Assembly (NCBI GenBank): GCA_963681505.1 | Contig: OY811984.1 | Location: 3,008,358 to 3,072,357, forward strand | From: Eunapius fragilis | Lineage: Eukaryota > Porifera > Demospongiae > Spongillida > Spongillidae | Reading direction: 5' to 3' | DNA length: 64,000 bases | Notes under the pieces: generated by a model | What the model was told of the DNA's origin: nothing | The model's input: the letters and a program-made list of their open reading frames with translations, nothing else | Databases searched by the model: none | Program-made: the position numbers and the translations under genes | Shown here: positions 1 through 64,000 of the stretch, piece by piece | Layout: the number at the start of each line of letters is the position of its first letter | Position numbering within the stretch: the first letter of the stretch is position 1

Positions 1-1078
1 TTTTTGATGCAGTTATGGAGCATGGATTTGTGGACACACGTACACGATTTGTCGCTATATACCTAACAAAACAGTATATGAATGTATAATTCTACGTCAT
101 TTTGCAACGCCTACTACCAAAATATGGCGACTAGTTAATACGAAACATAGGGTTCTATAAATAATTGTAATATTAATACGAAGGTTTGGTATTTCCCCAG
201 GTATTTCCCCCCAAGTAGTGGATGCAGGGATGTTATGGAAAGCCCATTCTTCAGCCCTTCTGCAATATAACTATAGCGGAAAATTAGGCAATTTGGTAAA
301 TCCCTCTGTACTTTCCACACCCCCTCCCATAGCCTGGTAGAATACGCCTCTTCTAAACTCGTATGCATATATCAACCACACATGAATAAGCTATAGTTTT
401 TAATACTGCTACAGCCATTTAACACCTTGTCTAATCCATGCTTCAGGAGGATATCAGTCGTGATCGCGCTCATCGTACAGTCATCTCGTCCGTCATCTTG
501 GTGGTCGTAATCGTCTTGTTCACCATCGTCACCGTGCTCTTCTCTTCCAGCAGGGTCGCTTCAATTCGAAACACCTTTCACACATGTCCTCTTCGTGCGG
601 GCCACTATCGTCTTGGGAATCTTTCTCTTTGTGAGGCCGCTGTTTCCTGCCCACACGCTCCAAGTACCTATTCACTGCGTACTCAGCCATCCGTCTCATG
701 ACATCTCTGTCGAATATCGGAATGGCTGTGCACTTGCACCTATTACATTTTTGACGATACAGGCGAGGTACGCATTGCTTTCTCAAGTCCACAATGCACC
801 AGGCAAGGTAAGAGTTCCATCGTCGGTTGCATCTACTGCATTGAAATTGGGCAAAACCTTTAGTTGGGTAACAGCTTAGGCTGCGGAACAAGTGGACACT
901 ACTGATCATGATCCAATATGAGCCTCAACTCACCGACGTGGTATTTCGGTGCACTCCACATCATTCTCCATCATTACTTCTCTTATCACACTGCAGTACA
1001 TTGCGCGGTCAGAATCCTCTGCTTCGGCCATTCTTATCACCGGCGAATTATTTCAAACCGGAGGCTCGATCATATGGA
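1..1078. repeat. Duplicated block, copy 1
   Basis: This block matches 12387-13560 in the same orientation, starting with a shared run about a plant-to-animal-neutral motif 'ttatggag(c/t)atggatttgtggac' and ending in the upstream region of the 3CxxC gene. Differences are scattered substitutions and small gaps, including extra 'aggtatttcccc' units in copy 2. The match begins at base 1, so the block probably continues beyond the window. Bases 1-528 lie downstream of the gene and show no other coding signal. Confidence 0.85.
529..1031 (-). CDS. 3CxxC zinc-finger protein, copy 1 (C-terminally shortened)
   Basis: Small intracellular protein of the 3CxxC zinc-finger type, the fold seen in receptor-transporting and ZAR1-like proteins; its own role is unknown. 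Exon 1 is 934-1031 (starts MAEAEDSD), exon 2 is 529-880, and the intron 881-933 is 53 nt with gtgagt...ccgcag ends. Splicing keeps frame and gives about 149 residues. The finger begins FQCSRCNRRWNS, followed by a C near LRKQC and a CNRCKC pair, then a basic helix and a C-terminal EEDMCERCFE cluster. Relative to the copy at 12911-13509, a small deletion after CWK shifts the frame, so the acidic tail is replaced by RRAR and an early stop. It may still be expressed. The start codon is inferred from the exact same start and intron being conserved in both copies. Confidence 0.72.
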
Positions 1079-1172
1079 ACGCGGACGCTGCCAAAAATCG
1101 AGGAAAATTTATTACGGTTAAATAAAAATTTCGTGTAAAAATATAAATAATAAATAAATAAATATATATATA
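1079..1172. other. AT-rich spacer
   Basis: Low-complexity A/T sequence with (TAAA)n and (TA)n runs immediately before the large palindrome. No gene is visible. Confidence 0.6.
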
Positions 1173-1504
1173 ATATCCGCTTTACGGAAAGAATACGAAG
1201 GAATACGGTATAATCATTCTATATTGTCAGCCTGCCAAGTCAACAACAACAGTAGGCGCGAAGCGGCTAATGCGGGGGGAACATCACGTCGCGACACAAT
1301 TAACGCTGCCCATATCTTCTGTTACACGAAACACACGCCCCCACAACTCCTACGAAGCATCTCTTAATAACTCCAACTGGAGGTAAACCCCTCACCGAGG
1401 GGTACACGCACGGATGGGGTGGGTGAAAATTTACCATCCAGGGGGTCTAGGAGAACTCTGTTGGATACGTGTAGCTAAAACCAGGAGCAGGAGCAGGAAT
1501 TGCT

Positions 1505-1660
1505 ATCTGGACCCTCTACATGTACTTAGGATGCATGTGTGTACAACGCACTCTGGATATATGCAAGACCCTCTAGCATGTGTGCACATGTACTTAGGAT
1601 GTGTGCAAGACACTTCACATGTGTACTTAGGATGTGTGCAAGACCCAGTTGATAGTGAAA
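1505..1660. repeat. Minisatellite, left palindrome arm
   Basis: Tandem copies of a unit of about 35 nt built on 'acatgtacttaggatgtgtgcaag'. The inverted partner array is at 4700-5140 and has many more copies. Confidence 0.75.
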
Positions 1661-2204
1661 TTTTTGTCTGATGTACTGAAACTGTGCAGCCAGTCTTAGA
1701 GTCATCATATTTGATTGATGTGGATATCCAGTTGGTGTTTTCATGAAGTTGCAGCACACAACCTATACTTTGGCCTTTTATTAACCACTCAGTATTTTAA
1801 GATTCATAAATGAAATGCTCATTCCAATGCCACAATTGATCCTAGTACAGCAATTGTTTGATGATTGTGATTGATGGCACAACCAGATGTTTTACATTGG
1901 TGTAGATATATTTGACTTAAAAGAAAACCCAACAGGTTTGATTTGTTGGCTGCCAAGAAATAAAAGCAATCAACATAACTGACAAATCTTTTTATTTCAT
2001 TTTTGATAGTGTTGTCTTGTTAGTATTCATTCCTCTGTTCATTGGTATCCAGTTTTTTTTTTTAAACCTCCAAATTCGATTCTTCCTTCTTTCTTGATGG
2101 GGGGGGGGGGGGGGGCCATAGAGAGGTTAAAGATACTAATTTCATATTGGATCAAACAAAGCTTGTCAGGCTTTTCTTCAATCAATGGGAAGGGGACAGG
2201 CGTA

Positions 2205-2570
2205 ATACTTGTGTGTGAGGGGGTAGGTGTAATAGTAACGGGTAGGTGCAATATTAACACTGATGTGTAAGGGGTAGGTGTAATAGTATTACTGGACAGG
2301 TGTGGGATGGGTAGGTGTAATAATAATACAGATGTGTGAGGGGTAGGTGTAATAGTAACACTGGTGTGTGAGGGGGTAGGTGTAATAGTAACACTGGTGT
2401 GTGAGGGGGTAGGTGTAATAGTAATACTGGTGTGGGAGGGGTAGGTGTAATTGTGGTACTGGTGGGGAGAGGTAGGGTAATAGTAACACTGGGGTAGGTG
2501 TAATAGTAACACTGGGGCAGGTGTAATAGTAATACTTGTGTGGGAGGGGTCAATGTAATACTGGTGTGGG
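2205..2570. repeat. GT-rich minisatellite, left arm
   Basis: Repeats of roughly 30-32 nt on the theme 'ggggtaggtgtaatagtaacactggtgtg'. Open frames across it are a by-product of the repeat. A G homopolymer lies at 2100-2115. The partner array is at 3945-4200 on the right arm. Confidence 0.8.
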
Positions 2571-3944
2571 AGTAACACTGATATGATCTTAGCACAATGG
2601 CAATGGTTCAAGCGACCACTAAGGTAAGCCATATCCACAATATTCTTATCCAGTGTCAGACTGCTAGCTTCATCATGTATGCTTAGTGTGGAGAGGTTAG
2701 AGGGGCATTCCTATTTGAAAAACATTAGTGGCAGCTATTCATATTTGTATACACAGAATATGTTCAGGGATCAGCTGCAAGCAATAAATAATACATGCAC
2801 ATACACATCACACACACACACATGCACACAAACACATGCACTCACACAAATACTACAATTCCTGCATCTGGTTTTAGCTACTCCCAAACTCTGTCTTCCA
2901 ATATGGCCTGGTAGGAAGACCAAAGCAGATTTCAGCCTTGCAACTAACTTTTGCCGAAATAAAACCACAATTGACTGCTTTTGTCTACTGATAGTAGTAC
3001 GTCATATCGGAACTTACGAGAATATAGGAATCCTGCAGGATGATGAGTAGATAATTTTAATGTGTAATCTCCTTGAAGAAGGTTCACATGTGAATGGCTG
3101 GACACAAGAAGTACTCTTGTAAGTCCTGCCGCCCCCCCCCCCCCCCCCCCCACCCAAGGAAATTGGTTATTAGAAGTTAGGAAATTATAATCAAGAGTAA
3201 ATCTAACAGTGACATGTGAAAATGTTAAACAAAAATTATATCCATGCACATGAGTTCTTGTTCTCTCATGTCTTTTCTGCCATACAGTTTCATTAGGTAA
3301 CAATAACCATGCAGTACATGCTGCAGGAGTATGAGTATATACTGTTTCTTATGATAGAAAATCTTTTTCATTCAGGTTACCTAAACAGTAGTTTATTAAA
3401 AATAACACATTTGGTGAAAAGTTGTACACGACTGGTACATACAAGTTTGAATATGTTGATTTATGAGGCTCTTGATATAATTTCCTAACTTCTAATAACC
3501 AATTTCCTTGGGGAGGGGGGGGGGGGTGTGCCAGGACTTACAAGAGTATGTTTTGTGTCCAGCCATTCACATGTGAACCTTCTTCAAGGAGATTAGATAT
3601 TAAAATTGTCTACTCATCATCCTGCAGGATTCCTATATGTCTCGTAGGTTCCGATATGACGTACTACTATCAGTAGACAAAAGCAGTCAATTGTGGTTTT
3701 ATTTCGGCAAAGGTTCGTAGCAATGCTGAAATCGGCTTTGGTCTTCCTTCCAGGCCATATTGGAAGAGAGAGTTTGGGAGTAGCTAAAACCAGAAGCAGG
3801 AATTGTAGTATATGTGTGAGTGCATGTGTTTGTGTGCATGTGTGTGTGTGATGTGTATGTGCATGTATTATTTATTGCTTGCAGCTAATCCCTGCACATG
3901 TTCTGTGTACTCATTGTTATTACAAATATGAATAGCTTGTATTA

Positions 3945-4200
3945 CTATTGCACCTACCCCCTCACACACCAGTGTTGCTATTACACCTACCCTTCCCACG
4001 CCTGTCATTACCACTATTACACCTACCCCTCCCACACCAGTATTGTACACCTACCCCCTCACACACCAGTGTTACTATTACACCTACCCCTCACACACCA
4101 GTGTTACTATTACACCTACCTCTCATACACCAATGTTACTATTACACCTACCCGTTACTATTACACCTACCCCCTCACACACCAGTATTACACCTGTCCC
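3945..4200. repeat. GT-rich minisatellite, right arm
   Basis: Inverted counterpart of the 2205-2570 array ('ctattacacctaccc' units), with fewer copies. Confidence 0.8.
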
Positions 4201-4689
4201 TTTCCCATTGATTGAAGAAAAGCCTGACAAGCTTTGTTTGATCCAATATGAAATTAGTATCTTTAACCTCCCCCAAGAAAGAAGAATCGAGTTAGGAGGC
4301 TAAGAGAAAACTGGATACCAATATGACTACTAACAAGACAACACTATCAAAAATGAAATAAAAAGATTTGTCAGTTATGTTGATTACTTTTATTTCTTGG
4401 CAGCCAACAAATCAAACCTGTTGGGTTTTCTTTTAAGTCAAATATATCTACACCAATGTAAAACATCTGGTTGTGCCATCAATCACAATCATCAAACAAT
4501 TGCTGTACTAGGATCAATTGTGGCATTGGAATGAGCATTTCATTTATGAATCTTAAAATACTGAGTGGTTTATAAAAGGCCAAAGTATAGGTTGTGTGCT
4601 GCAACTTCATGAAAACACCAACTGGATATCCACATCAATCAAATATGATGACTCTAAGACTGGCTGCACAGTTTCAGTACATCAGACAA

Positions 4690-5140
4690 AAATTTCACTA
4701 TCAACTGGGTCTTGCACACATCCTAAGTACATGTGAAGTGTCTTGCACACATCCTAACTACTTGTAAAGTGCCTTGCACACATCCCAAGTACATGTAGAG
4801 GGCTTTGCACACATCCTAAGTACATGTACATGTGGAGGGTCTTGCACACATCCTATGCACATGTAAAGGGTCTTGCACACATCCTAAGTACATGTGGAGG
4901 GTCTTGCACACATCCGAAGTACATGTAAAGGGCTTTGCACACATCTTAAATACATGTACATGTAGAGGGTTTGCACACATCCTAAGTACATGTAGAGGAT
5001 CTTGCACACATCCTAAGTATATGTAGAGGGTCTTGCAACATCCATAGTACATGTGCACACATTCTAGAGGGCCTTGCATATATCCAGAGTGCGTTGCACA
5101 CATATGCATCCTAAGCACATGTAGAGGTCCAGATAGCAAT
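4690..5140. repeat. Minisatellite, right palindrome arm
   Basis: About a dozen units of 'cttgcacacatcctaagtac' type with variable spacers, the expanded inverted counterpart of 1505-1660. Confidence 0.8.
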
Positions 5141-5454
5141 TCCTGCTCCTGCTCCTGTTTTTAGCTGCACGTACCCAACAGAGTTCTCCTAGACCCCCTA
5201 GATGGTTAATTTTCACCCACCCCCATCCGTACGTGTACCCCTCGATGAGGGGTTTACCTCCGGTTGGAGTTGCTTAGTAGGAGTTGTGAGGGCGTGTGTT
5301 TCGTGTAACAGAAGATAGGGGCAGCGTTAATTGTGTCGCGACGTGATGTTCCCCCCGAATTAGCCGCTTCGAGCCTACGGTTGTTGTTGACCTGGCAGGC
5401 TGACAATATAGAATGACTATACCGTATTTCTCTCCGTAAAGTGGATATCAACAC

Positions 5455-5990
5455 CCAATGCTCTTTCTCCCCATGGGCACTATATCATCCGAGACAGGTG
5501 TGCAGCAAGGGGACCCTGTGGGGCCCTTCTTCTTTTGCTTAGTCCTGCACAAGTTGGTAGCCACCATAGCCTCAGACGAAGAGGCGTCCCATTTGTTGTA
5601 CCACAAATGGTATATGGATGACGGGTAGTAGCTGGTACAAGGGATGCAGTGGCCAGAGTGATTGCAATTATTAAAGAACAGGGTCCCCACTTAGGCTTGT
5701 TCATCAAAGACCCTAAATGTGAGCTCTTTAGTAAATGCAATTTGAATTCCTTTCCAGTGCAGATGAAAAGGTCCAACACACCGAACTTGGTGCTCCTGGG
5801 TGCTCCAATCGGAGACCTGATTTTCTGCGCAAAATTCATCGCAAATCTTCGCTCCAAGATCCATGGTCTGCTTTCCAGGTTGCAGCAGATTGGTCCGAAA
5901 GACCCCCAGGTTGCATATTTGTTGTTACGCTTCTGTGGTAGCCTCTGCAAATTGGTATACACCTGGCCACTTTGTGTAAGAATGTTTTGA
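5455..5990 (+). pseudogene. Non-LTR reverse transcriptase fragment
   Basis: Part of a reverse transcriptase of LINE-like type. One frame reads GVQQGDPVGPFFFCLVLHKL and then KWYMDDG, the palm motif with its two catalytic aspartates, immediately followed by two stop codons. The reading then resumes in another frame from about 5649 (VARVIAIIKEQGPHLGLFIK, then a KCEL motif). Only palm/thumb sequence is present; no endonuclease or 5' part is seen. It directly abuts the right end of the palindrome and is clearly dead. Confidence 0.8.
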
Positions 5991-5993
5991 ATT

Positions 5994-6189
5994 ATTTCGC
6001 TTTTGGTACACTTGGTGTGCTTTGCAAACGTTCCTGTCGTGTGCTATCCCGTAGGAAGATGACGATGATGGGATGAGCATTTTTTGTCAAAAAGTGCACA
6101 CGGTCTTATGGCATGGAAACAACGCAGAACTGCATGTTCTCCTTTTACTAATGGTGAAGTGACCTGACTCTTCATAGGCGTAGACAAGG

Positions 6190-6224
<35 letters not shown>

Positions 6225-6993
6225 GAGGGCAAGGCCCTCCCGTGTTTCCTCTGATCATGAATATTTTAATTATGTGTTCATTCCTTATCAATAAATTGTT
6301 TCGAGATACAAATTCGTTAGCTAACTCAGCTATCTATAATTTGTCCGTTCTGATAATAGCGACATGTTACAGCAATGAAATATAATTAGTGTGGGTCAAG
6401 TAGTAAAAATTTGGCCCCACCAGTTTTAAAAAGTTGTCTACGCCGCAGCTCTTGGCTATTCAGCTAGACGCGAGTGACGTTCTTAATTACATTCATGATA
6501 CTGCAGGATTTCTAGAGGCGGAACCAGGTAAAAATGGCGGTGAAATGGCACCTTGTTTCTATGCCATGGGGCTTCCTTTATAGTTGCTATCAACCTGTTA
6601 AGCTTTGTAATTACGTAAAGGTGACAATAAAATCAACTGCACTGGTTGAAGAATGATATTCGAAAACTTTCGCCACAGGCAAACCCGAAGGCGAACCGCC
6701 CCCAATCGGCGCGAACTAAGCGGGATAATGTGCACAAACTTCGTTCACCTATATAAATCTTTAATGGATCAATTAAAATTTTACTAACAGAACACTTCAA
6801 TAGCTGCAGGACTTTACTACGTACCAACTTAATTTGAAGCGATTAGTGTGCTCCTATCAAAAGATTTGGTAGTTTGAATCCAATATGGTGTCAGACCTCG
6901 GAGTGCATGATGGCAAGGAGTTAGTGCAAAATCCAAGTATATATTTTAGAAAAACAGTCTGATGTGAAGTACTAAAATTTACAGTTTATCTGG
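5994..6993. repeat. 1 kb dispersed repeat, copy 1
   Basis: Matches 14148-15193 in the same orientation, from 'tttcgcttttggtacacttggtgtgc' to 'tttatc(t/c)gg'. It contains a long poly-G run (about 6190-6222), which in the other copy has become a mixed G/C-rich tract, and a shared block with 'ttcgccacaggcaaacccgaaggcgaaccgcc'. No open frame is conserved between copies, so it is probably a non-autonomous element or an LTR-like remnant. Confidence 0.75.
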
Positions 6994-7012
6994 CATATAT
7001 GTTCCGTACCGA

Positions 7013-7290
7013 TGATCAATTTGTCCCGTTGATCAACCGGGTACCCGGTTATTCAACTGGGTACCCGGTTGCGTTAAAACTATCCGGTTGTCTAACGGTA
7101 CAATATAGTTTGCCCGGTTGTTCAACGGGACTTATCCGGTTGTTCAACGGGACTTACCCGGTTGTTCAACGGGTCTTATCCGATTGTTCAATGGGTTATC
7201 CGTATAACAATATCAGCTGTATACGCGCTTGTTAAAAGCGACTTACCCGGCTGTTCAACAGGACTTATACCAGGTTAAGTTGTTCAATGG
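7013..7290. repeat. Subterminal palindromic repeats of the Ginger-like element
   Basis: About eight copies of 'acccggttgttcaacggg', spaced about 18-30 nt apart and each a near-palindrome. Similar but fewer units (CCGGTTGATCAACCGG and CCGGTTAATCAACCGG) are at 11424-11488. Such arrays are typical transposase-binding sites. They are far more expanded on the left end than the right. Confidence 0.7.
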
Positions 7291-7384
7291 GTGACTGAAT
7301 ATTTTGCATATTGAGGTGACCATATGGAAACAAAAACTACACCCCCTCACTACCCTGTCCATGAGTTATCATTCATAAGTGTCA

Positions 7385-7677
7385 ACAAGTAAAAAAAAAC
7401 ATTCTCTCTGAGAAAGTTGGTGGGATATAGGTTTTTCAGGCAAATAGTATACTGGTGTAAAAAGCAAGGAAACAAGTTTCATCAGACGGGAAAATGTAAT
7501 AGTCCTATATTTAGCACACTTCGACTAAGGCATATGCTGTTTCTGTGCTAAATATAGGACTATTACATTTTCCCGTCTGATGAAACTTGTTTCCTTGCTT
7601 TTTACACCAGTATACTATTTGCCTGAAAAACCTATATCCCACCAACTTTCTCAGAGAGAATGTTTTTATTTACTTGT
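7385..7677. mobile_element. Hairpin MITE, near-perfect copy
   Basis: The left half (from 'acaagtaaa...cattctctctgagaaag') is almost the exact reverse complement of the right half, with a loop near 7520-7540. It belongs to the family also found at 23780, 25808, 29097, 44254, 49945, 52995 and 53938. The two arms are nearly identical, so this is a young copy or one kept by repair. No coding capacity. Confidence 0.88.
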
Positions 7678-7796
7678 TTCCTTAATTTTTCTAACACCCA
7701 AATCACTGTTGCATAGCAGGTTTCCCCCCTTTCATTTAACCAATTTAATTCAATCCAGACGTATTGTGAAAATTTTCTAGGTACCTTTGCTTAATT

Positions 7797-8188
7797 AGAA
7801 CTGGTAAGACCGTATATAGGCTTTTAGGCGTTTTTGTATCAAAGCGAGTCCTCCAGCAAATTCTAAAGCTATTGGTGCAATTTTCATTGCTTAGAAGTGT
7901 TCCTGTCCCGAGTTATGAGTTCTCAAGAAGAAGAAGAAGCAGAAGCAGACGACACGCCCATTATTTTTGGAAGGGGAACGAGGATGGCAGTATTTTTCGT
8001 TCTCGACAACCACGCGGTTCTACGACGTGAAACAAAAACGAAACTACTCAGTTTTGACTTCTAGATCGATTGCCGCAACAAGTTAGACGATCCGATCGTC
8101 GGGAGCGAAGCTACGGTAGGGTCGAGGGATTTTAATTAAATTCATAGTCAGGGTCAAAACCTATATGGAAGTCTCTAGCGAGACTTCC
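7797..8188. mobile_element. Hairpin-ended element
   Basis: Shares an internal core with 29570-29983 and 54228-54660 ('attctaaagc(t/g)attgg', 'tcccgagttatg', then a GAAGAAG/GACGACG purine-rich stretch). It ends at 8167-8188 in the hairpin GGAAGTCTC-TAGC-GAGACTTCC, preceded by 'cctatat'. The left end is not sharp. It is inserted at the 3' end of the PHD-encoding region. Confidence 0.6.
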
Positions 8189-9130
8189 GATGCATCACTG
8201 AAACAAATACAACGCTAAGAATGCTATCATGGTATATCCTAACACCAGCACACGACTGACAGTTCCAGACAAGTTTTTTGTTATGAATGAATTTTGAGGG
8301 AACAGACACACAGGACTTATGAAACCATTCTTTACAGGAGAAACATTGTATCATGGTACCTTCAGCGATGAGACGGCAAATACAATAAATAGAAATGGTT
8401 TCTGTGGTATGTTGTTGTGAGTTTCGGTGACCATGGGTTGGGAACAATGACATGTGTCCAATCTCAAAGCAGTTGATAACGTACTGCCTCATTTTTTCCT
8501 GATCAAAATATATCATGGCAGGATCTTGACCAAAAGTTATTGCAGTTGCAAATGCTATTGAGAACAAGCCGCAATCACTTGTGTTAGCTTGTTTTTGGAC
8601 ATCAGTTTAATGAATTTCAATATCAGGTTGACAAGACTGCAAAATATCTGCCACTAACGTTTGCTCATGATGAGGCAGTTGTCCATGGTTACAATCATAC
8701 ACTTTGACAGTAGATGGTGGTACACCAATGGTAGATATTGTTATCCAATGATTGTTGTTAATGTTCAAATAAATAATAAATATCTGAATAAAGGGTGTTC
8801 TTTTAGGCTCCATTTGAAACTTAAAAGACAGAATAGTAGACTGAAATCCATCAATAGGTGGGTTTGTTTCTTTAACAAGTACTGTGCTGCATTAATAAAG
8901 TCATCATCTAGCCACTGATGTGTTAAATTAAAAGAATTCCACAAATAGAAGTCCATGATTTCACTACTTCCTTTGCTGGACTTGCATCTGATGCAACATC
9001 AATTTGTTTGGTTGACAACAACATACTTTTCAATTTGTGCATGTATGACCTGGATGGCACAATGATAGACACATCCTATTTCCTGATCTGCAAGAGCATT
9101 TTTTCTCGCTGTGACACCCACTTCTACAGC
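8175..9130 (-). pseudogene. Ulp1-like protease plus PHD finger, part of the Ginger-like element
   Basis: Reading from 9130 down: a cysteine cluster (CRSGCHSEKKCSCRSG...CHPGHTC), then a C48 (Ulp1/SENP-like) protease region with QWLDDDFINAAQYLL, the catalytic NNHWITIS histidine, VYDCNHG aspartate and TSDCGLFSIAFATA cysteine, and finally a C4HC3 PHD finger (CICRLIAEGT...CFSCKEWFHKSCV...WNCQSC). The protease is broken by a frameshift near 8815 and an in-frame TAA at 8607. The same frame continues after the stop, so that is a point mutation. It is the downstream part of the integrase gene that ends at 9308, separated by about 180 bp that could hold an intron. The last codons run into the hairpin element. 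Confidence 0.72.
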
Positions 9131-9307
9131 TACAACCTATACATGTAAATGTACAGATTAGATGAATTTTCAAGTAAGTACTAAAACTGACACAAAAATT
9201 CGTATTTGTTTAAACATACATCAAGTGAGAAAAATTAAACTGAGACAATAAATTTAAATTAAACTAAACATACTACTGAGTTATACTGAATATTCCCAAC
9301 ACAGGCC

Positions 9308-11443
9308 TCATGCACTATGCAATGCCACCTCACCTTTTTCTATTTCAGACATTTCTTCAGGTGGACCTCTATTCTTGCAGGGGTTGCCCTTGTGACAGTG
9401 ATTGCTGCAATATATTTTGTTTTTCCTACAAGAGCATCTGAAGTTATCACATTTTTCCGCCTTGCAATTACATTTATTGTCTGTGAACGAATTCCAAGGT
9501 GCCTGATTTTTTGCAGCTTCTTTCAAACTTATTCGAGGTTCATTTTCCCATCCATTCAATGGTATGTCATACTGACCTTTATAAGGCTCTAAATCGCCAG
9601 CCTGATAACATCTCTGAATTACTCCGGATTTACAACGGAGACGATGTAATGCTTGTGCTTTACCAACTACCTCGACAACGATACATGGTAGTCGCAATAG
9701 GTCTGTGCAACTCCGATCAATGCGCGGTATCCGAACACTGACATGCTCTCCAACTCTAAACTCACGAACTGTCGAAAACTTTTCTTGCATCTTTAATGCA
9801 GTTTTCATATAGTTTATGTCCGCTTTCTCTCGTACGAGTCTGTGCTTCTCAATTGTCGCGAGTTGTTTTTGTCTGCCTACAAATTGATCTTCAGTTTTTG
9901 CTTCAGAGTTCAAAATGAGAACTGTTTTATCCTTCTCTTCTGTTTCAGACTCAGAGTTTCAACATCTACTCACACTATCACATAGTTTTGAATTAGTGCT
10001 ACTATCATTGCTGGTCACATCCTGAGGATTGTTAAAGATTGTATGGGAGCAGGAACTGCGTTGGATGGCATCACTCAAAGTTGGTGAACTGTCAAGCATG
10101 CTTTCTTTGACAGATGGGGGACTGTGATGGATATTATCAACGACAGTTGGAGCACTGTCATGGATGCTATCATGAATGGATGGGGAGCTGTGTTGGACAG
10201 TATCAAGGACTGTTGGGGAACTGTCATGGGTGCTATCAAGGGAGCTGTGTTGGATAGTAGTTGCAGAATTGTGTTGGAGAGTCAGTTCAACAGTAGTGCG
10301 ATCCACATCAGATGTGTCCTGGGCACTCTCCGTCTCACCAGTTAATACAAGATCCTCTTCATTGATGAGTCCCTTAAGTCTTGCATCTGGTACCACAACT
10401 GATCTTGGTGGTTGCCCAAACACAAGTTCAAATGGAGTGTGCTTTGTGGAGCTATGCACTTGAGTATTGATTGTATCTACATAATCATAATTATAACTAT
10501 AAAGCATCAACATGCTTATATACATTTGCAAGGCAGAACTTACAGACAATATGTGGTAGCCAGTGAGTCCAATGAGGAGAATTAGATGCTGACTCTGCAA
10601 TTCTGGAACTCATCATTCGTTCCAGTGTATAGTGAGCTTGTTCCACCAGGCCTTGCGATTGAGGATGTCGCGGCCAACCACTCACTAGCTGTACAGCTCA
10701 TGGCCAAGTGGCTAGAACGTCCTCAATCAAATGATTCACAAATTCTCTCCCATTGTCCCTATGCAGAATAGTAGGGAGACCAAATATAGGGAAAACCCAC
10801 TCCTCAAGAGCGTTAGTCACTTCTTTGGCAGTCTTCTGGGGTAGTGGATATGCTAAATTGAACTTTGACCAATGGTCAACAATATGCAAGATCCACTTAT
10901 TGCCATCATGAGGCAAGTGCCTCACGTCAATCAGATCAATCTGTAAAGTGGATAATAAAAAATTTTGGGCAGAAAAATATACTGACCTGTACACATGAAA
11001 AGAATCCATTGGCCACTTTAGGCTTCAGTGGAGGTTTGGTTTTTTGAGGCATACGAAGACTGCAAGTTTCACAGAGTTTAATGCATGAAATGCTCTACCA
11101 CACTTCTAGGAACATGCGAGTACAAAGACTGAACCTAGACAATTAGAATCACCTGCATGCATGTAAGCATAAGGAACATTTAAAACGTGCAAACCTTGGC
11201 AAATGTCTTTTTTGAGCCCGCATGTAGACAGTCTTTTGAGTGAACCTGCTCCAATATGCTGTAAAACTCCTCAACTGTTGCAACTCTGCGAGAAGCTTTC
11301 ATCATAGTGCGATCAGTTAAATTCTGTATAGCGAGGTGTAAATATATGACTACATGCGACGCCGTATACGCCGTATACGCCGTATACGCTGAATGAAATC
11401 TTACCTGCTTTTCTTCCTTCAAACCGGTCGTCCGGTTAATCAA
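9308..11443 (-). pseudogene. Ginger-type integrase/transposase, disabled
   Basis: A DDE integrase resembling KRBA2/Ginger proteins. The HHCC finger is split by an intron near 11115-11180 (VEEFYSILEQVH, CLHAG, then CETCSLRMPQKT after a one-base frameshift). An intron at 10941-10986 (46 nt) joins NGFFSCVQ to IDLIDVRHLPHDG, which carries the first Asp. IVDHWSKF and HRDNGREF (second Asp) follow, and then GWPRHPQSQGLVEQ with the Glu. A 67-nt intron (10477-10543) joins WLPHIV to INTQVHSSTKHTPFELVFGQ. The C-terminus has FRVGEHVSVRIPR and a CXC-like CNCKAEKCDNFRCSCRKN cluster. TGA stops at about 10705 and at 9959 interrupt otherwise continuous frames. Catalytic residues survive, so inactivation looks recent. 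Confidence 0.78.
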
Positions 11444-11514
11444 CCGGATACCCGGTTGATTAACCGGACGACCGGTTGATCAACCGGATAATTGTATTAC
11501 ATCCGAACAGAACA

Positions 11515-12386
11515 GCGCCGCCATCTCGACCACGTAAGAATTCGTTTCGACGTTTCTCCGGACCCAGTGCCTGCGCACGAGGAGACGCAAACTCCGCGGT
11601 CCGAATCGACAAGCAGGCGAGAGAATGCAGCCTCAGTGGCGTCAAGCTCGATCGAGTTCTATAAATAATTCCAGTGGGAGGAGCTAGCAAGTAACAACGC
11701 CCAAACTAATAATGCACCGGTCGTAGAAAAGGCGATTACCCCTGAAGATAGCCTCCCAACAGTCGATAGTCGTAAACTTCGTCCCGTGCCCAACAAGGAA
11801 ACACTGAAAGGCAGGACAATGCAGCGCCATGCGCCACATCAACATCCGATGACGGAAACCCATATATTCCCCTATCAAACACCGATAATCCACTCCGCCG
11901 TTCGTCCCGTCGTCGAAACCCGCACAGCAAAAAAAAGACGCAAATCATATTTTGATTCCACACTGAAGTGATCTGTTTTTTCATATCCAAAATGATAACA
12001 GTTTTGGTACAGATATGAAATAACAGATCACTTATGGAATCAAAATATGATTTGCGTCTTTTTTTTGCTGTGCCGACAGAGTTTTACGGAACTTAAGGAG
12101 GGAGATCGAGATGTAATGTATATCAGCAAGCCGCGCGCGGGTTACAAAGAACCTGATGATGTCATTGTGCATTCCTCATGTCCTTATATATAAGTGTAAA
12201 CTGATCTGTCCACTTGAAGTCAGTCATTTTGAACATCGTGTTGTATTGAGTTGGCTCGGTCATTTGTGGCGCGTTCCATCCGTCTTCCCTAATCCGTGAA
12301 TACATTCAGTACACATATATGTAATGAATTAAGACTGTTTAACGACTCAAGTCACAGTCGCTGCTTTATAATCTTACTTCAGCCAA
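11515..12386. other. Unassigned region with one hairpin
   Basis: GC-richer than its surroundings between 11515 and 11920. Several short open frames on both strands have no recognisable domain. A 'tatataag' TATA-like site is near 12187, but no gene can be tied to it. Confidence 0.4.
11922..12073. mobile_element. 152 bp hairpin MITE (second family)
   Basis: Begins GCACAGCAAAAAAAAGACGC and ends with its reverse complement. About 65 bp per arm pair with few mismatches around a short loop near 11990-12005. Unrelated in sequence to the 290-bp MITE family. Confidence 0.82.
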
Positions 12387-13560
12387 TTTTTGACTTAGTT
12401 ATGGAGTATGGATTTGTGGACACACGTACACGATTTGTCGCTATATACCTAACAAAGCAGTGTGAATGTATAATTCTACGTCATTATGCAACGCCTACTA
12501 CCAAAATATGGCGACTAGTTAATACGAAACATAGGGTTCTATAAATATTAATACGAAGGTTTGGTATTTCCCCAGGTATTTCCCCAGGTATTTCCCCAGG
12601 TATTTCCCCCCAAGTAGTGGATGCAGGGGTGTTATGGAAAGCCTATTCTTCAGCCCTTCTGCGATATAATTGGCAATTTGGTTAATCCCTCTGTACTTTC
12701 CACACACCCTCCCATAGCCTGGTAGAGTACGCCTCTTCTAAACTCGTACACATATATCAACCACACATGAATAAGCTATAGTTTTTAATACTGCTTACAG
12801 CCATTTAGCACCTTGTCTAATCTATACTTCTGGGGGATATCAGTCGTGATATATCGATCGCGCTCATCATACGTATAGTCACCGTCAGGCTCGAAATAAG
12901 GCTTCGGGGTCTAGTAATTTTCGTAATCGTCATCTCGTCCGTCGTCTTGGTGGTCGTAATCGTCTTGTTCGCCATCGTCACCGTGCACATCATGGTTTGA
13001 AGTTGGGCTCTTCCAGCAGGATCGCCCCAATTCCTTACACATTTCACACATGTCCTCTTCGTGCGGGCCTCTATCGTCTTGCACTTCTACGGAGGAATTT
13101 ATCTCTCTGTGAGGCCGCTGTCTCCTGCCCACCTTCTCCAAGTACCTATTCACTGCGTACTCGGCCATCCGTCTCATGACATCTCTTTCGAATATCGGAA
13201 TGGCATTGCACTCGCACTTATTACATTCTTGACCATACAGGCGAGATACGCATTGCTTTCTCAAGTCCACGATGCACCAGGCATGGGCAGAGTTCCACCG
13301 TCGGTTGCATCTACTGCATCGAAATCGAGCAAAACCCTTAGTTCGGTAATACCTTAGGCTGCGGAACAAGTGGGCACTACTGATCATGATCCAATATGAG
13401 CCTCAACTCACTGTTCTGGTATTTTGGTGCTCACCACACCATTCTCCTTCATTACTTCGTTTATCACACTGCGGTACATTGCGAGGTCAGAATCCTCTGC
13501 TTCGGCCATTCTTATCACCGGCGAATTATTTCAAACCGGAGGCGCGATCGGACAAGAGAT
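12387..13560. repeat. Duplicated block, copy 2
   Basis: Direct copy of 1-1078, slightly longer because of an extra stretch around 12840-12960 and triplication of an 'aggtatttcccc' unit near 12570-12605. It carries the intact copy of the 3CxxC gene. Homology stops at 'ggaggcgcgatcg', just upstream of the gene's first exon. Confidence 0.85.
12911..13509 (-). CDS. 3CxxC zinc-finger protein, copy 2 (intact)
   Basis: Exon 1 is 13412-13509 (MAEAEDSDLAMYRSVINEV), intron 13359-13411 is 53 nt (gtgagt...ccgcag), exon 2 is 12911-13358; total about 181 residues. The zinc finger is FRCSRCNRRWNSAHAW, then LRKQC and CNKCEC, the arrangement of the 3CxxC family (RTP and ZAR1 relatives), where it binds zinc and can contact RNA or membrane receptors. 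A helix MRRMAEYAVNRYLEKVGRR follows, then an EEDMCEMCKELGRSCWK cluster and a strongly acidic tail rich in D, H and Q. The family usually puts this finger at the C-terminus of a longer protein; here it follows only about 45 residues. The predicted Met at 13387 lies inside the intron and is not needed. Regulation is not visible. Confidence 0.8.
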
Positions 13561-13636
13561 CTATATATACCTAATGCACAAAATCATTAATCACGTGACG
13601 AGATAGTACGTTAATAGTATTCAAGGCTTCAAGGAA

Positions 13637-13715
13637 AAATGAAATAGACCTATATTAGCAGCATGTTGTCATGTTTTACTGTGTTAGGCTAATATACATG
13701 TAGGTCTATTTCCCT
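13637..13715. repeat. Core fragment of the hairpin MITE family
   Basis: 'aaatagacctatattagca...' and its inverted partner 'aatatacatgtaggtctattt' correspond to the central part of the copies at 23780 and 25808. The outer arms are missing. Confidence 0.55.
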
Positions 13716-13738
13716 AACTAGGGTGGTAAACCATACCA

Positions 13739-13990
13739 TAGGACCGACTACGTCGGTCCTATATATCCGAGGATACCCCTGTCGGTCCGATGCTCAGTAC
13801 AGCTACCAAGGTAGCTGGAACCGACGGAGTCAGTCCTATAGCCATGCAGCAGAGCTTCGTAGGCATAGCCTCGCAGGATATCACGGCGGGGATCGGTAAG
13901 ATTTGGATTGAACCAATATCCTCAGTCTTATCAAGGCTGCGCTCCACCAAATTAAGCTACATACCGCAGCGGGCTTCCTACCACTGATGA
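13739..13990. other. Hairpin terminus with adjoining unassigned sequence
   Basis: Positions 13739-13761 form a perfect hairpin, TAGGACCGAC-TAC-GTCGGTCCTA, followed by 'tatatcc'. This resembles the ends of the hairpin-ended elements. The next 230 bp contain further short inverted pieces ('ctgtcggtcc', 'ggaaccgacgg', 'cagtcctata') and an open frame of 65 codons without a recognisable domain. Confidence 0.5.
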
Positions 13991-14052
13991 GATTTGAGCT
14001 CATATTGTCTTCAAATTTTAAATCTGGCGTGTCTACCCTTTCCATTTTTCAA

Positions 14053-14149
14053 GTTCAATCAGAAACCTTGTTACCTTGCTTTTTACACCACTATCACCTT
14101 TGATTCCTTAATGCCACCAACCTTCTCGTATAGAGAATGTTTTTATTTC
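14053..14149. mobile_element. Half MITE
   Basis: The right half of the hairpin MITE family ('aaaccttgttaccttgctttttacacca...cttctcgtatagagaatgtttttattt'). The left half is missing and the 1 kb dispersed repeat starts exactly where it ends. Confidence 0.75.
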
Positions 14150-15193
14150 GCTTTTGGTACACTTGGTGTGCTTTACAAACGTTCCTGTCGTGTGCTATCC
14201 AGAAAAAAGATGACGACGATGGGATGAGCATTTTTTTGTCAAAAAGAACACAGTCTTATGACATGGAAGCAACGCAGAACTGCATGTTCTCCTTTCTGAT
14301 ATCGCACGATTGCCACTAAGGGTGAAGTGGCCTGACTATTCAGAGGCATAGACAAGGGGGGTGGGGGGCAAGGGGGGCAAGGGGCCCCCCCCCACCCGTT
14401 TTCCCTCTGATCATGAATATTTTAATTATATGTTCATTGCTTATCAATAAATTTATATCTACACAAACGATCCAAATATATATATGCATTCTACTTGTGT
14501 TTATAGATACAAAATTAGTTCGTTAGTTAAATCGGCTATCTCTAATTTGTCAGTTCTGATAATAACGACATGTTACAGCAATGAAATTTAATTAGTTGTC
14601 AAGTGGTTAAATTTTGGCCCCACCAGTTTTAAAAAGTTGTCTACGCCGCTGCTATTGGCTATTCTGCTAGACGCGAGTGACTTCCTTAATGACATTCATG
14701 ATACAGCAGGATTACTAGAGGTGGAACCAGGTAAAAATGGGGTGGAAATGGCACCTTGTTTCTATGCCACGGGGCTTTATTTATAGATGTTATCAAACTG
14801 TAATTACCAATAAAACCAACTGCACTGGTTGAAGAATGATATTCGAAAACATTCGCCACCGAAGGCGAACCGCCCCCAATTGGCGCGAATTAAGCGGGAA
14901 AATGTGCACAAACTTCGTTCGCCTATAAATCTGTAAAGGATCGATTCAAATTTTACAAACAGAACATTTCAATAGCTGCAGGACTTTAGTACGTACCAAC
15001 TTAAATTGGACTTTACTATGTACCAACTTAATTTGAAGCGATTAGTGTGCTCCTATCAAAAGATTTGGCAGCTTGAATCCAATATGGTGTCTGACCTCGG
15101 AGTGCATGATGGCAAGGAGTTAGTGCAAAATCCAAGTATATATTTTAGAAAAACAGTCTGATGTGAAATACTGAAATTTACAATTTATCCGGA
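14148..15193. repeat. 1 kb dispersed repeat, copy 2
   Basis: Direct copy of 5994-6993 with a small internal duplication ('ggactttagtacgtaccaactt' twice near 14990-15030). It directly joins the broken integrase end of the gypsy element. Confidence 0.75.
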
Positions 15194-15261
15194 TGTCCCA
15201 TATAAACGTATAGTCAATAAACCATTTTGTGTGTAAAAGATGGCGGCTTTCTAGCTGTTGT

Positions 15262-15545
15262 AGCCTTTGAAAAAGTTTGTTCTGAGATGTTGTATTCGGC
15301 ATCTCAAACACTTCAGGCCACTTTGAATGGGCATCAACTAACAATATAAACATCTTTCCATTTATTGGTCCTGCAAAGTCAACATGCACTCTTTGCCATG
15401 GTCTCCCTGGCCAAACCCAAGGATGTAGGAGAGCTAGAGGTACAGTAATTTGACATGAACCATGCATACAATCCTCAATGTCCTTATCTATAGATGGCCA
15501 CCATATATGTCCCCTTGCTAATGACTTCATTCTAGATATGCCGGG
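15262..15545 (-). pseudogene. Gypsy integrase, N-terminal piece
   Basis: Reads HIWWPSIDKDIEDCMHG (zinc-binding region) then WQRVHVDFAGPINGKMF with the first catalytic Asp and HSKWPEVFEMPNTTS. After TSQNK the sequence leaves the family. The second and third catalytic residues are missing, and a deletion has removed part of the second Cys pair. Confidence 0.8.
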
Positions 15546-16002
15546 ATGGTTATGATGTCACTCTTGCAATATCTCCTGTCTAAGTTTAGCAGGTATCACC
15601 ACCTTATTCTCCATAATAAGGTGTCATTCTCTATTGACAACTCATGCTGCCTATTTGCATAGGGGCTTAAAGCTTCAGATCTTTGATCAAGCCAGTAACT
15701 TTGTATTAGATTCTGCAATACTTTAATATTGGGTCACTACGTGTTGCCTGCCTTAAGGGAGCTGCAGTAACTGGGAGTGCTTCAATTTGTTCTACACTGA
15801 AAACACTTGCCTCTAAACCTTCCACATCAGGTCGGTCCTCCAGTAATGGTAGACGTGAAAGTCCATCTGCATTTCCATTGTCATATGTAGACCGATATTG
15901 TATATGCTGCCAAAAGCATAGCCCAACGTTGCAATCTGGATGCTGCTACCACTGGAATCCCCTTCTTGGGTCCTAGTATGGTGGTCAAAGGTTTATGGTC
16001 TG

Positions 16003-16925
16003 TCACAAGTGTAAACTTCGCCCATATAGGTATTGATGAAAGTTCTTCATGCCAAATATTAAGGCCAATGCTTCTTTTTCAAGTTGAGCATAGTGACACT
16101 CTGCTGATGCCAAGGTACGTGATGCAAAGGCTATGGGGCGTTCACTGCCATCAGTCCACTCATGTGATAGGACAGCTCCAAGTCCATATGCTGAGGCATC
16201 TGCTGCCAGACGTAGTGGTAGTTTAGGGTCAAAAGGAGTAAGAACCTGTGTGGAACTAAGCATTTTCTTTATTGGGACAAAGGCATGCTGACACTCCTTG
16301 TCCCATTTCCAACCATATTCTTTCTTTAATAGTGCATACAGAGGAAACAGGTGGGTAGACACATTTGGCAAGAACTTGGCGTAATAGTTTACCATTCCTA
16401 GAACTGGCCATGTTCTTTCAATCTGTTGAAAACTTGTTCCAGGTTTCTTATGTGTTCACTCTCATTTCTGCCTGTCACTAGGATGTCATCAATGTAGCAC
16501 ACCACATGCAGTACAGAATCCATTGTTTTCTGAAACAGGGCTGGAGCAGATGCTATTCCAAATGGCATACGCCTGTATTGGTACAACCCTCGATGAGTAT
16601 TAAGTTAAGGGTACAAAGTTTCTGGGACTCTTCATCTAAAGCCAATTGTAAATATGCATTTTTAAGGTCCAATTTACTAAACCATTTTCCCCCAGACACT
16701 GTTGATAACAGTTCTTCAAGTTTTGGCAAAGGATACCTATCCAGCGTTAATTGTGACCCAGAAATTACCACAAATCCGTACATTTTTATCTGGTTTCAAA
16801 ATTGGTACGATTGGGGTGGCCCACTCACTATGCATTACTCTGTGGACAATGCCATCCTTTTCTAATCGATCTATCTCTTCTTCTATTTCTTCCTTCAATG
16901 CAAAGGGTAAGACCATGGACGGCAA
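16003..16925 (-). pseudogene. Gypsy reverse transcriptase and RNase H
   Basis: The RT fingers/palm are spread over two frames: KEEIEEEIDRLEKDGIVHR, then RYPLPKLEELLSTVSGGK and FSKLDLKNAYLQL with the first catalytic Asp, then YRRMPFGIASAPALFQ and the catalytic CYIDDILVTG. Thumb and RNase H follow (NYYAKFLPNVSTHLFPLY, RLAADASAYGLGAVLSH, QLEKEALALIFGMKNFH). Frameshifts near 16395 and 16590 disable it. Confidence 0.88.
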
Positions 16926-17160
16926 AATACTGGCTTACTCTGACCCTTTAAATGCAACTTTGCTAAGTATGGAACAATTGGGTCCTTACTTTTCTCAAAC
17001 ACCTCTACAAATCTAGTTTACAGTGTGTCGAGTCCACTGTTCAGACTTTCACTCACTTGCACCTTTTGTATACGATGCCAGTCCAGTTTGAAACGCCGAA
17101 GCCAATCTCTTCCCACCAAATTTGGTCCATCACCCTCCACCACTATCAGCGTGCACACCC

Positions 17161-17680
17161 TCACTTGCTGCCCATACCTTTAACCTTGATTTCACCACAT
17201 ACAGAAATCTTTTGACCAGTATATGTTGAGAGTCGTGCTGAACTAGGAGATAAAGTCATTTTTGTGAAATGTCTATTAAATCTGACTAGAGATATCAAGG
17301 TTACCGCTGCACCAGTATCAATTTCCATTAATTGTAAGACATACACCCTGGATTGTAAAATCGGCCAACATGGGTTTCCTACCATATGGTTCTGATAGGG
17401 TGCAAATAACTTCAGTTCTGTCATCCTCCTCTCCGGTTCTATCTTCAACACCTTCCTCAGTTTCTGTCTGTGACTGATTCTACCCAACGCAATTTACTAC
17501 CCCCTCTCCTTTCATCCTTCTGTTTTCTCCTACATACGAAAGCAATATGACCTGTCTTTTCACAGCAATAACACGTGCCGTCAATAAATTTATACTTGTT
17601 GGCAACATGATTGTTCTTGCCACAACGATAACATGCGTTCCTACAAGGTGTTACCTGTTTTTCCGCAACCTGGCTGACCT
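17161..17680 (-). pseudogene. Gypsy zinc knuckle and aspartic protease
   Basis: A pair of zinc knuckles is encoded between about 17545 and 17640 (C-x2-C-x4-H type, as in the intact copy at 46788-47288), then the retropepsin-like motif MEIDTGAAVTLIS with its catalytic Asp. Several frame changes are present. Confidence 0.75.
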
Positions 17681-17847
17681 ATGGGTCCAGCTTCACATGC
17701 CCTACCGACAGGTCTTTGAACTGTAGCGCATTCTTCTGCGCCGCCTCCATAGCCTGAGCCCCCTCCAGTGCCTTGGCAAGGTCCAGGTTCTGTTCAGTCA
17801 GCAGGCGCTTCTGCGTTGCTTTGTTTGACAAGCCGCATACAAAACGG

Positions 17848-18180
17848 TCACTCAACACTTATTTCAAATACCCCCTCCCCCCCAAAGTCACATGTTGCAG
17901 AAAGACGTCTTAGTTCTGTTATATAGTCTAATACTGACTCACTCTGTTCTTGGATCCTACGGTGAAAGTGGAACCGCCCCACAATAGTTTGCGGCTTTGG
18001 CTCCAGGTGTTCTTTTAGCGTCTTAGCTAATTGCTCAAATGTCTTTTCCTTCGGCGCCTCTGGGTATAGTAGACTGCATAGCAATACGTAAGTCTTGCTC
18101 CCTAAAACGCTAAGCAACACTGCCACCTTTTTTTCATTAGCAACATCATTTGCAACAAAATACAGTTGTACCCTTTCCAA
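17848..18180 (-). pseudogene. Gypsy gag fragment
   Basis: A 110-residue open frame with the capsid-like pattern of retrotransposon gag (VQLYFVANDVANEKKVAVL, then EKTFEQLAKTLKEHLEPKP and ILDYITELRRLS-type ending). Matches the interrupted gag at 47450-48720. No start upstream is certain. Confidence 0.75.
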
Positions 18181-18231
18181 ATACTGACGCCGATATTAAC
18201 ACCGTACCCAATTCAAACTCACTAATGTAAC

Positions 18232-21200
18232 GTCTTATCACTAGCAGTGCGTTGTAACAAAGTTGAGAGCAGCTGTAAGATATATGCATATATGCGTGTT
18301 GGAAGCCGCATGAAAACTTTGTCTCTATCATCTGTTTGTTTATTAGAAATGCATCCAACTTCATTAACGGATGCAGTACGTGTGAACGCGCCGCGCCATC
18401 TTTGGCAAGACTCTGTCTAAAACAGATCCTCCCCCCCCTCCAAAAAACACGCACGGTTGACTCGTGAACAAGGATAACTGCGTACCAGCGACAACAATAA
18501 GGGCTGGAGAAAAAGATGGTTCGATCCAGAATCCCCACTCTACATGTGCACCACATAAGGTTTTCTGCCTTTATTGCAACGTACCAGGTGTACAACCCTT
18601 TCTGATTTCAGAACTCTGTTTGATGCCCAAATAAAACACATTGTATTTTATATCATATCAACATATTTTTGCACTAAGCTTCAATACAATATATGTACAT
18701 GTACATTTGTGCATCATAATATATACCTCAGTATCCAGGTGTTTGGATTTCAATAGCTAGCCACCCCCCACCCTCTCCCTTCATCCCAGAAAGCAAAATG
18801 CTGACCATTACCTTTATTGTAATTGTGCAGCAGCAGCTCTTAGACATCTACATGTGTATACAATACTGTCCTGTGCATGTATAACATGTACATGAAAGAA
18901 ACGAAATTTATCAAAGTCACTCTGTGTCCAAGTATAGTAATGATGCTGAACATACATGTGCAATGTATGCACACCAATATGTTAAATTGATTGCCTGCAT
19001 CAGTTAAGCCTGTAATGCGCAGCAAGACCACCTAGATTCTAGTATAACATTTGATGCATTGCATATATTTCACTCATTCTACTAAAAAAAGTTATTAACT
19101 GAAGAGTTTATGAAATGAAATTTGTTTGGTCTGCAAATTAAATCAGCTATTCAAGATCACTGTGATTACAATTCATGGTGATAGATTGGCTTTAAAACTA
19201 GAAATATTCACCATTCTCAACAAACTGGCGCACAGAAGGGAATGGCTTCTCCAATTAAAAATGTCACATAGTACAATATGTTGCACAATGCATGTTCAAT
19301 TTACAAGCATTTTGTGTTTACTTTGTCATTTCTAGTTGTGTACATGTGCATAAATATATATGTATATCTTGACACATCTGCATGCAGGTGGATGTAGTCA
19401 CAATGGTTGCGGTGTGGCAAAGTCTCAGAAACATTGGTATAGAAATGAGTTTTTCATGTGACTTTCCATGTCCCTCCTCTCCTGATCTCCCTCTGGTATC
19501 AATTTTTGTATTGAAAATATGTGTGGTGGGTGGTTTGTTGTTTGGTGTGTACATGTGATGGTGTATGTTTCAGACAATCTTTGGTACACCAACACTCAGT
19601 CTGCTCTATCTCTAACAACTCTTTCCCCCCCAACAGTATGGACTGGATTGGCCCCATGCAACCCACAAGACTGGCACACTTCCTGCTGAGCCTTTTAATT
19701 CTGTCAATATGTAGCTTTTACCATTATAAACATTTCCCTCACTGGATTTGTTGTTGCATTTCCTTGTACAAAGTAACTAGTTTTCTTCCAATGTGTTTGT
19801 TTGTAGATTTTCCTTGCCATGACATTAAAATTGCTACATGCACCTAAAAATGATGCAACAATTTACGTGCAATGTGTACATTTATGGATATCAATCTAAC
19901 CATTAGTTTCACTCTGCATGGAGGTTGTAAAATGGTTTCTGCCCCCAACTTCTATTACAAGCAGAATACATGTTTTGACCTACTTTAACAGTGAGACTCA
20001 CTTCCTGAACAGTTGCTGCAGCAGGTTTTCTTGTATCTGGCCCAGTCTGGCATGTTGGTTAGAACAGCCATTTCCTGGAGTGAGACCACTCCTTTTGAAA
20101 CATAAATTTAGCACATCTAGCTCTAAACATTTTGTGACAAGTAACTGCACCCCATGCCTACTGGCCAGTGGTAGTTCCAGAGGGTCAGAAGCTACATTTC
20201 CAAATAACAGGCAGAGACTCAAGATCTTAGAAGTCTCACCACTTGAAGCTCATTAGGGTCAAAATGCAAATCAAGACCCATTGATAGTATTACCCTTAAA
20301 CAAGATCAAGCCGGCAATGAAAAACTGACAGAATATGAACTTTGTCAGCAGGAGAAACAGTATTTAAATAAAGAGCTAATTTTGTGGTCTTTATTTCTTT
20401 TTTTTGTCTGGCACCAAATACAGGTTTCTGTCGATTGAATGAAGTGAATTAGACAGAAACTATGCTCCCTCCATATGTGATTGGATGTACAGCAGGTGAT
20501 ATGTGTATGTGGAGGTGGAGGTATATAATGTTATGTGAGCGGGAAGAAAATGAGTCTATGTTGTCAGTGCACGTGTCTGGAAACTTTACATACACAATTG
20601 TTGTGTTCAGCAGGTTGGTGTGTGTGGGTGGATTGTGTTCAGCCGGACGGCTGCCAGATGGCTAGTGTTGTTATGGGTATGAAATACCACTGTGTGCACT
20701 GTAGTGGCCCTAAGGGGGCAGGTAACTTCTCAGGTTGAACATGAGGTCAATTGTTCCTTAATGATCACTACCACACAGATGAAGCTGAAGACCCTCTACC
20801 CCGGAACTGCTGTAATATTTTCGTTGTTGTCCAGAGCAGCGTGTAAGGAGGTTTTTTCCTCACACAGTGTGGTTTTTTCCCCTGAGGTGGTGTGGGCCCA
20901 CCATCTCTGAATAAATTAGGTTCAAATCAACAATAGCTGTAGGTAGTTGGCCCCTGCTCTGAGGGTCGTTTATGTGGTGACTATATGTTCTACGTTTGTG
21001 GATATACATTGGATGTGATTTGTGTTGTCTGTATGTGCTGTTCGCGAGTGCTGTACACTGTTATATATTCAGCCTAGTTGGCAGTCGTGCACAGGTGACG
21101 GTGCACCAAGAGTTGTCAAAATGCATGGCATAAGGGTGGTGTACATGTACGAGGAGGGAGGATGGATTCAACATCAGTCAAGCTTGTTTTAAATTTCTCT

Positions 21201-22783
21201 AAAGCAGCCACAATCACCAATGTGATTAAATCCTGAAATGCAGCACATGTGTTTGAACTTCCATCAGTGTAGTTGCAGTTATAATGAAAAGTGCAGAGAA
21301 TTAGGTCGGGTCTGAATCCCTCTGGTGGTTGTGCCTTATTCGGATGCTGAGAAACGGAAGGCCAGCACAGCCATACAGGATGCTAGTCGTGCAGACTGAA
21401 TTAGTGAAGTCGTCATTACCAACCAGTCACAACTAAATTTGATCCTTGTAAGCCGGAGCCAGCTTCCTCACTGGCAAGACTAATTGTTGTTTTTGCATAT
21501 GTCGGTCTTATGTAAAACAAATAAACTGCAACTGTGTAATGTTACTTGAATAAGTTATGTATCCCATGCATGCACGTTAGGATTGCATCCTTGGAGGAAT
21601 GGGAAAATGTTGGTATGGGATGCCACCTGCCGAGATACCTTTGAACCTTCATACCTTTACCAGATCAACGTGGGTCTAGTCTAGTTGCTGCTTCAGCTCT
21701 TAATATGAGTACTTAGACCACACTTTTATGTTTTGCCCAGTTTACTCCTTATTAAAAGAATCTCTGGTAGCAATTGTCAATTGCCATACAGAAGGGCAAT
21801 GCTGCTTCATACATACCTAATATGGATTAGTATAAAATTTTTCTGTAAGCTCTTGTATCACAATATAATCTGACAATAATAACTTTATCTAAAGCATCAC
21901 AAGGGTCACATTAATTTAGTCTGTCATAAATGCAACATTTAGTGTTGCACTTGTGCTTACTCAGTCTAAATACAGTTTAAGTTCTTAATGAATTGAAAAC
22001 ATATATTATATTAAATATAAAACAAGTTCACTAATACATAAAGAAGATGAAATATAATGATAATTGTAATGCAATGCCTATAGTTCAATTGGAATACAGC
22101 TCCACCCACTGGAAGACATCACTGGGGTTGCTTGGAACAGACAGGGAGGGGAAGGAGTGAGGGAGGGGAGGAACGGCTAGCCATTGAAATCCAAACCCCT
22201 GAGTTGTGTATTATAATGCCGGTGCGATATTGTTGCCATGATAATCACATGACTGTGTTTTATTTGTCCATTAAACAGAGTACAGAAATCAGAAAGGGTT
22301 GTACACCTGGTTCAACTACAGCTACATGAGAGATTTCTGGTCTAACACACTACCCAGTGGCAACAGCCCTCTCAATTCATCAGCACATACAACATCCAGG
22401 GACTGGACATGTTCGTACTGCTGGCAATGAAGGCAGAATAACCTTGCGTGTTGCACATGTAGTACGGATTCGGGATCGAACCATCGTTTTCTCCAGCCCT
22501 TATCGTCGTCGCTGGTACGCTGTTATCCTTGTTCACGAGTCAACCTTGCGTTGTTTTTGGAGGGGAAGGGGGGGGGGGGGGGGGGGGGGGGGGGAATGTG
22601 TTTTAGACAGAGTCTTGCAAAAGATGGCGCGGCGCGCTCACACGTACTGCACCCGGTAATGAAGTTGGATGCATTTCTGATAAACAAACAGAAGATAGAG
22701 ACAAAGTTTTCATGCAGCTTCCAACATGCATATACCTTACAGCTGCTCTCAACTTTGTTACAACGCACTGCTAGTGATAAGAC
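18232..22783. mobile_element. 4.55 kb element with long inverted ends, no transposase seen
   Basis: The left end starts GTCTTATCACTAGCAGTGCG and the right end finishes with the complement. The arms can be followed inward for about 560-650 bp (18232-18790 and 22130-22783) through 'ggttcgatcc', 'gtacaaccctttctg', 'aaacagag' and the 'ggatttcaatagctagcc' block. The right arm carries a long poly-G at about 22570-22594 where the left has a short C-run. The 3.3 kb between the arms has only short open frames without recognisable domains. No target duplication was found. Confidence 0.7.
18800..22130. other. Interior of the 4.55 kb element
   Basis: AT-rich, with short open frames of at most 112 codons on both strands. 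None shows a domain, a conserved motif or a convincing splice chain. It could be non-coding cargo or a heavily decayed gene. Confidence 0.45.
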
Positions 22784-23527
22784 GGCCTCCCCGTTGAAAC
22801 AATTTGTTCTATTTATAGAACGCTTCCCGTGTCCCTCCGTAAAACGTGTAAAAAATATATATATATATATAATACGAATAATATATATTTCACCCGTGAC
22901 ACGAACTTTTTTTTTTACCGTAAGCATCAAAAAGTAAAATATTAATGAGCATAATTATGGCGGTGTTCACCTCCCATATGATTCTGCTGGACACTATCCC
23001 ATATATATATATATATACTAGCGTGTCCCCGTGAAAAATCACGGGCTGATTATTCGTCTCGCTGTTATTCGTCTCGCTATTCATTTGCCAGATGAACAGT
23101 TGGTCCACCTCCTAGCTCCTCTTTTTTTACCGGCTGTTTTACCATATATAATCTATCACCTGTTCTAACATACGGTTACTACGCAACCTCTATAACATGC
23201 CCGCGCAATTTCAGATAGTAACTACATGTTCTCGGCCTGTACGATGAGACTTGAAAGCGAACCACAATAGCGTTGCTTTTATTCTTTCGGTATTAAATTA
23301 TGCAGTTCTCCGCCCACTTTGAATTCAAGAAATATTGAAAAAAATTAAATGTGAAGTGGAAACCAGCTGTCATTGCGACCGCCTTTTCATTTGTGTGGGA
23401 GGTGGTCGTTTCTATTGGTAGCTAGGTACGCGTACATACCTAGCAACCAATAGGCGCTAGGCCGAGTATATAAATGAGTTACGCGGACGTACGTACGTAC
23501 GTACGTACGATGGAAATTATATGATTA
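22784..23527. other. Unassigned spacer with microsatellites
   Basis: Holds (TA)n at 22855-22885 and 23001-23018, a (GTAC)n run at about 23487-23510, and an inverted pair around 'ttggtagctaggtacg' / 'cgtacatacctagcaaccaa' at 23415-23452. No gene seen. Confidence 0.5.
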
Positions 23528-23567
23528 GATATACATCATTGCGCATGCGCATAGCCCATATATTACA
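23528..23567. repeat. Truncated gypsy LTR
   Basis: 'catcattgcgcatgcgcata' and 'atatattaca' match the end of the LTR at 48791-48910, and both are followed by the same 'gtgcatggtttatctgataatag'. The rest of the LTR and the whole element are missing here. Confidence 0.7.
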
Positions 23568-23779
23568 GTGCATGGTTTATCTGATAATAGCGTGAGCTAT
23601 AGGTTACATTTATCCTATGTATGTAGTCTGGGGACTAGTGTAAAATTTTAAAGGTACATCAAAATTTGCAGATTTAAAAATAAATCTGTCATGATCGCGC
23701 ATGATGACGTTTATGCTACCTGGGTCTATAAGTTTCAAGAACTAAATACAATATCAAATCCACCAGAAAAATCTTAGAA

Positions 23780-24060
23780 ACAAGAAATAAAAACATTCTC
23801 TATACGAGAAGGTTGGTGGTATATAGGAATGAAAGGTGATGGTGGTGTAAAAAGCAAGGGAACAAGGTTTTCTGATTGAAAAGAAAAAATGAAAAAGACC
23901 AATATCAGCACCACATTAAATACGACAACATGCTCCTAATATAGGTCTATTTCATTTCCTTTTCAATCAGAAGCCTTGTTCCCTTGCTTTTTACACCACC
24001 ATCACCGTTGATTCTTATTTACCACCAACCTTCTCGTTAGAGAATGTTATTATTACTTGT
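23780..24060. mobile_element. Hairpin MITE
   Basis: Same family as 7385-7677. Arms run from 'acaagaaataaaaacattctct' to 'agagaatgttattattacttgt'. A central loop lies around 23920. Confidence 0.85.
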
Positions 24061-24133
24061 GTCACTAGAAATTGAGAATTGGGCGCTTGATTTATGAGAT
24101 ATCGAGTACCCTCTTCTCAATTTCTAGTGACAT
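24061..24133. repeat. Small hairpin
   Basis: 'gtcactagaaattgagaa' pairs with 'ttctcaatttctagtgac' around a 36-nt loop, immediately next to the MITE. It may be a very short independent element. Confidence 0.7.
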
Positions 24134-25807
24134 ACATCAAACAGTTTTTGCTGTGTAGATAAAATACTATCTGAGGCTATCCTAAAGTTGGGATATTAAA
24201 TTTGTTTCCAGTGTATTCAACGCCAATTGATTGTAACAGGCACTTGGAAACTTTACCTCCACTATTTCAGGTCTGAATACCTCAATCTGTTATTTGGAAT
24301 TGCTTACTAAATGAAGCAAAAACGTTTTCAATTCACTTACAGTGACAGCAATCTAAACACTTGGAACTGGTGACAAATGAGCAGTGAAGGCTTCTATCTG
24401 GTACAATTAATAGAGCCAGGAGGTTTACGGCATCTGCTGCTCAACCAAACCATCTCAACCCTGATAAATACCATTGGCTATCCACATTTAGGAGTGCCAC
24501 TACAAGGTTAACTTACTGATTACAATATTGTTTTACATACTGCAACTATTTTTCTAACTACTTTAGCTGGGGTATTACACATGAAAAGGATGCTAGAGAC
24601 CATTAACAACAATGTTTCTCTCAACACCGCGTGAGCCTTGGTGTACTAGACTGTGGCTTGCACAGCAACTCCTCATTTTCTCATCTGGGTGCATCTCCAA
24701 ATGGGATTGTTGCGAGTATTGTGGTAATGCATGGAGTTTTATAAATACAATGTCCATATAATGCTAGGAGCATTATGTATACAATGTGCAGAAACCCTCA
24801 AAAGAGTGCAGGATGAAAGACAGGTGGAAAGCCTAGGGAGTTGAGATTAACCAGAGAGAAATGGAGTGGAGAATAAAATGGCCTCGGTGTATAATGCGCT
24901 CCAGCTCTACATGGCCATATTTAAACCACATGTGGTAGGTCAGTACATTACACCAATGTATTTGTAAAGATCTAGGTCACAACACTTACATATTGGACAT
25001 TGGAAAGAAGAATAACTGAACATATATGTATTGTTTATAGATCAAACAGATGTGTCTTTTTAAATGGCAAAGTTTCGTTGCATTTATGTAGTTTCCCGTA
25101 CTCAATTTGAAAAGGATGCATGATATAATATATTCTAGATTAGTCTCGTGAAACCTTGACGGTGTTGCCACCTAAATTAGAACCAATGTTTAGAATTAAT
25201 ATCTTACTGAATAGCAAGTTTACATTTAGTTATTCCTTAACTGTCACAGTTTTATTGTGGTTGTGCATTGACTGCTGTGCACTAACGACGCTATAAATCT
25301 CTGGTTATACATACGCTAGCGTAACGAAAGAAGTATTTTGAACGACAGAAGTAAATTTAAGAACCTTTATTTGTTCCTACTAATGATTATAAAATTATAA
25401 TAATCTGTGCATCAAAAACTTCCTCTGTGCCTGTAAGTGCTGCTATACTGTACTCCATAAATTTTTAAAGATTGAAAGCCATGCCAACAGGAATTTTTTG
25501 TCGCTTATGAAACTGTGTCATGGCGACAATGTTTCCTAATTATATGCACACTATACAATTTCCAGCAAGAGATTTTTGGCTCTGATTTCACAACTTTTCA
25601 TCAAGACACCCATAACGGATCGTAAGATTTATTCCCTCTTTAAAACGTTCCCAAAAACTGCATGATTGAAATTCAAACACATAGAGGTATGACGTTCAAA
25701 CTAAAATTATACGTGGTGTCAATTTATGCAGGCAGTGCAGCATTAATGCTGTTAACCATTTCCTGATATTTACTACTAATGGAAACGAGTCATACTTACT
25801 GTATATA
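24134..25807. other. Non-coding stretch
   Basis: AT-rich and without recognisable coding. The part from about 25000 on is shared with 49180-49945. Confidence 0.5.
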
Positions 25808-26062
25808 ACAAGTGATTAAAAACTATCACTACGAGAAAGTTGGTGATATAGGTATAAATAGCAACAGGACAAAGTTTACGGCAGGGAAGGAAAAAAGAAG
25901 TAGACCTATATTAGCACATGCATGTCACATTTTTATAAATAGTGTGATAGTATAGGTCAATTTCCTTTTCCTTCCCTGTTATTTCTATGCTTTTTACACC
26001 ACTATAGCCTTTCATTTCTATACACCACCACCTTTCTTGTTAAGAAAGGTTTATAAACTTGT
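25808..26062. mobile_element. Hairpin MITE, degenerate
   Basis: Recognisable arms ('tacgagaaagttggtgatataggt' and the inverted 'tacaccaccacctttcttgtt') with many mismatches. The equivalent copy is at 49945-50195, so this insertion predates the segmental duplication. Confidence 0.75.
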
Positions 26063-26341
26063 ATATAGTGCGTTATAGTGCCCATGGCACTTGAAGGAAC
26101 ATTCTCATACCAACATCAGCCACAGTGATGCATTTTTTTAAGAGAACATTTTCTGGCTATAATTTTTCTAACTGCAAGTATGATAAGAGTCAGCAAACCA
26201 CCCAATCTATCAATAGATCATGTTAAACTAAAACAAAAACCATTTCAAGAATCTCATGCATCATTGTATCAACTTTATAAAAGTAGCATGTATTTGTATT
26301 TTATGTACATCATTGAGGTACCCCATCATTGCTGTTTCACC

Positions 26342-28524
26342 TCATTTGCCAGCTCTCAGTAGCAGTGACCTTTGACACTTCAAGCATGAGACACAGTGTT
26401 GCTTTAGCTCTCCAAATTGTATCACATAGAGGAGACTTACTGTTGGAAGGAGGCCCAACAGCACATAGGATAAGATACTTGTGCCAAAATGGTTCAATGA
26501 TTGATAAGCTTTCTTTTCACTGCCACAGTCTCTACTTGCACTAACACCTGCTGCTTCACAGGCAAAGTATGCCAATAGAGCATCAGAAAATGAGCTAATT
26601 GACCTAACATTTAAGACAAATGCTACCAAGCCCATTGATCCAAAGATGATGTAGTAGCCAAAGAGAATCTGTAGTTTTCTCTCCGCTGAACCAAAATGAA
26701 TTTGAGATTTGGATGTACTGCCATGCTAATGGAAAAGGGCTTGAGAATGTCATTGACATTTATAAGAATGAAATTACCTTTATAACCGTAACCATTACCA
26801 TGACTAGTAATGATATACCAGTAGCCATGATGACACTGATGGGGAGGGCAAGAGTGTAGTAAGCTGCTTCACTGCTTCTTGATACACAGACATCAGGAGG
26901 TTGACTGCTAATCACAAACCCCCCAGTTGAGAAACTAACAATGACAGGGATAACTGGAAATAACAAAGCCAGCAGTACAACCAACAAGTGGATTATCTTC
27001 TTCTTCTCATATAATTTCACATGGAAAGGAAATATTATTTTCAAAAATATTGCAGCCAGGTGACATATCCACCATATTGACAATTGGAGAATTGCATAGT
27101 AGTATACAGAACCTGAAACAGGTGATATATTTGTATATAACAGCAGCAATTCTTTTTTTAAACATGAGAATGGGCATTACAATCTTGTTAGCGCAAAAGA
27201 ATGAATTTAGAACATCACATTTCATGAGTTGTAACTATGTTTTAGTGAAGCAAGGATCAATCAACCACTAATTTCAATTATCCAATTTGTCTTAATTATG
27301 TTGTTTAAACAAATTCAATCGCAATTTTTTAAATATAATGCATGCTACATTAAGTTCTACCACAAACAGCAGCGAATAAAAATTTCCAAAAGCTTTTAGC
27401 CATCTTTACAGCAACAAATGCATTGTTTGATTTGGTCACAAAACTGGTAAAAATGCTGTATGAAACAACAGCGTCAAATTAAGAGTCCTTGTAGTAGGAA
27501 TAAGTATACAAAATGCCTTCTTGCTAGTTCACTTACCAATCAGTGAACAAAATACAGTTGCATTACTTAAAGCTTCAATCAAATTCTCTGAACTGCAGTG
27601 GAGTGTGGTTCGACCAGCAAACGATATGAGTATGAAAGTAGCTGGAGAAATAAAAAAATGTTCAACATAAATGCTGCAATAGTTACAGTCCATTTTAAGT
27701 AGTTCATGTATATTGTGATGAATTCATACCAAGAATTATCACAGTGAAACCCATATAAAATATTATAACAGCTGGAAATGAGAACCTGGGAAGAAATTTA
27801 AAAAATCAGTTAAAAGTTGCACAGAGAGTGCTGTAGTTAATTACATGTGTTTATGCCAAATGCAAGAGAACAATAAAACAAGGATTCCAGATCCAAGTCC
27901 TATGACCGCTGATAGGATAGCAAATATGTCCACTGCAAGCGATATTTCGTCATCATATTGCTTCCATTTTCCACATTGTGGTACACATGTTCCATTACTA
28001 AAGAAGAATGGGTCAGCGCAGATTGTCCGAGTTGAATTAGGAGACAGATTTGACCCGCCAATAACCTCTAAAGAAGCATTTTTAACAATAAAGTAGTAAC
28101 GGAACATGCAGGAGTTACCTTTGCAAACACCTTCTCTTGCAAGGGCAAGGCTTTCACATTTAGGAAGTTTCTCCTTTACACTTGAAATGGCTAATGCCTT
28201 TTGCCACTCATCTTTGCATACCACTGTGCTGATCTCAATACACCGATCTCTGCTAGGTCTGGTCACTGTTCCATTACCATCGCACAAAGGGAACAGGTAC
28301 AGACACATGAATGGTATTAAGGTTGATGTACACTTTTCTGTGGCATGAAGTAAGGGGAGGCCATTAATAATGATTTGAGCAAAGGTCTCAGTGACACTTT
28401 GATCAATATTTGCTGCAATCTTCACATTACTGTTATCCTGCTGAACTCCAGAGAGGCAATCTCTGGCTTTAACCAATGCATGTAGGCATGTTGGTTTTGA
28501 GTATGTGGCACAGCCAGTTGAATT
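26342..28524 (-). CDS. Frizzled-like receptor, copy A
   Basis: Seven-helix membrane receptor with an extracellular Frizzled-type cysteine-rich domain. Exons: 27845-28524, 27730-27785, 27537-27641, 26778-27112, 26342-26725, all with GT/AG introns in phase, about 519 residues without the signal exon. Exon 1 encodes the CRD (FMCLYLFPLCDGNG, RCIEISTVVCKDEW) and helix 1 (ISLAVDIFAILSAVIGLG). Exons 2 and 3 give helix 2 and a Cys-bearing loop. Exon 4 gives helix 3 (YYYAILQLSIWWICHL), 4 and 5. Exon 5 gives helix 6 (LQILFGYYIIFGSMGLVAF), helix 7 and a short tail ending LLLRAGK. Class F receptors bind Wnt-type ligands through the CRD. The KTxxxW motif used to recruit Dishevelled after helix 7 is not present, so signalling may differ. 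The first exon is not in this interval (see 30701-30916). Confidence 0.85.
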
Positions 28525-28627
28525 CTGCAGTGTGAAAAAAATTTATTTTTAATGTGTTTCTTGTCATTCGCAGTTCATTCTGAACTGCTGGTTTTGTGTT
28601 TGATACATTACAAACTGTTTTGCTAAT

Positions 28628-28663
<36 letters not shown>

Positions 28664-29096
28664 AAACTATACTTACGGTTCTTATGCCAGTAATAATCCC
28701 TACTTTGAACAAATGTTAACGCACTAATAGTTGAACACCAACCATCAAAAAAACTGACATACATTCTGTATATATTGGATCATTAAATTTAAGATCAGCA
28801 TCCAGAATTTAAAAAAAAATCCCTTGGTGTTTAATCTTGGTCTGCAGCCTTCTGAAAAATGCTGAAAAAAAAATTATGCATATACTGTAAAGTACGGCAT
28901 AAAAGCCTCGCCCCATCGATAAAATAAAATTTTTAAATGTCAGATTTTCGTTACCGCTAACGCGCGCTAGGTAATTTTTACAAAATCACATGAGCACCAT
29001 TTCATTTCCTGTGATATCGTTCACAGTTATAGATATACGAAACGCACGATCCATTTTTTCCCCCGCGCGGGTGTTAAAATGAGGTATTACTAATTA
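28525..29096. other. Spacer with poly-G tract
   Basis: Contains a long G homopolymer at about 28629-28661. Not matched by the other duplication copy. No gene seen. Confidence 0.5.
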
Positions 29097-29383
29097 TACA
29101 AGTAAAGAAAAACATTCTCTAATGAAAAAGTTGGTGTGATATGGGAATTGGAGGCAATGAGGTGAAAAAGAAAGGGAACAAGGTTTTGGAAAAAGAAAAA
29201 TGAGACAAAAATCCCATATTTAGCACATGTAAATGTAACAGGACCAAAAGAAGTGCTAAATATAGGATTTTCGTCTCATTTTTCTTTTCCTAAAACCTTG
29301 TTCCCATCCTTTTTACACCACCATTGCCTCCAATTCCTATACCTCACCACCTTTCTCGTTAGAGAATGTTTTTCTTTACTTGT
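29097..29383. mobile_element. Hairpin MITE
   Basis: Arms from 'acaagtaaagaaaaacattctct' to the complement, with 'ggaattggaggcaatg' inner arms. Closest to 52995 and 53938. Confidence 0.85.
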
Positions 29384-29496
29384 TTCCTCTATTTTAAATT
29401 TTATTGTCGATGATTTCTGCGAATACTGGCACAAGTGCTCACAAGTTATAGTATGAAGTAGCCTCTTTAATTGAAGAACTGGCACTTATGCAGCTT

Positions 29497-29527
<31 letters not shown>

Positions 29528-29569
29528 GCACTTCTATTACCGCTGCATAATTCTAATTATACGTGAGTG

Positions 29570-29983
29570 TTGCCATGGGAACGCTTCAATTTAGCAGTCC
29601 GCATTATGTAATGATTACGTATGTCAGTTCATGCTTTATCCATATATCTAATACCTGAAGATGTCTAGGCAGGAAATTCTAAAGCGATTGGTATAATTTG
29701 CGCTCTTTTAAACCATTCCTATCCCGAGTTATGCTCACCCGAGAAGAATTAGCAGACGATGACGGAGAAGAATTGGCCTGGGTACGAGGAAAAGCACGAG
29801 CTTTTCTGTTCTCTTAAAGCGAACAGTTTGGAGACTGGAACAAAACATTAAAATGACCTTCTTTGCCTTCTGGTTCGATAGCAACAACAAAGACTATCCG
29901 TTTCTTGGTACGCGAGTTATACTTATACGCCGGTCGCGTTTTTAAAAATGATTTCACGACCCGGGTCCTATATAGGAACTACT
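29570..29983. mobile_element. Single arm of a hairpin-ended element
   Basis: Matches 54228-54648, ending 'cctatataggaactact' where the terminal hairpin should begin, but the hairpin itself is cut off. A poly-C run at 29498-29525 lies just before it. The left arm present at 53317-53740 is missing here. Confidence 0.7.
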
Positions 29984-30496
29984 GTTTGACATGATCTGAC
30001 CTGGTAGCTGAGGTTATTTCATTCGACAACAAACCTTGTGTTATAGGTACAAGTAAATACAATATCATGCCTGGGGGCACTAATCGCATATGACCTGGTA
30101 GTTGAACTACGGTTAATGCATTTGACTGACCTTGTTCTATAGGTGCAAGTAAACATGAATTCATGCCAGAGAACTGAGCAGATCATTATTCGAGGGCTTT
30201 GGTTATACAGGTATCTGAGAAACATGTTATGCATGTATGCTGGCCCCACCATTCACGTTGACTTCTTTAATCTGATCCCAATGAAATCAGCTATAAGCTT
30301 GCAAGCATATCGCAATTGAACACATTTACTGGTTTTCAACACGATGTTGGGTGCAGCGAAGGTCAGATAATAGCTATACTTTATATAGCTCGCCATTAGA
30401 TTATAACTTGCGCATGCACTAACACGCAGGAAGCCTTAGGCTTGACATACTCTTATATAGGGTATACATGTTTACCGCATGCACCGCATGCGCGCG

Positions 30497-30527
<31 letters not shown>

Positions 30528-30700
30528 CACGCATGCACGCACGCACGCACGCACGCACATACACGCACACACACACAACACACGCACAACACACACACAT
30601 GTACACACATACATACACAGTCTATATGCATGTATAATGCATGTCAACCGATTAATTCATGCACGTGCACTTCTGAACTTCACACAGTATGACAATGTAC
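29984..30700. other. Spacer with tandem repeat and CA/CG microsatellite
   Basis: Two imperfect copies of about 90 bp around 'tgacctggtag(c/t)tga' lie at 29997-30180. A (CG)n/(CA)n tract lies at 30485-30605. No gene seen. Confidence 0.5.
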
Positions 30701-30916
30701 CTGCTGGGCCTTTGGTGCCATTTCACCACTCCGAGGAAGGAAATAGAACACCGATGGTAGCGACAGCAGTCCCCAGACGATTGTGATTATCGTCGTGGTC
30801 ACTAGAATCCCTATCCAAAGTTTCCACCTTAGTTTCACTAGCGCACCTGTTTAATACACGAACGGTTACTGAACGTATTAAAATTCCAGGAATTGCGGAG
30901 TCTCACAGAAGGACAT
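30701..30916 (-). CDS. Possible signal-anchor exons, maybe the start of the Frizzled-like gene
   Basis: A 10-nt first exon (30907-30916, ATG TCC TTC T) and a second exon (30701-30846) joined by a 60-nt intron (gtgaga...aaacag) keep frame. The second exon encodes LRWKLWIGILVTTTIITIVW, a clear hydrophobic segment, then LLSLPSVFYFLPRSGEMAPK, and ends at a donor (CAG/gtacat) in phase 0. The CRD exon of the receptor at 28524 begins in phase 0 on the same strand, so direct joining is possible across a 2.2 kb intron. This is a proposal from phase and topology; no motif proves it. It could equally belong to another gene. Confidence 0.35.
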
Positions 30917-31084
30917 ACTGTTCACAAACGTTCGATGGAGCAATAGCCGCGTGCAAAATTGTAATTGTTGTACCCAGACCCCACTTTAATATTATGCTCA
31001 TTAGCCGAATCCTCACTAAAGAATGAATGGGACAGTGTCCAGCAAAATCACCCATCTGTGTAGTTTTTCAAGTTTGGGTTTTCC

Positions 31085-32165
31085 GTGAACTCCATAGAGC
31101 ATCTATCAATGATTGAAAAATATGCATGTGGAGTCGCTCAAGGCCAAGACACCACTGTGATGAAACTGGTTAGTTATTGTTCATCTGGCTGGCCTGATAA
31201 ACACCAACTAACACCAGAAGTAAAACCATATTGGGAACATCGAGGAAAACTGACAGTCAACAGAGGACTTTTTTTGTTTGGGATAGAATAATTGTTCCCA
31301 AGTAATTACAGGCACATACATTAGAGAAGATTCACCAAGGTCATCAGGGAATTGAGCGTTGCCATCTCAGAGCATTGTCAGCGGTGTGGTGGCCCGGCCT
31401 GACAACAGATATTGAAACTATGGTTAAACAATGTCACACATGTGTTAAGCGAGCCAGACACAACAAGGAACCAATGATTGCAGTAGACACTCCTGAGTAC
31501 CCTTGGCAGAGGGTGGAAGCTGATTTGTTTGAACTGAACAGAATAAACTATTTAGTTGTTGTGGATTATTTCTCTCATTATTTCAGAGTTGTTAAGCTAA
31601 CTTCAACAGCCTTATGTGCAGTCATAGAGGCAATGAAAAATATTTTTTCCAGATATGGGATTCCGGAGACCCTAATAGGTGATAATGATCCCCAGTTTTC
31701 TGCGACAGAGATGAAGAATTTTTCTCATAGCTTCGGATTTCAGCATGTTACAAGCAGTCCTTATTACCCGCAAAGTAATGGGCAGGCAGTGAAAACTGTT
31801 CAAACAAGCCAAACGACTACTATATTAGCTATCTGCAGGAGATGACCTCAGGCTATATCCTTGTTGAATGATAGAACTATTCCATTGCCCTGGTGCAGGC
31901 TGAGTTCTGCAGAATTATTGGTGGGACGCAATTTACCGCAGCATCTCAATGATCTAGAGCCAAAATGGGACTTTATACAACACTTCAAAAGACAGAGTCA
32001 GAGATACAAAGGAAACAATTTTTGTACATCAGAGACCAGATTTTGAGAGTGGTCAACAACATGACACCAGAAATATTAGTAGTCGAGGTGAAGTCAAAGG
32101 TCTTGCTGAGACACAAAGGTCTTATATTTGGATACCCCTGCAGGAGAGCTGCGACGGAACAAATG
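31085..32165 (+). pseudogene. Gypsy integrase region, second family
   Basis: The C-terminal part of a gypsy polyprotein. A zinc-binding HQGHQGIERCHLRALS...KQCHTC is followed by the core WQRVEADLFELN (first Asp) and IGDNDPQFSATE (second Asp). Where the catalytic Glu is expected the sequence reads SNGQAVKTVQ, so the Glu is Val. A stop near 31303 and frameshifts near 31290, 31845 and 32040 break it. The 3' part has LPWCRLSSAELLVGRNLP and TPEILVVEVKSK. It differs from the gypsy family at 15262 and 45189. No LTRs seen. Confidence 0.85.
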
Positions 32166-34803
32166 TAATCTAACCCCAATTCCAGAGAAATTGTGTGGTA
32201 AGCAAAATGTTGAGCAGCCCATGCCCCAGCACACAAAAAACAAATGAAAGCAAAGATCAACCTGTTTCACCTAATACCGCTCCTCCAACTTTTCTATGCA
32301 GTCCCATTGCTACCCGTTCCCTAACAGGCACCAAGATACGACCACACGATTATTTTATTACTGACTGAGAGAGAAAGTTGAGACATGAAGTATATGTTAT
32401 TGTATGTGTACGTATTTATGATGCATATATGTATTTAGCGCATGCGCAGTTTTTTGGATTGAGATTACTTGTCTTGCAACAGTTGTTAGCCAGCAAAGTA
32501 TAATCATTAATGATTGCAAATAATTGGGTGCAAGTAGGGCGCTTACAATTAAAGGGAGAAAGGCGTTGTGCCCTTCCCTGCTTCTGCGACTGGGCCCCTT
32601 TCATCCTTTTTATTACTTATCATATTTTCATCACATGTGCGACGTTTTAAACATTGGTGGATGAGTTTAAAAACCCGAGCTGGTTTTATATAAGTATTTG
32701 CACTCATCCGTTCTATCATAGATTAATAACCTTATGGAACATTGCCCATCGATCATCCCACGCATGACGTAATTACTGATTGACCATAAATCTGCACTTA
32801 TCTTTCGCAAATCTGATCGCGCATTTTTGTCATCATACACGCTCCAATGCTTTTAAGAGATAGTTTAAAGAACTAACCACAAAGATAGAAAACCATCTAA
32901 GGAAATCATTATCGTATTGTCATACCTTGTGATCAGTGTTGCCGCGATTCTAATTGTATCGTCGATTACGAATTAATGCATCCTATTAGTATGCATCGTC
33001 GAGTCACTATATCGATGCTTATTCATGGCTCATTAAATCGTCGATACACGAGCTTAATCGACGATCTAATCGAAAATGGCTCCATAGGGCAGTGGTAATA
33101 GCAGTGTAAGGAATTTGTTTAGTAAACACTAAGCTGTAAACTTATAATGATTGCACTGCAACTGTAAACAGATGTATCATGCTGTAAAAACGGCTTCTTT
33201 GAACCATACAAAGTGCACGCGCGCACAAACCACGCATCCAAGAGTTGTTAACATTGATTTCTTATGATGAAGTTGTGACTTACAAAAGGTCTAATAAATC
33301 TGTTTTCTCGACCACGAAGAACATCCAGCAGAGAAAAAGAAGGTGGATTTTGCCCTGTCGTCTTATTTTTACGACACAATCGTGCAGTTTTAGCACGCTC
33401 GGATGGTGCCGATGAGGCTGAAATAATGGCAAGGTACTTGCGAGCCAGAGCAGCAACGTGTGTATGCAGCCTGATGTGTTGTCCACCACATCAGAGGTTT
33501 TTTTTCTGTCAGTTTCAGGTTCAAGGGAATGTACTATGTGCACATGTACACACTTTACGCACATGCACACCCATGCAAGCAAAACTGGCAAGCTGGTGGC
33601 AGCCTTGTGTACATAGTTGTTGTAAGCTTGTTACATGCATGGTCGTTACAACGTTGTTAACAAGGTTGTAACAACCATGGTAAATGATTGTCACTACCAT
33701 GTTTTGGACAGTCGGTTTCCAGCTTGTTACAACCTTTCACGAGGTTGAAGTCAGCCATATAAACCTTGTGGTGAAGATGTTAATTAATATGCATGCATGC
33801 AGTACACCACAAAACTGGGTAAAAATGATTTTTTAAAAAATGTGTAAAACATATTAAGAACGCAAAGACACAAATAGGGAACCTATTGCTGTTTTGCTTG
33901 TCATTGATAGATGTTATTATTCGACTCTACAACAAACTTGTATTGCAATAAAGATAAGGATGAAATGAATTCTTCTTAAGATTTGTTCTTACATACATGT
34001 ACACAAGCAGTGATTGTAGCCCTGTGGATTAGCCTGATGATGCCAGGATGGACACGGTAGTGGGTGACTTGTTGCTTTGATAGCTGAATTCAATCTGTAG
34101 ACTTGGATCCATTATTTCATTTTTACAAATGTGCAGCAATGTATGTACATACATGTACCTCAGTGCTGCATTTTCAAATTGTTTCTGAAGCTTAGTTGTA
34201 GTTGCATTTTGTCCACACTTAGATGTGACCAGTTAACTCTTTCAGGGGCGGAAGTCAATAATTGCGTTGGGCGGCCCGTTTTTGGGAAGTTATTAAAATA
34301 AATTTGTATTTAGCTATCGTGTGATCAGAGCGTGACAACTTTTGAATCGAAGGGGTTTGAATGGAGAATTTTCACCATCGGTGTCATCAGATAAACAGCA
34401 CCATGCACATGCGTGATAGACTGAATTGAAGAACAGTACAAAGTGACCATAAAAATTGGTATAATGGAGTTTCAGGCTGTTAACATAAATAATTAAAAAG
34501 AGCAGGTAAAAGCTGTTGTGTTATTCCATTATCTCTATGGATGACAATAATTGCAAATATACCCACCGGTTCCCCCCCCCTCCCCCCCCCCCCCCCCCCC
34601 CCCTCTTTTCATGGACAAGCTTCTATTTTGTTACCCCCACCCCCTCCCACACACACACACACACACACAGTACACTACCAATGGCCAGTGATAGCTATAG
34701 GAATCACCTGTGCTCTTCATTGTGGCTCCATCTGTTGTGATGGTTATTGAAGATGCCTGTGCAAGACTTTTCTTTCTTTAGCTGCATGGAAAGGTAATTA
34801 GAA
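32166..34803. other. Non-coding stretch with small repeats
   Basis: Includes a nested inverted motif around 'acaaggttgtaacaacc' (33610-33750), a run of short ATCG-rich inverted pieces (32940-33075), a poly-C tract at 34567-34603 and a CA microsatellite at 34650-34670. Short open frames at 33280-33591 lack any domain. Confidence 0.45.
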
Positions 34804-35303
34804 TCAGTTCAATAAAACTGATGAACCTACCAGGTCTTTCACCTCCTCATATTTAGTTTCAATTCTGTGTGGCAGTACAAGAACCTCGTGCGTGAGATTT
34901 TTGTCGAAAATACCCCACACAATGGCAATCACTGATAGGTCATTTGCTTTCTTCACGCTTTCCGCGCTCAAGTTAGGTGGTAAGCCAAAACATACCTCGG
35001 GGCCGCCTATGAGAGGCTTTGAAAGTTTTGGCCTGAAAAATCGTGCATCACACATCACCATGCAAGAAGGAATAGCAGCAAAATAATTTGACGACTTACA
35101 GCAAGCACAGTTTCTTTTGGATGTGTTGTTCCGCGTGCACGTAACACAACTTTATGACACAGTTTACTCTTGGCGGGAGGGAATCTTTCCTTCGCAGCAG
35201 GCTGCTGTTCTATTGTGAAGTGATTCCACACCCAGCTTTGCGCATTCCTTGTGGTCGTACTGCTACATGTATAACACTCACTATCCACACTCCATTCCGA
35301 CAT
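34804..35303 (-). CDS. Possible BED-type zinc-finger coding exons
   Basis: A frame starting at 35303 reads MSEWSVDSECYTC, then SWVWNHFTI and AKSKLCHKVVLRARGTT, the outline of a BED finger (W-x-HF ... C-x2-C ... G-T-T) found in hAT transposases and genes derived from them. The first zinc-binding Cys of the pair appears as Ser. A donor (GCT/gtaagt, intron start about 35100) and an acceptor (ttttcag near 35034) bound a 67-nt gap, but the downstream frame PKLSKPLIGGPEVCFGLPPN does not join in phase, so the model is incomplete. Either a decayed hAT gene or a wrongly joined exon pair. Confidence 0.4.
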
Positions 35304-36583
35304 TGTTAGTGAGTGTCGCTATGAATAAAAGAGGATCGTCGAGCCTGCCGATATCTAAATATAAACATGGCCGATTATCGATACCGGATGCGATACAGGA
35401 TATGCATCGACGCTCTCGAGATCGTTTCCGGATCCCGGCAACACTGCCGTTCAGCTGGATCCCTCTGTCGGAAGCGTGGAAGCCTTTGGTAGCTATACGT
35501 TCAAAACGCAATTTAAATTGCTATACAGTAGCGGCTCGCTAGAGTGGAAAATAGCAATGATTCAATGACCTCATAACGTTTACAGATCGCCTGCTTTAAA
35601 AACTGTGGTATCACTGATTAGGTTGTTCTTCTATTTAAGCGCGTGGCATACCCATGGCCCACTGTATCTTGTTTTGTCGCTTCACACATACGCACACCCA
35701 TTGCATTGCTAAACAACACACAAGGGCATACAAGTCAAGAAAATGAGATACAAACCACGCAGCGTATAACCAGCGCACGCACACGCACACACACATATAG
35801 ACGCACACGCTTCACCTTTTTCGTAGCAACAACACAGGTACATTGTTATCGAACTCGTGTCGATCAAAGCACTAGATAAGTAAAATCTAGCATTTGTGCA
35901 TGCGTTATTAATCAAAATGCGCATGACTTTGCACAGAGCTTCTGGAGTCATCTTAATAGTGTGTGTGTGTGTGTGTGTGCGTGTGTGTGGTGAGTGCTTG
36001 TTGTACATGTGAGTGTGTGGTGCATGTATGTGTAATGTGGGGCTGGGGACGAGACAATGGATTTCATATATACCGATGAAGAGCGAATGGTTGTGCATCA
36101 CCCTTCCAGCTTTGATAGGGCATGGGAAGCATATAACATGTTCAAAGGGGGCTTTGTCTAGGGTTAGCAGGTCAAGCCTGCCTCTCTGCCTAAACAACAT
36201 ATCCCCAAATTAGATTGTCTCTATCTGGTCCCAGGTATTGTATGCTACTACATGTCTATAAAAATGGACAGGTGTTCTTGGGAAAGCAACTATTCAGTCT
36301 CATAGCCTGCCTGTCGACGACCTGAATATTGCTGTATTAGCATTAGCACGGAATGAGCATTCATACAGCATTAACAAATGTAACAGTTAAGTATATTAAA
36401 TATTACTCTGCATTTCATCAATGGGAGAGGTGGGGTTGTATGACCATATGTGGAAGAGGAGTGTGAGGGGAGGGGAGAAGAGATGGAAGCAATCGTACAC
36501 TGTATGTTGTTGTACACACATACATGTAGGGTATCACACCCATACACTCAAAAACATGTATAACCAATACACAACATGTAAAT

Positions 36584-36669
<86 letters not shown>

Positions 36670-37083
36670 CATATTGATCAAGAGGCATCAAATTGTACAC
36701 AGGAGTTCCATAAACAGAAGAGGTCTGAGTGACAGGACTGAGACAACAAATCAACGCATTTTGAAACTGAACAAGATTATTTTTTAAAAATTCATATAAT
36801 TTTTATTTTTACATAATAGTAACTTTTAACAGTGATATGCATATAGTATAACCATGGGTTGAATTTTCAGATTTGGTCCTGATCTGTTGCTGCTTCTTTC
36901 TTTCTCCTCTGCTGTTATGTTGTTTTAGTCTCGGTCCCAGACCTAGTTCACCAGCAGCACTTATCACTGATCCACATGCCGCCAATTATTAAAAAAAATT
37001 TTTTTTCATACTGGCACGTTTTGCAACGCCGTCGGATTCCAGGATAATTGGTAAAAGTGTACACTGGTGCATGGGCATTCAAC
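35304..37083. other. Spacer with microsatellites and a dispersed fragment
   Basis: Positions 36077-36180 match 62360-62475 and 57720-57830 ('gatgaag', 'ttccatgc', 'catgggaa', 'aggaggctttgtc', 'ggtcaagcctgcctctct'), so this is a solitary piece of the 54663-63945 element. GT tract at 35958-35990 and a long (CA)n at 36588-36669. No gene seen. Confidence 0.6.
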
Positions 37084-37479
37084 ATGGCCTCAAACGAAAA
37101 TGAAAATAGTGGCCTGCGTCAGAAGCCATGCACCAAAGAGATGACCTATGATTTGAAGAGAGCATTGAGTGATTGGGATGGGCAAGCTGGTGACGAAGCT
37201 GAAAGGTGCACTTCGGGAGTGGCCACAAGAAGGAAGGGATCCCCTCTACCGATTAGGGCCATGCAATGTGGTGATGAAAACTTAGGTCTTTATGAGGAGA
37301 GTAGGAGTGAAGAGGAGAATAACTATTCAGATGAAATTGAAGTTGACAATAACCCGACGTTTGCACAGCTATGTTCAACTTTTGCCCAGAAGATAAATAA
37401 TAATGTGCTCAGGTCTCATTCACGGGTGTTACGATCCATTGAATTGATGGACAAAAAGTCCTACGCCCCAAAATTTTGA
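37084..37479 (+). CDS. Hypothetical acidic protein
   Basis: Open frame of about 131 codons from the Met in MASNENENSGLRQK (an in-frame Met lies 12 codons upstream). It is rich in charged residues (ESRSEEENNYSDEIEVDNN) and has a short amphipathic end (FAQLCSTFAQKINNNVL). No family is recognised. The style resembles the first open frame of some transposons, but that is only an impression. Confidence 0.4.
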   Translation: MASNENENSGLRQKPCTKEMTYDLKRALSDWDGQAGDEAERCTSGVATRRKGSPLPIRAMQCGDENLGLYEESRSEEENNYSDEIEVDNNPTFAQLCSTFAQKINNNVLRSHSRVLRSIELMDKKSYAPKF

Positions 37480-37480
37480 A

Positions 37481-37690
37481 ATGGCAATTACCTCACCTAG
37501 CAACGGTTGTAATGATTTGTACCCGTTGGAATTCGTTGTACAGTTACTGAATAGAACACGTGATGACCCTTTAGACGACTTCTTGTTGAAAATGAACCTG
37601 TGCTCTACTGAACGAGGTATGTTTGGGCATCAAAGATGGTTTCGGTCTGGAGAAGTGTCGTTCAAAAGCGGCCTACTCACGCGGAGGTAG
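37481..37690 (+). CDS. Short hypothetical open frame following the acidic protein
   Basis: A 69-codon frame starting two bases after the stop of the previous one (MAITSPSNGCNDLYPLEFVV). No domain. It could be part of the same gene after a frameshift. Confidence 0.25.
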   Translation: MAITSPSNGCNDLYPLEFVVQLLNRTRDDPLDDFLLKMNLCSTERGMFGHQRWFRSGEVSFKSGLLTRR

Positions 37691-38113
37691 GTTTTCAAAA
37701 CTAGTTAGTCCGGGACGTGCGAACTTCCAGTTGAGAAACGACTTTTACAAAGGCATTGTACGTAGATAGAGCTTTCGTTTTATGTTACTCTTTTTCTGAG
37801 ACGCGACTTATATGCTTCAAAGGTAACATGCAAACATCGTCAAGTGGAATAGGGCACGTGCGTGTTGTGTTCTATAAATCCACTATACTTTGAAGCAGTA
37901 GTGTGTTTTGGCGTACGTTTTGCTGTCTTTGTGGGTAGCTGAGCATGGATTGAGTCAGGAGCAATACTTATGAAGTGATCTTTAACGATGCACCGTAGCC
38001 TCTTTTCTTTGTTTCGGATTGGTAAGGGGTGTTCATATGCTAGATTTGAATTGCTAAGTATATTTTGTCCATCCTGGTCTCATGGCAACCTATTAAATGC
38101 TATTATGTCTGAA

Positions 38114-38117
<4 letters not shown>

Positions 38118-38177
<60 letters not shown>
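38118..38177. repeat. (GT)n microsatellite
   Basis: About 30 uninterrupted GT units. Confidence 0.95.
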
Positions 38178-38178
<1 letters not shown>

Positions 38179-38578
38179 CACAACGTGCATAGAAACGATG
38201 GGTGAATCAACCCAGCACCTTGCTCACCCAGCATGCATGCCAAATCTAAAGTTGTATCTTCTCACCCACTCAACTGTGTGCTCCTCTAATAGGTGCATTT
38301 CGGTTCATTGGGGAAATTGGTTCTTAAAGGGAACTATAGCTTCAAAATACTCATCCACTGTGACATCATGTTGCTATTACATAACTCAACATTTCTCATC
38401 TGTTACAAAACATTGGTCATAGATGGAGTGGCATGCTCCAAGTCTAGCAAATGTCCCTTCAAATTTGTCTGCAACCATGAAGAGAACAGGATTTGGCTGG
38501 GCCACATTTTTTAATTTTTTTATAGACAACCACAAGACTTTCAGGTTTGTAGCTATATAATGATAACTATTACTGGAT

Positions 38579-38817
38579 TTCCTTGATTACAAGCTGTGGC
38601 TACACAATTGTACCCGCATAAAAAAGTTTAACTGCTACTTTGACTTGCTACAGTTGGATGAACAGACCCGAGTCAAGAGCCAATCGGATCACAAGTAGAG
38701 CGAAAGGTGCGCAAACATTACTACACAACTGTAGCAATTTAAAGTACCGGTAAATTTTTTAATGCAAGTACAGTTGTGTCCTGAATAGAAGGCGCAACTT
38801 GTAATCAAGGAAATAGT
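38579..38817. mobile_element. 240 bp MITE (third family)
   Basis: Inverted ends ATTTCCTTGATTACAAG and its complement, with further paired pieces 'acacaattgtac' / 'gtacagttgtgt' inside. Single copy in the window. Confidence 0.7.
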
Positions 38818-39973
38818 ATGTGGTAGTTTGATCTTAATAAAGTATTTTTTTCAGAACAACTGTCTGACCTTAATTAAAGTCTTGTGAATGGGGTTGCACC
38901 CAAAGTATTGCTGGGGCTCCACGCCAATGTTCTGAAGTGCTACATCATGACTTTTGCTTTTCACAAACGGACCATCTTGCAATTTAAAGCCATCTTTGGT
39001 GATCTTTTCAATAGCTTATAACTTACTGCTTGCTGTGCTTCAATTGTGGTTTGTTCTGACAGTTCCTGAAGACTTCAAACATTCAATTGGATTTACTCTA
39101 GTTGGAATCTGCAAAACATTTGGCTCTGGGCTTTCAAACAGCATTACAGATGCCGACTTGAACCTCAGTATCCATTTCACATGGAGATAATGTGTTGCAA
39201 ACATGTGAGAGGTACTCTCCTGCTGAAATGTTTGATCTGTTTTACAGGAGTCGCATAAAAGCAGTACATCACTTAGGAGGGACAAGAACACGTCAGGAGC
39301 TGCATTTATGCTGGAAGCAGTTGAAGGTGAGTTGTCATAACAACAGGGACATGTGTTCTTTGCTGACAATGTCAGGCATGTTATGATACATCCTGCACAA
39401 ACATGATTTCAGCATGGTAGCTCTACTGGTCTGTGCAGAAAACAATGGCCGAGTGGACACTTCAGATAGTTGTTGGTGCAATTTCAATATGTGCAACTAA
39501 TGACTGTAGTGATTCACTTGATGTTTGGCTGTATGTTTTGTCACTTTTTTCTTCATGCCACCTTTCACCAGCACCTCAACATGCTGGCAAACCTAAATGT
39601 GATCATGTAATAAAATTCAGTTATAATTTGCTCTTCACTCACTTCACACATATGGACTTTCCACTTGTAGGGCACAACCATCTGAATGGTACTAGCTTTT
39701 TCTGCCTCAAAACGTATAGCACCCTCTCCATACATGGATTGCAGAACGATGGTGACATGATCAATGATCATATCAATACCAAATGCTAGTTTAAGCTCTC
39801 CTTTGTAAGATTGGGAGTTTTAAATACGTCCTTTTGATTTCTTTGCCACCACCAATCTCCCACCGCACACCCTGAAATGTTTTGTAAGCAGACTGCAATG
39901 GAACTCCATTGCAAAGCATCTATAACAACAAAGATGTTGATTATTATTCATAGATTTCAACAGCGATTTTATC
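38818..39973. other. Unassigned stretch
   Basis: Open frames on both strands up to 118 codons without a domain. Nothing firm can be said. Confidence 0.4.
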
Positions 39974-40524
39974 AGGACCTACGTTAGTAGGTCCTATGTA
40001 GGATTTGAAGTGTGATGAATACGATTAGCAAAACACCAGATTCCACTATTGCCGTTGCACCGTAGAATCAGTTGGACTTTAGCGAGCGTATTTGGATACA
40101 GCCAACAATTACCTACAATGTTATAAAACTGCCGACGCTTAGAAAGCACAGACAATTAACAACAGAGATAACGCTCTCTCGTTCCCACACTCGAACCTGA
40201 AAAAAAGTTTCTCCATCTCTTCTTCTTCTTCCGGATCTGATAAGATAAGATTTGCTCGGATAAGAGGTTTATTGCATTGCATCTTTGTCACGATTGAAGT
40301 ATAATGTTAGCCGTTATGCGGAAGCACTAGAACCAACAAGTTAGAAACTTATTGTCGAGTTGGATTTGTTTTATTATGTTAGTAACGAGAGTTATGCTTG
40401 GCACAAATTTCAATCTCTAGCAAACTTAGTTTTAAACTTAGTTTTGTTAGTATAGCCCACAACAGATTTTATCGGCCTTTGGAAGACATAAAAGTAGGCG
40501 GGAACGTGTGGTTGAACACGTTCT
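39974..40524. mobile_element. Candidate hairpin-ended element
   Basis: Starts with the hairpin AGGACCTAC-GTTA-GTAGGTCCT (39974-39995) followed by 'atgtagg'. It includes a TTCTTCTTCTTC stretch like the GAAGAAG stretch of relatives. A second hairpin, GAACGTGT-GGTTGA-ACACGTTC (40502-40523), may be the far end. Interior similarity to the other members is weak. Confidence 0.45.
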
Positions 40525-40613
40525 ATATTTCATATAGTGCGCTACAGTTATACTATTCAATTGTTGTCACGGTTGTACCAAAAGCTTGACGTGTCTGGTT
40601 TGTTTTCTTCAAA

Positions 40614-40890
40614 ATGCCGTCACGTCGATCGCGAAGAGAAAAGAATGTTGTGTTGGCGAGTCGCAAGGTATTGAGGAGCGTGACAGTTTTCAAGAAGCGC
40701 ATGAAAAAAAGAAGACTTGCGACAGGAAGCGCTACAAAGCCGATCCTGAGAGTAAGAAGGATAGCATGAAGGCCCAATACTGGCTTGATCCGGAAAGTAA
40801 GAAGGAGAGCGCGAAGGCCCAATACTGGCTGTCAAATTATGGATACCATATATGGTGGCCCAGCATGTGTCTTTTAAACCTTGCCATACA
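40614..40890 (+). CDS. Fragment with repeated ADPESKK motif
   Basis: From 40614 one frame starts MPSRRSRREKNVVLASRK. Another frame over the same DNA continues RYKADPESKKDSMKAQYW and LDPESKKESAKAQYW, two tandem copies of a motif. Similar short Asp-Pro repeats occur at the start of many transposon-borne proteins in sponges and corals (from general knowledge). The two parts are in different frames, so a frameshift or intron separates them. Function unknown. Confidence 0.4.
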
Positions 40891-42170
40891 GGTTGTAGCA
40901 TCTATGGCTGCTAAAACATGTTCCCTAGGTTTTCTGTGTAAACTTTGACACAAATATTTTATCTTACAGCTGTACAGTCTATAAAACCACATGCCTGCCT
41001 CCTTCCTGTATGGATACCATATTTGGTGGCCCAGTATGTCATAGCTACTTTGGCTGCTAAAACATGCAGGACCATGATGATGTCTAATTTTCAGCTGGAA
41101 CCTATTACATGCACCTCTATTAAGAGTTATCTATCTGCCTCGCTCTGCAGGACTAACTAACTTCCTGCATGATTCCATGTGTGGTGTCCCAGCATGTGGT
41201 CTTAAACTTTGACACATATACTGTGGCTGCAAACCTGAACATGGAGCAATCCTTCCCTGGGTTCTCCAGTACATCATCAGGAACCAATTACAGCTCTTTT
41301 AAGAGCTATCACTCTGACTAAGAGATTTATGCTTTGCAGGATTATCAAATGGCAAATGGGGTTGCAGCTGTGACCTTGACTGCATGTAAATTAATGGATC
41401 TGTCTCTATAGGCCCTCACCCCGAAAAGAGGAATATGAGTTCACATAATCATATGTTATACTTAACTCACAATCCAATCCTTATATCAGTTGATGTTCTC
41501 TATACAAAACTGCTCTTAAAAATAGGCCTGCCTCCTTCCCATGTATGTGTTTATATGTCATGTAATCTATTGCTGTCTATAGCTGCATGGGGTATGTGAA
41601 CAAGTTTCTCTATGTCAACATTTATCTTGCAACTTTGCATCCATAAAACCACAAGCCTGCCCCTTCCTGCATTCCATACCACATATGGTGGCATGGGGTG
41701 TGTGGTCTAAAACCTTGTCATAGCTTCTATGGCTGCTAAAATATGCACATGGACCACCAATGGATCCTCCATGATGTTCTCCTGTTTTCAGCTGGAACCA
41801 GTTACCTATTACATGCAGCTCTTTTTTAAAAGAGCTACAGTTTCAATTTGGATAAGTGATTTATGCTTTGCAGGACTAACCATGATTCCATGTATGGTGT
41901 CCCAGCATGTGGTCTTAACATCTCTATGGCTGCAAACCTGAACATCCTTTACAAGATTTATCAAATGGCCAATTAGGGTTGCAGCTGTGACCTTGGGGTA
42001 CCATGTAAATTAATGGCTCTGTGTCTACAGCTGCAAGGCATGTGAAAAGGTTCTTCTGTGTCAACTTTTTATACAATTTGCAGCTGTATAATAAAACCAC
42101 AGCAAGCCTGCCTCCTTCCTGTGTGCATAACACACATGGTATAGCCCAGCATGTGGTCTTATATGTACTA
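40835..42170. repeat. Irregular tandem repeat field
   Basis: Blocks built on 'ccatatatggtggcccagcatgtg', 'tatggctgctaaaacatg' and 'cagctggaacc...ttacatgca' recur about six times. The clearest pair is 41150-41400 with 41870-42030, about 715 bp apart. No coding seen. Confidence 0.65.
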
Positions 42171-42474
42171 GATGTCGTCGGGTACAAGAGAGAAATCAAT
42201 GTTTTACCCATGCATAAGTCGATTTAAAGTGGCAGCAACCCTAGGCCTCTCTCTACACGTGATTGTGTGCAGCTTCATGCACGTACATCAGCAAATACTA
42301 ACCATTATGAAATGCAGGCCGTCTTAATTCAGCCCCACCCCCACCACCGCATATATAGTTGGTTTGATCAACACATGGGAGGCCGTTCCAATAATTTAAT
42401 CCTTAAATCAGTTTTGGTTTATATAAAGCAACTATTCTCACTCACTCTTTACAATATTTCTATTTCTTTAAGAT

Positions 42475-42986
42475 ATGGAAGAGGTATGCATGTGTACATA
42501 GGATTTGCATGCATGGCATTATGTCTACATATATTACCCTTGTAGGTCACGGAAGAAGAAGCGGCAAATTTGTTTGCTGTCGCCCTGGATATCGATGACT
42601 CGGGTGAGGAGGGCCCTCCCTATTCTCCAGTACCGGTCCTGGTCCCTGCTCCGGTCCTGCTTGCCCCAGTTCCGCCGCTGGCTCCTGCTCCACTGGCCCC
42701 AGCTCTACTCGCCCCAGTTCTGCCGCTGGCTCCTGCTCCGCTGGCCCCAGCTCTAGATCTGTTTGCCCCAGTTCCGCCGCTGGCTCCTGCTCCGCTGGCC
42801 CCAGCTCTGTTTGCCCCAGTTCCGCCGCTGGCTCCTGCTCTGCTGGCCCCAGCTCTACTCGCTCCAGCTCCGCTGTTCTCGCCAGCGCCACTGCTGGCCC
42901 CAGCCCCATGGGGAATATGGCCTCCTCATCCATATTGGAGGCCTCCCGGAGCTCGGCCTTATAGACCTTATTCGACCGCAATATGA
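42475..42986 (+). CDS. Small Pro/Ala-rich protein
   Basis: Exon 1 is only 42475-42483 (Met-Glu-Glu). A 62-nt intron (42484-42545, gtatgc...ttgtag) leads in phase 0 to exon 2, 42546-42986, which reads VTEEEAANLFAVALDIDDSG, then a low-complexity body of LAPAP/APVPPLAP units encoded by a 45-nt minisatellite, and a C-terminus PPGARPYRPYSTAI. Total about 149 residues. The minisatellite also leaves a long frame open on the other strand (42547-43041). The plus strand is preferred because splice sites, an acidic non-repetitive start and a non-repetitive end all lie in one frame. No family recognised. Confidence 0.5.
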
Positions 42987-44253
42987 ATATATAAATGTCA
43001 CACGCTCGTCCCAATATTGGTTCAATTACATCACGCGACAAGAAGTTCTCTAAAGGCGAGTGAGTTCAGGAACTGTCAGCGATCACTTTTCAAGGCCAAA
43101 AACGTTCTTGGAAGGTTGGTCCCGTTCTTTTCTATGGATTTGGTGATCCGCGTGGTGCGAGGTTATAGTTTGCCGTTCCTGTATTGAAAACAATCTTGTA
43201 ATCGATTTGGCCCTCCGTGTAAAGGGTAAAAAGGAACATCAGAGACATAAATAAGCTCTCTATCATACCGTGTGTGTAATAGGACTTATTTGCCTTCACC
43301 TCGTTTTTTGTCATTTATAACATAATCAAGACAAGGCAATTTAATGACTTCTACTGTAAACCATTTTGTGTTAGGATAGAATGCACAACGGTAGCGCCAA
43401 GCAGGATCCACGTGTAGTGGTGTCTGGTGGGTGTATTGAGATATAAAGCATGTTAAAATGGTGTAGGGTTGTTGAGATTCCGCGCCTCAATTGCGGAGTT
43501 TGAGCTGTCATTATTTACGCAGCCCTTGTGATATGCCTCGAAGAAAACACTTTGTGGGCCGGCCAAACATCTTTTGAAGTCTGTATGGGTCCGTGGTTAC
43601 CCCTAGCATACCAAGCTTCTCTTTATAGCGTAACTTTCCCACCGTATCAAGCTGCTTAAACGAATCCGACATTTTCGTGTATCTCATTAACGGCGACGCC
43701 TTTCCAATTATGTCACATGCATGTCACACAAGAATATATTCATATTTGCGGTCGAATAAGGTCTATAGAAGGCGACGAGGAAGGGGGAGGGGGGGATTTC
43801 AGATTACATCAAACAATACGTATATTTATTATAATTAATACAACTAATGTTTTTTGAATGCTATATAGCAGGGCTACCGTTTGCGCCGTACCGATCTTCC
43901 GACCAAGTTAAGTTAAGAGCGTGCATGTGATTGCGCCGAGATGAATTACTTCCTCGCCATGCGAAGTAATCTTGCATTACACGGCACAGTGGCACAATTA
44001 TTCAATACATGTATCTCTGATATTATAATTTTAGCTTATTACCAGAGGCGATCCCGGCTTACATGTAGCTGGGAGTAGGCGTGCCCTGCTCCACCCATTG
44101 CACCTCACCCTTCCCCACTGTTCGATTGCATGTGAGCAGATCAAACGATCTCTTGTGCTACGATAGAGTATGATTCTAAGGTTGCCCAATTCATGCCTCA
44201 ATATGCATATGTACTTTCTCCTTCGTTTATTCTCATGCATAAAAATGTGTGAA
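42987..44253. other. Unassigned stretch
   Basis: No domain or repeat of note. A short inverted motif 'attacttc...gaagtaat' is at 43944-43969. Confidence 0.4.
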
Positions 44254-44557
44254 ACAAGATATAAAAATTTAATTAAAATAAAATTGGTGATGTAGGATTT
44301 GTAGACAGCAATTGAGTAAAAAGTAAGGAAACAAGGAATTACGGATTTTAGACATTCATTTAATTATAAATATTACAGACCTACATTATTTAGCAAATCT
44401 ACTTCCTTGAAAATTCTGTGCTAAATGTAGGTATGTAATATTAATAATTAAATGAATGCCTAAAATCCGTAATTCCTTGTTTCCTTACTTTTTACTCAAT
44501 TGCTGTCTACAAATCCTACATCACCAATTTTAGTTTAATTAAATTTTTATATCTTGT
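44254..44557. mobile_element. Hairpin MITE, diverged subfamily
   Basis: Near-perfect 145-bp arms from 'acaagatataaaaatttaatt'. It shares only the inner 'ggtgatgtagg', 'gtaaaaagtaaggaaacaagg' and 'ctacatt(a)tttagca' motifs with the main family. The arms match almost perfectly, so it is a recent copy. Confidence 0.85.
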
Positions 44558-45183
44558 ATGCCTTAGACGTCGCGTCTCGAGACGTGACCCAGCTTGGATT
44601 GTTTTACAATGCCCCTAGATTCTGTATTTTATCGTAACAACTCACCTGGAAGTTCGAGAGCCTCACAAATAGTCCACCAAAAGATGCACTCGTAGCGCCA
44701 AGTGTTCAATCGTTTCAGGATGTGTCCGCATGTTATCTTCAGGGGTCTGTTAGACGCCTAACCGATCGGGCAATTAGCTGAAGCGAGTAGTATACCGTAT
44801 TTGTTGTTGATCTACAAATAGCACATTACATCAGCTATCACAATGTTCATGACATACCGGTATAAAATAACCAGCGTATCAAAGTCAATGGTTTTACCAT
44901 GCAATCTCAAGGACAATTCTGATTCCATTCGAGCATATAAAAGTTGAAAGATCCCGATGCTGCCAGATCTGCCAAACGGGTGCATGTCAAGCGCACTACC
45001 GAAAGGTACGTTGCAGCAAGGATAAATGTTAGATCCAAAATTTATGAGCATGTATGGTATCTCGCTAAAATGGAAGGAATAGTTTCTGTAATTGTTACAG
45101 CGGTATAAATATTGCGTCTCTCCGTTTTAAAGTAATATGCGCTGTTTGAAATGTGTGTATAACGCTTACGATAATGTATAGTG
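44558..45183. other. Unassigned stretch
   Basis: A frame of 79 codons at 44812-45051 (minus) has no recognisable domain. It is the left flank of the gypsy insertion. Confidence 0.4.
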
Positions 45184-45302
45184 GTGCATGTAATAATTGG
45201 ATCACTTAATCATCAGACTGACAATTACAGCAAAGCATACATTTATATATAAAAGTATATACACCATTGCGCATGCGCATAGTCCCACAGTGATATATTA
45301 CA

Positions 45303-45316
45303 CTTCTTCCCCCTTA
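45303..45316 (-). promoter_or_regulatory. Polypurine tract
   Basis: Reads AAGGGGGAAGAAG on the minus strand directly before the 3' LTR, the expected primer for plus-strand DNA synthesis. Confidence 0.8.
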
Positions 45317-45319
45317 AAA

Positions 45320-46390
45320 TCACTCAGGGGGGGCGGCGGTTCTCTCAGGGTAACGTCGAGTGGTTGATGGAGTTGTTGTTGTTGTTGTTGTTGTTTTTGT
45401 TGTTGTTGTTCGGTGATCAGGAGGAGCCTTTTCTTCAGTGGACTGCACTTCGTTTCTTATAACTCCACTTTGTTCATTACTCGCAGTTGGGTTACTAGCT
45501 TGTATGTCCTGATCAATACATGTTATTTCAGTTTGCCTCATCAGTTCCTCCCTTGGCCTTGTTTCCTCGGCACCTTCAACTGGCTCTGTCATGTCAGCTG
45601 CCCTTCCATCCACCTTGGTGATAGGCACTGGCACACATACGGCTTCTGGTACTGCACTCAACTGCTCAATATGTCTTTACCATCAGGCAATTCCACCTGG
45701 TAGGACACAGGACAACATTGCTTTCCAATTCTGCCCGAACCCACTTGGAATCACTGCCATAATTTCTTGACAAGACAGTCTCTCTTTCTGCACGCTCCCT
45801 ATCTCTGGCCTACTTATCTTGGTGCCGCTTCTGCTCTGCTTGTTTCTTGCAGACCTTTGCTCAGTAGTTTCCCTCAGCAAATGGAGCCTTGTCCACTGGG
45901 GTGTGGTTCTGAATGACAACAAAAAAGAGCACAGTCTCTGATTGAGTGTTCCTTTGGTGGTACCTGTCTTCATAGCTCACTTAAATGTTTGAACAAACCT
46001 TTTCACTTGGCCATTTGTGGCAGGATGGTATGGAGCACTACGGATATGTTTTATTCCATTTTTAGCCATGAACTCGGCAAACTCTCTTGATATGAACTGT
46101 GGTCCATTGTCTGAGACTATTTGTTCAGGCAATCCATATGCTGAAAACACCTGTCGCAAAATTTCAATTGTTTTCTGAGATGTTGTGTTTGGCATCTCAA
46201 ACACTTCAGGCCACTTTGAATGGGCATCAACTAACAATATAAACATCTTTCCATTTATTGGTCCTGCGAAGTCAACATGTACTCTTTGCCATGGTCTCCC
46301 TGGCCAAACCCAAGGATGTAGGAGAGCTAGAGGTACAGTAGTTTTTACGTAACTCTTGACATGCAGCACTACCATGCACACAATCCTCAA
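45320..46390 (-). pseudogene. Gypsy integrase and C-terminal tail
   Basis: Integrase core WQRVHVDFAGPINGKMF (first Asp), VSDNGPQFISREFAEF (second Asp), then HPATNGQVKRFVQTFK, where the catalytic Glu position holds Lys. The sequence continues with a LLSFRTTPQW region at 45683-45973, separated by a stop, and a Thr-rich tail (45320-45661) ending TTRRYPERTAAPPE next to the polypurine tract. The zinc-binding N-terminus is damaged near 46390. Confidence 0.85.
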
Positions 46391-46787
46391 TGTCCTTATC
46401 TATAGATGGCCACCATACATGTCCCCTTGCTAATGACTTCATTCTAGATATGCTGGGATGGTTACGATGTATAACTCTTGTAATATCTCCTGTCTCAGTT
46501 TAGCAGGGACCTTGGACGGCAAAATACTGGCTTACTATGACCCAATAAATGCAACTTCGCTAAGTATGTAACAATTGGGCCCTTACTATTCTCAAACACC
46601 TCTACAAATCTATCAGTATGTCGAGTCCACTGTTGAGACTATCACTCACTTGCACTTTTTGTATACGATGCCAGTCCAGTTTGAAACGCTGAAGCCAATC
46701 TCTTCCCACCAAATTAGTCCATCACTCTCCACCATTATCAGCGTGCACACCCTCACTTGCTGCCCATACCTTACCTTAACCTTGATT

Positions 46788-47288
46788 TCACCACATACAG
46801 AAATCCTTTGACCAGTATATGTTGAGAGTCGTGCTGAACAAGGAGATAGTCATTTTTGGGAAATGTCTATTAAATGTGACTAGAGATATCAAGGTTACCG
46901 CTGCACCAGTATCAATTTCCATTGTAAGACATACACCCTGGATTTTAAAATCGGCCAACATGGGTTTCCTACCAGATGGTTCTGATAGGGTGCAAATACC
47001 TTTGGTTCTGTCATCCTCCTCTCCGGATCTATCTTCATCACCTTCCTCAGTTTCTGTCTGTGACTGATTCTCTACCCAACGCAATTTACTACCCCCTCTC
47101 CTTTCATCCTTCTGTTTTCTCCTACATACGGAAGCAATATGACCCGTCTTTTCACAGCAATAACACGTGGCGTCAATAAATTTACACTTGTTAGTAACAT
47201 GATTGTTCTTGCCACAACGATAACATGCGTTCCTACAAGGTGTTACATGTTTTTCCGCAACCTGACTGACCTTTGGATCCAGCTTCAT
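46788..47288 (-). pseudogene. Gypsy zinc knuckles and protease
   Basis: Continuous 166-codon frame with CYRCGKNNHVTNKCKF and CYCCEKTGHIASVCRR zinc knuckles, an acidic linker, then the aspartic protease motif MEIDTGAAVTLIS. After ISLFSTT the frame is lost. Confidence 0.85.
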
Positions 47289-47597
47289 ACGCCCTTACGA
47301 CAGGTCTTTGAACTGTATAGCGCATTCTGCGCCGTCTCCATAGCCTGAGCCACCTCCAGTGCCTTGGCAACGTCCAGGTTCTGTTCAGTCAGCAGGCGCT
47401 TCTGCGTTGCTTCGTTTGACAAGCCACATACAAAACGGTCAGTCACGCAACACTTCTTTCAAATACCCCCCAAAGTCACATGTTGCAGAAAGACGTCTTA
47501 GTTCTACTATATAGTCTAATACTGACTCAGAGTCACTCAGTTCTTGGTTCCTACGGTGAAAGTGGAACCGCTCCACAATAGTTTGCGGCTTTGGCTC

Positions 47598-48519
47598 TGG
47601 TCTCGTTCCCTGACCACACTCGCAGCTGCGGATGGATTACATCACCGCTACGCTAGAAGTGGTCTGGGAAACTGCCTAACAAAATTGCACGTTCGTAACA
47701 GTTGTGACATCATTGGGTGTAAGTGTCGCGGCAACACTCATTAACGGTGTCATTGGTCAATACGTTTGTAAATGAATAGAAGTTGTGCGACGCTCCGGTT
47801 TTAGAAAGCAGGAATAGGATGCAGCTTGCTAGTACAACATCGCAACGCGGCAGAGCAGTTTTAATGGGTTTAGCGATCGAGACAACTAAAAAAAAGGAAT
47901 CCGGGAGAGAGTATGAATCAGGGTACTTGTCTCCAAGGTGCTTCGACCCGATCAAGAAGTACTTGGCACTGCAAGATAAATTGGATAGCATTAGAAAGGA
48001 CCTGAAATCAAAGATCACCCTCCGACTGCGCATTAAATGGACTTATCTGTGCATTAAATGGAATAGCTCAATACTTACATTAATGCAATCAAGGGTGATC
48101 GAAACGACCACCAAGATACTGCCAACGCTTGTAGAGGTAATCGAACGCGTAGGGTAGCACAGAGAAGCATAACGACTTTCCACTCCCCGTCGGCAAGCCA
48201 ATAAAAACATCACGCTCTTCCATGAAGCTTTTAGTAGCTCTGTTCTAGTCTGGACGAATCGTCGCATAACCCAGCTGTTGAGACGCCTGCATTGTCGAGC
48301 TCCAGGTTTGACACAGCCATCGTACTATTAACTGCTCAATAAATAATTCAAATCTATTACCTCATTATCGTGACGTCACGGAGCACCGGCATTCTGATTG
48401 TACGGTTAGAAATGGCCCGGACATAGAACCAGTTTTGTTAGCCAGTTTCCCAGACCACTTCTAGCGTAGCGGTGATGTAATCCATCCGCAGCTCCGAGTG
48501 TGGTCTGGAAACGAGACTA
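47598..48519. mobile_element. 922 bp DNA transposon inserted in gypsy gag
   Basis: About 75-bp inverted ends starting T(G/A)GTCTCGTT, sharing GACCACACTCG, AGCTGCGGATGG and ATTACATCACCGCTACGC. A 10-bp direct repeat GCTTTGGCTC lies at 47588-47597 and 48520-48529. The uninterrupted gypsy copy has the sequence once near 17998, confirming insertion. A duplication of this size would fit Mutator-like or hAT-like elements. The interior carries a helicase fragment. Confidence 0.85.
48089..48223 (-). pseudogene. RecQ-like helicase fragment inside the 922 bp transposon
   Basis: Reads MEERDVFIGLPTGSGKSLC then LPYAFDYLYKR: a Walker A motif (GxGKS) in the context typical of RecQ-type DNA helicases. Upstream, TRTELLKA lies in another frame and downstream a VVVS...LIALM-like piece is frameshifted. 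Only the first helicase motif or two are present. It is either the stump of an autonomous element or captured host sequence. Confidence 0.65.
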
Positions 48520-48772
48520 GCTTTGGCTCCAGGTGTTCTTTTAGCGTCTTAGCTAATTGCTAAAATGTCTTTTCCCTCGGCGCCTCTGGGTATAGTAGAC
48601 TGTGTAGCAATACGTAAGCCTTGCTCCCTATAACGCTAAGCAACACTGCCACCTTTTTTTTCATTAGCAACATCATTTGCAACAGTATACAGTTGTACTC
48701 TTTCCAAATAGGCCGATATTAACTCCGTACCCAATTTAAACTCACGAATGTGAGCAAAAGCCACTACCATAA

Positions 48773-48789
48773 GTACACCCTTGTCGCCA
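48773..48789 (-). promoter_or_regulatory. Primer-binding site
   Basis: TGGCGACAAGGGTG begins one base inside the 5' LTR. The TGG start fits a tRNA 3' end (CCA). The tRNA was not identified. Confidence 0.65.
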
Positions 48790-48915
48790 GTGCAATAATT
48801 GGATCACTTAATCATCTGACTGACAATTACCGCAAAGCATACATTTATATATAAATATATACACATCATTGCGCATGCGCATAGTCCATATAATACAGTC
48901 ATATATTACAGTGCA

Positions 48916-49944
48916 TGGTTTATCTGATAATAGTGTGAGACCAGATTAGTTATAGGTTACATTTATCCTATGTATTATATGGCTTTGCTTTTGTCAATGC
49001 TTTTAATCTTTATCACCCTTTGGTCCTCAATGGAGGTAGTCTGGGGACTAGTGTAATATTTTAATGGATCATCAAAAATTGCAGATTTAAAAATAAATCT
49101 GTCATGATCGCGCACGATGGTGGTGTAAAAAGCAAGGGAACAAGGTTTTCTGATTGAAAAGGAAAAATGAAACAGACCTATATGCATTGTTTGTAGATCA
49201 AACAGATGTGTCTTTTTAAATGGCAAAGTTTTGTTGCATTTATGTAGTTTCCCGTACTTAATTTGAAACTAATGCATGATATTCTAGGTTAGTCTCGTAA
49301 AGCCTTGAGAGTGTTACCACCTAAATTAGAACCAATGTTTGGAATTAATATCTTACTGAATAGCAAGTTTACATTTAGTTATTCCTTAACTGTTACAGTT
49401 TTATTGTGGTTGTGCATTGACTGCTGTGCACTAACGACACTATAAATCCCTGGTTATACATACGCTAGCGTAGTATTTTGAATGACAGAAGTAAATTTAA
49501 AGAAACTTTATTTGTTCCGACTAATGATTATAAAATTTTAATAATCTGTGCATCAATAAAATTCCTCTGTGCCTATAAGTGCCGCTATACTGTACTCCAC
49601 AAATTTTTAAAGATCGAAAGCCATGCCAACAGGAATTTTTGTCGCTTATGAAACTGTGTCATGGTGACAATGTTTCCTATGTATATGCGCACTATACAAT
49701 TTCCAGCAAGAGATTTTTGGCTCTGATTTCTCCAACTTTTCATCAAGACACCCATAACGAAACGTAAAATTTATTCCCTCTTTAAAACGTTCCCAAAAAC
49801 TGCATGATTGAAATTCAAACACATAGAGGTATGACGTTCAAACTAAAATTATACATGTTGTCAATTTATGCAGGCAGTGCAGCATTAATGCTGTTAACCA
49901 TTTCCTGATATTTACTACTAATGGAAACGAGTCATACTGTATAT
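48916..49944. other. Non-coding flank of the Frizzled-like gene B
   Basis: Includes a half MITE at 49118-49180 ('ggtggtgtaaaaagcaagggaacaagg') fused directly to sequence matching 25020. No gene seen. Confidence 0.6.
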
Positions 49945-50195
49945 AACAAGTGATTAAAAACTATCACTACGAGAAAGTTGGTGATATAGGTATAAATAGC
50001 AACGAGACAAGGTTTACGGCAGGGAAGGAAAAAAGAAGTCGACCTATATTAGCACGTGCATGTCACATTTTTATAAATAGTGTGATAATATAGGTCAATT
50101 TCCTTTTCCCTGTTATTTGTATGCTTTTTACACCACTATAGCCTTTCATTTCTATACAACACCACCTTTCTAGTTAAGATAGGTTTATAAACTTG
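49945..50195. mobile_element. Hairpin MITE, degenerate
   Basis: Duplicate of 25808-26062. Confidence 0.75.
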
Positions 50196-50459
50196 TATAT
50201 AGTGCGTTATAGTGCCCATGGCACTTGAAGGAACATTCTCATGCCAACATCAGCCACAGTGATGCATTTTTTTAAGAGAACATTTTCTGGCTATAATTTT
50301 GACAAGAGTCAGCAAACCACACAATCTATCAATAGATCATGCTAAACAAAAACAAAAACCATTTCAAGAATCTCATGCAACTTTATAAAAGTAGTTTTAC
50401 ATGCATGTATTTGTATTTTATGTACATCATTGAAGTACCCCATCATTGCTGTTTTCACC

Positions 50460-52623
50460 TCATTTGCCAGCTCTCAGTAGCAGTGACCTTTGACACTTCA
50501 AGCATGAGACACAGTGTCGCTTTAGCTCTCCAAATTGTATCACATAGAGGAGATTTACTGTTGGAAGGAGGCCCAACAGCACATAGGATAAGATACTTGT
50601 GCCAAAATAGTTGAATGATTGATAAGCTTTCTTCTCACTGCCACAGTCTCTACTTGCACTAACACCTGCTGCTTCACAGGCAAAGTATGCCAATAGAGCA
50701 TCAGAAAATGAGCTAATTGACCTAGCACTTAAGACAAATGATACCAAGCCCATTGATCCAAAGATGATGTAGTAGCCGAAGAGAATCAGTAGTTTTCTCT
50801 CTGCTGAACCAAAATGAATTTGAGATTTGGATGTACTGCCATGCTAATGGAAAGAAAAGGGCTTGAGAATGTCATTGACATTTATAAGAATGAAATTACC
50901 TTTATAACCATAACCATTACTATGAGTAGTAATGATATACCAGTAGCCATAATGACACTGATGGGGAGGGCAAGAGTGTAGTAAGCTGCTTCACTGCTTC
51001 TTGATACACAGACATCAGGAGGTTGACTGATATTCACAAACCCCCCAGTTGAGAAACTAGCAATGACAGGAATAACTGGAAATAACAAAGCCAGCAGTAC
51101 AACCAACAAGTGGATTATCTTCTTCTTCTCATATAATTTCACATGGAAAGGAAATATTATTTTCAAAAATATTGCAGCCAGGTGACATATCCACCATATT
51201 GACAATTGGAGAATTGCATAGTAGTATACAGAACCTGAAACAGGTGATATATTTGTTTATAACATCAGCAATTCGTTTTTTTAAACATGAGAATGGGCAT
51301 TACAATCTTGTTAGTGCCAAAAGAATAATTTTAGAGCATCACATTTCATGAGTTGTAACTATGTTTTAGTGAAACAAGGATCAATCAACCACTAATTTCA
51401 ATTATCCAATTAGTCTTAATTATGTGGTTTAAACAAATTCAATCTTAATTTATTGCATGCTACATTAAGTTCTACCACAAACAGCAGCGAATAAAAATTT
51501 CCAAAAGCCATTAACCATATTTACAGCAACAAATGCATCGTTTGATTTGGCCACAAAAAAATCTGGTAATTATGCTGTATGAAACAACAGCGAGAGTCCT
51601 TGTGGTAGGAAATGTCTCCTTGCTAGTTCACTTACCAATCAGTGAACAAAATACAGTTGCATTACTTAAAGCTTCAATCAAATTCTCTGAACTGCAGTGG
51701 AGTGTGGTTCGACCAGCAAACGATATGAGTATGAAAGTAGCTGGAGAAATAAAAAAATGTTCAACATAAATGCTGCAATAGTTACAGTCCATTTAAAGTA
51801 GATCGTGTATATTGTGATGAATTCATACCAAGAATAATCACAGTGATCCCCATATAAAATATTATAACTGCTGGAAATGAGAACCTGGAAAGAGATTTTA
51901 AAAATCAGTTAAAAGTTGCACAGAGAGTGCTGTAGTTAATTACATGTGTTTATGCCAAATGCAAGAGAACAATAAAACAAGGATTCCAGATCCAAGTCCT
52001 ATGACCGCTGATATGATAGCAAATATGTCCAAGGCAAGCGACATTTCGTCATCATATTGCTTCCATTTTCCACACTGCGGTACACATGTTCCATTACTAA
52101 ACAAGAATGAGTCAGTGCAGAATGTCCGAGTTGAATTAGGAGACAGATTTGACCCGCCAATAACCTCTAAAGAAGCATTTTTAACAATAAAGTAGTAACG
52201 CAACATGCAGTTGTTACCTTTGCAAACACCTTCTCTTGCAAGGGCAAGGCTTTCACATTTAGGAAGTTTCTCCTTTACACTTGAAATGGCTAATGCCTTT
52301 TGCCACTCATCTTTGCATATCACTGTGCTGATCTCAATACACTGATCTCTGCTAGGTCTGGTCACTGTTCCATTACCATCACATAAAGGGAACAGGTACA
52401 GGCACATAAATGGTACAAAGGAGGATGTACACGTCTCTGTGGCACCCAGTAAGGGGAGGCCATCGACAACAAGCTGGGCTGTACTTTCACTGGCTTCTTG
52501 GTCAACATTTGCTATGATCACCACATTGCTGATGTTCTGATGCATTCCAGATAGGCAAGCCCTGGCCTGAATTAATGCCTGCTGGCATGTTGATTTTGAG
52601 TAGTTAGCACAACCTTTTGAAAT
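50460..52623 (-). CDS. Frizzled-like receptor, copy B
   Basis: Exons 51944-52623, 51829-51884, 51636-51740, 50900-51234 and 50460-50843 are 680, 56, 105, 335 and 384 nt, exactly the lengths of copy A, and all remain open. The domain order is the same: cysteine-rich domain (FMCLYLFPLCDGNG, QCIEISTVICKDEW), helix 1 (MSLALDIFAIISAVIGLG), helices 2-7, short tail LLLRAGK, no KTxxxW motif. From the PFMCLY motif onward the proteins are nearly identical, but the first 70 residues of this exon differ at roughly 30 positions. No signal-peptide exon was found upstream: homology to copy A stops at the exon border, and hairpin and TIR elements occupy the DNA from 53.0 kb on. It may lack its first exon. 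Confidence 0.83.
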
Positions 52624-52994
52624 CTATGGAGAAGAGTGATCATATGTATTTTGTCATCAAAAGAACTGTTTTGGTAGATCACTGGACCAATTCTCTCCTT
52701 ATATGCATGTACACTATTCTATAAGAAATTCAACATCCGTGAAGTTTTCAATTTTTAATGATGCCACTTATATACGCGTGCATTAATTGAATTGATATTG
52801 GACTTTACGATGGATTTTGATCCCTCCACATTAGATTGCTCAGTCTGACCAAGGCTATGATATTGCTTTTGATTTTATGAGTCTTAGATACCAATTATAA
52901 TTTGCAGGTGCAATGCCAAATTTTGATTCAAAAGCTGACCATCAAGCATATTTGTACACCTGTTCTAGAAAATAGCCCAACCAATAATATACAT
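52624..52994. other. Spacer, unmatched in copy A
   Basis: No gene or repeat recognised. This is where a first exon for copy B would be expected if close by; no convincing Met plus hydrophobic stretch with a donor was found. Confidence 0.4.
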
Positions 52995-53144
52995 TCAAGT
53001 AAAGAAAAACGTTCCCTAACGAGAAAGTTGGTGGGATATAGGAATTGGAGGCAATGGTGGTGTAAAATGAAAGGGAACACCACCATTGCCTCCAATTCCT
53101 ATACCCCACCACCTTTCTCGTTAGAGAATGTTTTTCTTTACTTG
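52995..53144. mobile_element. Hairpin MITE with deleted centre
   Basis: Only the outer arms remain: 'gcaatggtggtgtaaaatgaaagggaacaccaccattgc' joins them directly. The full-length equivalent is 29097-29383. Confidence 0.85.
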
Positions 53145-53316
53145 TTTCCTCTTTTAAATTTTATTGTCGATGATTTCTGCGAATACTGGCACAAGTGCTC
53201 ACAAGTCATAGTTATGAAGTAGCCTCTTTAATTGAAGAACTGACACTTATGCAGTTCCCCCCCCCCCCCCCCCCCTCCCCCCGAAGTACTTCTATTACCG
53301 CTGCATAATTCGAATC

Positions 53317-54660
53317 AGGAACTACGATAGTAGTTCCTGTATAGGAATTGGCCCGGGTCGTGAATATCATTTAAAAAACGCGACCCGCGTACCGAGAAAC
53401 GGATTGTGTTGCTCTTTGTTGTTATCGAACCAGAAGGCAAAGACGGTCATTTTAATGTTTTTTTCAAGTCTTCAAACTGTTTGCTTTAAGCAAAAAAGGT
53501 CGTGTTTTACCTCGTCCCCAGGCCAAATCTTCTCCGTCGTCGTCGTCGTCGTTGTCTTCTAATTCTCGGCTGAGCATAACTCGGGATAGGAACGGTTTTA
53601 AAGAGCGCAAGTTATATCAATCGCTTTAGAATCCGAAGGCCATCTTCAAGTATCAGATGTATGAATAAAGCATAAAACTGACATACGTAATCATTACGTA
53701 ATGCGAAGTGAAGCGATCCCATGGCGACATTTACGTATATTTAGAATTGTGCAAACAAAGAGGAGAGCAGACGACGTGTTAGAATTCTCCCGCGTTCCTT
53801 AAAGTGATCCCAAACAAAAGCGGGCGTCTGCTCGTGACGGTATTTGAAGCGGAGGAGGGGGGGGGGGGGGGGGGGGGGGGAGGGCACTTGCCAGTATTAA
53901 TAACCGATAAAAAATGATAATTAAAAAATAGAGGAAACATGTAAAGAAAAACATTCTCTAACGAGAAAGTTGGTGGGATATAGAAATTGGAGGCAATGGT
54001 GGTGTTAAAAGGAAGGGAACAAGGTTTTGAGAAAAGGGTAATGAGACAAATCCTATATTGAGCACGAGTAAATGTAACAGAACCAAACGAAGTGCTAAAT
54101 ATAGTATTCTTGTCTCATTACCCTTTTCTGAAAACCTTGTCCCCTTCCTTTAAACACCACCATTGCCTCCAATTCCTATATCCCACCAACTTTCTCGTTA
54201 GAGAATGTTTTTCTTTACTTGTTATACTTGAGTGTTGCCATGGGAAGGCTTCAATTTAGCACTCCGCATTACGTAATGATTACGTATGTCAGTTTCATGC
54301 TATATCTGATACGTGAAGATGTCCTTCCAGGAAATGCTAAAGCGATTGGTATAATTTGCGCTCTTTTAAACCATTCCTATCACGAGTTATGCTCACCCGA
54401 GAAGAATTAGCAGACGACGACGACGACGACGGAGAAGAATTGGCCTGGGTACGAGGAAAAGCACGAGCTTTTCTGTTCTCTTAAGGCGAACAGTTTGGAG
54501 ACTGGAGCAAAACATTAAAATGACCGTCTTTGCCTTCTGGTTCGATAGCAACAACAAAGAATATCCGTTTCTTGGTACGCGAGTTATACGCGGGTTGCGT
54601 TTTAAAAAATGATTTCATGCACGACCCGGGTCCTATATAGGAACTACTACCGTAGTTCCT
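53317..54660. mobile_element. Hairpin-ended element, two-armed copy
   Basis: Inverted arms of about 420 bp (53317-53740 and 54228-54660) each end in a hairpin: AGGAACTAC-GATA-GTAGTTCCT and AGGAACTAC-TACC-GTAGTTCCT. Shared features include the 'gacccgggtc' box, 'cagaaggcaaagacggtcattttaatg', a GACGACGACGACG run and 'attacgtaatgattacgta'. Between the arms are a poly-G run (53858-53880) and a nested MITE. No coding. Confidence 0.8.
53938..54222. mobile_element. Hairpin MITE nested between the arms
   Basis: Full-length member, closest to 29097-29383. The right arm of the host element starts directly after it, as in the 29 kb copy. Confidence 0.88.
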
Positions 54661-54662
54661 GA

Positions 54663-55003
54663 TTGTCATAACATCCACATAGCGGTTTTGCGGTCGTGCA
54701 GTTATCCAGATAACAGATTTGCTGTCGTCCAGATCCGCGATTTGCGGACGTGCGCATGTCCACATCCGCGATTTGCGGACGTGCGCATGTCCACATCTGC
54801 GATTTGCTGTCGTCCAGATCTGCGATTTGCTGTCGTCCAGATATGCGATTTGCTGTCGTCCACATCCGCGATTTGCGGACGTGCGCATGTCCACATCCGC
54901 GATTTGCGGACGTGCGCATGTCCAGATCTGGGATTTGCTGTCGTCCAGAACTGCGATTTGCGGACGTGACGTGATCCAGATCAGCGATTTGTTGTGATCC
55001 AGA
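54663..55003. repeat. Left TIR with modular iterons
   Basis: Two module types alternate: GATTTGCTGTCGTCCAGAT plus 'ctgc' (23 nt) and a 31-nt unit whose core GGACGTGCGCATGTCC is a near-palindrome. Order: one 23, two 31, three 23, two 31, then divergent units. Open frames across it are artefacts of the repeat. Confidence 0.85.
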
Positions 55004-55004
55004 T

Positions 55005-57400
55005 ATGGCCCGAGGAGACGATCCCGAGATTGACCGTACGTATTTATTTTTTTTTTTTTTTTTTCGTTCCTTCTGCTCGCTAACGCGCACATTTTTCTTT
55101 CCACTTGTGCGTAGGATGGATACTCAGGTACTGGAGAAGAAGAAAACCGGTGGCTATTATTCTATCATATCTGAGACTGTTACACCGTGTGGCTGTCGGG
55201 TGGGTTTCAGGGCAGGTAGATTAGACTGCTATAAGTTGCGGCATTAATTACGCAGTACCACTTGGCTAAAGAAAAGAATGGCTGCACTTGGCCTAAGGAG
55301 GCGAATGTGTTGCCAAACACCTATCGCTTTGGTTTATGCCGCCATCAAGGTGCGTGCTTGAGTACATGTACATGTGTCGTGAACCTTTATTTATAGGTTT
55401 ATCCTTATTGTAGATCGAGGTACAAACCTCAAACGGCCTGTTGGGGTACCGAGCTATGTGGACACTGCTACAAACCAAATACGACTTTACTGTGAAACGG
55501 TATGCATTATTTCGTGTTCTTAAATGGTCCTCTAATTTTGTACAACAGGTGTACTGTAATGATGCTGCTAGCTATGGCTGATCCTAAGGGTACTGCACAA
55601 AGGAAGAAGCACAAACTCCAAAGGCGAACCTATCAGTCCAAGGTCGCATGGTGATGTTGCATGCATACATGTATGCTACATTAATCTCAGTGGTTTTATA
55701 GGGTCCAAATTGGTGTTGGCACTTAGATGGGTATGACAAGTTGAAACCATTTGGATTTCCTATTCATGGTTGTATTGATGGGTAAAGTTTAATATATATT
55801 TATTAACATCCCAGTGTGATTTTGATTCTATACATTTCTTTACTAAAGGTTTTCTCGTAAAATACTGTGGCTGGAGGTTGCTACTACAAACAACGACCCA
55901 TATGTTATAGCTCGGTATTATTTACATGCTGTTTACAAGCTGGGTGGTATGTGTTTGTATGTATGTACATGTACCATATAAACTAAGGCACTCTGCTGCT
56001 TATAATTGTAATCTGAGCTACATTTTATTCTGTGTTTCCTTGCATTTGTACTTAAGGATGTCCCACACTCGTCAGGGGAGACTGTGGCAGTGAAAATGTT
56101 GTTGTAGCATTATGCCAAATGATTTTAAGACACAACCATACTGACAGGAATTCTGGAAGGAGTAGTTTCTTATTTGGAAGCTCCATCAGAAATTCAGTGA
56201 GTATATTGGTAATTATTTATGTGGTTTAATTTATTTAATATGATTAATATTTCATAACAATTATAAAGTAATGAAATGTATAAGAGTCAGGAGTAGTGGG
56301 AGATGAAAAAGATGGAGGCTGCATTTCCCCTTTGTACCACCACTGTAAAGCACTGGATCAGGTAGCTGTTGCTTTGATGTCACAGTTGTGGCTGAGAGCC
56401 TGCGACCTACATCTGTAGCTCTCTGAGAAAGAGGACTATAAGTACTCCTGACATTTCAATGGCAATAGGGGTGAAACACATGCCTGGATGTCTTTCCAAA
56501 TAGGAGTACTTAGCCTTTTTCTCGTCCTCTACCTGACTAGCAACAGTACTGCTGTCATAGTGGAATGAGAGGGGGAATAGGTGTTAGAACATATGGCATC
56601 ACAAACCAAAAGGTTACCGCTTTCCATGGAACCATCGGGACGTTTCCCATCAGAGTGGTCTACATTAATGGGTTCCAGTTTGGATGGGATGTGTGAAGTG
56701 GACAGGGCTCGGTGGAATATGTGGTTTGAATTTTATGTGAAAAATGATTGCAGCGAATAGAAAGCTGGTGGTCTCAACTAAGAAAATCAAAAAGTGATTG
56801 GTGGATTAACTTATTTAAGGTCAGTTTACATACCTAATTGTATGTGACTTAGGTTGCAACTTTCAACTGTAGAAACTTGTTGCTGACCATCTATATGATC
56901 CTGATAACCTGTTGCAACGGTATATCCCATTGCTGTAATATTGTCATGCTTTCATGTATTAAATTTGCAGTCATATTGCTGGATTTGTATTCTTACCTAT
57001 ACTACAAAAAGAATTACATGAATTCAAAAGGCATTGGAACAGGCACAGAATACGTAAGAATAGATTTGCAAGTTGTCCTAGTGGAGCTCCAGAAGATCTG
57101 TATTATCTCTCTGCATATCAACGTAAACATGCATGTTAAAATATTAATATTTGTATTACTATTTGCATTACAGGCATTGGTGCTCAGAATTGTACGAAGA
57201 TGATAAGTCCTGAACATCTCAGTCGTTGTATCGAAAGGTGCAGCTATGATCCTCCAGCATTTTATCCTCCTGAGTTTGAGATCTTGGCAACTAGGGCACT
57301 GTTTGTTACCTTGCATATTAAGCAACAAGATATAACTGTATATAATTGCAAATATGTGTACTGTTGGCTAGCAGTTGTTTTAGATGCTTTAGTAAATTAG
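55005..57400 (+). CDS. Integrase-core (DDE) protein, multi-exon
   Basis: Likely transposase of the element. Clear exons: up to 55349, 55414-55499, 55549-55642, 55702-55781, 55849-55946, 56057-56196, 56754-56819, 56873-56919, 56971-57122 and 57174-57400, all joining in phase. Residues in order: LGLRRRMCCQTP, GLLGYRAMWTLLQTKYDF, KLQRRTYQSK, GPNWCWHLDGYDKLKPFG (first Asp), GCIDGFSRKILWLEV, LVRGDCGSENVVV (second Asp), RIESWWSQLRKSKSDWW (Glu), then HIAGFVFLPILQKELHEFKR and HWNRHRIRKNRFASCPSG. This is the eukaryotic integrase-core family seen in fish, corals and sponges, distinct from gypsy integrase. The start is uncertain: ATG at 55005 with a donor C/gtacgt is plausible, but 55110-55250 could not be joined cleanly. 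No stop or frameshift was seen from 55270 on. Confidence 0.82.
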
Positions 57401-58045
57401 TGATTAAATTGTAATTGTTATTGTACTTTGTTTATTTTGTGTCAACCTGTACCTTGTCCCCCCTCATCCTTCACTACACGTGTCTCGTCCCCCCACATCC
57501 TTCATTACATGTGTCTCGTTTAACGTGGTTGGTCAGGGTAGAAGCCCGAAGGGTGCCACCTGCCATAGATGTATGACAGGAAAATCTGTGTACAAGATAC
57601 AAGCTATACACAAGAGGACCTTCTCAAGAATATATAGAAGTACAATACCTGGAACCAGACAAAGGAACACTCTTGTTTGTTGATAGTTTGTTTAGAGGGG
57701 AGGGTTGCAGACAGAGAGGCAGGCTTGACCTACTAACCTTTGACAAAGCCTCCTTTTAACACAATATAAGCTTTCCCATGCCCCATGTAAGCAGGGAAGG
57801 ATTAAGTGCACAACCATTGCCCTTCATCAAAACATTAAACATTGTTTACTCCGTAAACAAAACCCTTATCTCTGAATAAGATTATGAACCATATCAACAT
57901 TAACTTTGTTGTTATCATAATGGTACACACACAGTGCGTGTATGTATGCATATTCATGTAGAAAATATGTGTACTGTTGGCTAGCAGTTGTTTGTCATCA
58001 ATAAATATTATGACACTTAAAATGCATCACAATAGTTATAGCACA
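57401..58045. other. Spacer between convergent genes
   Basis: 57420-57830 is repeated inverted at about 62350-62700. Otherwise AT-rich with no coding. Both genes end here and a short 'aataaa'-rich context is present. Confidence 0.6.
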
Positions 58046-61000
58046 TTACAGTTCTTTGAGACTATTAATAACTTCAGCTGCAGTTGGGCGCTCGGATGCT
58101 GCATGTGCAGTGCATCTGGTACATATATTTCTGTACATAAGAGGTATATGGGCTGTTGCTGGTGTCTGGGGAGGTGAACCACAAACTTTACCAAACAGTT
58201 CCAATAAATCTACATTTTCCCAGACTCTTTTCCCACCAAAAAGTTCAATAAGTAGACATCCATATGAATATATATCTGCCGGTGATGATCTTTTTGCTGG
58301 AACAAACATTTCAGGTGCTTTGAATAAGGGAGTACCTGCGCCTTGCCCTTGTGATGTATGCAATGATGCAACTACATTTTGCAACTTTGCAATTCCAAGG
58401 TCACAAATATATGCCTGACCTGTCACAGGAACCACCTATGAATACAAATGTAATTGATAAGGGGGCTGCACATTAATTAATGCTAACCATGATGTTTGCT
58501 GGCTTGATATCCTGGTGGATTACAGCAGGGTCATGCGTGTGCATGTAATTCAGCCCCTGTGCTATATCCATGGCTATCTTCACCTTAATGCTCTCACTTA
58601 GCTGGATGTAATGTAGAACATGATATTCACAAAACATATGTTGCACTAAGCTTACATCCAAACATTCGACAAATAAAATCTTGTCAAGGCTCTTGCCATC
58701 TATGTATTCCATTATTAGGAGGATACTCCCTACCTCAATTGCAACACCAATCAAAGGGACAATGTTAGGGTGCCGAAGAGTTCTACACACAGCGTATGTG
58801 TATAAAATGTACAACAAAATGAATAACAGTAAGATGAATTTCAATCTCCTGTAAGGTGAACGTCAATTATTTTGGATTGACGTTCACCTTACAGGAGATT
58901 GACATTCTTCTTACTGCTACATGTATACAGTGAATGGTTTAAATTGACCTGTGGATTTGAGCTTCCTTTAATGTAATCTCCTTCGTGTTCATGTCAGGTA
59001 GAGGTACAGATTTCACAGCAACATCATCATTTAGGTATGTACCCTTGCACACAACCCCAAATGTGCCCTGGCATATAACACTTCCAATCGTGATAGAATG
59101 CCTTGCCAGTATCATAGGTTCTGAAAAGGTTTAGTCAATTTTCAGCTATCTGTGATTGTCATAACTTACCCACTGAGGTGTCATTTTCAGTCGAATGTTC
59201 TTCTGTTATACATGTATACGTTCAGCAAATATTTAAGGAGATACCTAAACATTGTCCTGGATATAATTTTACCTTCAGTTAGATCTATGACATTGCTGTT
59301 GACTGATCGGCTTACACCTAATAACAGAAGTGATAATAATGTACATTGTTATGACAAAAATCTGAATCTGACAATAATAGACACCCACCTCCATCTCTGT
59401 GTGTACCTATTTTGGATGATACTAAATATCAAACATATTTATGTATACCTACTCCACTTCTTGAGGTCACCATGACATCACCAATATATGGATAAACACA
59501 CCTACCTCTACTCATGCGTCCACCTGATTTGGTGACATGACCATCATCATCATCATCACCACTTTGGTCTGCATAAGGATGATACTAAATATCATATTTA
59601 TGTATACCTACTCCACTTCTTGAGATCACCATGACATCACCAATATATGGATAAACACACCTACCTCTACTCACGCGTCCACCTGATTTGGTGACATGAC
59701 CATCACCATCATCATCACCACTTTGGTCTGCATAAGGATGATACTAAATATCAACATACTCCACTTCTTGAGGTCACCATGACATCATCAATAAATGGAT
59801 AGAAACACCTACCTCTACTCATGAGTCCACCTGTTTTGGTGTCACCTTTAACAGTTTCACCTGCATATAGAATGATCACAAAAGTGAAAGGGATGTTTGG
59901 ACACATACTTTCCCTTGTGCGTGCTCTAATTGGGGTCTTGCCACCTCGGTCTGCAAAAGGAATGATCATATAAATGGAAGGGACATTTATGGAAACACAT
60001 ACCTTTACTGATGCGTCCACCTGTTTTGGTGACATGACCATCACCATCATCATCACCACTTTGGTCTGCATAAGGATGATACTAAATATCAACATACTCC
60101 ACTTCTTGAGGTCACCATGACATCATCAATAAATGGATAGAAACACCTACCTCTACTCATGAGTCCACCTGTTTTGGTGTCACCTTTAACAGTTTTACCT
60201 GCATATAGAATGATCACAAAAGTGAAAGGGATATGTTTGGACACATACTTTCCCTTGTGCGTGCTCTAATTAGGGTCTTGCCACCTCGGTCTGCAAAAGG
60301 AATGATCATATAAATGGAAGGGACATTTATGGAAACACATACCTTTACTGATGCGTCCACCTGTTTTGGTGATATGACCATCACCATCACCATCACCACT
60401 TTGGTCTGCATAAGGATGATACTAAATATCAAACATATTTATGTATACCTACTCCACTTCTTGAGGTCACCATGACATCACCAATAAATGGATAGAAACA
60501 CCTACCTCTACTCATGCGTCCACCTGATTTGGTGACATGACCATCACCATCATCATCACCACTTTGGTCTGCATAAGGATGATACAAAATATCAAACATA
60601 CTCCACTTCTTGAGGTCACCATGACATCATCAATAAATGGATAGAAACACCTACCTCTACTCATGAGTCCACCTGTTTTGGTGTCACCTTTAACAGTTTC
60701 ACCTGCATATAGAATGATCACAAAAGTGAAAGGGATATGTTTGGACACATACTTTCCCTTGTGCGTGCTCTAATTAGGGTCTTGCCACCTCGGTCTGCAA
60801 AAGGAATGATCATATAAATGGAAGGGACATTTATGGAAACACATACCTTTACTGATGCGTCCACCTGTTTTGGTGATATGACCATCACCATCACCATCAC
60901 CACTTTGGTCTGCATAAGGATGATACTAAATATCAAACATATTTATGTATACCTACTCCACTTCTTGAGGTCACCATGACATCACCAACAAATGGATAGA

Positions 61001-62263
61001 AACACCTACCTCTACTCATGCGTCCACCTGATTTGGTGACATGACCATCACCATCATCATCACCACTTTGGTCTGCATAAGGATGATACTAAATATCAAA
61101 CATACTCCACTTCTTGAGGTCACCATGACATCATCAATAAATGGATAGAAACACCTACCTCTATTCATGAGTCCACCTGTTTTGGTGTCACCTTTAACAG
61201 TTTCACCTGCATATAGAATGATCACAAAAGTGAAAGGGATATGTTTGGACACATACTTCCCCTTGTGCGTGCTCTAATTAGGGTCTTGCCACCTTGGTCT
61301 GCAAAAGGAATGATCATATAAATGGAAGGGACATTTATGGAAACACATACCTTTACTGATGCGTCCACCTGTTTTGGTGATATGACCATCACCATCACCA
61401 TCACCACTTTGGTCTGCATAAGGATGATACTAAATATGAAACATATTTATGGATACCTACATCCACTTCTTGAGGTCACCATGACATCATCAATGTCAGT
61501 GGAAGTACTTTCAACATCTGACTATAAAAAGAAGTGCTCAAATGATGCAAGAACATGACATCTGCATACTTACTGGGATATGGATTCCTATCACCATGCG
61601 GGATAGTTTTTGCATTCCACCGATTTCTGCAAAAAATCCTCCCAGGCTCCATGGTCTGTCATTTTGTAGAGGTGCATCTAGTATTCTCCCATTACTAATA
61701 ATCAAGCTGCATGATTTTTCATCAGATTCATGACACCATGCCTGGGCTGCTTTTTTGAGAACAACTTGGTATGTGTCATTGGATGTGAATCCTGGTATTT
61801 TAATGTTGTCACTGCAACGCTTAAACCTTCCATTTTTGCACTTTTCCATCCTACAGACTGTTAACTGCATGATATATAAACCCCATATATTAAAATTTAC
61901 TTGCACCATATGCATAAAGAAAACTGTTAGAAAGGACCTTGTTACATATAAATAAGGCGCCTGAAGGATGAGGTATAGTACAGCTATAAATTTTCTAATA
62001 CTTACGCCTAACATCTCTGCCTTTTTTTTCTCCGTGCGCTTTACCCTTGGTGCAGAAAACTTCTCAGCTCTTGCCTGGCTGCAATGCTTTTTGTATGTCT
62101 TTACTACAGTATCAAAAAGCGCTTCATCGTCGTCGTCATCTTTAAGGCGCTTGTCACGTTTTTTCATTTTCTGTAAACTCAAATTCACTTTTTTTTGGAA
62201 TGCTTCTCGTTCGTCCTCATTACAATTGCTACCGCTACTACTGCTGCATGCACTGTCGTCCAT
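58046..62263 (-). CDS. Protein kinase with micro-exon repeat linker
   Basis: Exon 1 (62006-62263) encodes MDDSACSSSSG and a KKMKKRDKRLKDDDDDE charged stretch. Exon 2 (61574-61864) encodes an unrecognised domain (KIPGFTSNDTYQVVLKKAAQ, PWSLGGFFAEIGGMQKL). Then come 16 micro-exons (59506-61425) and 59273-59317. The kinase domain occupies 58949-59120 (QGTFGVVCKG loop, DDVAVKSV lysine, KEAQIH), 58656-58782 (LRHPNIVPLIGVAIEVG), 58488-58601 (AQGLNYMH, HQDIKPANIM) and 58046-58435 (CDLGIAKL, APEMF, PADIYSYGCLLIELFGG). Catalytic Lys, Asp, Asn and metal-binding Asp are present; HRD is HQD and DFG is DLG. It looks like an active kinase of the TKL/RIPK type. The joint between exon 2 and the first micro-exon (candidate exon from 61521) is not resolved. 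Confidence 0.8.
59506..61425 (-). repeat. Tandem four-exon cassette, 504-bp period
   Basis: Each cassette holds, in transcript order, exons W (63 nt), Z (42), Y (48) and X (63), separated by short introns, all starting with 2 and ending with 1 base of a codon. From 61425 down: WZYX, WZYX, WZY (X missing, spacing drops to about 350 bp), WZYX, X. Peptides: W DQSGDGDGDGHITKTGGRIS, Z DRGGKTLIRARTRE, Y SETVKGDTKTGGLMSR, X DQSGDDDGDGHVTKSGGRMS. Unit-to-unit identity is very high, so expansion is recent. Confidence 0.85.
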
Positions 62264-62339
62264 TGCACACGATACGGCCAGGATATGAATTAATCAAAGC
62301 TTGCTATGTATATATACTGTTAAAATTGTTTTCAATTTG

Positions 62340-62810
62340 TGATCACAGCCATACGGATGAAGGGCAATTGTTGTGCACTTAATCCTTCCATGCTAACATG
62401 GGGCATGGGAAAGCTTATATTGTGTTAAAAGGAGGCTTTGTCAAAGGTTAGTAGGTCAAGCCTGCCTCTCTGTCTGCAACCCTCCCCTTTAAACCATCTA
62501 TCCCAAACTGGAGTGTCCCTTTGAATGGTGTTCTTAGGAAGGTCCTATTGTGTATAGCTTGTATCTTGTACACTGATTTTCCTGTCATACATCTATGGCA
62601 AGCAGCAACCATCAGGCTACTACCCTGACCAACCTCATTAAACGAGACACATGTAGTGAAGGATGAGGGGGAATGAGACACATGGCTTGATAGGTGCCCC
62701 AACAGGCCGTTTGAGGTCTGTACCTTGATCAACTAAAAAGGATAAATATATTCAAATCTAGGTGTCAGCATATACCAAGCAATCAGTGTTTGGCAACATC
62801 TTTGCCTGCC
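62340..62810 (-). pseudogene. Inverted, internally deleted copy of the integrase gene
   Basis: On the minus strand 62810-62696 matches 55300-55446 (coding end of one exon, intron and 'caaacggcctgttgggg'). It then jumps directly to sequence matching 57470-57830 (3' flank). About 2 kb with the whole catalytic core is missing. A 94-codon frame crosses it by chance. Confidence 0.7.
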
Positions 62811-63554
62811 AACAGTGATAGGCTCTTGCTTTGCTCCCACTCCAGAAGAGGCACTCCCTGAGGTGCTGGTCGAGTCCAGGGCCTGCATCATGGCCAGCTT
62901 TCTGTCACTGCACAGTCATATACCCCTGCATATGAATGCACACACACTCACCACACAATAAACCTTTGCATCGTATGCATGCTGTATAAAAATTTATAAC
63001 TAATCCTAAACGCAGCAATTCCTGAATCACATATAATATGTTATATTATTGAACAACAGGGCTCAAGGAAGAATATGCATGGGACCACAGTGCAATGGTT
63101 CCAGAACACTTTAGCACTCTCCGTTAGCAGTGTACATCTTACACACATGCAACTGCACCACCCACTACCCATTACGTTCGGAGAAGACCTGTGCTGAGAC
63201 TCCAGCTCTCACCAATTGCAGCCACACAATTACCCATGTAGGAACCTAAGCACCAAGAAAACAGCTAAAAGTACAGAATACTTGGTACTAACTTTCCCAC
63301 TTTCAATAATTAAAGAGGCCCATACTCTCTCCTAGCACCTGAAGACACTTGCAGGCACGGCGCAGCCCCAGCTGTGGAGCAGCAGCTGTTCACAACCAAC
63401 ACCATAGGCAGCCATGATTGTCCATGCACTGCAAATAGACCGCAGCTATATGCAGATATTTAAATTTACTCTCGTTGCCAAAGGCCATCACCGCAAGATT
63501 GAGTAAAGATAGTGCGTTTAAAAATATGTTGCACCACAGCATATCGCTGATCTG
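62811..63554. other. Interior of the 9.28 kb element, unassigned
   Basis: No domain or long frame. It lies upstream of the kinase gene start and next to the right TIR and could hold the kinase promoter; no specific site recognised. Confidence 0.4.
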
Positions 63555-63945
63555 GATCGCTGCAAATTGCTGATCTGGATCACAGCAAATCGCTGATGTG
63601 GATCACGTCACATCCGCAAATCGCAGATCTGGACGACAGCAAATCGCAGATCTGGACGACAGCAGATCGCAGATCTGGACATGCGCACGTCCGCAAATCG
63701 CGGATGTGGACATGCGCACGTCCGCAAATCGCGGATGTGGACGACAGCAAATCGCAGATCTGGACGACAGCAAATCGCAGATCTGGACATGCGCACGTCC
63801 GCAAATCGCGGATGTGGACATGCGCACGTCCGCAAATCGCGGATGTGGACATGCGCACGTCCGCAAATCGCGGATCTGGACGACAGCAAATCTATTATCT
63901 GGATAACTGCACGACCGCAAAACCGCTATGTGGATGTTATGACAA
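63555..63945. repeat. Right TIR with modular iterons
   Basis: Inverted version with the same two modules in a different number and order: reading inward from the end, one 23, three 31, two 23, two 31, two 23 and divergent inner units. Confidence 0.85.
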
Positions 63946-64000
63946 CCGCGACCTACCGGGCCACCATAGTGGGGGGGGATGGGTGGGTGGGTGGGGGGGG
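63946..64000. other. Right flank, G-rich
   Basis: Short flank ending in poly-G and (GGGT)n. No gene. Confidence 0.5.

Follow-up and report, generated by a model that had tools for sequence, protein, structure and literature searches.

When a kinase gene and a transposase gene lie together between inverted repeats in an animal genome, is the kinase a working part of a transposon, a passenger, or a host gene beside which transposons have landed? The question is raised by a locus in the window, as we call the whole 64,000-nucleotide stretch of Eunapius fragilis DNA that was analysed, where an earlier note had described an inverted-end unit enclosing an integrase gene and a convergent kinase gene. 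Comparison of the locus with its relatives makes it very probable, as far as sequence can tell, that the window holds one copy of a lineage of IS3EU-type cut-and-paste DNA transposons whose two products are a DDE integrase/transposase and, long associated with it, a TKL-like kinase of the conventional kind with a ubiquitin-like (UBL) N-terminal domain.

The unit itself was confirmed by its ends, by the domains of its two products (PF24764 and PF00069) and by recurring whole copies. Matching ends at positions 54,663 and 63,968 enclose the two convergent genes, and the inverted arms pair over 162 nt (54652-54813 with 63795-63956, 95%) and 156 nt (54812-54967 with 63633-63788, 96%). Other copies define the complete element end as TATGGTGGCCCGGTAGGTCGCGGTTGTCATAAC, and the right end, previously given as 63945, was therefore moved to 63968. 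The right terminal inverted repeat (63530..63968, minus strand) carries the complete end TATGGTGGCCCGG..., and the left one (54663..55007, plus strand), which harbors 23/31-bp subterminal repeats, lacks its outermost 23 bases; a separate repeat of ~1.35 kb (53314-54662) directly adjoins it, so that this end is unusable for reading a target duplication. A chance inverted repeat was ruled out by the genomic matches to the end motif at ≤1 mismatch (253 forward and 223 reverse, 476 together) versus 0 + 0 for a reversed control pattern. The left end had no match in a plasmid collection. Further inward, an inverted repeat at 57477..57828 (plus strand) pairs with 62356-62684 (minus strand) at ~85% overall and 96% over the best 147 nt; the right partner lies upstream of the kinase start, and shorter related pieces of it are dispersed in the genome.

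The exon models of both genes were predicted from homology and splice signals. The integrase/transposase gene (55116..57397, plus strand) comprises 11 exons, all open in the window copy and given as in-frame codons with splice edges placed to within a few bases: 55116-55199, 55257-55346, 55414-55500, 55553-55639, 55702-55782, 55850-55942, 56059-56196, 56754-56816, 56876-56917, 56972-57115 and 57176-57397. Its product matches Pfam PF24764 (rva_4) with E 1.5e-35, rve and HTH_21 falling below cut-off, and contains what we read as the catalytic D, D and E contexts. By this domain match it is a candidate IS3EU-type transposase.

The multi-exon kinase gene (58049..62263) is read on the minus strand from 62263 down to 58049. 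Its start exon (62006-62263) is followed by the exon of the N-terminal domain (61574..61864), a tandem array of short variable linker exons (59414..61494; TRF units of 159 and 338 bp, blastn spacing of ~504 bp) and the kinase-domain exons (58951-59121, 58656-58781, 58488-58601 and 58049-58435). The 6 placed exons are open, and the short linker exons were read by eye; the copy number of the linker array differs between the window and the 7,971-bp copies. Searched against Pfam to an E limit of 0.1, the spliced protein gave only Pkinase (PF00069, E 9.5e-43), PK_Tyr_Ser-Thr and a sub-cut-off ABC1, with no alpha-kinase domain. The Gly-rich loop, VAxK lysine, catalytic HxD, DxG and APE are present in the kinases of the window and of loci L051, L052 and L053, HQD and DLG standing in for HRD and DFG in all four. 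Its catalytic motifs and Pfam match are those of a conventional (ePK) kinase, and the best PDB matches (CTR1, TAK1, MLK and RAF, by phmmer) suggest a TKL-like one. Even with E allowed to reach 1, the N-terminal domain matched no Pfam family, and its sequence found nothing credible in the PDB; it is predicted to be ubiquitin-like (beta-grasp), with an AlphaFold2 mean pLDDT of 85.9.

Whether such a unit moves as a whole can be read from its copies. L009 and L010, which lie on C18 and C2 with unrelated flanks, share 7,972 bp without a difference, and the element has therefore moved whole; L012 shows 99.99% identity over 7,360 bp, and L016 and L017 are older copies with both ends present. Matching ends enclose both genes at several loci, part of the support that the earlier note had called for, and the recurrence of whole copies of ~7,971 bp rejects the possibility, raised there, that the two ends belong to separate solo insertions. 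No end motif was found at the estimated places of the ends of the C9 copy. Two copies lack the kinase-containing segment (57993..62686, strand not assigned): L013, whose junction was read, has both ends and an integrase with one stop, and L011 has one end, a state taken from copy comparison, its junction being unreadable by exact matching. Together with the integrase loci that have no kinase match nearby (below), a kinase-less copy with both ends means that the element can do without the kinase in cis. These copies also bear out half of the contrary case considered earlier, ends enclosing the integrase only; against the other half, a kinase at a fixed place in related species, kinase-bearing units lie at many sites in this genome and not at one.

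Co-occurrence was examined across the genome. An integrase exon lies within 10 kb of 17 of the 19 listed loci having both kinase parts (kinase and UBL), with ~0.8% expected at a random place, and within 10 kb of 24 of all 45 listed kinase/UBL clusters; no kinase or UBL match turned up within that distance of 60 of the 84 listed integrase loci, the queries being of the window family, by which more diverged kinases could be missed. The count took in all 47 kinase and 30 UBL rows and left out 11 of a 42-row list, namely the 8 strongest, which are window-family copies that also stand in other row sets, and C8:7461947, C8:7465618 and C8:7462077, which lie beside a row taken in; the counts are lower bounds, 40 of 65 candidates having been scored in one genome search and 150 of 157 in another. 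Kinase copies are, on these counts, not always accompanied by an integrase. The two kinase+UBL loci without a nearby integrase (C16, and C4/L052, whose surroundings were covered in part) would suit a host kinase family beside which transposons insert, co-occurrence then reflecting insertion preference and not membership. That reading is hardly credible given that the kinase lies between paired matching ends at nine loci (the window, with its left end incomplete, L009, L010, L016, L017, L051, L053, and one pair each on C2 and C3), that whole units without a difference between them stand at unrelated sites, and that each of the 4 sister-family cases read has target duplications on either side of the complete unit.

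Those duplications, of 6-7 bp, are CGCTCC (C2:8523359-8530233), GTTACCC (C3:14263691-14276481), TGGTTC (L051) and CATATG (L053); the elements between them, four diverged ones that all bear a kinase, show TACGG..CCGTA as their ends. Outside the window family, duplications were found in 8 of 9 element pairs (4/4 kinase-bearing, one of them of 7 bp, and 4/5 others), and in the window's own lineage in 0 of 5 copies with both ends, so that this further support sought by the earlier note exists in the sister families and not in the lineage that it described. At the resolvable sites of the window lineage 146-341 bp of target are lacking, the paralogous sites of L010 and L017 having about 146-195 bp more target (about 146-167 bp for L010 and 171-195 bp for L017). 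This comparison excluded one-flank sites and left out two more L010-type sites on C19 with broken tandem matches, which by hand gave 166 bp each, agreeing with the rest; the search turned up no site having both flanks of L009 or both of L016. TA as the target duplication fits the ends, which begin with TA, but a simple TA duplication leaves the extra 146-195 bp at the L010 and L017 paralogous sites unexplained. In the available parts of the published accounts, IS3EU, a Repbase superfamily (IS3EU/GingerRoot), has TA..TA termini, TAYGG..CCRTA ends and usually a 6-bp target duplication (PMC10045372, PMC12730594). The right end of the window copy begins TATGG.., and its ends, transposase domain and sister families are the grounds for calling its lineage IS3EU-type, from which it departs in target duplication.

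The layout of some relatives suggests another origin, in which two inverted integrase copies flanked and mobilised the kinase gene as a composite transposon, like insertion sequences with resistance genes, the single-integrase forms being later degenerates. At C6 (L034) and C9 the kinase has an integrase copy to either side, the two being convergent. L051 has all integrase parts on one strand, an open kinase on the other, and inverted arms of 1,839 bp that are 100% identical and both hold integrase exons. The right arm of the window copy (62687..63462, minus strand) retains two short degenerate inverted integrase-exon remnants (59 bp at 86% and 51 bp at 76%), and in that of L053, whose integrase shares the strand of the kinase, 28 residues match the first integrase exon in inverted orientation (86%). 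Long arms can, however, also come from one arm copied onto the other, and no complete second integrase is left in the window or L053; we regard a composite origin as unlikely.

The age of the association speaks to whether the kinase was captured recently. In Ephydatia muelleri, predicted proteins join the two domains, PF24764 integrase and kinase: the best 7 of 1,586 matches in a protein search were all from this sponge, 5 of the 7 having PF24764 above cut-off plus a kinase. With the integrase part of one such protein as query, 10 proteins were found, 9 with kinase domains (query included), admitting only proteins of 0.55-1.75x the query length, which disfavoured integrase-only ones. Six kinases (window, L051, L053, L052 and two from E. 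muelleri) group in a single clade (99/99) apart from 16 other proteins, drawn from 113 listed non-Ephydatia proteins; L052 counts as a kinase locus here and in the pairs below, without being placed in an element. Judged from these comparisons, the unit is mobile as a whole, one kinase clade is spread over several diverged families in this genome, and the pairing is common to E. muelleri. The kinase thus appears to be an old component of the element, and recent capture of a host kinase was rejected as the main reading. The idea of a new type of cargo element or a freshly captured host locus gives way to one of a published superfamily, with ends, sister-family target duplications and transposase domain fitting IS3EU and an old kinase.

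An old kinase could still be carried without use to the element, a host gene caught once between transposon ends. Kinase-less copies, at least one with both ends, favor this, as does the lack of a kinase match near 60 of the 84 listed integrase loci. Within the window family, moreover, dN/dS is higher in the kinase (0.35 in L016, 0.75 in L017, 0.79 and 0.47 in two parts of C16) than in the integrase (0.18-0.35, four copies), and the window and L010 kinases differ by 5 amino-acid changes and 0 silent ones, so that constraint on the kinase inside this family looks weak. Part of the higher kinase dN/dS is decay, since the L016, L017 and C16 kinases have stops or gaps. A passenger should decay between families as well, whereas catalytic residues (VAxK, HQD, DLG and APE in all four kinases compared) and open frames persist at 46-60% identity with saturated silent sites, also in E. 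muelleri. All 6 family pairs gave pS of 0.69-0.89 versus pN of 0.27-0.37 (0.74-0.80 and 0.29-0.37 for the three pairs without L052). Passive carriage is, in our judgement, improbable.

With the kinase as an old component of the element, the following model may be proposed. The element would make the kinase as an active enzyme working in trans, its ubiquitin-like domain docking a partner, and copies that are short or lack the kinase would depend on the proteins of full copies. Its most likely substrates, which we name tentatively, would be proteins of the host that act in silencing or repairing the element; the transposase itself is an alternative almost as likely. The data suggest that some animal transposons may use phosphorylation in their own life cycle. 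We further offer, as a doubtful proposition, that IS3EU elements need the activity of a kinase of their own in order to transpose or survive, a place that alpha-kinases took in fungi and, independently, a UBL/TKL kinase in sponges, and that insertion in the window lineage has come to delete target (146-195 bp or about 341 bp) without duplicating any. Beside its transposase a DNA transposon usually has, if anything, a partner that binds or modifies DNA; if the kinase is a core function, we know of no DNA transposon superfamily before IS3EU that has a signalling enzyme of its own. The sponge element offers a system of two genes that can be tested, and it supplies lineage-specific kinases that may pass for host genes in genome annotations such as that of E. 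muelleri.

Among known kinases, RAF, MLK, TAK1 and plant CTR1 (TKL group) are the closest solved ones by sequence. RAF likewise couples a ubiquitin-like Ras-binding domain with a kinase. The sponge kinase differs from all of these in having HQD and DLG for HRD and DFG and an N-terminal domain that Pfam does not match at E up to 1. Among known transposons, the sponge element shares with IS3EU, as far as the accessible parts of the descriptions go, the TA..TA/TAYGG..CCRTA ends, long terminal inverted repeats, a probable DDE integrase-like transposase and, in sister families, 6-bp target duplications (PMC10045372, PMC12730594); it differs in its conventional kinase with a ubiquitin-like domain and in the window lineage, which lacks target duplications and whose resolvable sites lack target bases. 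Styx of Zymoseptoria, an IS3EU-like element of 7,927 bp, is similar in length, in its IS3EU-type transposase and in having taken up extra genes, for GATA-motif, CCHC-motif and DUF3577 proteins, among which the available text names no kinase (PMC10853768). Closest are the fungal TET-positive IS3EU elements, of the same superfamily, which in the portion of the source at hand likewise have a kinase gene opposite in orientation to the transposase, with a TET/JBP gene between (PMC12730594). Theirs is an alpha-kinase, of another superfamily than the PF00069/PF07714 kinase of the sponge, and the frames of the window that were read showed no TET/JBP gene. An IS3EU element with a kinase therefore has a precedent in fungi, and a conventional kinase is unreported as far as we found in open-access full text, including the accessible parts of PMC12730594, PMC10045372, PMC9587614, PMC5872316, PMC10853768, PMC5753468 and PMC11645255 (by partly broad queries, Repbase entries being outside their scope). 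A kinase kept through family splits and shared by the two sponges, with a different kinase in the fungal IS3EU, points to phosphorylation as a control of transposition or a means of escape from silencing.

The final 9.3 kb of the window are a single transposon copy of IS3EU type, the inverted ends of which (162 nt at 95%, 156 nt at 96%) contain subterminal repeats of 23 and 31 bp. The right end is complete, with its terminus at 63968, while the left end is without the outermost 23 bases present in other copies, and a separate repeat terminates directly against it. This abutting repeat (53314-54662, ~1.35 kb) has palindromic ends (TCAGGAACTAC.. / ..GTAGTTCCTGA) and a relative at another genomic locus (L024:4637-5598, 84.5% over 977 columns). 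Within the transposon, an integrase gene of 11 exons (55116-57397; PF24764, E 1.5e-35) points to the right and a multi-exon kinase gene (62263-58049; PF00069, E 9.5e-43) to the left; all 17 exons placed in the two genes, modeled solely from homology and splice signals, are open. At 59414-61494 the kinase gene has short linker exons in tandem repeats; their number differs from one transposon copy to another, which may make the protein vary in length. An inner inverted repeat (57477-57828 / 62356-62684) has shorter kin near the kinase in elements of the sister L053 type and elsewhere in the genome. The window also holds two near-alike minus-strand reading frames (27841-28542 and 51940-52623), the latter matching the Fz (Frizzled) domain, and adjacent long frames at 9308-10609, which we take to be retroelement-like in appearance.

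On sequence comparison, the kinase and integrase move whole as one unit, a possibility that the earlier note had raised. In the 219 Mb genome (24 contigs; window at C14:3008358-3072357), both genes and the ends were found again at C18:4235437-4243407 and C2:13885177-13893147, in two copies with unlike flanks that match each other at 100% over 7,972 bp. A further copy, from C18:3440496 onward, is 99.99% identical over 7,360 bp and has lost one end, and two older copies (L016 and L017) each have both. The window copy exceeds the 7,971-bp copies mainly through additional linker-exon repeats. A kinase-less copy, L013, keeps both ends, with window position 57992 fused to about 62687; L011 is arranged likewise by blastn, with one end within the fetched stretch.

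No target duplication was found in any of the five window-lineage copies with both ends. Two of the lineage's copies, L010 (7,971 bp) and L017, sit inside dispersed repeats, other copies of which carry 146-167 bp between the flanks at the L010 site (3/3 scripted; two more by hand, 166) and 171-195 bp at the L017 site (nine of ten; one has 1,019). The host element of L013 is short of about 341 bp relative to the sister element L051, the sole comparison made for L013. Given these extra bases at paralogous sites, window-lineage insertions seem to be accompanied by loss of target DNA, which would be compatible with excised elements having been captured at broken ends, or with widely spaced joining of the element's two ends.

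The kinase is a long-standing resident of these elements. More diverged kinases sit in sister elements; identity among the four genomic kinases compared is 46-60%. In L051 (contig C11), terminal arms of 1,839 bp are 100% identical, every integrase part is present opposite an open kinase, and the target duplication is TGGTTC; duplications also accompany L053 on C4 (CATATG) and the pairs at C2:8523359-8530233 (CGCTCC) and C3:14263691-14276481 (GTTACCC). The two genes converge in elements of the window type and the L051 type, share a strand in the L053 type and diverge in C3. All 47 kinase matches and 30 matches to the kinase's predicted ubiquitin-like N-terminal domain (window exon 61574-61864) were grouped into 45 loci. 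An integrase exon lies within 10 kb at at least 17 of the 19 loci with both kinase and N-terminal domain, at least 6 of 19 kinase-only loci and at least 1 of 7 loci with the N-terminal domain only, against a random-place expectation of about 0.8%; many kinase-only loci have low scores and are probably ordinary kinases. Co-occurrence of kinase and integrase copies, which the earlier note suggested checking, is not universal: at least 24 of 84 integrase clusters lie near a kinase or N-domain match and 60 are without one. All of these counts are lower bounds, as only window-family queries were used and two of the searches covered part of their candidates.

On contigs C6 and C9, the kinase has an integrase copy on either side, the two pointing towards each other. 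Two short inverted integrase remnants are kept in the right arm of the window element, and an inverted first integrase exon in that of L053; it is therefore likely that the ancestor was palindromic or that one arm was copied repeatedly onto the other.

The pairing also appears, from predicted proteins, in another sponge, Ephydatia muelleri. From a database of 5.8 billion, 7,997 candidates were scored and gave 1,586 protein matches; the top seven all come from this species, five of them with an integrase domain above the Pfam cut-off in the same predicted protein as the kinase. The integrase part of one such protein retrieved 10 proteins, nine with kinase domains, the 10 including the query and five already known and the search's length window disfavouring integrase-only proteins. 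Between E. muelleri and L053 the kinase domains share 81-83% identity, a closeness that points to a sponge as the present host too. Public E. muelleri gene models (P0001-P0005, P0127-P0129) place kinase and transposon integrase domains in single predicted proteins, and such models may inflate sponge kinome counts.

We propose that the transposase would act by cut-and-paste, that the kinase may work in trans, its targets being host factors of silencing or repair or else the transposase, and that full copies could supply short and kinase-less copies with proteins. That a kinase can control a transposase is known from MOS1, in which, in the available text of PMC3902898, phosphorylation by PKA prevents complex assembly and nuclear entry; the regulating kinase there is the host's. 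IS3EU transposons have TA..TA termini and usually 6-bp duplications (PMC10045372, available portion), those of rust fungi ending in TAYGG..CCRTA (PMC12730594, available portion), and the present elements resemble them in their ends and, for sister families, in target duplications (8/9 pairs). The accessible part of PMC12730594 states an alpha-kinase gene opposite the transposase for all TET-positive IS3EU families of rust fungi, whereas the present elements carry a conventional kinase. Most thought-provoking, on that account of the fungal side, is the presence of two unrelated kinase superfamilies in one transposon superfamily.
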